Assembly: GCA_029210645.1 (NCBI GenBank)
Contig: JARGFT010000014.1
Coordinates: 1 to 36,222 of the forward strand
Length of the DNA: 36,222 nucleotides
From: Anaerosomatales bacterium
GTDB taxonomy: Bacteria; Actinomycetota; Coriobacteriia; Anaerosomatales; SLCP01
Direction: 5' to 3'
The translations under genes were made by a program, and so were the position numbers. The notes beneath the pieces are model-generated. The model had not been told where the DNA came from. It did no database searches and worked only from the letters and a program-made list of their open reading frames with translations. Every line of letters starts with the position of its first letter. The stretch's first letter is position 1. Below, one piece after another: positions 1 through 36,222 of this stretch.

Positions 1-57
1 GGGCTTCGCCCAGCGGATACTGAGCTGGCGTTGTTCCTGATCGGCAAGGCGCGTTGA
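1..57 (+). CDS. C-terminal end of an unidentified protein (cut by window edge)
   Basis: Frame 1 is open from the first base to a TGA at 55-57 and encodes a tail of 18 residues ending ELALFLIGKAR. The codons look like the high-GC coding DNA elsewhere, but too little is present to assign a family. It may be the end of a real gene whose body lies upstream; it could also be a chance open frame. Confidence 0.3.
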   Translation, partial: GLRPADTELALFLIGKAR

Positions 58-440
58 GTTACGCTTCGTGACCGGACTCTGCGTCACGTTGGGTGAACCA
101 GACAATCCAGGTGCGGACTGATGTCCGACTAGGCAAAGCTTGGTGGTCAAGAACGCGAAGGCAACCCTAACACCGCCTCCCGATTGCCACCCGCTTCGGG
201 TAGATAGCCCGATGGCCCGACAAGGCTCCTTGCGAGGCGGGCTCTCTCCTCCTCGATGGGTCCGAGCAGTGAACCCGAGGCGGCGTCGACAGTCAGCTCC
301 CGGTCAGCTCCGGGTTAGAGGCGACTGACACGATGCCCCCATGAGACCTCGGGCCACCTACACCAAGCTGACCGCCTACAGCTGCCCCGCGGGCAACGAT
401 GCATGGCTAGATCCCGGACGAGCGCCCACCTTGCAAGAAC
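58..440. other. Intergenic stretch, no convincing gene
   Basis: I see no gene here with ribosome binding site, length and codon use all in agreement. A small perfect hairpin (ACCCG-ctt-CGGGT) lies at 189-201, and a second pair of arms (AGCCCG near 207-212 and CGGGCT near 238-243) follows. Together they could end transcription of the upstream gene, although no U run follows. A 62-codon open frame at 140-328 is Arg/Pro-rich and resembles nothing I know. Confidence 0.35.
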
Positions 441-460
441 GTTACCCTCAGAGGTAACAT
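431..460 (+). promoter_or_regulatory. Inverted repeat overlapping the SD of the DUF4160 gene
   Basis: GTTACC (441-446) and GGTAAC (453-458) form an inverted repeat with a 6-base spacer. The right arm contains the Shine-Dalgarno AGAGGT (450-455), 9 bases before the ATG at 465. TTGCAA (431-436) and TAACAT (455-460) are spaced 18 bases apart and could be a weak promoter. The repeat could be an operator bound by the downstream HTH protein, or an RNA hairpin hiding the SD. Autoregulation is inference from how toxin-antitoxin operons usually work. Confidence 0.4.
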
Positions 461-464
461 TTAG

Positions 465-659
465 ATGCCAAAGCGACGTCGAGGAGGATACGTGTTCCTC
501 AGCTGGAAAGGGGACCACTCTCCTCGCCATGTGCACGTGTACCGCGACGGAGTGCTAGTCGTGAAGTGGGATCTCGAGAACGGTCTTCCGATGAAGGGTT
601 CGGCCAGCGCACGACTGCGGTCCCTGATCCACAGCCTGGATGAAGAGGAGTTACTGTGA
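465..659 (+). CDS. DUF4160 domain protein, likely first gene of a TA-like pair
   Basis: The 64-residue protein has the DUF4160 pattern: a basic start (MPKRRRGGYVFLSW), then the PRHVHVYRDG core at about residues 20-29, then a conserved VVKWDLENG strand. DUF4160 proteins are small, of unproven biochemistry, and are commonly found beside HTH or DUF2442 genes in arrangements resembling toxin-antitoxin modules. The start is supported by AGAGGT 9 bases upstream. Its TGA (657-659) overlaps the GTG of the next gene (656), so the two are probably translationally coupled. Assigning it as the toxin partner is inference from position and size. Confidence 0.75.
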   Translation: MPKRRRGGYVFLSWKGDHSPRHVHVYRDGVLVVKWDLENGLPMKGSASARLRSLIHSLDEEELL

Positions 660-1120
660 GAGTCGCGTCGGTGTCTGCAAACAACCACCGCCGGGCCTTC
701 GAGGTCACCACCGGGACGGGCGCGTTCTCTCTGCCCTATGCACGGGTTGAACCGGTCCCTACGCGCTCGGATCCGATCGCGCAGGTCTGGGTTGACGAGG
801 AGCTGGGTTCCGAGGGGTTCTCGTACTCCCTTGCCTCTGGCGCGGAGGGGTCGGTGCACATGGATGCTGTGCTCGAGTACAACCAGGATCCGGGATACAT
901 GCGCGAGCTGCTCGTGTACAAGCTCACCGTCGAAGCGCGTGCCTGTCTGGAGTCAAGTCAGCTGTCGAACCGCGAGGTCATACGCCGCCTCGGCACGTCC
1001 CCGTCCCAGTTCTATCGCCTGATTGATCCGACGAACACTCGTAAGACCCTCGACAGCCTTGTGGCACTACTGAGCGCGCTCGACTGTGAGGTCGAGGTCA
1101 CGGTCCGGTCCGCCGGCTGA
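656..1120 (+). CDS. HTH protein partner of the DUF4160 gene
   Basis: This 154-residue protein starts at a GTG that overlaps the previous stop (GTGA). The N-terminal part (about 10-75) is a beta-rich, acidic region of unknown role. The C-terminal part (about 100-150) has a helix-turn-helix look (SNREVIRRLGTSPSQFYRLI) followed by a helical segment ending in CEVEVTV, as in XRE-like antitoxins that select small operators. Together with the DUF4160 gene it forms a two-gene module. By analogy it would be the DNA-binding antitoxin and autorepressor, perhaps acting at the inverted repeat at 441-458. I cannot identify the N-terminal domain. Confidence 0.65.
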   Translation: MRVASVSANNHRRAFEVTTGTGAFSLPYARVEPVPTRSDPIAQVWVDEELGSEGFSYSLASGAEGSVHMDAVLEYNQDPGYMRELLVYKLTVEARACLESSQLSNREVIRRLGTSPSQFYRLIDPTNTRKTLDSLVALLSALDCEVEVTVRSAG

Positions 1121-1147
1121 ACGGTTGGGACCGCTGTACCGAGCTGC

Positions 1148-1172
1148 GCGGTCAGATCCTGCGGTCAGATCC
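1148..1172 (+). repeat. 12-bp direct repeat before the XRE antitoxin remnant
   Basis: GCGGTCAGATCC occurs at 1148-1159 and again at 1161-1172, one base apart. It lies just upstream of the XRE-type start at 1185 and downstream of the DUF4160/HTH pair. It could be an operator repeat or a replication-slippage duplication; nothing decides between them. Confidence 0.4.
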
Positions 1173-1184
1173 ACGTGTCTCCTT

Positions 1185-1499
1185 ATGGATGCCAGGAATC
1201 GCAAAAGGCTCCAAGCAGCTGGCCTGCGTGTAGGAGATGCCGCAGACTTCTTGGGCCTGAGCCCAGAGGAGGCCCGGCTCGTCGAGGTCAAGCTCGTCTT
1301 GGGTGACGAACTGCGCAGAATCCGTCTGGAACGCCGTTGGACTCAGGCTCAGGTGGCGCAGAGGATCGGCTCAAGCCAATCACGCGTTGCGAAGATGGAA
1401 GCAGCTTCAACTGCATCTTTGCGACGAGTGTGGTCGAAGGAGATGTCGACGGCGGGATCTGGGTCGACGACGAGGACAGCCCCGCATTCATCCACGTGA
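1185..1499 (+). pseudogene. XRE-family antitoxin, C-terminally truncated remnant
   Basis: From the ATG at 1185 the first 70-75 residues match XRE antitoxins of the short HigA-like type: an N-terminal RVGDAADFLGLSPEEA segment, then the HTH with WTQAQVAQRIGSSQSRVAKME. Family members normally continue for about 20-30 more residues (a D-x-S-x-S-L-x-x-L type helix). Here similarity stops at about 1405-1425 and the frame runs on with Ser/Thr/Arg-rich residues to 1499. From about 1410 the same DNA, in another frame, reads as an acetyltransferase. No toxin gene precedes it directly. I infer a recombination or deletion that removed the antitoxin end; it may still be translated as a short DNA-binding protein. 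Confidence 0.6.
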
Positions 1500-2206
1500 T
1501 CAACGCCTACGGGATGACGTTGCTCGTCGTCCTCGACCCGGATGCCGACCTCGCTCCACTCGGCGCGCACTTCGCCGAGATCCGCACGCGCGCAGCGATC
1601 TGGCTCCAACTGCATCCTCAGGAGTTCGCGCCGCGCCTCGAATCGCTACTCGACGCAGACATCGCTCCGGTCGATTCGCTCCCCGACGGAGTGAGCGTCC
1701 AGCGATTCACGCGCGTCAACTTCACGTTCGATGCCGAGGAGTATGCTGCGCGGCGGCCAGAGTGGTCACCTGCATCAGGCAGGACCCTGAGCCGGATGAC
1801 CGCCTCCGAGTTCGCGCTCCCCGGCATCACGGTGTCCCCGCACCTGTTCTGGAGGGATGCCGAGCAGTTCCTTGAGCGCGGGGGCGGGTGGTGCGTGTGT
1901 GAAGGCGATGCAGTGTGCTCGATGGCATTCTCCTCGTTTCAGGCGGACTCCCGGCTTGAGTTGGGAGTCGAGACGCGCACGGAGTATCGCGGCAGGGGGT
2001 ACGCCCGGCTTGCGTGCGCTGCGTTGATCGACGAATGCCTCGCTACCGGACTCGAGCCGGTGTGGTCGTGCCGCAAGGAGAACGTCGCGTCGGGCAACCT
2101 CGCGCGCGCGCTCGGCTTCGTGCCGAGCCTTGAGACCGTCTACTATCACCTGCCTAAGACCCCTCGCTCGGACGAAGCTCGCGCAGCGGAAGCGGTGAGC
2201 GGCTGA
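1337..2206 (+). CDS. GNAT-family acetyltransferase (ZmaR-like), 5' end rearranged
   Basis: The frame is open from a TTG at 1337; the next usable start is GTG 1430, and neither has a good ribosome binding site. Residues from about 25 onward resemble the GNAT acetyltransferase family that includes zwittermicin resistance protein ZmaR: an N-terminal domain with IWVDDEDSPAFIHV, a middle region, and a C-terminal acetyl-CoA-binding core with YRGRGYARLACAALIDECL and CRKENVASGNLARALGF. These enzymes acetylate small molecules; the substrate here is unknown. The first 20-30 residues overlap the XRE remnant and do not look native, so the gene probably lost its own start in the rearrangement at about 1400-1430. 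The core and acetyl-CoA loop are intact. Function as an enzyme depends on whether it is still translated. Confidence 0.65.
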   Translation: MDSGSGGAEDRLKPITRCEDGSSFNCIFATSVVEGDVDGGIWVDDEDSPAFIHVINAYGMTLLVVLDPDADLAPLGAHFAEIRTRAAIWLQLHPQEFAPRLESLLDADIAPVDSLPDGVSVQRFTRVNFTFDAEEYAARRPEWSPASGRTLSRMTASEFALPGITVSPHLFWRDAEQFLERGGGWCVCEGDAVCSMAFSSFQADSRLELGVETRTEYRGRGYARLACAALIDECLATGLEPVWSCRKENVASGNLARALGFVPSLETVYYHLPKTPRSDEARAAEAVSG

Positions 2207-2290
2207 GTGGCGGTTGGGGGACGGTTCGGTTGCGTTAAGACCGGGGCGTATAATGATGTCGTCCCTGAAGCGATTGCAGGAGTTGGCCCG

Positions 2291-2515
2291 ATGACGATCG
2301 ATGAACTCACTCGCGAGGCACTGCGGCTTGATCCGACGCGCCGAGCAACTCTTGCTCGTCAGCTGCTGGCCAGCCTCGATGATCTCTCGGAGGAGGAGAT
2401 CGAGCAGTTGTGGCTCGAGGAGGCCGAGCGTCGCCGTATCGAGATCCAGTCCGGCAGAGTCAATCCGATTCCGATGGACGAAGTCTTTGCTCAGGCGCGG
2501 GCAGCACGCGAATGA
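2291..2515 (+). CDS. Addiction-module antitoxin (TIGR02574-like)
   Basis: A 74-residue acidic protein beginning MTIDELTREALRLDPTRRATLARQLLASL and continuing with EEIEQLWLEEAERRRIEIQSG. This is the layout of the putative addiction-module component family, whose members neutralise RelE/ParE toxins. I chose ATG 2291 because GGAG (about 2279-2282) precedes it and homologous proteins start this way; the frame is also open further upstream to 2207. The TGA overlaps the toxin ATG (ATGA at 2512-2515), typical of coupled antitoxin-toxin genes. The toxin-binding part is expected to be the C-terminal helix with PMDEVFAQARAARE. Confidence 0.8.
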   Translation: MTIDELTREALRLDPTRRATLARQLLASLDDLSEEEIEQLWLEEAERRRIEIQSGRVNPIPMDEVFAQARAARE

Positions 2516-2808
2516 CTCTCGCCATACGGTTCGATCCCGCTGCCCGGCACGAGATGCTCGAGGCGGCAGACTTCTACGACCTCCAGCAACCCGGCCTTGG
2601 CCACGAGTTCCTCGACGAGGTCGAGTCTGCACTTGATGTCATCTCCGAGCATCCGGCGGCAAGCCCGACGGGGCTCGGCGAGACCCGGACGCATGCTATC
2701 TCCCGGTTTCCGTACTCGATCATGTACTGGTTCGATGAGCACCACGTGACCGTCACGGCCGTCGCGCATCACAGGCGAAGGCCGGGCTATTGGGGGACTC
2801 GCAAGTAA
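2512..2808 (+). CDS. RelE/ParE-family toxin
   Basis: A 98-residue protein with the RelE/ParE fold pattern: an N-terminal strand (LAIRFDPAARHEMLEAADFYD), a helix with GLGHEFLDEVESALDVI, then HPAASPTG, RTHAISRFPYSIMYW and a final strand VTVTAVAHHRRRPGYWG. The family includes ribosome-dependent mRNA interferases and gyrase inhibitors; which type this is cannot be read from sequence alone. It overlaps the antitoxin by 4 bases (ATGA), so the antitoxin is made first. All core elements are present, so the module looks intact. Confidence 0.85.
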   Translation: MTLAIRFDPAARHEMLEAADFYDLQQPGLGHEFLDEVESALDVISEHPAASPTGLGETRTHAISRFPYSIMYWFDEHHVTVTAVAHHRRRPGYWGTRK

Positions 2809-2836
2809 CAGGAGGACCTTCGCCTGCCGGCGACTC

Positions 2837-4117
2837 CTACGGGGCGAAGCGGCTAATCAGGTACTCCAGGTAGCGAGACTTCATCTGGCGGCTCGCCATT
2901 CCCTGCCGGATCGGGGGCAGCCTCAGCACGACACCGAGCACCGCCGCCAGGGCACGGTGATTCCACAGGACCCGGTTGTCGAAGATGAGGTCCTGCAGAT
3001 CGCCGCGCTCGATGGCCATCACCACCACACGGTGAAGCGAGTTCAGCGGCGTGATGACCCGCTCCGGGCGCGAGCGTAGCGTCAGGCCCGCGCGGGGACA
3101 CGTTCGTACGCACACCCCGCACCCGAGACAGACGTCCTCGGCGACCTCGGCCCGCCGGGACTTCACGTCCTGCTCGCCGGTCGGCGAACGCAGCGAGATG
3201 GCCTCCACAGGACAGACGCCCACGCACCGTCCGCAACCGTTGCACCGCTCCCGGTCGACAACCGGCAGGAAGCTCGACGTGTGTACCGGGTTGAGCATGC
3301 CGAACTTGCGGGCCGCGATCATCGCCTCGCAACAGCACCCGCAGCAGTTGCAGATGAAGTTGACGCGCTCGCGCACGTTCTCGCCGAACTGGACCAGGTT
3401 GCGCTCGTATGCCTGGTCGAGCAGGTCCATCCCCTCGCTCACGTCCACCGAGCGCGCGTAACCGTGCCTGATCAGCGCTGCCGCCGAGCCGTTGAAGGTC
3501 ATGCAGATCTCCATGGGCGCGTCGCAGTTGCGGCCGACATGCAGCATCTTGTGCCGGCAGTAGCACACGCCGATCCCCCGATGAGTCGCTGACCGGATCA
3601 CCTCGCTGGCGCGCTCGTAGTCGAGCACGTGAAGCGCATTGTCGTTGGTCAGCACCGGCTCGTGGACGAAGACCCGCCCCAACTGCGTTTCTCCTCTGAC
3701 GAACAGTTCCCTGATGAAGTCCTCTTCAACGTTCAGATACTGGTAGAACAGTTCGGCGAGGACCTTCTGGTCGACATCGCCGCGGATGCGCATCATCGAG
3801 AACTCGAAGAATCCCGCCATGGGAGGGGGCAGGACGTAGGTCGTCTCCCCATCGCGCTCGGTGTCGACCAGGATGGCGCGGCTTGCCAGCTCATCAAGTA
3901 TCCGGCGGGCCTCGTCCGCGTCCATCTTCAGGATGCGCGCCGCTCGGGCTGCGGTGAAGGGCTTGATCGGCAGACGGGCGACGACCTCGGCCTCTCGCTC
4001 GCTCAGGAGGATTGTGAGAATCCGGTAGAGGGATTCCGAGGGTGGCGCGCCTTGAGGGAACCGATTGAGCCGGTCGATGAGTTCCGTGTAGGCCAATCTC
4101 GACGTGATGTGTGACAT
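2837..4117 (-). CDS. Two-[4Fe-4S] ferredoxin-type protein with winged-helix N-terminus
   Basis: I chose the ATG at 4117 (426 residues) because GGAGGT lies 9 bases upstream on the reverse strand; a longer open frame to 4231 lacks such a site. Residues about 40-95 look like a winged helix (FTAARAARILKMDADEARRILDEL). A middle region has CYC (185-187), C198 and C205 in a CYCRHKMLHVGRNCDAPMEIC segment, then CNCCGCCC at 256-263. Two classical ferredoxin CxxCxxCxxxC(P) motifs follow at 292-302 and 330-340, so at least two [4Fe-4S] clusters are expected. Such proteins are found in anaerobes as electron-transfer subunits or redox-sensing regulators. The wing plus extra Cys clusters suggests a sensor or adaptor, but this is inference. 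It is transcribed opposite to its neighbours and has no obvious partner gene. Confidence 0.7.
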   Translation of the reverse strand: MSHITSRLAYTELIDRLNRFPQGAPPSESLYRILTILLSEREAEVVARLPIKPFTAARAARILKMDADEARRILDELASRAILVDTERDGETTYVLPPPMAGFFEFSMMRIRGDVDQKVLAELFYQYLNVEEDFIRELFVRGETQLGRVFVHEPVLTNDNALHVLDYERASEVIRSATHRGIGVCYCRHKMLHVGRNCDAPMEICMTFNGSAAALIRHGYARSVDVSEGMDLLDQAYERNLVQFGENVRERVNFICNCCGCCCEAMIAARKFGMLNPVHTSSFLPVVDRERCNGCGRCVGVCPVEAISLRSPTGEQDVKSRRAEVAEDVCLGCGVCVRTCPRAGLTLRSRPERVITPLNSLHRVVVMAIERGDLQDLIFDNRVLWNHRALAAVLGVVLRLPPIRQGMASRQMKSRYLEYLISRFAP

Positions 4118-4354
4118 GCGGACCCGACCTCCGCGCGCAGCGAACATCCCGATGCAGTCAGAATACCCCCGTTCGCCGTCCAATCGCACCGCGAACGCGA
4201 TCGAGACGTGCATAGGTTGCGGGCGGCGCACGACTGGGACTCCGCATGCAACCTGTATCGCAAGAATCGGGTTCGGGTGAGGTAAGACCGAGCCACCATC
4301 ATCGGGCTACCACCGGAAGCCACACGATCTCCGTTGGTGAACTCAAGACACCAG

Positions 4355-4392
4355 ATTGTCAATTGACAATATCGTCGATGTGGCGATATCCT
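4355..4392 (+). promoter_or_regulatory. Promoter with perfect 16-bp palindrome and second dyad
   Basis: ATTGTCAATTGACAAT (4355-4370) is a perfect palindrome and contains a consensus -35 box TTGACA (4363-4368). After an 18-base spacer comes TATCCT (4387-4392), a plausible -10. A second dyad, ATATCG (4369-4374) and CGATAT (4384-4389), fills the spacer. The stretch is strikingly AT-rich for this genome. An operator over the -35 and spacer is the expected site for autorepression by the HTH protein of the downstream pair. Confidence 0.65.
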
Positions 4393-4412
4393 GCGGGAAG
4401 GGAGCGGATGTG

Positions 4413-4697
4413 GTGCCCCGACACAGGCATCCGGATCGGCACGTCGATGAAGCGCTGCGGTACGCAGAGAGCAAAGGGTGGCGGGTAGAGTCTTCGGGCC
4501 GCAGCTCACATGCATGGGGCAGGCTGTACTGTCCGCACAACGATCCAGAGTGTAGGTGCGGGCAACACTGCGTTTCGAGCGTCGCATCCACGCCCCGGGT
4601 CCCCGAGAACCATGCAAGACAGATCGTCCGCAGGGTCGACGGGTGTGTTCTCGGCGGAATCCAGCCAGAAGGAGGAGTCGACCGTGACCACGTATGA
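4413..4697 (+). CDS. Small Cys-rich protein, first gene of a conserved TA-like pair
   Basis: This 94-residue protein reads MPRHRHPDRHVDEALRYAESKGWRVESSG and then a Cys-rich block with C40, C47, C49 and C53 (YCPHNDPECRCGQHC), followed by TPRVPENHARQIVRRVDGC. I chose GTG 4413 because AAGGGAG lies 8 bases upstream; GTG 4410 is also possible. The lysine/glycine-rich GW turn after a helix and the compact size recall HicA-like proteins, but the metal-site-like cysteines are unusual and I do not claim membership. It overlaps the next gene by 14 bases. From memory this gene and its neighbour occur together in other high-GC genomes as hypothetical proteins. The promoter at 4355-4392 drives both. Confidence 0.6.
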   Translation: MPRHRHPDRHVDEALRYAESKGWRVESSGRSSHAWGRLYCPHNDPECRCGQHCVSSVASTPRVPENHARQIVRRVDGCVLGGIQPEGGVDRDHV

Positions 4698-5211
4698 GTT
4701 CACCCTGCGCTTTGCCCTTCCTTCAACGGGCACTGACATGGATGCTGTCGCGGATGCCCTGTATGGCGGCGGGTGCGATGATGCGCTCGTTGGCATCGGG
4801 CGTCCCGGTAGCGTCGCGCTCGACTTCACCCGCGCGGCCAATTCCGCCAGAGAAGCTGTGATGGGCGCCATCTCTGACGTGACCCGTGCGCTGCCGGGTT
4901 CAACGCTCACCGAGGTTGCGCCCGATCTTGTCGGGATCACTGACGTCGCGGACATCGTTGGCTGTACTCGCCAGAACATCCGGCAGCTGATGGCCTTCGG
5001 CTCATCCCGAGTTCCTGCCCCTGTGCGCGAGGGCAGGCCGACTCTGTGGCATCTCTCATCCATTCTCAACTGGCTGGTTGAAGAGAAGCGCTACCAGGTG
5101 GCGGCAGCCCTGCTCGATCTCGCTGAGACGACGATGCGCGTCAACCTCGCCCTGAGCGCCATTCAAGCGGAACCGGATCTCGAAGACGACCTCAGGGCCC
5201 TGTTGGCGTAA
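4684..5211 (+). CDS. HTH DNA-binding protein, partner of the Cys-rich protein
   Basis: A 175-residue protein from GTG 4684, with AAGGAGGAG (about 4668-4676) as a strong ribosome binding site. Residues 1-80 form an alpha-beta domain (TTYEFTLRFALP, VALDFTRAANSAREAVMGAISDV) that resembles a small ferredoxin-like or HicB-like N-domain. Residues 83-135 have a helix-turn-helix of MerR/excisionase style (GITDVADIVGCTRQNIRQLM, then REGRPTLWHLSSILNWL). A helical tail follows. It is likely the DNA-binding half of the pair and may repress its own promoter at the palindrome 4355-4370. The HicB comparison is only by general layout. Confidence 0.65.
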   Translation: MTTYEFTLRFALPSTGTDMDAVADALYGGGCDDALVGIGRPGSVALDFTRAANSAREAVMGAISDVTRALPGSTLTEVAPDLVGITDVADIVGCTRQNIRQLMAFGSSRVPAPVREGRPTLWHLSSILNWLVEEKRYQVAAALLDLAETTMRVNLALSAIQAEPDLEDDLRALLA

Positions 5212-5250
5212 CCTGGACTCAGTGATTCGCGCATGACCGAAGGAGCGATG

Positions 5251-5643
5251 ATGACCGGCTGCTGTTCGGGTGGTACCCGCGTGACCGTGGATGTCGAGCG
5301 CCTCGTTGTCGAGGGCGAGACCTGCGACCGGTGTGCCTCGACGTGGGATGCCGCGCGCCAGGCGGTCGAGATGGTCGCAGCCGAGGCACCCGGGATCGGC
5401 CTGGCCGTCGACCTCCGTGAGGTTCCGCTTTCCCCCGAGCGCATCTCGGACTCAAACCGCGTGCTCGTAAACGGTCGTCTCGTCGAGGAGTGGCTCGACG
5501 GGGTCGCCTCGTCCTCGCTCTCGGCCGCAGACATCGCGCGCGCCATTCGGGCGGCAGCGGGTCTCGCGGCTCCCTCGGAATCACCCTCAGGGGATTCCCC
5601 CCGCGCTTCCGTTGTGCTCGTCACGAGTTCGGAGTGTGGTTGA
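5251..5643 (+). CDS. DUF2703 protein with CxxC motif
   Basis: 130 residues, from ATG 5251 with AAGGAG 5 bases upstream (ATG 5248 would be only 2 bases away). The pattern matches DUF2703: a strand ending GETCDRC (C25, C28), a helix, a strand with VDLREVPL, then DSNRVLVNGRLVEEWL. An additional N-terminal CC (C4, C5) is present, and the C-terminus ends SSECG. DUF2703 proteins have a thioredoxin-like fold and are often found beside redox or metal genes; no activity is established. Here a thioredoxin-like gene follows, so a shared thiol-redox role is plausible but unproven. Confidence 0.65.
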   Translation: MTGCCSGGTRVTVDVERLVVEGETCDRCASTWDAARQAVEMVAAEAPGIGLAVDLREVPLSPERISDSNRVLVNGRLVEEWLDGVASSSLSAADIARAIRAAAGLAAPSESPSGDSPRASVVLVTSSECG

Positions 5644-5712
5644 GGCGGGGCGCTGATGTGCGACCCCGGTTCGGAGGTCACGCCGGAGCTTCAGGAGGGC
5701 ACGACTTGAGAG

Positions 5713-5952
5713 ATGCCGGCGGCGTGGCGTGTCCACGTCCTGAGAGAAGGACTGCGTGAAGCGGGCATCGATGCCGAGGTGGTCGAGCGCGACCTCATGG
5801 CGCTCGAGGGCGCGCAGCGCCAGGCCGTGCTCGACGTGATGATCGGCCAGGATCTCGACCCGCCGATGGTGCTCGTCGACGATGCGGTGGCCTGTGCCGG
5901 AGAGATTGACGTTGCTGCGGTTGTGACAGCCGCGCAGGCCGCGGCACGCTGA
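5713..5952 (+). CDS. Small thioredoxin-like protein, N-terminus doubtful
   Basis: The 79-residue protein has a helix (VLREGLREAGIDAEVVERDL), a helix (EGAQRQAVLDVMI), then a strand and turn DPPMVLVDDAVACAG followed by EIDVAAVVTAAQ. The PPMVLVDD strand with a cis-Pro-like position is typical of thioredoxin-fold small proteins. The first strand and redox CxxC expected at the start are missing: a stop lies just upstream in this frame. Another frame over the same bases (from TTG 5706) reads LRDAGGVACPRP before its own stop. That could mean a frameshift near 5735-5745 or simply an odd N-terminus. AGGAGG (5693-5698) is 14 bases before the ATG, a loose fit. Confidence 0.5.
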   Translation: MPAAWRVHVLREGLREAGIDAEVVERDLMALEGAQRQAVLDVMIGQDLDPPMVLVDDAVACAGEIDVAAVVTAAQAAAR

Positions 5953-5976
5953 TCGGCCGCGAGCATGGGAGGCTCG

Positions 5977-6960
5977 ATGGCTGACGTCGCGATTATCAGG
6001 GGCCCCAACCCCGATGCACCCGGCCGCATCGTCGAGCTCCATGCTTCCTACTACTCCGGGAACTGGGGCTTCGGCCCGTTCTTCGAGGCGAAGGTGGCAA
6101 GCGGCCTCGCCGAGTTCCTGGATCGGTACGATCCCGCGCGTGACGGGCTTTGGCTCGCGGAGATCGGCGGCAGGGTCGAAGGCGCCATCGCGATCGACGG
6201 CCTCCGGGCGCACGTCGAGGGTGCGCACCTGCGCTGGCTCATCGTCTCCGAGCCGCTGCAGGGACGGGGCATCGGCGGCCAACTCCTGCGCACCGCGATG
6301 GACTTCTGCCGCGAGCGCGGCTACCCGAGGGCGTATCTCTGGACCTTTGCCGGCCTCGACGCTGCCCGGCACCTCTACGAGCGGGCAGGCTTCAAGCTCG
6401 TAGAGGAGAAGCGCGGCACCCGGTGGGGGACCGAGGTGCTCGAGCAGAAGTGGGAGTGGACCGGAGTTGCCGACGCCGGAACGGGTGGGATCACACGCAT
6501 CGTTCCCGCCACCTCACCCGAGCTCGTCGAGGTCGTGCGCGAGCTTCTTGTCGAGTATGCGGACTCTCTCGACGTCGACCTGTGTTTCCAGGACTTCGAG
6601 ACCGAACTCGCGGGCCTGCCCGGAGACTACGCACCCCCGCGCGGCACGCTGCTGCTCGCGCTCGACGGCGCGACCCCGCTCGGCTGCGTGGCGGTCCGCC
6701 CCCTGAACTGGCCCGCGGTGGCCGAGATGAAGCGGCTGTACGTGCAGCCGGCCGGTCGCGTACAGGGCTTCGGCCGCCGTCTCGCCGAGGCGGCCATCAG
6801 CTTCGCCCGCGAGACAGGCTACTCGTCGATGCGTCTTGACACGCTGCCCGAGATGGTCGGCGCCATCGCGCTCTACGAGTCCCTTGGCCTTCGCGACACC
6901 GACGCGTACCGGTTCAACCCCGTTGAGGGTACAAGGTACCTGGAACTTGACTTGCGATAG
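5977..6960 (+). CDS. Tandem GNAT N-acetyltransferase
   Basis: 327 residues containing two GNAT domains. Domain 1 (about 5-165) has LRWLIVSEPLQGRGIGGQLL at residues 85-104, with the QGRGIG acetyl-CoA loop and the FAGLDAARHLYERAGFK end motif. Domain 2 (about 170-327) has MKRLYVQPAGRVQGFGRRLAE at 251-271 and IALYESLGL near 297. In domain 2 the loop reads RVQGFG rather than the usual R/QxxGxG/A with Arg, so binding there may be weaker. ATG 5977 is preceded by GGGAGG 4 bases upstream; ATG 5965 is in frame but lacks a site. Substrate is unknown; tandem GNATs include amino-acid and antibiotic acetylases. Confidence 0.75.
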   Translation: MADVAIIRGPNPDAPGRIVELHASYYSGNWGFGPFFEAKVASGLAEFLDRYDPARDGLWLAEIGGRVEGAIAIDGLRAHVEGAHLRWLIVSEPLQGRGIGGQLLRTAMDFCRERGYPRAYLWTFAGLDAARHLYERAGFKLVEEKRGTRWGTEVLEQKWEWTGVADAGTGGITRIVPATSPELVEVVRELLVEYADSLDVDLCFQDFETELAGLPGDYAPPRGTLLLALDGATPLGCVAVRPLNWPAVAEMKRLYVQPAGRVQGFGRRLAEAAISFARETGYSSMRLDTLPEMVGAIALYESLGLRDTDAYRFNPVEGTRYLELDLR

Positions 6961-7000
6961 GCACCGCGGGTCGACCGTGCCGCGGAAAGGGCAGGACACC

Positions 7001-7327
7001 ATGGCAGAGCTCAAGACGCGTGCGACCGGCGCCGAGCCGGTGCTGTGGGGCAACGGCGTGATCGGCTTCGGGGACTATCACTATCGCTCGCCGAAGACCG
7101 GGCGCGAGGGCGACTGGTTCGAGACCGGCTTCGCCTCGCGTAAGGCCAACATCGCTGTGTACGTGATGCCGGGACTCGATGCGTTCGCTGAGATCCTCGG
7201 AAGGTTGGGGAAACACAAGATCGGGGTGGGCTGCGTCTACATCAAGCGGCTCTCCGATATCGACGTGGACGTGCTGGAGGAACTCGTCACGACAGCGGTG
7301 GCCGAGCTTCGGGCGGCCGAGGGGTAG
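7001..7327 (+). CDS. DUF1801 (YdhG-like) protein
   Basis: 108 residues with the DUF1801 pattern: a start ELKTRATGAEPVLWGNGVIGFGDYHY, then GFASRKANIAVYVMPG, a helix, and GVGCVYIKRLSDIDVDVLEELV. DUF1801 proteins share a YdhG-like fold and have no agreed function. AGGGCAGGA about 8 bases upstream supports ATG 7001. It stands alone between the acetyltransferase and the infC promoter. Confidence 0.65.
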   Translation: MAELKTRATGAEPVLWGNGVIGFGDYHYRSPKTGREGDWFETGFASRKANIAVYVMPGLDAFAEILGRLGKHKIGVGCVYIKRLSDIDVDVLEELVTTAVAELRAAEG

Positions 7328-7352
7328 AGGGTCGACGCCGCTCGCATCTCTA

Positions 7353-7381
7353 TGGACACTCCGCGACCGCCTCGCTATACT
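7353..7381 (+). promoter_or_regulatory. Near-consensus promoter of the infC operon
   Basis: TGGACA (7353-7358), a 17-base spacer and TATACT (7376-7381) make a near-perfect housekeeping sigma promoter. Transcription should begin near 7388. The mRNA would then have a leader of about 240 bases before infC. No other promoter this good lies before the operon. Confidence 0.75.
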
Positions 7382-7387
7382 CTGTCA

Positions 7388-7615
7388 GCCAACCGCATAT
7401 CGCTCATGTAAGCGGGACCCCGCCCCTCGGGGTCGTTTGAGGTCCCCACCTTGCGGCGCCGTGATGGCAGCTGTCTGGTCGAGAGTAAACCGCCGAGTGC
7501 GGGCTTTTGCGCCCGTGTCTCCTCGGCAGGTATTCCGTCCCGTCGGCTGCACGTATGCCGCGGGACGTTTTGTTTTGTAGGAATGCGATCCGGGGCGGAA
7601 CGGATCGCGAGACAT
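7388..7615 (+). promoter_or_regulatory. Structured infC-rpmI-rplT leader, likely regulated by attenuation
   Basis: The leader has an early hairpin (GACCCCG 7416-7422 with CGGGGTC 7428-7434) and then a two-tier hairpin. The outer arms GCCGAG (7492-7497) and CTCGGC (7522-7527) enclose GCGGGC (7499-7504) paired with GCCCGT (7511-7516). A terminator-like hairpin follows (separate entry). Ribosomal protein L20 or IF3 commonly controls this operon in bacteria, and L20 leaders in Bacilli work by such structures. That L20 acts here is inference from the genes and hairpins. Confidence 0.55.
7537..7577 (+). terminator. Attenuator-like terminator in the infC leader
   Basis: GTCCCG (7537-7542) pairs with CGGGAC (7561-7566), with inner arms CGGC (7544-7547) and GCCG (7557-7560) and one bulged T. 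The T-rich tract GTTTTGTTTTG follows directly. It sits about 55 bases before the infC start, so it can stop transcription before the operon. Confidence 0.6.
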
Positions 7616-7630
7616 GGAGGTGAGCTGCCC

Positions 7631-8191
<561 letters not shown>

Positions 8192-8203
8192 GGAGCCAGC
8201 ACG

Positions 8204-8401
8204 ATGCCTAAGCAGAAGACGCACAAGGGAACCGCCAAGCGGTTCAAACTCACGGGTACCGGCAAGATCAAGCGCGGTAACGCGTTCAAGAGCCACATCC
8301 TCGAGAAGAAGAGCCCCAAGCGCAAGCGGGCCTTCCGCAAGGATTCGTTGGTCCACAAGGCCGATGAGAACGTCATCAAGAAGAACCTCGGCATCGGCTA
8401 G
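8204..8401 (+). CDS. rpmI: 50S ribosomal protein L35
   Basis: The 65-residue protein is very basic and has the L35 pattern: [23 protein letters not shown], then [14 protein letters not shown] and a C-terminal VIKKNLG. L35 is a late-assembling component of the large subunit. AAGGAG lies shortly upstream. It is 12 bases after infC and shares its operon with rplT. Confidence 0.95.
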
Positions 8402-8436
8402 GTCCGACGCTTCTAACCAGTAGGGAGTGATTCGCT

Positions 8437-8796
8437 ATGCCTCGAGTTAAACGGGCGGTTGCCGCCAAGAAGAAGCGCCGGACGATGCTGACCAAGGCCA
8501 AGGGGTACTACGGCAACAAGAGCCGCAGCTACCGTGCGGCCAAGGAGCAGGTGCAGCACTCGCTGCAGTACACGTACCGTGACCGCCGCAACAAGAAGCG
8601 TGAAATCCGTCGCCTCTGGATCACCCGCATCAACGCCGGTGCGCGCCTGAACGGTATGTCCTACTCGACGTTCATGAACGGCCTGAAGAAGGCCGGCATC
8701 GAGCTCGATCGCAAGGTGCTCTCCGACATGGCCATCAACGATCCGGCTTCCTTTGCCAAGCTCGTTGAGGTCTCCAAGGAGAAGGTCTCGGTCTAG
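8437..8796 (+). CDS. rplT: 50S ribosomal protein L20
   Basis: 119 residues, as usual for L20. It has the long basic N-terminal extension ([27 protein letters not shown]) that threads into 23S rRNA, and the globular end ([29 protein letters not shown]). L20 helps early 50S assembly and in several bacteria represses its own operon. GGGAGTGA lies about 5 bases before ATG 8437. It is the last gene of the operon. Confidence 0.96.
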
Positions 8797-8828
8797 CACG
8801 GCCGAGCGACGCACCAACGCACCTCACG

Positions 8829-8857
8829 AACGCCGCCTCCGGGCGGCGTTCTTCGTT
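8829..8857 (+). terminator. Rho-independent terminator after rplT
   Basis: AACGCCGCC (8829-8837) pairs perfectly with GGCGGCGTT (8842-8850) around a tccg loop. CTTCGTT follows, so the U-run is short. The hairpin is strong enough to end the infC operon. Confidence 0.75.
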
Positions 8858-8862
8858 GTCCG

Positions 8863-9010
8863 GCACCGCCGGTGCCTCGGTGCCAGGTGGTCACATAACG
8901 GAAAGGGATGGCTCACACCTCTCGGCTACGGTGCGTGTGCGGGCCGGGGTCCGATCCCCGGCACCGCGCCAACAGCCACCGGCTTCCCCTCGGCCAGCCG
9001 GAGAGGGGAG
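8863..9010 (+). promoter_or_regulatory. Structured leader with SD-hiding hairpin before TasA-like gene
   Basis: Several strong pairings lie here. CGGTGCC (8878-8884) can pair with GGCACCG (8960-8966) to close an ~85-base domain, in which AGGTG (8885-8889) pairs with CACCT (8916-8920). GCCGGGG (8943-8949) pairs with CCCCGGC (8956-8962), and this stem shares bases with the closing stem, so the two cannot form together. Next to the start, CCCCTC (8986-8991) pairs with GAGGGG (9003-9008), covering the Shine-Dalgarno of the gene at 9016. Mutually exclusive stems plus a hidden SD look like a translational riboswitch. I could not match it to a class I know, such as GEMM, T-box or cobalamin. Confidence 0.5.
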
Positions 9011-9015
9011 TCACG

Positions 9016-9498
9016 ATGAAGAAAGCGATTGTGTGGGCCTGCGTCATGGCGATCGCGGGCAGTGTGGGGTTCGCGGGGGCGTATTTCACCGCCCAGACAT
9101 CGGTGCAGGAGAACGTGATCAGCGCCGGGACCGTCGCGGTAACGGCAGCTCCGGAGGTCGGGGCGATCTCGATGGAGAACCTGGCGCCGGGCACGCCCAC
9201 GAGCCGGGTGCTGACGGTGGCCAACACCGGTTCGCTGCCGGTCGACGTGAGCGTCACCGAGGCCAAGCGAGCAGGAATCACCGAATTCTACAATGCGCTC
9301 ACGTGCTCCGTGACCACCACCGGACAGCCCGTCTACGAGGGTGCGCTCGCGGGCATGCAGACCGCGCCGGTGCGCCTCGCACCCGGTGAGAGCGCTGAGC
9401 TCGAGTTCGCCGTCACCATCCCTGCCGAGGCTCCCAACAGTCTCACGGGCGACTACGTCAAGATCACGCTCTACGTGGACGCGGCCCAGGCGCTATGA
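9016..9498 (+). CDS. TasA/camelysin-like exported protein, SipW-type signal peptide
   Basis: 160 residues. The N-terminus (MKKAIVWACVMAIAGSVGFAG) is a signal peptide, followed by AYFTAQTSVQENVISAGTV, the typical SipW-dependent end of TasA/CalY-like proteins. The body is a beta-sandwich-like domain (LAPGTPTSRVLTVANTGSLPVDVSV, LAPGESAELEFAVTIPA, YVKITLYVDA). TasA relatives are secreted and build fibres or act as surface proteases in firmicutes; the role here is unproven. AGAGGGGAG lies 5 bases before ATG 9016 and can be hidden in an RNA hairpin. The TGA overlaps the next ATG (ATGA), so the exported protein and its presumed peptidase are coupled. Confidence 0.7.
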   Translation: MKKAIVWACVMAIAGSVGFAGAYFTAQTSVQENVISAGTVAVTAAPEVGAISMENLAPGTPTSRVLTVANTGSLPVDVSVTEAKRAGITEFYNALTCSVTTTGQPVYEGALAGMQTAPVRLAPGESAELEFAVTIPAEAPNSLTGDYVKITLYVDAAQAL

Positions 9499-9836
9499 CA
9501 CTCAGGTCGCTCGCACTCCCGTTCGCTGCCCTTTTCATCGCGTGTGTGACGCATGGCATCGTGGTGGTGACCGGGGGCTCGATGGAGCCGGCGCTCAGGG
9601 CGGGGGACGTATGTGTCTACCGGCGCAGCGCTGACGTCAGGCCGGGGCAGATGGTCGTTTTCGAGCGGGATGGTGCCGGTCTTGTCGTGCACCGTGCGGT
9701 GACCGTCGGCTTGCATGGCGAGGTGCGCAGCAAGGGCGATGCGAACGAGACCGCGGATCGCGAGGAGGTGCCACGAGATCGGGTGCGGGGCCCCGTGACA
9801 CTAGCACTGCCTGTAGGGCGGCTGGTGAACCGCTGA
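9495..9836 (+). CDS. SipW-like (S26B) signal peptidase, minimal form
   Basis: 113 residues. An N-terminal membrane segment (about 6-26) leads into GGSMEPALRAGD with the catalytic Ser29, then VVHRAV with His66 in place of the Lys of ordinary type I peptidases, then SKGDANETAD with Asp82 and Asp88. The His makes it the ER/SipW-type (S26B). SipW of Bacillus is longer and has a second, C-terminal membrane helix; this protein ends shortly after the last catalytic box (RGPVTLALPVGRLVNR). It overlaps the TasA-like gene by 4 bases and very likely processes it. Confidence 0.8.
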   Translation: MTLRSLALPFAALFIACVTHGIVVVTGGSMEPALRAGDVCVYRRSADVRPGQMVVFERDGAGLVVHRAVTVGLHGEVRSKGDANETADREEVPRDRVRGPVTLALPVGRLVNR

Positions 9837-9848
9837 GCAGGCGCGGTG

Positions 9849-9857
9849 TGCTACACT
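9849..9857 (+). promoter_or_regulatory. Extended -10 promoter for the pheST T-box leader
   Basis: TGC followed by TACACT (9849-9857) is an extended -10 element. No good -35 is at 17 bases upstream, which fits the extended -10 type. Transcription would start at about 9864, just before the T-box leader. Confidence 0.45.
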
Positions 9858-9863
9858 TCTCAA

Positions 9864-10197
9864 CCAATCGCAGACGATGAGGCGATGATGGAGAGGAGCC
9901 GGCGCACCGGGCTCCACCACCAGGAAAGGGACCCGTCTAGACTGGAAGGTCCCGGTGGAGAGGCGCCGGCGGTTCGCTCCGGAGCCGCGACCTGAACGAG
10001 TGCAGCGAAGCGCTCCGGTAGGGAAGCCGGATCCCCCGATAGCGGGACAGCGTGGCAGAGAGGCCGCGACGCGTCGGACCGAGACGGTCCGGGCACAGAG
10101 CGGGTCTGCGGACGCAGGCCAATCGAGGTGGTACCGCGGGAGCCGACTCCCGTCCTCGGGTTCAAACCCGAAGACGCGATCGGCTCCCGTTTCTGTT
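9864..10197 (+). ncRNA. T-box leader for tRNA-Phe, controlling pheST
   Basis: The T-box sequence AGGTGGTACCGCGG lies at 10126-10139. Its bulge TGGT (10129-10132) would pair with the ACCA end of uncharged tRNA-Phe. An antiterminator stem (CGGGAG with CTCCCG just after it) competes with the terminator GGGAGCCGA/TCGGCTCCC. In the presumed stem I, TTC (9973-9975) lies in an internal loop between stems GGAGC/GCTCC and CGGCGC/GCGCCG; it is followed by a purine, as a Phe specifier should be. T-box RNAs stop transcription when the cognate tRNA is charged. The exact stem I boundaries and the specifier are less certain than the T-box core. Confidence 0.9.
10138..10197 (+). terminator. T-box terminator before pheS
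   Basis: GGGAGCCGA (10138-10146) pairs perfectly with TCGGCTCCC (10180-10188). A second hairpin, CGGGTT-CAA-ACCCG, sits in the loop, and GTTTCTGTT follows. It overlaps the T-box core, as expected for the mutually exclusive off state. Confidence 0.85.
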
Positions 10198-10237
10198 GGC
10201 GTACGATTGCACGAGGCACCGTTCGAGAGAGGCACAG

Positions 10238-11296
10238 ATGAGCATCATCACCGAACTGGAATCGTTGCGGGACTCCGCGCTGGAGCGCATATCGCAGGCG
10301 GCCGATCTTGCCGCGCTTGATGCGGTGCGGGTCGACGTTCTCGGCAAGAAGGGATCACTCACCGGCGTCCTGAGGGGCCTTGGTGCGCTGTCAGCCGAGG
10401 AACGGCCGGCCGTGGGCAAGGTGTCCAACCAGGTCCGCGCCGCGCTCGAGCGGGCGCTGGAGGCCCGCAAGGCGCTGCTTGCGGAAGCGGCACTCTCGGC
10501 ACGCGTGGCCGCAGATGCGGTCGACGTGACCCTGCCCGGCCGCAAACGCCTACCCGGCCGCGCCCACCTCATCAACCAGATCACCGCCGAGGTGGTCGAC
10601 ATCTTCACCGGGCTCGGCTATGCCATCGCCGAGGGGCCCGAGGCCGAGCTGGACTACTACAACTTCACCGCGCTCAACCACCCGCCAACGCATCCGGCAC
10701 GCTCGGCCACGGACACCTTCTACGTTCGCGACCTGTCCGAGGGTGGCGCCAGCGGCCCGATCACCGACGTGCTCCTACGTACGCACACAAGCCCCGTACA
10801 GGTGCGCGTGTTAGAGCAGCAGAAGCCGCCGGTCTACGTGCTCGCGCCCGGCCGGGTGTACCGTCGCGACATCGCCGACCCGAGCCACCTGCCACAGTTC
10901 CACCAGATCGAAGGGTTGGTGGTCGACGAGGGCATCACCTTCGGCGACCTCAAGGGAACCCTCGATTACGTCTGCAAGGAGCTCTTCGGCAAGGATCGCA
11001 AGACCCGCTTCCGCCCGCACTTCTTCCCGTTCACCGAGCCCAGCGCCGAGGTCGACGTGTCCTGCGGGATCTGCGCGGGCTCCGGCTGCCGGTTCTGCAA
11101 GTACACCGGCTGGCAGGAGATCCTCGGCTGCGGGATGGTCGACCCCAACGTCTTCGGCTACGTCGACATCGACCCGGAGGTCTACACCGGGTTCGCCTTC
11201 GGGATGGGCGTCGAGCGCATCGCCGCTCTTCGCTACGACATACCCGATCTCCGCATGCTTGTCGAAGGAGACATGCGCTTCCTGAGGCAGTTCTAA
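10238..11296 (+). CDS. pheS: Phenylalanyl-tRNA synthetase alpha subunit
   Basis: 352 residues, usual length. The enzyme is an alpha2-beta2 tetramer that charges tRNA-Phe; this subunit has the catalytic class II core. The N-terminal coiled coil (about 1-90) binds tRNA. The core shows motif 2 (GRVYRRD, TFHQIEG-like LPQFHQIEGLVVDE) and motif 3 (GFAFGMGVERIAALRY) near the end. The CGICAGSGCRFCKYTGWQEI segment is a normal family feature. ATG 10238 has AGAGAGG 5 bases upstream, and 41 bases separate it from the T-box terminator. pheT follows. Confidence 0.97.
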   Translation: MSIITELESLRDSALERISQAADLAALDAVRVDVLGKKGSLTGVLRGLGALSAEERPAVGKVSNQVRAALERALEARKALLAEAALSARVAADAVDVTLPGRKRLPGRAHLINQITAEVVDIFTGLGYAIAEGPEAELDYYNFTALNHPPTHPARSATDTFYVRDLSEGGASGPITDVLLRTHTSPVQVRVLEQQKPPVYVLAPGRVYRRDIADPSHLPQFHQIEGLVVDEGITFGDLKGTLDYVCKELFGKDRKTRFRPHFFPFTEPSAEVDVSCGICAGSGCRFCKYTGWQEILGCGMVDPNVFGYVDIDPEVYTGFAFGMGVERIAALRYDIPDLRMLVEGDMRFLRQF

Positions 11297-11351
11297 CCCG
11301 CACGCGATCCGCATGCTCTCCCGTACCTGATACGAAAGGACGAATGCCGAG

Positions 11352-13769
11352 ATGCACGTCTCGATGAAATGGCTCAAGGAACTGGTGGACGTCGACCTGA
11401 CCGTCGAGGAGCTCGTCGACCGGCTCGACATGACCGGCACGGCGGTGGAGTCGGTCCGTGCGGTGGGAGAGGGGCTCGACGGCGTGGTCGTGGGCTCGGT
11501 GCTCACCAAGGAGCCCCACCCGGATGCCGACAAGCTCTCGTACTGCTCGGTGGACGTGGGCGGAGACGAGCCGCTGCGCATCGTGTGCGGCGCGACCAAC
11601 TTCGAGGCGGGGGACTGCGTGCCGGTCGCCTGCGTCGGCGCCACGCTGCCCGGCGACTTCACCATCAAGAAGACCAAGCTTCGCGGCCTGGTCAGTGAGG
11701 GCATGATGTGCTCCTCGCCCGAGCTCGGGCTCGGCGGGGACGCGAGCGGCCTGCTCGTGCTGCCGCCCGACGCTCCGGTAGGGATGGCGTTTGCGGAGTA
11801 CCTCGGTCAGGCCGACACCGTCGTCGAGCTCGAGGTCACCCCCAACCGCCCCGACTGCCTCTCGATGGTCGGTGTGGCCCGCGAGGTCGCGGCGATCACG
11901 GGTAAGCACGCCACGGCTCCGGTGTCGGTTCCCGAGGAGAGCGGCGTGCCCGTGCACGACGCAGTCAGCGTCGAGATCGCCGACCCGGACCTGTGCTCCC
12001 GCTACACCGCGCGCCTGATCCGCGGCGTGAGCATCGGCCCCTCGCCCGAGTGGCTCGCCGAGCGCGTGACGGCTGCGGGTGCCCGCCCGGTCAACAACAT
12101 CGTCGACATCACCAACCTGGTGATGTTCGAGCTCGGTCAGCCCCTGCACGCGTTCGATGCGGCCACGCTCGCCCTGCGCGACGGCAAGGCCGCTGTCACG
12201 GTGCGCCGTGCGGGGGCGGGGGAGCGCCTGACCACGCTCGACGGCCAGGAGCGCGTGCTCGACCCGAACATGCTCGTCATCGCCGACGACAGTGGGGCAA
12301 TCGCGCTTGCCGGCGTCATGGGAGGCGAGAACACCGAGGTCTCCGATACCACGGTCGACATCCTGCTGGAGTCTGCATGCTTCGAGCCGACCTCCACCAG
12401 TCTCACCAGCCGCTCGCTCGGGCTGATCTCCGAGGCATCGACCCGGTTCGAGCGCGGCGTGGATGCCGAGGGATGCGTCCGCGCCGCCGACCGGGCCGCC
12501 GCGCTCATGGCCGAGGTGGCCGGCGGCACCATCGCGCCGGGCGTCGTCGACGTCTACCCGGTACCGGCCATCCCGGGCGTGCTCGAGATGCGCATCGATC
12601 GCATGAACGCCGTGCTCGGCACCGGGATACCCGCCGGGGAGGCTGCTGGCATCCTTACGGCACTCGGACTCGGAGTCGAGCCCGTCGGTGAGGGCCTGCT
12701 GCGGGTGAGTGTCCCGACTTTCCGTCCCGACCTCGAGCGCGAGATCGACCTGATCGAGGAGGTCGTGCGCGTCTGGGGCATGGAGCGGGTACCGGTCACG
12801 CTTCCCGGCGGCCGGGGAAGGGTCGGCCGTCTCACGTCGCGCCAGCGCTGGATGCGCCGCATCGATGGTGCTATGCGCGCAGCCGGTCTGAACGAGACGA
12901 TGACCTACTCTTTTGTCGACCCCGGCGATCACGAGCGCATCCGGATGCCGCTCGGCGAGGGCGAGACGCTCGTGGAGTTGGTCAACCCGATGTCCGAGGA
13001 GCAGGCGGTCATGCGCATCTCGCTCCTGCCGGGCCTGCTGCGCTCGGTCTCCTACAACCAGCGCCGCGGGGTGCCCGACGTGCACCTCTACGAGATCGGC
13101 TCGGTCTTCTCGACCAGCGAGGGCCGCAAGCTTCCGCGCGAGCACACCGCCGTCGGAGGCGTTATGGCCGGCATGTGGTCCCGCCCGGGCTGGACCGGCG
13201 ACGATCACCCGCTCGACTTCTTCGATGGCAAAGGCGTGATCGAGGCGCTCGTCGACGAACTCTCCCCCCGCCACTTCCAGGTACGTCCCGCCGACCTGCC
13301 GTGGCTGCAGCCCGGCCGCAGTGCCGAGGTGCTGCTCGAGGGCAAGGTCGCCGGATGGCTCGGCGAGGTGCATCCATCGGTCGCTGACGCCTTCGAAGCC
13401 GAGGCGCCCATCGTTGCCTTCGAGCTGGACGCCGGTGTACTGATCGCGACCGCTCGCCCCGTGCGCACCTACACCGAGGTTCCGCGATACCCCGCGGTCA
13501 CGCTCGACGTGGCGCTGCTGGTCGACGAGAAGGTGAGCGCCGAGCGCGTGGAGCACGCGATGCGCAAGGCGGGCGGCCCCCTGCTCGATTCGGTGCGTCT
13601 GTTCGACGTCTACCGCGGCAAGGGCGTTGCGGAGGGGCGCAAGTCGCTCGCGTGGGCCCTCTCGTACCGGGCACCCGATCGCACGCTCTCCGACGACGAG
13701 GTCCGTCCCGTGCACGAGAAGCTGCTGCGCAAGGTGTGTGGTGCCGTGGGAGCCGAACTGCGCTCATAG
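11352..13769 (+). CDS. pheT: Phenylalanyl-tRNA synthetase beta subunit
   Basis: 805 residues. Domains in order: a short N-terminal segment, the tRNA-binding EMAP-like domain (about 40-155, HPDADKLSYCSVDVGG, IVCGATNF), the B3/B4 editing domain (about 215-380, NIVDITNLVMFELGQPLHAFD, with GGENTEVS), the B5 domain (about 400-470), a catalytic-like core, and the C-terminal FDX-ACB domain that binds the anticodon loop (VPRYPAVTLDVALLVDE onward). ACGAAAGGACGAATGCCGAG precedes the ATG. It is cotranscribed with pheS and so under the T-box. Confidence 0.96.
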   Translation: MHVSMKWLKELVDVDLTVEELVDRLDMTGTAVESVRAVGEGLDGVVVGSVLTKEPHPDADKLSYCSVDVGGDEPLRIVCGATNFEAGDCVPVACVGATLPGDFTIKKTKLRGLVSEGMMCSSPELGLGGDASGLLVLPPDAPVGMAFAEYLGQADTVVELEVTPNRPDCLSMVGVAREVAAITGKHATAPVSVPEESGVPVHDAVSVEIADPDLCSRYTARLIRGVSIGPSPEWLAERVTAAGARPVNNIVDITNLVMFELGQPLHAFDAATLALRDGKAAVTVRRAGAGERLTTLDGQERVLDPNMLVIADDSGAIALAGVMGGENTEVSDTTVDILLESACFEPTSTSLTSRSLGLISEASTRFERGVDAEGCVRAADRAAALMAEVAGGTIAPGVVDVYPVPAIPGVLEMRIDRMNAVLGTGIPAGEAAGILTALGLGVEPVGEGLLRVSVPTFRPDLEREIDLIEEVVRVWGMERVPVTLPGGRGRVGRLTSRQRWMRRIDGAMRAAGLNETMTYSFVDPGDHERIRMPLGEGETLVELVNPMSEEQAVMRISLLPGLLRSVSYNQRRGVPDVHLYEIGSVFSTSEGRKLPREHTAVGGVMAGMWSRPGWTGDDHPLDFFDGKGVIEALVDELSPRHFQVRPADLPWLQPGRSAEVLLEGKVAGWLGEVHPSVADAFEAEAPIVAFELDAGVLIATARPVRTYTEVPRYPAVTLDVALLVDEKVSAERVEHAMRKAGGPLLDSVRLFDVYRGKGVAEGRKSLAWALSYRAPDRTLSDDEVRPVHEKLLRKVCGAVGAELRS

Positions 13770-13801
13770 TGCATGCATGGCTTTCCAAGATACAGCAAGA
13801 G

Positions 13802-13872
13802 CGCATACATCAGCATATTCATAAGAGATTAGCGTATCAGGGTTGACTCATATGCGATTATGCCGCTATCCT
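13802..13872 (+). promoter_or_regulatory. Arginine operon promoter with AT-rich operator-like region
   Basis: TTGACT (13843-13848), 18 bases, TATCCT (13867-13872) is a plausible promoter. The 40 bases upstream are AT-rich in a GC-rich genome and contain near-repeats: AGCATATTCA at about 13812-13821 and AGCGTATCAG at about 13831-13840, plus CATACATCAG before them. ArgR boxes are usually AT-rich 18-base imperfect palindromes upstream of argC, so these are candidate operators. I cannot align them to a proven ArgR consensus for this group. Confidence 0.5.
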
Positions 13873-13903
13873 CTGCCTACGTGTCCGTCGGGAGAGGTGT
13901 GTC

Positions 13904-14944
13904 GTGATCGACGTCGCGATCGTAGGAGCGCCGGGGTATGCGGGAGCCGAGCTGACGCGGCTTCTCGCCGCGCATCCGACGCTGCGCCCGGCGATGCTCA
14001 CCTCGGCCGCCGAGGCCGGGCGCAGGGTCGGCGACGTCTATCCGGCGCTCGCTCCCTTCGTCGACGCGGTCTACGTCGAGCCTGACCCGGCAGAGATCGC
14101 CGCGCGCTGCAGGGTCGCGTTCCTCGCGGTGCCGCACACGGCCGCACTCGAGATCGCGCCGGCGCTGCTCGAGGCACATGTCACGGTGATAGACGCCTCG
14201 GCGGACTTCCGCCTCAAAGACCCCGCCGTCTACGAGCACTGGTACGGCGTGCCGCACACCGCACACGATCTGCTCGCCGAGGCGGTCTACGGGCTTCCGG
14301 AGTTCGACCGCACGCAGCTTCCCGGTGCGCGGCTGGTCGCGTGCCCCGGCTGCTATCCGACTGCAACCATTCTTGCGGCTACACCCGCGCTGGAGAGTGG
14401 CATCGCACGAGGCGACCGGGTCATCGTCGACGCAAAGTCGGGAGTCTCGGGTGCCGGCAGGACGCCCGGTCCCGGGACCCACTTCCCCGCAGTGCACGAG
14501 TCGCTCGCTCCCTACAAGGTGACGTCGCACCGCCACACGCCCGAGATCGAGCAGGGGCTCTCGCTCGTCTCCGGGCTGGACACCAGGGTCGTCTTCACCC
14601 CGCACCTCGTCCCGATGACGCGCGGGCTGCTTGCTACCGCCTACCTCGAGCTTAACGAGGAGATCTCCGACGCCGAGGCGGTCACGCTCTACCGCACACG
14701 CTACCGCGACGAACCCTTCATCACCGTGCACGATGCGGGGCGCATGCCCTCCACGCTGGAGGTACGGGGCTCGAACCGCGCGCACATCGGCATCGCAGTC
14801 GACGCTCGTGCAGGAGTACTGATCGTGGTGTGTGCCATAGACAACCTGGTCAAGGGGACCGCCGGCCAGGCCGTGCAATGCGCCAACCTCGTGCTCGACC
14901 TGCCCGAGACGGCCGGTCTCGACCTGCCGGTCCCGGTGGTGTAG
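13904..14944 (+). CDS. argC: N-acetyl-gamma-glutamyl-phosphate reductase
   Basis: 346 residues; reduces N-acetylglutamyl phosphate to the semialdehyde with NADPH, step 3 of arginine synthesis. The N-terminal dinucleotide-binding motif GAPGYAGAELTRLL, the catalytic Cys150 in ACPGCYPT, and the substrate-binding HRHTPEIEQ segment are all present. It starts at GTG 13904 with GGAGAGG 6-8 bases upstream, directly after the promoter at 13843-13872. argJ begins 4 bases after its stop. Confidence 0.97.
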   Translation: MIDVAIVGAPGYAGAELTRLLAAHPTLRPAMLTSAAEAGRRVGDVYPALAPFVDAVYVEPDPAEIAARCRVAFLAVPHTAALEIAPALLEAHVTVIDASADFRLKDPAVYEHWYGVPHTAHDLLAEAVYGLPEFDRTQLPGARLVACPGCYPTATILAATPALESGIARGDRVIVDAKSGVSGAGRTPGPGTHFPAVHESLAPYKVTSHRHTPEIEQGLSLVSGLDTRVVFTPHLVPMTRGLLATAYLELNEEISDAEAVTLYRTRYRDEPFITVHDAGRMPSTLEVRGSNRAHIGIAVDARAGVLIVVCAIDNLVKGTAGQAVQCANLVLDLPETAGLDLPVPVV

Positions 14945-14947
14945 CCG

Positions 14948-16180
14948 ATGCCCGAGCAGGGATACGAGGTATCGCCGACGGACGGAGGCGTGCTCGCGTC
15001 CGCCGGTTTCGCGGCGGCGGGCGTAGCTGCCGGCATCAAGCGGCGTCCCGGTGCGGTCGATGTCTGCATCATCGACGCCGGGAGGCCGGCTCCTGCCGCT
15101 GCGGTCTTCACCCTCAACACGATGGCGGCACCCCCGGTCGAGGTCAGCCGCGAGGCGGTCGCCGACGGGATGCTGCGCGCCTGGGTCGTCAACGCCGGCA
15201 ACGCCAACGCCTGCACCGGCGAGGTAGGCCTGGCGGATGCTGGCACGATGGTGGAAACGGCGGCCTCCGCACTCGGGTGCGAGCCGTCCGAGATCGGCGT
15301 GGCCTCCACCGGCGTCATCGGGGTGCCGCTGCCGATCGACCGCGTGTGCTCGGGAGTCCGTGCCGCGGCCGGGGCGCTCGGCTCCTCGGCGGAGCACGGC
15401 GAGGCCGCAGCTCGCGCGATCATGACCACGGACACCTTCGTCAAGCAGGCCTCGTTCAGCGTCCGGGTCGACGGGGCGGTCTACACCGTGGGTGGGATGG
15501 CCAAGGGCAGCGGTATGATCGAACCGAACATGGCGACCATGCTCGCCTTCCTGACCACCGATGCACCGCTGACCACCGAGGCGTGCCGGATGCTGCTGGC
15601 CACGGTGGCCGATCGCACCTTCAACCGCATCACGGTGGACGGTGACAGCTCGACCAACGACACCTGCGCGCTCATGGCGAGCGGCGCCGCCGGAGGCGGG
15701 CCGATCGGGCCCGATCACCCACACCTGCCGGCGATCGAGGCGGTGCTCATGCGCACCTGCGACGCACTCGCGCGAATGATCGTACGCGACGGAGAGGGCG
15801 CGACCAAGCTCGTCGAGGTGACAGTGCGAGGGGCGAGAAGCGAGGGTGACGCGGTGGCGGCAGCGCGCGAGATCGCGAACTCGCCGCTCTTCAAGACCGC
15901 GCTCTTCGGGCGCGATGCGAACTGGGGCCGGGTCGCGATGGCGCTCGGCAACTCGGGGGCTGCGATCGATCCCGCGAAGGTGGAGATCGTGTTCGCGGGT
16001 ATCACCACCTGTAAGGATGGGACCGCGGTCGAATTCAGCGAGGAGGAGGCTGCCGAGGCGCTCGCGGCCGACGAGGTCGGTGTCACGGTCGACCTTCACC
16101 TCGGCACGGCACAGGCTACGGTACTCACGTGCGACCTGACCTACGAGTACGTCCGCATCAACGGCGAGTACCGGACCTAG
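14948..16180 (+). CDS. argJ: Glutamate N-acetyltransferase (bifunctional ArgJ type)
   Basis: 410 residues. ArgJ moves acetyl from N-acetylornithine to glutamate, making the pathway cyclic; the bifunctional type also uses acetyl-CoA. It is made as a precursor that cuts itself before the Thr in EPNMATMLAFLT (Thr197), and that motif is intact. Other family marks are GNANACTG near residue 86 and GSGMIEPNM. Whether it uses acetyl-CoA as well cannot be told from sequence. Only 3 bases separate it from argC. It takes the place of argE, and no argA or argE is visible in the window. Confidence 0.96.
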   Translation: MPEQGYEVSPTDGGVLASAGFAAAGVAAGIKRRPGAVDVCIIDAGRPAPAAAVFTLNTMAAPPVEVSREAVADGMLRAWVVNAGNANACTGEVGLADAGTMVETAASALGCEPSEIGVASTGVIGVPLPIDRVCSGVRAAAGALGSSAEHGEAAARAIMTTDTFVKQASFSVRVDGAVYTVGGMAKGSGMIEPNMATMLAFLTTDAPLTTEACRMLLATVADRTFNRITVDGDSSTNDTCALMASGAAGGGPIGPDHPHLPAIEAVLMRTCDALARMIVRDGEGATKLVEVTVRGARSEGDAVAAAREIANSPLFKTALFGRDANWGRVAMALGNSGAAIDPAKVEIVFAGITTCKDGTAVEFSEEEAAEALAADEVGVTVDLHLGTAQATVLTCDLTYEYVRINGEYRT

Positions 16181-16208
16181 CGGCCGGCTCCGGGCGAAGG
16201 ACATGACG

Positions 16209-17126
16209 ATGGAACACCTGCTTCAGAAAGCCGAGACGCTTACCGAGGCGCTCCCGTGGATCAAGCGCACGTGGGGCAGGACCGTCGTACTCAAGTACGG
16301 CGGCGCTGCGATGACCGACCCGGTGCTGCGCGAGCACGTCGCGTCCGACATCGTGCTCATGAAACTCGTCGGCGTGAACCCCGTGATCGTGCACGGGGGC
16401 GGCCCGTCGATCACCTCCTACATGGAGCGCCTCGGCATGCCGGTCGAGTTCCTCGACGGCCTGCGTGTCACCACGAGCGAGGCGATGGAGGTCGTCAAGA
16501 TGGTGCTCGTGGGCAAGGTCAACAAGGACCTGGTCACCGCCATCAACGCCCACGGACGACTTGCCGTGGGCATCGCCGGCGACGACGCCAACCTCATCAA
16601 GGCGCGCCCGATCTCGGACCGTCTCGGGCGTGTGGGCGAGGTCACCTCGATTGACACCACGGTGGTACGCAAGCTCGTCGGCGACGGCTTCATCCCGGTC
16701 ATCGCGAGCGTGGCGATCGGCGAGGACGGCGAGAGTTGCAACATCAACGCCGATCTTGTGGCCGGTGAGATCGCGGCGGCACTCGACGCGGACAAGGTCA
16801 TCTTCCTCACCGATGTCGACGGCTTGTACCGCGACTTCGACGACAAGGACTCGCTGATCAGCGCGCTCTCGCTCGAGCAGGTCGAGGAGATGATCGCGTA
16901 CGACCGTCTGGCCAGTGGCATGATTCCCAAGGTCGGCGCATGCGCGCACGCGCTTCGGGGCGGAGTGAGGCGTGCTCACATCCTCAACGGCACCGTGCCG
17001 CACTCCCTCCTGCTCGAGATCTACACCGACGGTGGAGTCGGCACGATGATCACCCGCGGCGGCGAGAGTCTCGGCCTGCCCGACGACGGCATCTACACGG
17101 CGTACGAGGGCGAGGTGACGCTCTAG
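16209..17126 (+). CDS. argB: N-acetylglutamate kinase
   Basis: 305 residues. Phosphorylates N-acetylglutamate, step 2, and is often the arginine-inhibited enzyme. The kinase motifs KYGGAAM, IVHGGGPSI, and the NADLVAGEIAAALDADKVIFLTDVDG segment are present. I chose ATG 16209 because GAAGGA ends 7-8 bases upstream; ATG 16203, two codons earlier, is too close to it. The N-terminal helix (MEHLLQKAETLTEALPWI) is the kind that makes arginine-sensitive hexamers, suggesting feedback inhibition. Confidence 0.96.
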   Translation: MEHLLQKAETLTEALPWIKRTWGRTVVLKYGGAAMTDPVLREHVASDIVLMKLVGVNPVIVHGGGPSITSYMERLGMPVEFLDGLRVTTSEAMEVVKMVLVGKVNKDLVTAINAHGRLAVGIAGDDANLIKARPISDRLGRVGEVTSIDTTVVRKLVGDGFIPVIASVAIGEDGESCNINADLVAGEIAAALDADKVIFLTDVDGLYRDFDDKDSLISALSLEQVEEMIAYDRLASGMIPKVGACAHALRGGVRRAHILNGTVPHSLLLEIYTDGGVGTMITRGGESLGLPDDGIYTAYEGEVTL

Positions 17127-17127
17127 C

Positions 17128-18345
17128 ATGGGCGAGCGCTTCGACACCCTCGCGGCCAAGGACGCGACCTTCGTCATGGGGACCTACGCCCGCAAGCCGG
17201 TGCTCTTCGTCGAGGGAAGCGGGATGCGCCTTGTCGACGACGAGGGTCGCGAGTACCTGGACTTCGTCTCGGGCATCGGAGCGGTCAACCTCGGCCACGC
17301 GCACCCCGCGGTCACCGAAGCGGTATGGCAGCAGGCCTCGCGTCTTGTCCACGTGAGCAACCTCTATCACGTCGAGCACCGTGCCGAGCTTGCGGAGGAA
17401 CTCTCCGCTCTGCTCGGCGGCGGTTGGAAGGCCTTCTTCTGCAACTCGGGAGCCGAGGCATGCGAGGGAGCCATCAAGCTGGCGCGCAGGTGGGGAAGGG
17501 CGAACAAGGGCGCGGAAGCGACGCGCATCATCACCGCCGAGCGGAGCTTTCACGGGCGCACGCTCGCCACGCTCGCGGCCACCGGTCAGCCGTCGAAGCA
17601 GGAGGCATTCGAGCCTTTGCCGGCCGGCTTCGTCCACGTGCCGCTTAACGACCTCGCGGCACTCGCGGCCGAGCTAGACGACACGGTCTGCGCGGTGATG
17701 CTCGAGGTCATCCAGGGCGAGGGCGGCGTCTATCCGTGCGACCGCGAGTACCTGGCAGCCGTGCGAACGCTCTGCGACGAGCGGGAGATGCTGCTCGTGC
17801 TCGACGAGGTGCAGACCGGCTTCTGGCGGACAGGGGAGACTCCCTTCGCTCACCAGGCGTACGGGGTCCGCCCCGACGTGGTGGCGCTTGCCAAGGCGAT
17901 GGCCAACGGGCTGCCCGCCGGCGCGGTGATGGCCACAGGCTCGGCTGCCGAGGCGTTCTCTCCCGGAGACCACGGGTCGACGTTCGGGGGCGGACCGGTC
18001 ATCTGCGCCGCTGCGCGCGCCACCATCGGCGCGCTTGCGCAGGAGGAACTCGGCAGGCGGGCCGGAGTGGAAGGCGCCTACCTGCGTGAGGGGCTCGGGC
18101 GCCTGGCACGCGAGACGGGGATGATCGGTGAGGTCCGGGGCCGGGGACTGATGCTCGCGGCACACTTCACCGCCCCGATTGCGGGCGATCTGGTCGCTGC
18201 AGGGCTCGAGCGGGGCCTCGTTCTGAACAACATCGGTACGGATATCATGCGTTTTCTTCCACCCCTCGTGTGTGGAAAGGCCGAGATTGATACACTTCTG
18301 CACGTTCTGTCCGAACTCATCACAGACAGGGACGGTGCATCGTGA
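17128..18345 (+). CDS. argD: Acetylornithine aminotransferase
   Basis: 405 residues, class III PLP aminotransferase that makes N-acetylornithine from the semialdehyde and glutamate. It shows LFVEGSGMRLVDDEGREYLDFVSGIGAVNLGH at the start, LDEVQTGFWRTG with Asp226, and the PLP Lys256 in LAKAMANGLPAG. Its start is one base after the argB stop and its stop overlaps argF's GTG. As in other bacteria it may also act in lysine synthesis. Confidence 0.96.
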   Translation: MGERFDTLAAKDATFVMGTYARKPVLFVEGSGMRLVDDEGREYLDFVSGIGAVNLGHAHPAVTEAVWQQASRLVHVSNLYHVEHRAELAEELSALLGGGWKAFFCNSGAEACEGAIKLARRWGRANKGAEATRIITAERSFHGRTLATLAATGQPSKQEAFEPLPAGFVHVPLNDLAALAAELDDTVCAVMLEVIQGEGGVYPCDREYLAAVRTLCDEREMLLVLDEVQTGFWRTGETPFAHQAYGVRPDVVALAKAMANGLPAGAVMATGSAAEAFSPGDHGSTFGGGPVICAAARATIGALAQEELGRRAGVEGAYLREGLGRLARETGMIGEVRGRGLMLAAHFTAPIAGDLVAAGLERGLVLNNIGTDIMRFLPPLVCGKAEIDTLLHVLSELITDRDGAS

Positions 18346-19277
18346 CCAACACGCTCTCAGGCAGGGACCTTCTCACGCTGGCGGACTTCTCGGTGGCCGA
18401 GATCCGGCTCGTGCTCGACACAGCTCACGCGCAGAAGACGGCCTGGGCGGCCGGGGAGCGCGACACTCCGCTTGCCGGCATGTCGGTCGCGCTCATCTTC
18501 GAGAAGCCTTCGGTGCGTACGCGGGTCTCGTTCGAGGTTGCCTGCGCGCGGCTCGGAGCCACCCCGATCGTGCTCTCCGGCTCCGACTCGGCCTTCTCCC
18601 GCGGTGAGACGGTTGCCGACACCGCGCACGTGCTGGAGCGCTACTGCGAGGCGATCGTGCTGCGCACCTTCGAGCAGTCCAAGCTCGACGAGGTCGCGCG
18701 CGTCGCGAGCGTGCCGGTCGTCAACTCGCTCTCCGACGACCATCACCCCTGTCAGGGCCTGGCCGACCTGCTGACCATCGAGGAGCATCTCGGTCATCTC
18801 GAGGGAGTGAAGCTCGCGTACGTAGGCGACGGCAACAACATGGCGCACACCTACCTGCACGGTGGGGCGCTCACCGGCATGGACGTGCGTATCGCCACAC
18901 CGGCGGGCTTCGAGCCGAGCGAGGCGATCGTGAACGAGGCGCGCGCCATCGCCGCGCGTACCGGCGCAACCATCACGGTGACATCCGATCCGCGTGCCGC
19001 CGTCGAGGGAGCAGACGTCGTCGCCACGGATACCTGGGCCTCGATGGGCCAGGAGGACGAGCACGTCGAGCGGTTGCGCGCGTTCGCCCCCTTCCGGGTG
19101 GACGACGTGCTGCTGGATCACGCCTCGGCAGACGCCCGGTTCATCCACTGCCTGCCCGCCCATCGCGGCGAAGAGGTCACCGAAGAGGTCATCGACTCCG
19201 ATCGCTCGATCGTCTTCGACCAGGCCGAAAATCGGCTACACGCACAGAAGGCACTGCTCAGCCTCTTGCTCGGCTGA
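18342..19277 (+). CDS. argF: Ornithine carbamoyltransferase
   Basis: 311 residues. Joins carbamoyl phosphate to ornithine to give citrulline. It has HPCQGLADLLTIEEHLG, the SMG ornithine loop (DTWASMGQEDE), and FIHCLPAHRGEEV with the reactive Cys. The phosphate-binding motif usually reads STRTR; here it is SVRTR (EKPSVRTRVSFEVA), a single conservative-position change whose effect is uncertain. The GTG start overlaps argD's stop (GTGA), so translation is coupled. Confidence 0.95.
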   Translation: MTNTLSGRDLLTLADFSVAEIRLVLDTAHAQKTAWAAGERDTPLAGMSVALIFEKPSVRTRVSFEVACARLGATPIVLSGSDSAFSRGETVADTAHVLERYCEAIVLRTFEQSKLDEVARVASVPVVNSLSDDHHPCQGLADLLTIEEHLGHLEGVKLAYVGDGNNMAHTYLHGGALTGMDVRIATPAGFEPSEAIVNEARAIAARTGATITVTSDPRAAVEGADVVATDTWASMGQEDEHVERLRAFAPFRVDDVLLDHASADARFIHCLPAHRGEEVTEEVIDSDRSIVFDQAENRLHAQKALLSLLLG

Positions 19278-19313
19278 AATCCACGCCCCCGAGGTACCGA
19301 GGAGACGCCAGTC

Positions 19314-19745
19314 ATGAAGAAGCGGGTCATGCGACAGGACGCGATCAGACGCATCGTGCGCGCGGAGCGCATCCGCACCCAGCGCGACCTGGTCGAGCGC
19401 CTGCGGGCCGAAGGCTTCGTCTGCACGCAGGCCACCGTTTCGCGTGACGTCACGGAGATGGGGTTGCGCAAGCTGCCCGAGGGTGTCTACGTCTTGGCCG
19501 AGGACCTGCACCTGCAGCGAATGATCTCCGAGCTCGTGGTGAGCGTGGTCGGCACCGGAGCGCTCGTTCTCGTCAAGTCGACTCCGGGGACTGCCCCCGG
19601 AGTTGCAGCTGCGCTCGACGGTGCGGGTCTCGACGGCGTTCTCGGCTCGATCGCCGGCGACGACACGATCCTCATCATCGCTGCAGATGACGAGAGCGCG
19701 GTACGAGTTCGCGAAGGAATCGACAAGTTCCGCGGCACCCGCTAG
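19314..19745 (+). CDS. argR: Arginine repressor
   Basis: 143 residues. The N-terminal winged helix (RQDAIRRIVRAERIRTQRDLVERL, then TQATVSRDVTEMGLRKLPEG) binds ARG boxes. The C-terminal domain (LVLVKSTPGTAPGVAAALDGAGLDGVLGSIAGDDTILI) makes the hexamer and binds L-arginine. It lies within the arg gene run, as in other actinobacteria, so the repressor probably controls its own operon at the AT-rich region before argC. GAGGAGA lies about 9 bases before the ATG. Confidence 0.96.
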   Translation: MKKRVMRQDAIRRIVRAERIRTQRDLVERLRAEGFVCTQATVSRDVTEMGLRKLPEGVYVLAEDLHLQRMISELVVSVVGTGALVLVKSTPGTAPGVAAALDGAGLDGVLGSIAGDDTILIIAADDESAVRVREGIDKFRGTR

Positions 19746-19769
19746 CGGCTACAGGCAGGAAGGGACCCC

Positions 19770-20996
19770 ATGGCACGCGAGAAGTGCGTACTGGCCTACT
19801 CGGGCGGGCTCGACACGTCGGTCGCGATCAAGTGGATCGCCGAGAACCACGACGTCGACGTCGTCGCGCTCGCGATCGATGTCGGCCAGGAGCGTCAGGA
19901 CCTCGAGTTCGTCCGTCAGAAGGCGCTCGACATCGGAGCGGTCGAGTCGGTGGTCAAGGACGTGCGCGGCGAGTACGTCGACGAGTACATCGCCAAGGCG
20001 CTCAAAGCCAACGCGCTCTACGAGAACAAGTACCCGCTCGTTTCGGCGATGTCGCGGCCGATCATCGTCAAGCAACTTGTCGAGGAGGCCCACCGGTGCC
20101 GCGCGAAGTACATCGCGCACGGTTGCACCGGCAAGGGCAACGATCAGGTCCGCTTCGAGGTCGGCATCGCCTCGCTCGATCCGGACATCGAGGTACTGGC
20201 CCCGGTCCGGGAGTGGGACCTGCGCACGCGCGAGCTCGAGATGGACTACGCGGCCGAGCGCGGCATCCCCGTGCCGACCACCAAGGACAATCCCTACTCG
20301 ATCGACGATAACCTGTGGGGCCGCGCGATCGAGTGTGGCGTGCTCGAGGACCCCTGGGTCGAGCCGCCGGCCGACATCTACACGCTCACGGCCGACTCGC
20401 GCGGCAACACCTGCGACGAGCCCGAGTACGCCGAGATCAGCTTCGAGCAGGGCATCCCGGTGGCACTCGACGGCGAACTGATGAGCTTCCACGCCATCAT
20501 CGACCGGATGAACGAACTCGCCGGCAAGCACGGGTTCGGGCGGATCGACATGATCGAGAACCGGCTCATCGGCGTGAAGTCCCGCGAGATCTACGAGGTG
20601 CCCGGCGCGCTCACGCTCATCACCGCGCACAAGGCGCTCGAGGACCTCTGCCTTGAGCGGGAGCTTCTACACTACAAGCTCGGTGTCGAGCAGAAGTGGG
20701 CCGAGCTCGTCTACAACGGCATGTGGTTCTCGCCGCTCAAGGAGGCGCTGGACGGCTTCATCGAGACCACGCAGCAGCTCGTGACCGGCGATGTGCGCCT
20801 CCGCTTCTTCAAGGGCAGCTGCGTGACTGTCGGCCGCCGCAGCCCCTACTCGCTCTACGACTACAATCTGGCGACCTACGACGAGGCCGACAACTTCGAC
20901 CATGCGGCGGCGAAGGGCTTCATCGACCTGCACGGCCTGCCCGTCAAGGTCTGGGCACGGCAGCGCCGCAAGGTCGGCAAGGAAGGCGAAGTGTAA
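19770..20996 (+). CDS. argG: Argininosuccinate synthase
   Basis: 408 residues. Condenses citrulline and aspartate using ATP. It has the N-type ATP-binding loop AYSGGLDTSVAIKWI near residue 10, the citrulline/aspartate segment KYPLVSAMSRPIIVKQLV, and AHGCTGKGNDQVRFE. AGGAAGGGA lies about 6-8 bases before ATG 19770. The C-terminal part contains VGRRSPYSLYDYNLATYDEAD, usual for the family. argH follows one base later. Confidence 0.97.
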   Translation: MAREKCVLAYSGGLDTSVAIKWIAENHDVDVVALAIDVGQERQDLEFVRQKALDIGAVESVVKDVRGEYVDEYIAKALKANALYENKYPLVSAMSRPIIVKQLVEEAHRCRAKYIAHGCTGKGNDQVRFEVGIASLDPDIEVLAPVREWDLRTRELEMDYAAERGIPVPTTKDNPYSIDDNLWGRAIECGVLEDPWVEPPADIYTLTADSRGNTCDEPEYAEISFEQGIPVALDGELMSFHAIIDRMNELAGKHGFGRIDMIENRLIGVKSREIYEVPGALTLITAHKALEDLCLERELLHYKLGVEQKWAELVYNGMWFSPLKEALDGFIETTQQLVTGDVRLRFFKGSCVTVGRRSPYSLYDYNLATYDEADNFDHAAAKGFIDLHGLPVKVWARQRRKVGKEGEV

Positions 20997-20997
20997 C

Positions 20998-22413
20998 GTG
21001 ACGGGCGCGAAGAAACCCTGGGGCGGTCGCTTCGAGAAGTCCCCGGGCAAGTTCCTCGAGGAGTTCGGCGCCTCGCTGCCCGTGGACAAGCGCATGTGGG
21101 CCGAGGACATCCGGGGCTCGATCGCGCACGCGCGGATGCTTGCCAACCAGCGGATCATCAGCGAGACCGACGCGGATGCGATCGAGGCCGGACTCTCGCA
21201 GATCTACCGCGAGATACGCGATGGCTCGTTCGAGTTCCGCATCGCCGACGAAGACATTCACATGGCGATCGAGCGCACGCTCACCGAGCGCATCGGGCCG
21301 GCGGGTGGCCGACTCCACACAGCGCGCAGCCGCAACGACCAGGTCGCGCTCGACACCCGGCTCTATGCCAAGCGCCGTGCGATCGAGCTGCTCGGTGCAC
21401 TCGCGAAGATCCGCGAGACGCTGCTCGGGCTCGCGGTCGCACACGACGATGCGGTCATGCCCGGCTACACCCACCTCCAGAGAGCGCAGCCGGTGCTCTT
21501 CTCCCACCACCTGCTCGCGTACTTCTGGATGCTCTCGCGCGATGCGACGCGCGTGCGCCACGCCTACGAGGCCGCCGACGTGATGCCCCTTGGCAGCGTC
21601 GCGCTTGCCGGCACCACCTTCCCGATCGACCGGGGTTTCGTCGCCGACCGCCTGGGCTTTGCCGAGGTGAGCGCCAACTCGATGGACAGCGTGTCTGACC
21701 GGGACTTCCTCCTCGACCTGACCTATGCGTGCACGGTGACGATGATCCACCTCTCGCGCCTGTGCGAGGAGCTCATCGTGTGGTCGTCCGAGGAGTTCGG
21801 CTTCGTCCGGATGGACGACACCTACTCGACCGGCTCGAGCATCATGCCGCAGAAGAAGAACCCGGACTTCGCGGAGCTCACGCGCGGCAAGACCGGACGC
21901 GTGGTCGGCGACCTCGTCGGCCTGCTCACCGTGCTCAAAGGCCTTCCGCTCGCCTACAACAAGGACATGCAGGAGGACAAGGAGGGCGCGTTCGACGCCA
22001 TCGACACGACACTCGACTGTCTCGTGGCCGTCGATGGGATGCTCTCCACCATGGGCATCGACACCGAGCGGATGCGCACGGCGGCGCACGGCGGCTTCAT
22101 GGCCGCCACCGATCTGGCCGACTACCTCGTCGGCACGGGCATGCCCTTCCGCGACGCGCATGAGGTTGTCGGGCGCCTCGTGCTCACGCTCGAGCGCGAG
22201 GGCCGCACGCTGCAGGACCTCACTCCGGACGAGTTCGCAGCCGTAGACCCCGCCTTTGGCGAGGACGCTGCGAGGGCGGTCGACATCGACGCGGTCGTTG
22301 CGCGCCGCGTGAGCGAGGGCGGCACCGGCGGGGATGCCGTTGCGGTCCAGCTTGCGCGATGCCGCGACGTGCTCGCTGCCGACACCACCTGGCTCGAGGC
22401 GCGCGCCGAGTAG
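20998..22413 (+). CDS. argH: Argininosuccinate lyase
   Basis: 471 residues. Splits argininosuccinate into arginine and fumarate. The signature GSSIMPQKKNPDFAEL is present, as are HTARSRNDQVALDTRLY and AVMPGYTHLQRAQPV. I chose GTG 20998, one base after the argG stop, because MTGAKKPWGGRFEKSPGKFLEEFGAS is the usual N-terminus; the open frame extends further upstream into argG but that part is not lyase. It completes the arginine branch. Confidence 0.97.
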   Translation: MTGAKKPWGGRFEKSPGKFLEEFGASLPVDKRMWAEDIRGSIAHARMLANQRIISETDADAIEAGLSQIYREIRDGSFEFRIADEDIHMAIERTLTERIGPAGGRLHTARSRNDQVALDTRLYAKRRAIELLGALAKIRETLLGLAVAHDDAVMPGYTHLQRAQPVLFSHHLLAYFWMLSRDATRVRHAYEAADVMPLGSVALAGTTFPIDRGFVADRLGFAEVSANSMDSVSDRDFLLDLTYACTVTMIHLSRLCEELIVWSSEEFGFVRMDDTYSTGSSIMPQKKNPDFAELTRGKTGRVVGDLVGLLTVLKGLPLAYNKDMQEDKEGAFDAIDTTLDCLVAVDGMLSTMGIDTERMRTAAHGGFMAATDLADYLVGTGMPFRDAHEVVGRLVLTLEREGRTLQDLTPDEFAAVDPAFGEDAARAVDIDAVVARRVSEGGTGGDAVAVQLARCRDVLAADTTWLEARAE

Positions 22414-22429
22414 GAGGGGAGACACCCGC

Positions 22430-24181
22430 ATGCCCGAGCTCGACAACGCCGCGATCGCACGGGAGCTCGAGGTCATGGGCGATCTGCTCGAGATCGCTGG
22501 CGCCGACAGGTTCCGGGTACTCAGCTACCGGAAGGCAGCGAACTCGATCCGTGCGTGGCCCGAGCAGCTTTCGGCGATGGCCGAACAGGACCGTCTCACC
22601 GAGGTTCCCGGCGTGGGCAAGAGGCTCGCGGCGAGCATCACCGAGATGCTCCATCACGGGACCTTCCCCGAACTCGAGGCGGCCAAGGCCGAGTATCCGG
22701 CGGGGCTGGTCGAGCTCACGCAGGTTGCCGGCGTCGGCCCGACACGTGCCCGGCAGTTCTACGACAAGCTCGGTGTGGACTCGGTCGACGCCCTGCTGCA
22801 TGCGATCGACTCCGGCGAGCTGGGCCGGATCGGCGGGATGGGTGAGAAGACCGTCGCGAGCATCCGCCGTGGAGTCGAGTCGTTCCTGGCACACCGCGGG
22901 CGGATGCTGCTGAGGGACGCCCTTCCGCTCGCCGAGCGCCTCGCCGCCGAGTTGCTCGAACACCCCGCGGTACTCAGCGCCACCCCCGCCGGCTCGCTCC
23001 GCCGCATGCAGGAGACCGTCGGCGACATCGACATCATCACCGCATCCGAGGACGGCCCCGCGGTGATGGATGCGGTACGCGAGCTTCCTGCCGTGGCGCG
23101 GGTGCTCGGCAGCGGCGAGACCAAGACGAGCGTGCTCACAACCTCCGGGCTCCAGGTCGACGTGCGTGTCGTCGCCCCGGAGCAGGCTGGTGCCGCGCTC
23201 CAGTACTTCACCGGTAGCAAGGAGCACAACATCGCCCTGCGCCAGATTGCCAAGCGTGCCGGCATGAAGGTCAACGAGTACGGGGTGTTTCGCGTGGATG
23301 CGCAGGGCACCGAGGTCGAACGCCTCGGGGGAACCACCGAGGACGAGGTCTACGAACTTCTCGGTTTCCCGCAGACCCCACCGCCCGAGATCCGCCACGA
23401 CACCGGCGAGATAGAGGCCGCTCTTGCCGGCACACTCCCGCGCCTAGTCGAACCCGGTGACATCCGCGGTGACTTCCACGCGCACACCACGAGCACGGAC
23501 GCCCACTCCACGCTCGAGGAGAACCGGGCGATGGCCGCCGAACTCGGCTACGAGTACCTGGTCGTGACCGATCACGCCGAGAACCTGCGCATGGTACGCG
23601 GGATGACCGTGCCACAGCTCGAGGAGCAGTGGGCCGAGGTCGACGCGCTCAACGCGGCCCGCGGCGAGCTGCCCTACATCCTCAAAGGCGTGGAACTCAA
23701 CATCGGCGCGGACGGTACCGTGGATTACGCCCCGGACGTCCTGGCCCGCTTCGACTTCTGTATCGCATCGCTGCACTCGGGATGGGGGGAGGATGGCGAG
23801 GCGGTGACCGGGCGGCTCCTGCGCGCGATGGAAAGTCTCTACGTCGACATCATCGGTCACCCCACGGGACGCATCATCGGCAGGCGCGACCCGATCGCGC
23901 TGGACATGGACTCCGTGCTGGCCAGGGCGGCCGAGACCGGCACGATCATGGAACTCAACGCCTACCCCGACCGTCTCGACCTGTCCGACGCTCACCTGCG
24001 GCTCGCCATGCAACACGGCGTGCGCATCGCCATCGGTACCGACGCGCACCGCGCCGAGCACATGCGCTACATGCGCTACGGTGTGGCGACCGCCAGACGT
24101 GGTTGGGTGACGCCGGACCTGTGCCTGAACGCCCAGCCCCTCGACACGGTGCGCTCCTGGCTCAGGCGAAACTCGGCCTAG
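22430..24181 (+). CDS. polX: PolX-type DNA polymerase X with PHP domain
   Basis: 583 residues. The order is an N-terminal HhH region (VPGVGKRLAASI at about 59-70, VAGVGPTRARQFY at about 99-111), the family X polymerase core (GSLRR at 188-192, Asp199 and Asp201 in GDIDIIT, Asp244 in LQVDVR), and a C-terminal PHP domain from about 345 (GDFHAHTTSTDAH, VVTDHAE, ASLHSGWG, GTDAHRAEHM). Bacterial PolX fills short gaps in repair and its PHP domain has Mn-dependent exonuclease or phosphatase activity. ATG 22430 has AGGAGGGG about 9 bases upstream, starting 16 bases after argH, so it is probably the last gene of the arg run. Why repair joins arginine synthesis is not obvious. Confidence 0.92.
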   Translation: MPELDNAAIARELEVMGDLLEIAGADRFRVLSYRKAANSIRAWPEQLSAMAEQDRLTEVPGVGKRLAASITEMLHHGTFPELEAAKAEYPAGLVELTQVAGVGPTRARQFYDKLGVDSVDALLHAIDSGELGRIGGMGEKTVASIRRGVESFLAHRGRMLLRDALPLAERLAAELLEHPAVLSATPAGSLRRMQETVGDIDIITASEDGPAVMDAVRELPAVARVLGSGETKTSVLTTSGLQVDVRVVAPEQAGAALQYFTGSKEHNIALRQIAKRAGMKVNEYGVFRVDAQGTEVERLGGTTEDEVYELLGFPQTPPPEIRHDTGEIEAALAGTLPRLVEPGDIRGDFHAHTTSTDAHSTLEENRAMAAELGYEYLVVTDHAENLRMVRGMTVPQLEEQWAEVDALNAARGELPYILKGVELNIGADGTVDYAPDVLARFDFCIASLHSGWGEDGEAVTGRLLRAMESLYVDIIGHPTGRIIGRRDPIALDMDSVLARAAETGTIMELNAYPDRLDLSDAHLRLAMQHGVRIAIGTDAHRAEHMRYMRYGVATARRGWVTPDLCLNAQPLDTVRSWLRRNSA

Positions 24182-24597
24182 CTCAAGACCGCGACACGGG
24201 CGACGTGGTATCCGACGAGCACCACGTGAAGCCCTGCGGCTGCGACCGCGAGCACGATCACGCTCCGGTAGTGCCGTAGCCACCACATACCCGCGACGAC
24301 GGCTGCAAGGCTCGTGAGCTTGAGGGCCAGCGCCGCTCCCGGTCCCGCATCGTATGCCGCACGCATCAGGGGGTTACTCTCGGCGGCGCCGAGCGAGGTG
24401 AGGGCGTTGTACGTCAGTGCCCAGTCGAGGACCCCGAGCACGAGGATCAGCACAAGGAGTGTCGCGAAATAGCGCTGATCGGAACGGACGAGTCCGGAGA
24501 GCGGGTAGCTCCGCCGCCGGTCGAACCCGGTGCGGCGCTCGGGCCAGTGCCACGAGGCGCGCATCTCACGCCGCTCCGAATCCCGTCTCTCAGTCAC
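24178..24597 (-). CDS. DUF5658-like membrane protein
   Basis: 139 residues. A basic, Arg-rich cytoplasmic start (about 1-40) precedes a membrane segment (about 43-65, YFATLLVLILVLGVLDWALTYNALT), then GAAESNPLMRAAYDAGPG, then two more membrane helices (about 88-107 and 112-135). The LDxxLTxxxLxxGxxExNPLM pattern is that of DUF5658. Function is unknown. Its stop shares four bases (ctag) with the polX stop, tail to tail. It is divergent from the glycosylase gene, 77 bases away. Confidence 0.6.
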   Translation of the reverse strand: MTERRDSERREMRASWHWPERRTGFDRRRSYPLSGLVRSDQRYFATLLVLILVLGVLDWALTYNALTSLGAAESNPLMRAAYDAGPGAALALKLTSLAAVVAGMWWLRHYRSVIVLAVAAAGLHVVLVGYHVARVAVLS

Positions 24598-24674
24598 CTC
24601 AACCTCCGAGACCCCGTAGTGGACATCTATACCCTCCCTCCCGGCCTGCTCTAACGTGCGGTACCATCTCGTCC

Positions 24675-25331
24675 ATGGAACCGACGCTCCCGGATGCCTC
24701 CTTGCTGCTGCCCCGCTCCTTCTTCGCGCGGGAACCCCGCGTCGTCGCGCGCGAGGTACTCGGGTGCCCGCTCGTGTCGCGCAAGGCTGGCGCGCTGACC
24801 GGTGGCGTCATCGTGGAGACCGAGGCCTACCTCGGGACGGACGATCCGGGCAGTCACGCCTCCACCCGGGGCATCACGAAGCGCAACGCGGTGATGTACG
24901 GACCGCCCGGCCATGCCTACGTCTACTTCACCTACGGCAACCACCACATGCTGAACTTCGTGTGCGAACCGGAAGGGACCGCCGGTGCTGTGTTGGTGAG
25001 GGCGGTGCGTCCACTCTGGGGGATCGGAGAGATGACCCGGCGACGCGGAGGCCGAACCCTGGGCGAGCTCGCCAACGGCCCCGGAAAGCTCACCGCCGCC
25101 CTCGCCATCGATCTGTCAGACAACGCTTGTCCCCTCAACGAGATGGGGATATTCGTCTACGATGCGCCCCGTGTCGTCGATGCGCAGGTGGTGGCCACGG
25201 GGCGCGTCGGTCTTTCGAACGGCCACGAACACGAGTACCGTTATCACCTGCGTGACGATCCGTTCGTATCCCGAGGGCGCACCGGTCCTTGCCCGAGTTC
25301 GGTCCGCAGGAAGAACAGGAGCCAGACGTGA
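24675..25331 (+). CDS. DNA-3-methyladenine glycosylase (AAG/Mpg type)
   Basis: 218 residues. Removes alkylated purines to begin base excision repair. It matches the AAG family: FFAREPRVVAREVLGCPLVSR, VETEAYLGTDDPGSHASTRG with the catalytic Glu, RNAVMYGPPGHAYVYFTYGNHHMLNFV, and a C-terminal RVGLSNG. The AAG fold differs from the HhH glycosylase AlkA, so the symbol mpg would be apt but naming varies. ATG 24675 lacks a good SD. The stop overlaps the next GTG (GTGA at 25328-25331). Confidence 0.9.
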   Translation: MEPTLPDASLLLPRSFFAREPRVVAREVLGCPLVSRKAGALTGGVIVETEAYLGTDDPGSHASTRGITKRNAVMYGPPGHAYVYFTYGNHHMLNFVCEPEGTAGAVLVRAVRPLWGIGEMTRRRGGRTLGELANGPGKLTAALAIDLSDNACPLNEMGIFVYDAPRVVDAQVVATGRVGLSNGHEHEYRYHLRDDPFVSRGRTGPCPSSVRRKNRSQT

Positions 25332-26290
25332 GCATCGCACTGAAGGACGTCTACCGCATCGCAGTCGAGAAGGGTGTCGCCGAGGACGCTCGTGACCGCA
25401 GTGAGATCGATCGCGTCCTCGCCAACGCCAGGAAGACCTACGAGAAGCTCGACGAGGACGAGCGGGATTTCTTCGACACCGAGAAGTTCACCAACCCGTA
25501 CTCGGACACGAGGATCGCGGTGGGTGATCCGGAGTCGATGGTCCGCGGGCTGATCGTGGGCATCGACATGGAGGTGGGGGAGGTACTGCTCGCCGATCGG
25601 CTCCGCGAGAAGGGTGAGCCGATCGACCTCGTCTTCGCCCACCACCCCGAGGGACCGGGCTTCGCGGGGTTGCACGAAGTCATGTACATGCAGGCCGATC
25701 TCTGGGCGGCCCAGGGTGTGGGCATCGGCGCGGCCGACGCCCTCATAGAGCCGCGCGCACAGGAGATCCGCCGCAAGATCATGCCGGCGAACCACTACCG
25801 CGCTATCGATGCAGCCAAGATCCTGGGTTTCTCCATGATGTCGTGCCACACTCCGGCCGATAACAGCGTCAACTCTTTCGTACAGCGCTTTCTCGAACAG
25901 GAGGCGCCAGCAACCCTGGATGACGTGGTCAAGGTCCTGCGCACCATACCCGAGTACGCCGACGCTGCCCGCAAGGGCTACGGTCCGGCGCTCATATCCG
26001 GCTCGCCATCTGCGCGCCCCGGCCGCATCGTCGTCGACATGACCGGCGGCACCGAGGGCCCGAAAGAGGCGCTCGAGCGCCTCTCGGCGGCGGGCGTGGG
26101 CACGCTGGTGGGAATGCACTACTCCGAGGAGCACCGGAAGCGGGCCGAGGAGCTCAAGGTGAACCTGATCATCGCCGGTCACGTGTCGTCGGACACGCTC
26201 GGCATGAACCTCGTCCTCGACGAGATCGAGAGAGCCGGCGAGATCGCCATCTACTGCACGTCAGGGATGGTGCGCGTCAAGCGCCCCTAG
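25328..26290 (+). CDS. NIF3-family (DUF34) protein, NGG1p-interacting factor 3 type
   Basis: 320 residues. A metal-binding family of unsettled function. Signature parts are a His-rich FAHHPEGPGF near residue 100, a GMHYSEEHRKRAEELKVNLIIAGHVSSDTLGMN near 265-300, and VDMTGGTEGPKEALERL. It starts at GTG 25328, overlapping the glycosylase stop, with CAGGAG about 5 bases upstream. The first 60 residues are an extra helical region (DVYRIAVEKGVAEDARDRSEIDRV) not needed for the fold. The coupling to a repair glycosylase is unexplained. Confidence 0.8.
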   Translation: MSIALKDVYRIAVEKGVAEDARDRSEIDRVLANARKTYEKLDEDERDFFDTEKFTNPYSDTRIAVGDPESMVRGLIVGIDMEVGEVLLADRLREKGEPIDLVFAHHPEGPGFAGLHEVMYMQADLWAAQGVGIGAADALIEPRAQEIRRKIMPANHYRAIDAAKILGFSMMSCHTPADNSVNSFVQRFLEQEAPATLDDVVKVLRTIPEYADAARKGYGPALISGSPSARPGRIVVDMTGGTEGPKEALERLSAAGVGTLVGMHYSEEHRKRAEELKVNLIIAGHVSSDTLGMNLVLDEIERAGEIAIYCTSGMVRVKRP

Positions 26291-26334
26291 GCTGCCGCCC
26301 GCACCGCGCGTCATCAAGGCTACCTCGCACCCCT

Positions 26335-28557
26335 CTACGGGTTCGGGGTAGCCGTCGGTTCGGGTGTGGGAGGCGGCTCGGGAGCGGGCGGCGGTGGAGG
26401 AGGCGGAGGTGGTGTCGGGTCCTTGCCCTTGGAGACCTGGACCGTGACCATGGTGTTGGGCTTGACCTTGTCTCCCGCGGCAGGCTCCTGCGAGATGATC
26501 GTCCCGGCGGGAACCGTGTCGTGGAACACCTCTGCTGCGGCCAGTCCGAGTCCCGTGTTCTCCAGCGCCGAGCGTGCTTGCGCGAGGGTCATGCCCTCGA
26601 GGTCGGGAACGGGCACCTCGAGCGGGGGCTGCTTGAAGGTGTACTCCGGCTTGCCGACCTTCTCGAAGTCAAGTGCGGGCCGGCCCTTGAGAGCGGCGCG
26701 CATGAAGTCGGCCCAGATCGGTGCGGCTACCGTGCCTCCGAATCCGCGACGGCCGCGAACGTTGAGCATGGGCCGCTCTTCCTGGTAGAAGCCCACCCAC
26801 ACGGACGTGACCAGGTCGGGGGTGTAGCCCACGAACCAGGCGTCGCGGTAGTTCTGGCTGGTGCCGGTCTTGCCGGCGACGGGACGACCGATGTTGGCCA
26901 CGCGGGCCGTGCCTCCGGTGATCACACCGCGGAGCACGGCTGTCGCTTCACCGGCGATCTCGGGCGCGAGGACCTGCTCGCCCTCGGGCTCGACTTCGAA
27001 GACTACCTCGCCGTGCCGGTCGACGACCTTGGTGATGGCGACCGGCTCGTAGTGGACACCGGTGGTCGCCAGCGTGCCGTAGGCCGAGGCCATCTCGAGC
27101 GGCGTGACGTTCTGCGAGCCGAGCGCGATCGACGGGTAGGGCGGGATCTCCGAGCGGATCCCCATCCGCCGGGCCACGGCGGAGACTTTCTGCGCACCCG
27201 TGCTCTCGTCGTCATTGAGTTCCCAGATCAATCGCGCGAACACCGTGTTCACCGATGACCGTGTGGCCGAGTCCATGGTGATGAAGCCGCGACCGCGACC
27301 CTCGCTGTTCGAGACCTCCCAGAGGGGCTCGGTGGGAATCCTGGCCGGCGAGGAGGAGTCGACGTAGCGCGAAGGGGGCATGCCTGCCTCGAGCGCGGCG
27401 ACCAGTACGAACGTCTTGAAGCTCGACCCGGGCTGACGTCGTCCCTGGGTCGCGAGGTTGAACTTGTTGGTGGAGAAGTCACGTCCTCCAACGAGGGCCT
27501 TGATGAAGCCGTCCCGCGGGTCTATCGAAACGAGCGCGGTGTCCGGGTCCTCCGGTCTGCCGAGTGCCTCGTTCACCGATTCCTCGGCCAGCTTCTGCAT
27601 GCTCATATCGAGCGTGGTGTGGACCTCCAGGCCACCCTCGAACACGAGGGTCGGGTCGTACTCCTGCTGGAGGATCTTCTTGACGTGAGCGACGAAGTAC
27701 GGCGCGGCGTAGATGCCGTCCGCGGGCTCCGGCGCTCGCTTGAGCTCGAGCGGCGTCTCGCGCGCTTCCTCGTACTCTTCGGCAGTGATGTAGCCGTTCG
27801 CGAGCATGCGCGCGAGCACGACGTTGCGCCGTCTGGTTGCACCCTCGGGGTTTGCGTACGGGGAGAGCCTGCTGGGTTGCTGCGGAAGCCCGGCCATCAA
27901 TGCCGCCTCGGCGAGCGTGAGTTCGTCGGCGTCTTTCGAGAAGAAAGTCTGCGACGCGGCCTGCGCACCGTAGGCGCCCTCGCCGAAGTAGATCGCGTTG
28001 AGGTAGAGCTCGAGGATCTCATCCTTGCTCTTGCGCCTCTCCAGCTCGCGTGCGAGGAAGGCCTCCCGGACCTTGCGTGCAAAGGAGATGTCCGTGCGCT
28101 CATCGAGAAGCACGGTGTTGCGGATGTACTGCTGCGTGATGGTCGAGGCGCCCTCCTCGACCGAGCCGGCAGCGACGTCCTTGATGGCTGCGCGTGCGAT
28201 GCTGTACAGGTCGATACCGTCGTGGCTGTAGAAGCGTTCGTCCTCGACGGCGACGATCGCATCGACCAGATCGGTCGCGATGGACGACATCGGCACGACG
28301 GTCCGGTTCTCGAGGTAGAGTCGGGCAAGCAGCACACCATCGGCGGAGTAGACCCGTGTGGTCTGTGCAACCTCGAATGCATCGGGCGAATCGTAGTCGG
28401 GGAGGTCCTGCAGCCACGAGCCGACGACGCCGAACGCGCCTGCGGCTCCGAACGCGAGAAGGGCAACGACGCCGATCGCGGCCGCTGACAGGATCCCGAG
28501 CACGACCCGTGCACTTCCACGACGCGATCGTCGCGCTCTCATCCGCCTGCTCGCCAT
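26335..28557 (-). CDS. Class A penicillin-binding protein with PASTA and Pro-rich tail
   Basis: 740 residues. It makes and cross-links peptidoglycan at the membrane. A basic start and membrane helix (about 15-45) lead into the GT51 glycosyltransferase domain (Glu105 in AVEDERFYSHDGID, EGASTITQQYIRN), then the transpeptidase domain with Ser378 (SSFK 378-381), SVN (435-437) and KTG (563-565). One PASTA domain (about 645-710, VPVPDLEGMTLAQARSALENTGLGL) and a tail of about 28 mostly Pro residues end the protein. PASTA domains bind muropeptides or beta-lactams. It runs opposite to the U32 gene. Confidence 0.93.
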   Translation of the reverse strand: MASRRMRARRSRRGSARVVLGILSAAAIGVVALLAFGAAGAFGVVGSWLQDLPDYDSPDAFEVAQTTRVYSADGVLLARLYLENRTVVPMSSIATDLVDAIVAVEDERFYSHDGIDLYSIARAAIKDVAAGSVEEGASTITQQYIRNTVLLDERTDISFARKVREAFLARELERRKSKDEILELYLNAIYFGEGAYGAQAASQTFFSKDADELTLAEAALMAGLPQQPSRLSPYANPEGATRRRNVVLARMLANGYITAEEYEEARETPLELKRAPEPADGIYAAPYFVAHVKKILQQEYDPTLVFEGGLEVHTTLDMSMQKLAEESVNEALGRPEDPDTALVSIDPRDGFIKALVGGRDFSTNKFNLATQGRRQPGSSFKTFVLVAALEAGMPPSRYVDSSSPARIPTEPLWEVSNSEGRGRGFITMDSATRSSVNTVFARLIWELNDDESTGAQKVSAVARRMGIRSEIPPYPSIALGSQNVTPLEMASAYGTLATTGVHYEPVAITKVVDRHGEVVFEVEPEGEQVLAPEIAGEATAVLRGVITGGTARVANIGRPVAGKTGTSQNYRDAWFVGYTPDLVTSVWVGFYQEERPMLNVRGRRGFGGTVAAPIWADFMRAALKGRPALDFEKVGKPEYTFKQPPLEVPVPDLEGMTLAQARSALENTGLGLAAAEVFHDTVPAGTIISQEPAAGDKVKPNTMVTVQVSKGKDPTPPPPPPPPPAPEPPPTPEPTATPNP

Positions 28558-28656
28558 TGCTTGCTGCCCACCTCCGGTCGTCTATTATCTCACCCTGCGC
28601 TAGTATCGTGCCAGGTGACTCCGAACGGCGTTACCGAATGGACAGACGAGGTCACG

Positions 28657-31074
28657 ATGTCTGAAGTTCCCACATCCTCCGGACCCGAGTTGCTCGCACC
28701 CGCCGGAGGGCCCGAGGCGCTGCGTGCCGCCGTGAACAACGGCGCCGACGCCGTCTATCTCGGAGTCGACCGGCTCAACGCGCGCCGGGGGGCCGAGAAC
28801 TTCGAGCTGGATGCGCTCGACGAAGCGACGCGCTTTGCGCACCTGAGAGGCGCTAAGGTGTACCTGACGGCCAACGTCGTCATTCGCCCCTCCGAGATGG
28901 GCGATGCACTCGAGCTCGTCGATGAGGCGTGGGCGCGCGGGGTCGACGCAGTCATCGTACAGGACCTCGGCCTTGCCCGTGCCGTCTCCCGCGAGCTGCC
29001 CCACGTGCGGCTGCACGCGTCGACCCAGATCAACGCGCACAATACACCGACCGTCTCCGAGTTGGAGCGACTCGGCTTCTCGCGCGTCACGCTCGCGCGT
29101 GAACTTTCTCTTCCCGAGATCGAGACGATCGCGCGCCACTCCCGTGTCGAGGTCGAGACGTTCGTCCACGGCGCGCTCTGCTTCTGCTACTCGGGGCAGT
29201 GTCTGCTCTCATCGGCGGTAGGAGGCCGCTCGGCGAACAGGGGTATGTGTGCCCAGCCGTGCCGCTTGCCCTACGAGCTCCTCGACGACAAGGGCAGAGA
29301 GCTCGAGGCGCCCGGGCGATACCTGCTGAGCCCTCGCGACCTCGCCGGCATCTCGTTGCTCCCGCAGATCGTCTCGACGGGGGTCAGGGCCATCAAGATC
29401 GAAGGCCGTATGAAGAGCCCCGAGTACGTGGCTATCGTCACCGGCGTCTACCGTGCTGCGCTCGACAGGGCTATCTCCGGTCCGGACACCTTCGAGGTCA
29501 CCGATGCAGAGGCCGACGCGCTCGCCGAGGCGTTCAGCCGCGGCTTCACGACCGGCTACCTGGCAGGAATCCGGGACGAGCGCCTCATGGGGTACGACCG
29601 ACCGAACAACCGCGGGGTTCCCGTGGGACGGGTCGTCAGCGTCGAGGAGCGAACGGCGGTCGTGGCCTTGGACAAGGCCGTGGAGACCGGGGACACCCTG
29701 GAGTTCTGGACGCGCCGCGGCCGGTTCGGGCAGAAGGTCGGCGCACTTCTCATCGACGGCCACGAGCGTCCGGTAGCGCCGGCAGGCTCGCGTGCAGGCA
29801 TCCGGGTGGACAAGTCCGTCTCGTCGGGCGATCGCGTGTTCCGCGTGACGAGCGCCGCACTGGAGAATGCCGCGCGACGTACCTTCGCAGGTGAGGACGC
29901 CAGCCGCACGGTCAAGGTACGCGTCACCGTGCGGGCGCTCGTCGGCCAGCCGCTGGAGATATCGCTCGAGACGGATGGCCACCGCGGTGCCGCACGGGGA
30001 CCCGCTCTCGAGCCCGCACGCACGAAACCGATCACAGCCGCCGACATCACCGAGCACGTTGGCCGGCTCGGCGGTACGCCGTTTGTGCCCGAGTCGTGGG
30101 ACATAGAGCTCGGCCCCGATGTCGGCGCGGGCTTCTCGCTGCTGCACCGTGTGCGGCGGGAAGCGGTCGCAGACCTCGAGAGGATGATGCTCGCTGCTTA
30201 CGAGGGCCGTGTCGCCTCGCACCCCCGTCCACCGGCGCCCCCGCGTGGTGCGGCGTCCAACCGCGCGGACATGCCGGACCTCGTGGTGTGGACGACTCGC
30301 CTCGCAACCGCACGGGCCTGTCTGGCCGCTGGCGCGCACCGGGCGATCGTCCCCGCCTGGGCGCTGGACGCCGATGCCGAGGTTCCGCCAGGCGTCGAGG
30401 TGGAAGTGGCGCGCGTGCTCAAAGACCGTGAGGTCGACTGTGCGCTCTCCGAGGCGCGGCCGGACCGCTCGCTCGTCATCGGCAACCTCGGACTGGTCCG
30501 GCCGTCCGCGGAGGCGGGTGCCGAGGTGTGGGCGCACTGGGGGCTGAATGCGGTCAACGCCGGCACCGTTGCCGTGCTCGTGGAAGCGGGGGCCCGGGGT
30601 GTGTGGCTCTCGCCGGAGGTTTCCGGCCGCGATGCCGCGGCGATAGCTGCCGATTCGGATACGCCTGTCGGCATCGCGATCCTTGGCAGACAGGAACTCA
30701 TGGTCACCGAGCACTGCGTGCTGACGTCGTCCGGCACGTGCTCGCAGCGGTGCGGGACGTGCACACGGCGCGAACGCTGGTACGCGCTGCGCGACCGGAA
30801 GGGCTACGGCTTCCCGGTGATCAGTGACGCCGAGGGCCGGTCTCATATCTTCAACGCGGTGCCGCTCGACCTGACGCGCGCACTGCCGGAGATACTCTCC
30901 GCGGGGGTGGCAGCCGTCAGGCTCGACTTCACCGTCGAGCACCTGCAGGTCGCCCAGCGCCTCACGAGCCAGGTCCGCGCCGCCCTCGAGTCGGCAGTGG
31001 CGGGGCACGCGCCACAGGCCCAGGCCCTGCTCGATCCGGCAACAGCAGGCCACTTCTTCCGCGGGGTGCGGTAG
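28657..31074 (+). CDS. U32 peptidase family protein, RlhA/YhbU-like
   Basis: 805 residues. The N-terminal half is the U32 domain: PELLAPAGGPEALRAAVNNGADAVYLG, a TIM-barrel-like middle, GALCFCYSGQCLLSSAVGGRSANRGMCAQPCRLPYEL with clustered Cys, and IKIEGRMKSPEYVAIVTGVYR. A DUF3656-like second half follows (about 370-560), then another Cys-rich stretch (CVLTSSGTCSQRCGTC) and a final ALPEILSAGVAAVRLDF. Members such as RlhA are needed for 5-hydroxycytidine in 23S rRNA, others for collagen or unknown targets; the Cys may hold an Fe-S cluster. I chose ATG 28657 with GAGGT about 4 bases upstream. Confidence 0.85.
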   Translation: MSEVPTSSGPELLAPAGGPEALRAAVNNGADAVYLGVDRLNARRGAENFELDALDEATRFAHLRGAKVYLTANVVIRPSEMGDALELVDEAWARGVDAVIVQDLGLARAVSRELPHVRLHASTQINAHNTPTVSELERLGFSRVTLARELSLPEIETIARHSRVEVETFVHGALCFCYSGQCLLSSAVGGRSANRGMCAQPCRLPYELLDDKGRELEAPGRYLLSPRDLAGISLLPQIVSTGVRAIKIEGRMKSPEYVAIVTGVYRAALDRAISGPDTFEVTDAEADALAEAFSRGFTTGYLAGIRDERLMGYDRPNNRGVPVGRVVSVEERTAVVALDKAVETGDTLEFWTRRGRFGQKVGALLIDGHERPVAPAGSRAGIRVDKSVSSGDRVFRVTSAALENAARRTFAGEDASRTVKVRVTVRALVGQPLEISLETDGHRGAARGPALEPARTKPITAADITEHVGRLGGTPFVPESWDIELGPDVGAGFSLLHRVRREAVADLERMMLAAYEGRVASHPRPPAPPRGAASNRADMPDLVVWTTRLATARACLAAGAHRAIVPAWALDADAEVPPGVEVEVARVLKDREVDCALSEARPDRSLVIGNLGLVRPSAEAGAEVWAHWGLNAVNAGTVAVLVEAGARGVWLSPEVSGRDAAAIAADSDTPVGIAILGRQELMVTEHCVLTSSGTCSQRCGTCTRRERWYALRDRKGYGFPVISDAEGRSHIFNAVPLDLTRALPEILSAGVAAVRLDFTVEHLQVAQRLTSQVRAALESAVAGHAPQAQALLDPATAGHFFRGVR

Positions 31075-31104
31075 AGCTGCTCTCGCCAGAAGCTCGGCAG
31101 CGCG

Positions 31105-33762
31105 CTAGCGGACGACGATCTGCCTGGTCACCGACGATGTCTGGTCGTTAGAGTCCGTGACCCAGAGCACAACGCCGTAGATGCCCGGCTGGGCGAAGGT
31201 GTGAGTCGCCTCGACGCCCTCGCCCTCGGTCTCGTCCCCGAACTCCCAGAGGTAGAGCACGATATCGCCCTCGCTGCTCGATGCCGAGGCGTCGAAGGAG
31301 ACCGGCTGGTCGATGAGTGGCTCGTCGGGCGATATCGTGAACGATGCGGTCGGGGGAGGAGGCGTCCGTGCGCCGGTCGAGACGACGATACTGACCGTGG
31401 ACCCCACCTCGACCTCGGTGTCCGTGACGGGGTCGTGCCGGGCCACGATGCCGGCCGAGACACCGCGGACCTCCTCCTCGGTGACCCGAACCTCGAGTCC
31501 GAGGCTGGTGAGTTCGGCGATCGCCCGTTCTTTGGTCAGGCCGATGAGTTCGGGCAGCACCACCGTCTCGGGGCCGGTGTGGATCGAGCACGACCCCGGC
31601 TTCACGCCGGCGAGGAAGAGCCCGGTGAAGACGTCCTCGCACCACTCGGTGCTCAGCTCGCCCGACTCGCGGCACACCGATTCGTTGGTCAGGCCGCCCG
31701 GTCGCTGGAAGTCGACAGAGTCCCTCCCCTCGAGCGCGCCTTTCATGAAAGCCGCCCATATCTCGGCAGGGAAGGACCCGCCGGTGACGCGGCGGCCGTG
31801 GACGTCGGTCATCTCCTGCTGAGCCTCCGGGTAGCCGACCCACACGGCAGCGACGAGGTCGGGCGTATACCCGACGAACCAGGCGTCCCGGTACTTCTGC
31901 GTCGTACCCGTCTTGCCCGCGGCGGGTCGACCGATCCCGGCGGCCCCGCCGGTGCCACGCGAGATGACTCCGCGCAGAATGTCCGTCGTGAGATACGCAA
32001 CGGCCGGGTCGAGCGCTTCCCTGACCTGCGGAGTGTTCTCCAGGAGGATCTGGCCGTCGCCGCTCGTGACAGAGGTGATGCTGAAGGGCTCGGCATGGGT
32101 GCCTCCGGCAGCAAGCGTGCCGTATGCCGATGCCATGTCGAGCGGGGTGACGCCCTGCTCGTGACCACCGAGTGCGATCGCGGGCACCGGCTTGATGTCG
32201 TTGGTGATCCCCATCGCATGCGCGGTGTCGACCACGTCCGACGGACCGACGTCGAGAATCAGCCGCGCGAAGACGGAGTTCACCGACTTCTCCATCGCCT
32301 CCCGCAGCCGCATCGGTCCGGTTCGGTTGCCGCTTGCACCGGTGACCTTCCAGGTCTGACCGTTGGGCAGGGTGAACCGTGAGGGACCCGCCTCGAACGT
32401 GTCTTCGGACGTCACGCCTTCCTGGAGCGCGGTGACGAGCACGAAAGGCTTGAATGCCGAGCCCGGCTGGCGTCCCTGTCCTTGTACCGCCACGTTGAAC
32501 TGCTGCTCGGCGAAGTCGCGTCCGCCGACCATCGCGAGCACCTCACCGGTCTGCGGGTCGAGCGCGACAAGCGCGGCCGAGGGGTCGTCGGCCTGGTCGA
32601 GCGCCTCGGCCACGGCACGCTCGGCGGCGCGCTGCATCTTCAGGTCGAGCGTGGTAGTCACGCTGATGCCGCCCCGGAACACCGCTTCGGCACCGAACTC
32701 GTCGATGAGCTGCGCCTTGATGTACTCCATGAAGTAGGGCGCGATGGCATCCCCGTTGCCCAGGCCTGCAAGCGCGAACTCGGCTCCGGCGGCCTCGGCA
32801 CGCTCGGTCTCGGTGATCATGCCCTGGTCGGTCATCTGTCGGAGTACCGTCGCGCGGCGGTTCGTCGCTTCCTCCGGATCGAGGTAGGGGGAGTACCGGC
32901 CCGGCGACTTGATGACTCCGGCGATCATCGCGCACTCGGCCAGGTCGAGCTCGGTCACGCTCTTCCCGAAGTACGCCTGTGAGGCCGCCTCCACGCCGTA
33001 CGCGCCGTGTCCGAAGTAGATCGTGTTCAGGTAGAGCTCGAGGACGCGCTCCTTGCTGTACTTCTTCTCGATCCGGTAGGCGAGTATGGCCTCGGAGATC
33101 TTGCGCCTGAGAGTCTGCTCGGGCGTGATGAAGGCGTTCTTGACGTACTGCTGCGTGATCGTCGAGCCACCCTGCGCCACCGAGCGCGTCCGGATATCGG
33201 TCCACAGCGCCCGGGCGATGCCGATGGGATCGACGCCGCTGTGCTCGAAGAAACGGGAGTCCTCCGTGGCGATGACGCCGTTGCGCAGCGCTTCGGGCAT
33301 CTCCGCAAGCGGTCGGTCGGTCCGGTTCTGGTCGGCGAAGAGCTTGGCGAGCTCCTCGCCGTTGCGGTCGTAGACGACAGAGGTCTGATCACGCCCCTGC
33401 GCCTTTCCCTCCGGGTCGGGCAGGTTGCGCACGATCGATGCGTACACGAGACCACCGGCCAGAACGAGCCCGAGGAGCAGCACGAGCGCACTGATGCCGA
33501 CAAGCTTCAGCACCCGGCGGCGACGCGTGGCCGGGCGTTTGGATGACGGGCGGCGGCGCGTGGTGGCGGTAGGGCGCTTGCGTGACGGCCTGCGGGCACC
33601 GGTGCGCTTCGACGGCGGACGTGCAGGCGGCTTCGTGCGTGGGTTCGCAGCCTTGCGCGAACGCGCCTCAGACGTCCGTTTCCGGGCTCGTGGCCGGGGC
33701 TTCGGTCGTTCGCTGCGGTCGCCGCCGGTGCGGCGTTTGTCGTCGTCGTTATGTGTACTCAT
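31105..33762 (-). CDS. Class A penicillin-binding protein with PASTA and C-terminal PKD domain
   Basis: 885 residues. The first 83 are extremely basic and Pro-rich (cytoplasmic). A membrane helix follows (about 86-108). The GT51 domain has Glu167 (IATEDSRFFEH) and AQGGSTITQQYVKN; the transpeptidase has Ser435 (SAFK), SVN (493-495) and KTG (617-619). A PASTA domain (about 733-796, VVLPELIGLTKERAIAELTSLGL) and a PPPP linker (801-804) precede a PKD domain (about 805-885, SFDASASSSEGDIVLYLWEFGD). PKD domains mediate protein or sugar contacts on the cell surface and are not standard on PBPs. It is convergent with U32 and 30 bases away. Four Cys lie between the transpeptidase and PASTA domains. Confidence 0.92.
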   Translation of the reverse strand: MSTHNDDDKRRTGGDRSERPKPRPRARKRTSEARSRKAANPRTKPPARPPSKRTGARRPSRKRPTATTRRRPSSKRPATRRRRVLKLVGISALVLLLGLVLAGGLVYASIVRNLPDPEGKAQGRDQTSVVYDRNGEELAKLFADQNRTDRPLAEMPEALRNGVIATEDSRFFEHSGVDPIGIARALWTDIRTRSVAQGGSTITQQYVKNAFITPEQTLRRKISEAILAYRIEKKYSKERVLELYLNTIYFGHGAYGVEAASQAYFGKSVTELDLAECAMIAGVIKSPGRYSPYLDPEEATNRRATVLRQMTDQGMITETERAEAAGAEFALAGLGNGDAIAPYFMEYIKAQLIDEFGAEAVFRGGISVTTTLDLKMQRAAERAVAEALDQADDPSAALVALDPQTGEVLAMVGGRDFAEQQFNVAVQGQGRQPGSAFKPFVLVTALQEGVTSEDTFEAGPSRFTLPNGQTWKVTGASGNRTGPMRLREAMEKSVNSVFARLILDVGPSDVVDTAHAMGITNDIKPVPAIALGGHEQGVTPLDMASAYGTLAAGGTHAEPFSITSVTSGDGQILLENTPQVREALDPAVAYLTTDILRGVISRGTGGAAGIGRPAAGKTGTTQKYRDAWFVGYTPDLVAAVWVGYPEAQQEMTDVHGRRVTGGSFPAEIWAAFMKGALEGRDSVDFQRPGGLTNESVCRESGELSTEWCEDVFTGLFLAGVKPGSCSIHTGPETVVLPELIGLTKERAIAELTSLGLEVRVTEEEVRGVSAGIVARHDPVTDTEVEVGSTVSIVVSTGARTPPPPTASFTISPDEPLIDQPVSFDASASSSEGDIVLYLWEFGDETEGEGVEATHTFAQPGIYGVVLWVTDSNDQTSSVTRQIVVR

Positions 33763-33952
33763 GTCACCAGTCCGGAGAGGCTGACTCGTACCGCTGAACG
33801 CATCTGCGGGGACGCGGAACGGGGGTTTTGGTGCCAGGTATCGTGCTAGAGTATGACACGCAAACGGCAGGCCGGCACTCGCGAGTCATCGAAGCGTAAC
33901 CACGGCCGGTGCCGGGCCCGAGCCCAGTCGAGATGAAGGAGTCCACCAGACC
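33763..33952. other. Divergent spacer between PBP and tyrS, with a hairpin
   Basis: The 190 bases hold both promoters, which I cannot place firmly. A strong imperfect inverted repeat (GCCGGCAC near 33875 and GTGCCGG near 33910) gives a leader hairpin for tyrS. I see no T-box core sequence here, so tyrS is not T-box regulated as pheS is. Confidence 0.4.
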
Positions 33953-35161
33953 GTGCTCTCCGCAGACGAGCAACTCCATGTGATCAAGAGCGGCGTGGCC
34001 GACATCGTGCCCGAGGAGGCGATGCGCTCCAAGCTCGCGCAGGGACGGCCTCTCATCGCGAAACTCGGCGTCGACCCCACCGCACCGGACCTGCATCTCG
34101 GCCATGCGGTGCCGCTGCGCAAGCTCAGGCAGTTCCAGGACCTCGGCCACGAGGTGGTGCTCATCATCGGCGACTTCACCGCGCTCATCGGCGACCCGTC
34201 GGGACGCAACTCGACCCGGCCCGCTCTTTCGGCTGCCGAGATCGACCTGAACGCACGGACGTATATAGAGCAGGCGTTCAAGATCCTCGACCCTGCACGG
34301 ACGACCCTGCGGCGGAACTCCGAGTGGCTCGGTGAGCTTGGCTTCGCCGATGTGATCCGGCTTGCGGGCCGCTTTACCGTGGCGCGCATCCTCGAGCGGG
34401 ACGACTTCCAGAAGCGCTACCGCGAGGGCGTGGGCATCTCGCTGCACGAGCTTCTCTACCCGATGGCCCAAGCGTACGACTCCGTCGCGATCGAGTCAGA
34501 TGTCGAGCTCGGGGGCACGGACCAGCTCTTCAACCTGCTTGCGGGGCGCGAACTGATGGAGAAGGAGGGGATGGAGCCGCAGGTCTGTCTCACCCTCCCG
34601 CTCCTCGAGGGTATCGACGGCGTGCAGAAGATGAGCAAGTCCTACGGCAACTACGTGGGCCTCACCGACGCTCCCGGCGACATGTTCGGCAAGGTCATGT
34701 CGATCCCCGACGAGCTCATGGTCAAGTACTACCGGCTCTGCACGGCGCTTGCGGTCGAGGAGACAGATTCGATCGCAGAACAGATAACCGCCGGGGTCCT
34801 CCATCCCAACCTCGCCAAGCGCAGGCTCGCGCGTGAGATCGTCGCGCTGTACCACTCAGCCGAGACCGCTGTGGAGGCGGAACGCGCGTTCGATCGGGTC
34901 TTCAAGGACCGCGACATCCCCGAGGACATCGAGGAGTACGCGGCAGACCTGCCCGACGAGGTCTTCCTGCCGGCGCTACTCAAGGACGCCGGGCTCGTGC
35001 CGTCCAACGGTGAGGGCCGCCGCATGATCGCGGGCGGCGGGGTCCGTATCGACGGTGTTCAGGTTGAGGCCGACGCTCTGAACGTGCCGCGCGAGCGGGT
35101 GGCGGGCGCCGTCATGCAGATCGGCAAGAGGCGTTTCGTGCGCATTACTCAGGCCGGATAG
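33953..35161 (+). CDS. tyrS: Tyrosyl-tRNA synthetase
   Basis: 402 residues, class I enzyme that charges tRNA-Tyr. HIGH-like HLGH lies at 48-51 and KMSKS at 226-230 (DGVQKMSKSYGNYVGL). The tyrosine pocket segment DVELGGTDQLFNLLAGREL is present, and the C-terminal S4-like RNA-binding domain (EGRRMIAGGGVRIDGVQVE) is at the end. The HLGH plus SDVELGGTDQ layout is that of the TyrZ/type 2 branch. The start is GTG 33953; AAGGAG is 11 bases upstream. No other usable start is near. Confidence 0.95.
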   Translation: MLSADEQLHVIKSGVADIVPEEAMRSKLAQGRPLIAKLGVDPTAPDLHLGHAVPLRKLRQFQDLGHEVVLIIGDFTALIGDPSGRNSTRPALSAAEIDLNARTYIEQAFKILDPARTTLRRNSEWLGELGFADVIRLAGRFTVARILERDDFQKRYREGVGISLHELLYPMAQAYDSVAIESDVELGGTDQLFNLLAGRELMEKEGMEPQVCLTLPLLEGIDGVQKMSKSYGNYVGLTDAPGDMFGKVMSIPDELMVKYYRLCTALAVEETDSIAEQITAGVLHPNLAKRRLAREIVALYHSAETAVEAERAFDRVFKDRDIPEDIEEYAADLPDEVFLPALLKDAGLVPSNGEGRRMIAGGGVRIDGVQVEADALNVPRERVAGAVMQIGKRRFVRITQAG

Positions 35162-35202
35162 CGCCAGAGTTTAGCCGGTCTCCACACGGGTATATATACT
35201 TT

Positions 35203-35221
35203 CCGAGCCCGTTCTGCTCGG
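35203..35221 (+). terminator. Hairpin after tyrS, weak terminator candidate
   Basis: CCGAGC (35203-35208) pairs with GCTCGG (35216-35221) around a 7-base loop, followed by GTGTTGCG, which has only a weak T run. It could end tyrS transcription or be the 5' end of a structured RNA. TATATATA at 35191-35198 is just upstream. Confidence 0.4.
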
Positions 35222-35378
35222 GTGTTGCGCGGCACGTGAGGGAGTGGTAGCCTAGTCGGGCCGCAATCTTCGGTTTCGTATCCGATTCGAGACGCAGGTT
35301 GATAATGACCAACTGCCAGGGGTCGTTCGTATTGAGGTGACCGTGTCGCACAAGGGCGACGGGTCGCCGTCGCAGCGG

Positions 35379-35409
35379 ACGCCTTCAGGCCGAGCCGGAA
35401 GGCGTTTTT
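35379..35409 (+). terminator. Strong Rho-independent terminator before the rRNA promoter
   Basis: ACGCCTTC (35379-35386) pairs with GAAGGCGT (35398-35405) around a loop of 11 bases, followed by TTTTT (35405-35409). It is one of the best terminators in the window. It shields the rRNA operon from tyrS-side transcription and/or ends the structured stretch before it. Confidence 0.8.
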
Positions 35410-35453
35410 CATGCCCGATTGCGGGCCGGAAGACACCCCCGGGGATCGAATCG

Positions 35454-35502
35454 AAAAAAGCTGGAAAGAGTTGTTGACACCGGGCGAGGAAATGCGTAAT
35501 GT
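35454..35502 (+). promoter_or_regulatory. rRNA operon promoter with A-rich upstream element
   Basis: TTGACA (35474-35479), a 17-base spacer and TAATGT (35497-35502) form a near-consensus promoter. AAAAAAG (35454-35460) upstream looks like an UP element. GCGTATCGCC-like bases after the -10 are GC-rich, as often seen for stringently controlled rRNA promoters. Transcription should start at about 35509. Confidence 0.8.
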
Positions 35503-35508
35503 ATCGCC

Positions 35509-35793
35509 TCGCCGCCGAGTTACGGATGGCGGCACGACGGCGGGAAAACCGCAGGGAACTGCAGGATTCTCGCCGAGCCTGAACCTTGAAAACCGGATAC
35601 TGTGACAAGCCAGTAGGTTCGCGAAATGCGAATCACACATAACCAACCCGTCAACCGAGAGGGTCAATAACAGGCCAAACCGGAATGACAACCCGGATCC
35701 ATACCACGTCGGTTTCCTTGCCGGCGAAGGTGGGTCCAACCGGATCGAGCAGATCCAAACCTCTGTGGAATACGGACGTCAGTCCGTAACACT
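35509..35793 (+). promoter_or_regulatory. rRNA leader with boxA-like and processing hairpins
   Basis: CCTTGAAAACCGGATA at 35584-35599 resembles the boxA-like antitermination and leader motif of many Gram-positive rRNA operons. Two perfect hairpins lie close to the 16S: GGATC/GATCC (35742-35756) and TACGGAC/GTCCGTA (35771-35788). They may take part in RNase III-type maturation. No protein is apparent. Confidence 0.6.

Positions 35794-36222
<429 letters not shown>

Follow-up and report, generated by a model that had tools for sequence, protein, structure and literature searches.

The tasA-sipW locus

The window analysed here, the whole stretch of 36,222 nucleotides, comes from a 1.98-Mb genome of the class Coriobacteriia. 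Local gene order runs infC-rpmI-rplT, a terminator-like hairpin, tasA, sipW, a pheS T-box and pheS/pheT. The hairpin (8829-8858, plus strand, as are all features of the tasA promoter and leader given below) reads AACGCCGCC/GGCGGCGTT followed by a T-rich stretch, like an intrinsic terminator closing the infC-rpmI-rplT operon, and it has a counterpart in relatives too; its position 3' of rplT suggests that tasA is transcribed from its own promoter. We found tasA in 66 of the 69 genomes of the order Anaerosomatales, mostly close downstream of rplT.

The tasA-like gene (9016-9498, plus strand) encodes a protein of 160 amino acids with a SipW-type signal sequence, and its 3' end is overlapped by a sipW-like signal peptidase I gene (9495-9836, plus strand). 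The first-pass annotation had named this a TasA/SipW-type pair, and several results back that assignment. The tasA product scores above the cut-off of the camelysin Pfam family PF12389, and the second gene is above the TIGR02228 cut-off for signal peptidase I and also matches PF00717. In addition, the AlphaFold model of the tasA product (mean pLDDT 78) has a bundling pilus (7ueg) and a TasA fibre (8aur) as its best two PDB fold matches, so that its predicted fold resembles the TasA fibre. Profile matches to the BsaA and TasA families are weak, and at 16 of 450 bits the protein falls short of the curated TasA equivalog cut-off; we therefore describe it as TasA-like rather than as TasA itself.

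Further downstream, the pheS T-box leader with its terminator (window 9882-10190) scores 31.7 bits against the Rfam T-box model, with the 3' part covered. This is far below the gathering cut-off of 93, and a standard scan thus misses it.

A triple-repeat promoter upstream of tasA

Upstream of tasA lie three 11-bp direct repeats, GGTCACATAAC, GGAAAGGGATG and GCTCACACCTC (8889-8921), a DNA element that is probably an activator site. They are followed by the -10 element TACGGT (8927-8932), and all four species of the genus have TANNNT at this place. Across the order, triple 11-bp repeats scoring at least 9 occur in 76% of 63 tasA promoters compared with 4.6% of shuffles, and they lie at about -111 to -150 in 50 of the 63. 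An alignment of 50 promoters by their repeats only brought out A (78%) and T (78%) at the two main -10 positions, which had played no part in the selection. The best reading of the genus-conserved block 8889-8932 is a DNA signal, namely a promoter, with transcription predicted to start near 8939.

The spacing between repeats and -10 element agrees with that reported for SARP activators, in which the last (3') of the 11-bp direct repeats stands 8 bp from the -10 element (PMC10936776). The tasA promoter shares both features with SARP/OmpR-type promoters of actinobacteria (AfsR) and differs from them in having three repeats and an activator that is only putative. The genome encodes one BTAD protein and seven OmpR-type DNA-binding domains, and a SARP or an OmpR-type regulator would be equally possible as the activator of tasA. 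The genome's one BTAD (SARP-type) regulator (L229; G000 C4:38402-38836, minus strand) is encoded beside secA and is large, with a C-terminal BTAD besides a likely DNA-binding domain. It is a candidate activator of the repeat promoters. Transcription would probably be driven by an activator bound to the three repeats just 5' of the -10 element, a control separate from that of translation.

The same triple 11-bp repeats are also seen at window positions 290-322 and 2211-2243, where they are followed by the -10-like elements CACGAT and TATAAT, respectively. Arrays scoring at least 11.5 number three in the window against about 0.5 expected, and promoters with triple repeats may form a general type in the order. 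We considered a PHO regulon promoter and rejected it, as no repeat array lies upstream of either pstS copy in the host genome; the only weak repeat match at the two pstS loci is downstream, inside the C3 locus.

The proposed alternative stem and the predicted 5'-terminal hairpin

It had been proposed from the sequence that two alternative stems share bases 8960-8962, one of them pairing 8878-8884 (CGGTGCC) with 8960-8966 (GGCACCG). The complementarity is indeed exact. Between 8863 and 9010 there are five perfect 7-bp helices, where dinucleotide shuffles average 1.0 with a maximum of 4; such helices are common in this GC-rich stretch, and a single 7-bp stem therefore means little alone. Similarity to the sister species begins at 8886 (G001) or 8889 (G003), and 8863-8888 is unconserved even within the genus. 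Sought in relatives, the stem proved unconserved in two of the three sister species while the protein was kept. Since its 5' arm also lies upstream of the conserved promoter (repeats 8889-8921 and -10 element 8927-8932), this arm should be outside the tasA RNA. We regard this stem as pairing at the level expected in GC-rich DNA and find no support for it or for the two-stem layout sharing 8960-8962; the same comparison leaves the helix over the Shine-Dalgarno sequence (SD) intact, as that helix is conserved across the order.

The proposed 3' arm (8960-8966) is absorbed by a 5'-terminal stem-loop of 11 bp (8939-8967; GCGG-GCCGGGG/CCCCGGC-A-CCGC), which is present in both the MFE and the centroid structure and is kept in the sister species with G-U changes. 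Its local z is -3.2 and -4.6 in two species, with an order-wide mean of only -1.0. Many tasA leaders of relatives also have a stem-loop within the first 15-20 nt after the predicted start, for example GCCGCAATCGCGGC and CGCGGGGCCCCGCG; these stem-loops are recurrent and variable in sequence. A tRNA-like reading of GGCCGGGGTCCGATCCCCGGCACCGCGCCA was dismissed, given that ARAGORN finds no tRNA and the conserved unit is a plain hairpin.

Two covarying stems at the ribosome-binding site

The SD of tasA, GAGGGGAG (9003-9010), faces an anti-SD, CCCCTC (8986-8991), that pairs with GAGGGG (9003-9008) in a 6-bp helix, here called S2; its 3' strand extends to 9010 and its 5' strand can be extended to 8984. 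The first-pass annotation had described a 6-bp helix hiding the SD, and this claim is upheld by folding, by order-wide conservation and by covariation. In partner swaps, leaders pair more strongly with their own partner than with any permuted one (0 of 2000 swaps match), and when only the flanks of the anti-SD are swapped, none of 5000 permutations equals the true flanks; both counts take the leaders without regard to kinship. The SD itself varies by lineage (GAGGGG, AGGAGG, GGGGTGGG) and the anti-SD tracks it, giving lineage-specific pairs such as CCCACCCC/GGGGTGGG, GCTCTCCCCT/AGGGGAGGGC and GTCTCC-CCTC/GAGG-A-GGAGAC. The leader thus has the conserved and covarying pairing with the SD that marks an SD-masking cis-regulatory RNA.

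In nested folds, opening the SD in the window costs 6.8 kcal/mol, with a probability of 0.055 that it is unpaired. The order median is 7.4 kcal/mol, and values for a dozen other genes in the window lie between 1.1 and 10.8 kcal/mol. Masking is above average yet not unique, and the argument therefore rests on covariation rather than on energy. The fold of 8863-9030 has z = -2.18, and single-sequence folding is unexceptional (z -1.66). An RNA thermometer seems unlikely to us, S2 being long and GC-rich.

Based on the comparison of leaders, we also identified a hairpin, S1, that carries the anti-SD in its loop and was absent from the first-pass annotation. CCCTC, usually as CCCCTCG, occurs at -60 to -15 in 57 of 63 distinct tasA leaders against 4.9 expected by shuffling, and in 4 of 25 rplT and 0 of 30 rpmI leaders. 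In these 57 leaders it is flanked by the arms of S1 just 5' of the SD; in the window the arms lie at 8979-8984 and 8992-8997, in a register taken from the comparison of 54-56 leaders. With a as the first C of CCCTC, the paired positions are (a-3-i, a+5+i), and 73% of cells are paired in this register compared with 30-61% in slid registers. In the ungapped alignment A4, all 7 pairs are altered on both sides, 65 cells in total. The covariation score of 0.469 exceeds the shuffled value of 0.229 +/- 0.023 (0 of 500 reach it) and that of slid registers (at most 0.262), and 15 compensatory changes map onto the TasA protein tree against 1-5 for slid registers. A gapped MAFFT alignment (A3) splits the S1 register, with much weaker covariation as a result, and the ungapped alignment resolves it. 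CCCTC served as the alignment anchor, so that its invariance there holds by construction; among the compared leaders, no position is strongly conserved besides the anti-SD and the G that closes S1. In the window species S1 is weak, with 4 contiguous pairs, a C.A mismatch and one more pair. From these order-wide comparisons, S1 appears to be a real partner structure.

Being an inverted repeat around CCCCTC at the DNA level, S1 might in principle be a DNA operator instead of an RNA element. An operator would keep its sequence, whereas the arms of S1 vary freely yet stay complementary; moreover, the S2 pairing tracks SD variants, and the element stands about 40-60 nt downstream of the predicted transcription start. 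We consider an operator highly improbable.

Distribution of the leader family

A covariance model of the leader was searched in 149 genomes of the class, 69 in the order and 80 outside. It finds the tasA leader in 54 of the 69, including four leaders (G015, G027, G034 and G054) left out of model building. Outside the order, 11 of the 80 genomes give matches, all of them weak (E 0.004 or higher) and scattered. The model ranks only tasA leaders, and the window's genome has a single copy of the element. About 10% of leaders (families f3 and f16, part of f6, and others) are without the motif despite the presence of tasA, and the motif is therefore not essential. Other pattern matches, before genes judged by eye from their translations to encode malate dehydrogenase, cation-efflux and RadC-like proteins, were discarded, as none shares S1. 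In four of the loci (L165, L166, L167 and L168), a palindrome, TATACCCC-TCG-GGGGTAT, lies about 25-60 nt 5' of the start of a cation-efflux (CDF-like) open reading frame. In these several relatives it overlaps the ribosome-binding region and is reminiscent of a CsoR/RcnR-type operator.

Comparison with all Rfam riboswitch families had been suggested as a check on the leader. Rfam gave no meaningful match for the window leader, even at E up to 10, and no match in 20 homologous leaders, none of which reached a gathering score. Judging by the titles and abstracts of the papers found, and with Rfam as the motif database covered, the leader family is undescribed. Both pairings are conserved, covarying and restricted to tasA in the compared sequences, which point to a new SD-masking leader family of tasA.

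Proposed fold and control of tasA

S1, of up to 7 bp, and the minimal 6-bp S2 use separate bases. In all 52 leaders examined (52/52) the loops have dimensions compatible with a pseudoknot, with about 1 nt in loop 1, none in loop 2 and 5-23 nt in loop 3. With a loop 1 of about 1 nt, no nucleotide between the stems and a loop 3 of at least 5 nt, S1 and S2 can coexist, and the geometry would be that of an H-type pseudoknot burying the SD. The leader of the tasA-sipW mRNA would span about 8939-9015, with the SD-masking knot at its 3' end. The S1 hairpin would offer its C-rich anti-SD loop, CCCCUC, to the SD just downstream, and the resulting pseudoknot would bury the SD, so that tasA would by default be poorly translated. 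Synthesis of the fibre protein would probably be held back until the SD is opened. We infer that S1 and S2 form together, that the knot represses translation and that some factor relieves it. A pseudoknot leader that buries the SD, combined with separately controlled transcription, is our best explanation, with a probability of about 0.68.

Inner bases of S1 are also able to join an extended S2, so that the data could be explained by competing hairpins, with no need of a pseudoknot. The leader would then be a bistable switch between two mutually exclusive hairpins, S1 with the SD free (ON) and extended S2 with the SD hidden (OFF). These inner bases often complement the flanks of the SD, which would lengthen S2 to 8-11 bp at the expense of part of S1, and the nested MFE of the window has the extended S2 without S1. 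On the other hand, the minimal stems do not collide and the loops suit a pseudoknot, while joint conservation of both stems is predicted by either model. Such a switch strikes us as unlikely, though it deserves serious attention.

The leader could also be a fixed translational brake and mRNA stabiliser that does not switch and keeps TasA synthesis low or buffered. There is no conserved sensor part, many leaders also carry the 5'-terminal stem-loop, and transcription would already be served by the conserved, probable activator site, all of which would suit a brake. However, the strong covariation in both stems exceeds the apparent need of a simple brake. We hold this account to be a real possibility, if a doubtful one.

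The leader had initially been put forward as a translational riboswitch, with a surface-fibre gene as a target for a second messenger. The part of this proposal that is supported is a conserved RNA structure masking the SD; the ligand-binding part is not, for want of an Rfam match and of conserved unpaired nucleotides. Signalling could plausibly act on a fibre gene, and preQ1-I riboswitches have the architecture of SD-burying H-type pseudoknots (PMC11625349). Nevertheless, with a loop 1 of about 1 nt and a loop 3 that ranges between 5 and 23 nt and is unconserved in sequence, no pocket is visible, and the leader serves a single gene without metabolic context. Ligand-binding nucleotides conserved outside the helices, as expected of riboswitches in general, are absent from the compared leaders. 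Apart from the anti-SD the loops have no conserved nucleotide, which makes a metabolite pocket unlikely and a metabolite or second-messenger riboswitch an improbable reading. A metabolite is a less likely input than a protein or the ribosome, and also less likely than an absence of switching.

Returning to the pseudoknot that buries the SD, its relief would most likely come through a competing initiating ribosome or a trans-acting protein or RNA. A bolder proposal sees in the tasA leader the founding member of a new class of sensing RNAs, a minimal SD-burying pseudoknot that would respond to its own signal (a ligand or else a protein, for example unexported fibre subunit) and set fibre production throughout the order. 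We offer this as speculation with rather poor odds.

Significance and comparison with known systems

The leader would constitute a new family of cis-regulatory RNAs that Rfam does not contain, with covariation in dozens of species and attached to one gene. It may also represent a very small SD-burying pseudoknot in which no ligand pocket is obvious. The first cultures of Anaerosomatales were described in 2022; in late stationary phase one of these isolates, strain Es71-Z0120, produces a dense extracellular matrix that contains long strands (PMC9686372). For these little-known actinobacteria, the leader provides a testable handle on the control of TasA-like fibres.

The type III preQ1-I riboswitch of E. 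coli, like other SD-burying riboswitches of the H type, has a pseudoknot layout, and, as proposed for the tasA leader, the pyrimidine-rich loop of a hairpin pairs with the SD directly before the start codon (PMC11625349). In the tasA leader both stems covary and their geometry would fit such a pseudoknot. Unlike preQ1-I, the leader is without the conserved specificity bases, the A-rich loop 3 and an Rfam match; its loop 3 differs in length and sequence from leader to leader, its S2 is GC-rich and longer than in preQ1-I, and the element is found only before tasA, which is not a queuosine gene. The proposed layout would be alike while the features of sequence and gene context fail, and we therefore do not file the leader as preQ1-I.

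SD-masking pseudoknots at the ribosome-binding site also control the downstream gene in the ribosomal-protein leaders S15, S4 and L20. The tasA leader resembles these in its proposed pseudoknot at the ribosome-binding site and differs from them in that tasA is not a ribosomal gene, though it lies just after rplT, and in having no Rfam resemblance to them. The locus itself is akin to the tasA/sipW/bsaA operons of Bacillota, with a SipW-processed fibre subunit of TasA type and a signal peptidase, weak BsaA and TasA matches and the predicted TasA fibre fold. To our knowledge, no SD-masking pseudoknot is known at tasA in Bacillota. In Clostridium perfringens, sipW is regulated by temperature and the expression ratio depends on processing of the pilA2 5'-UTR (PMC7395162).
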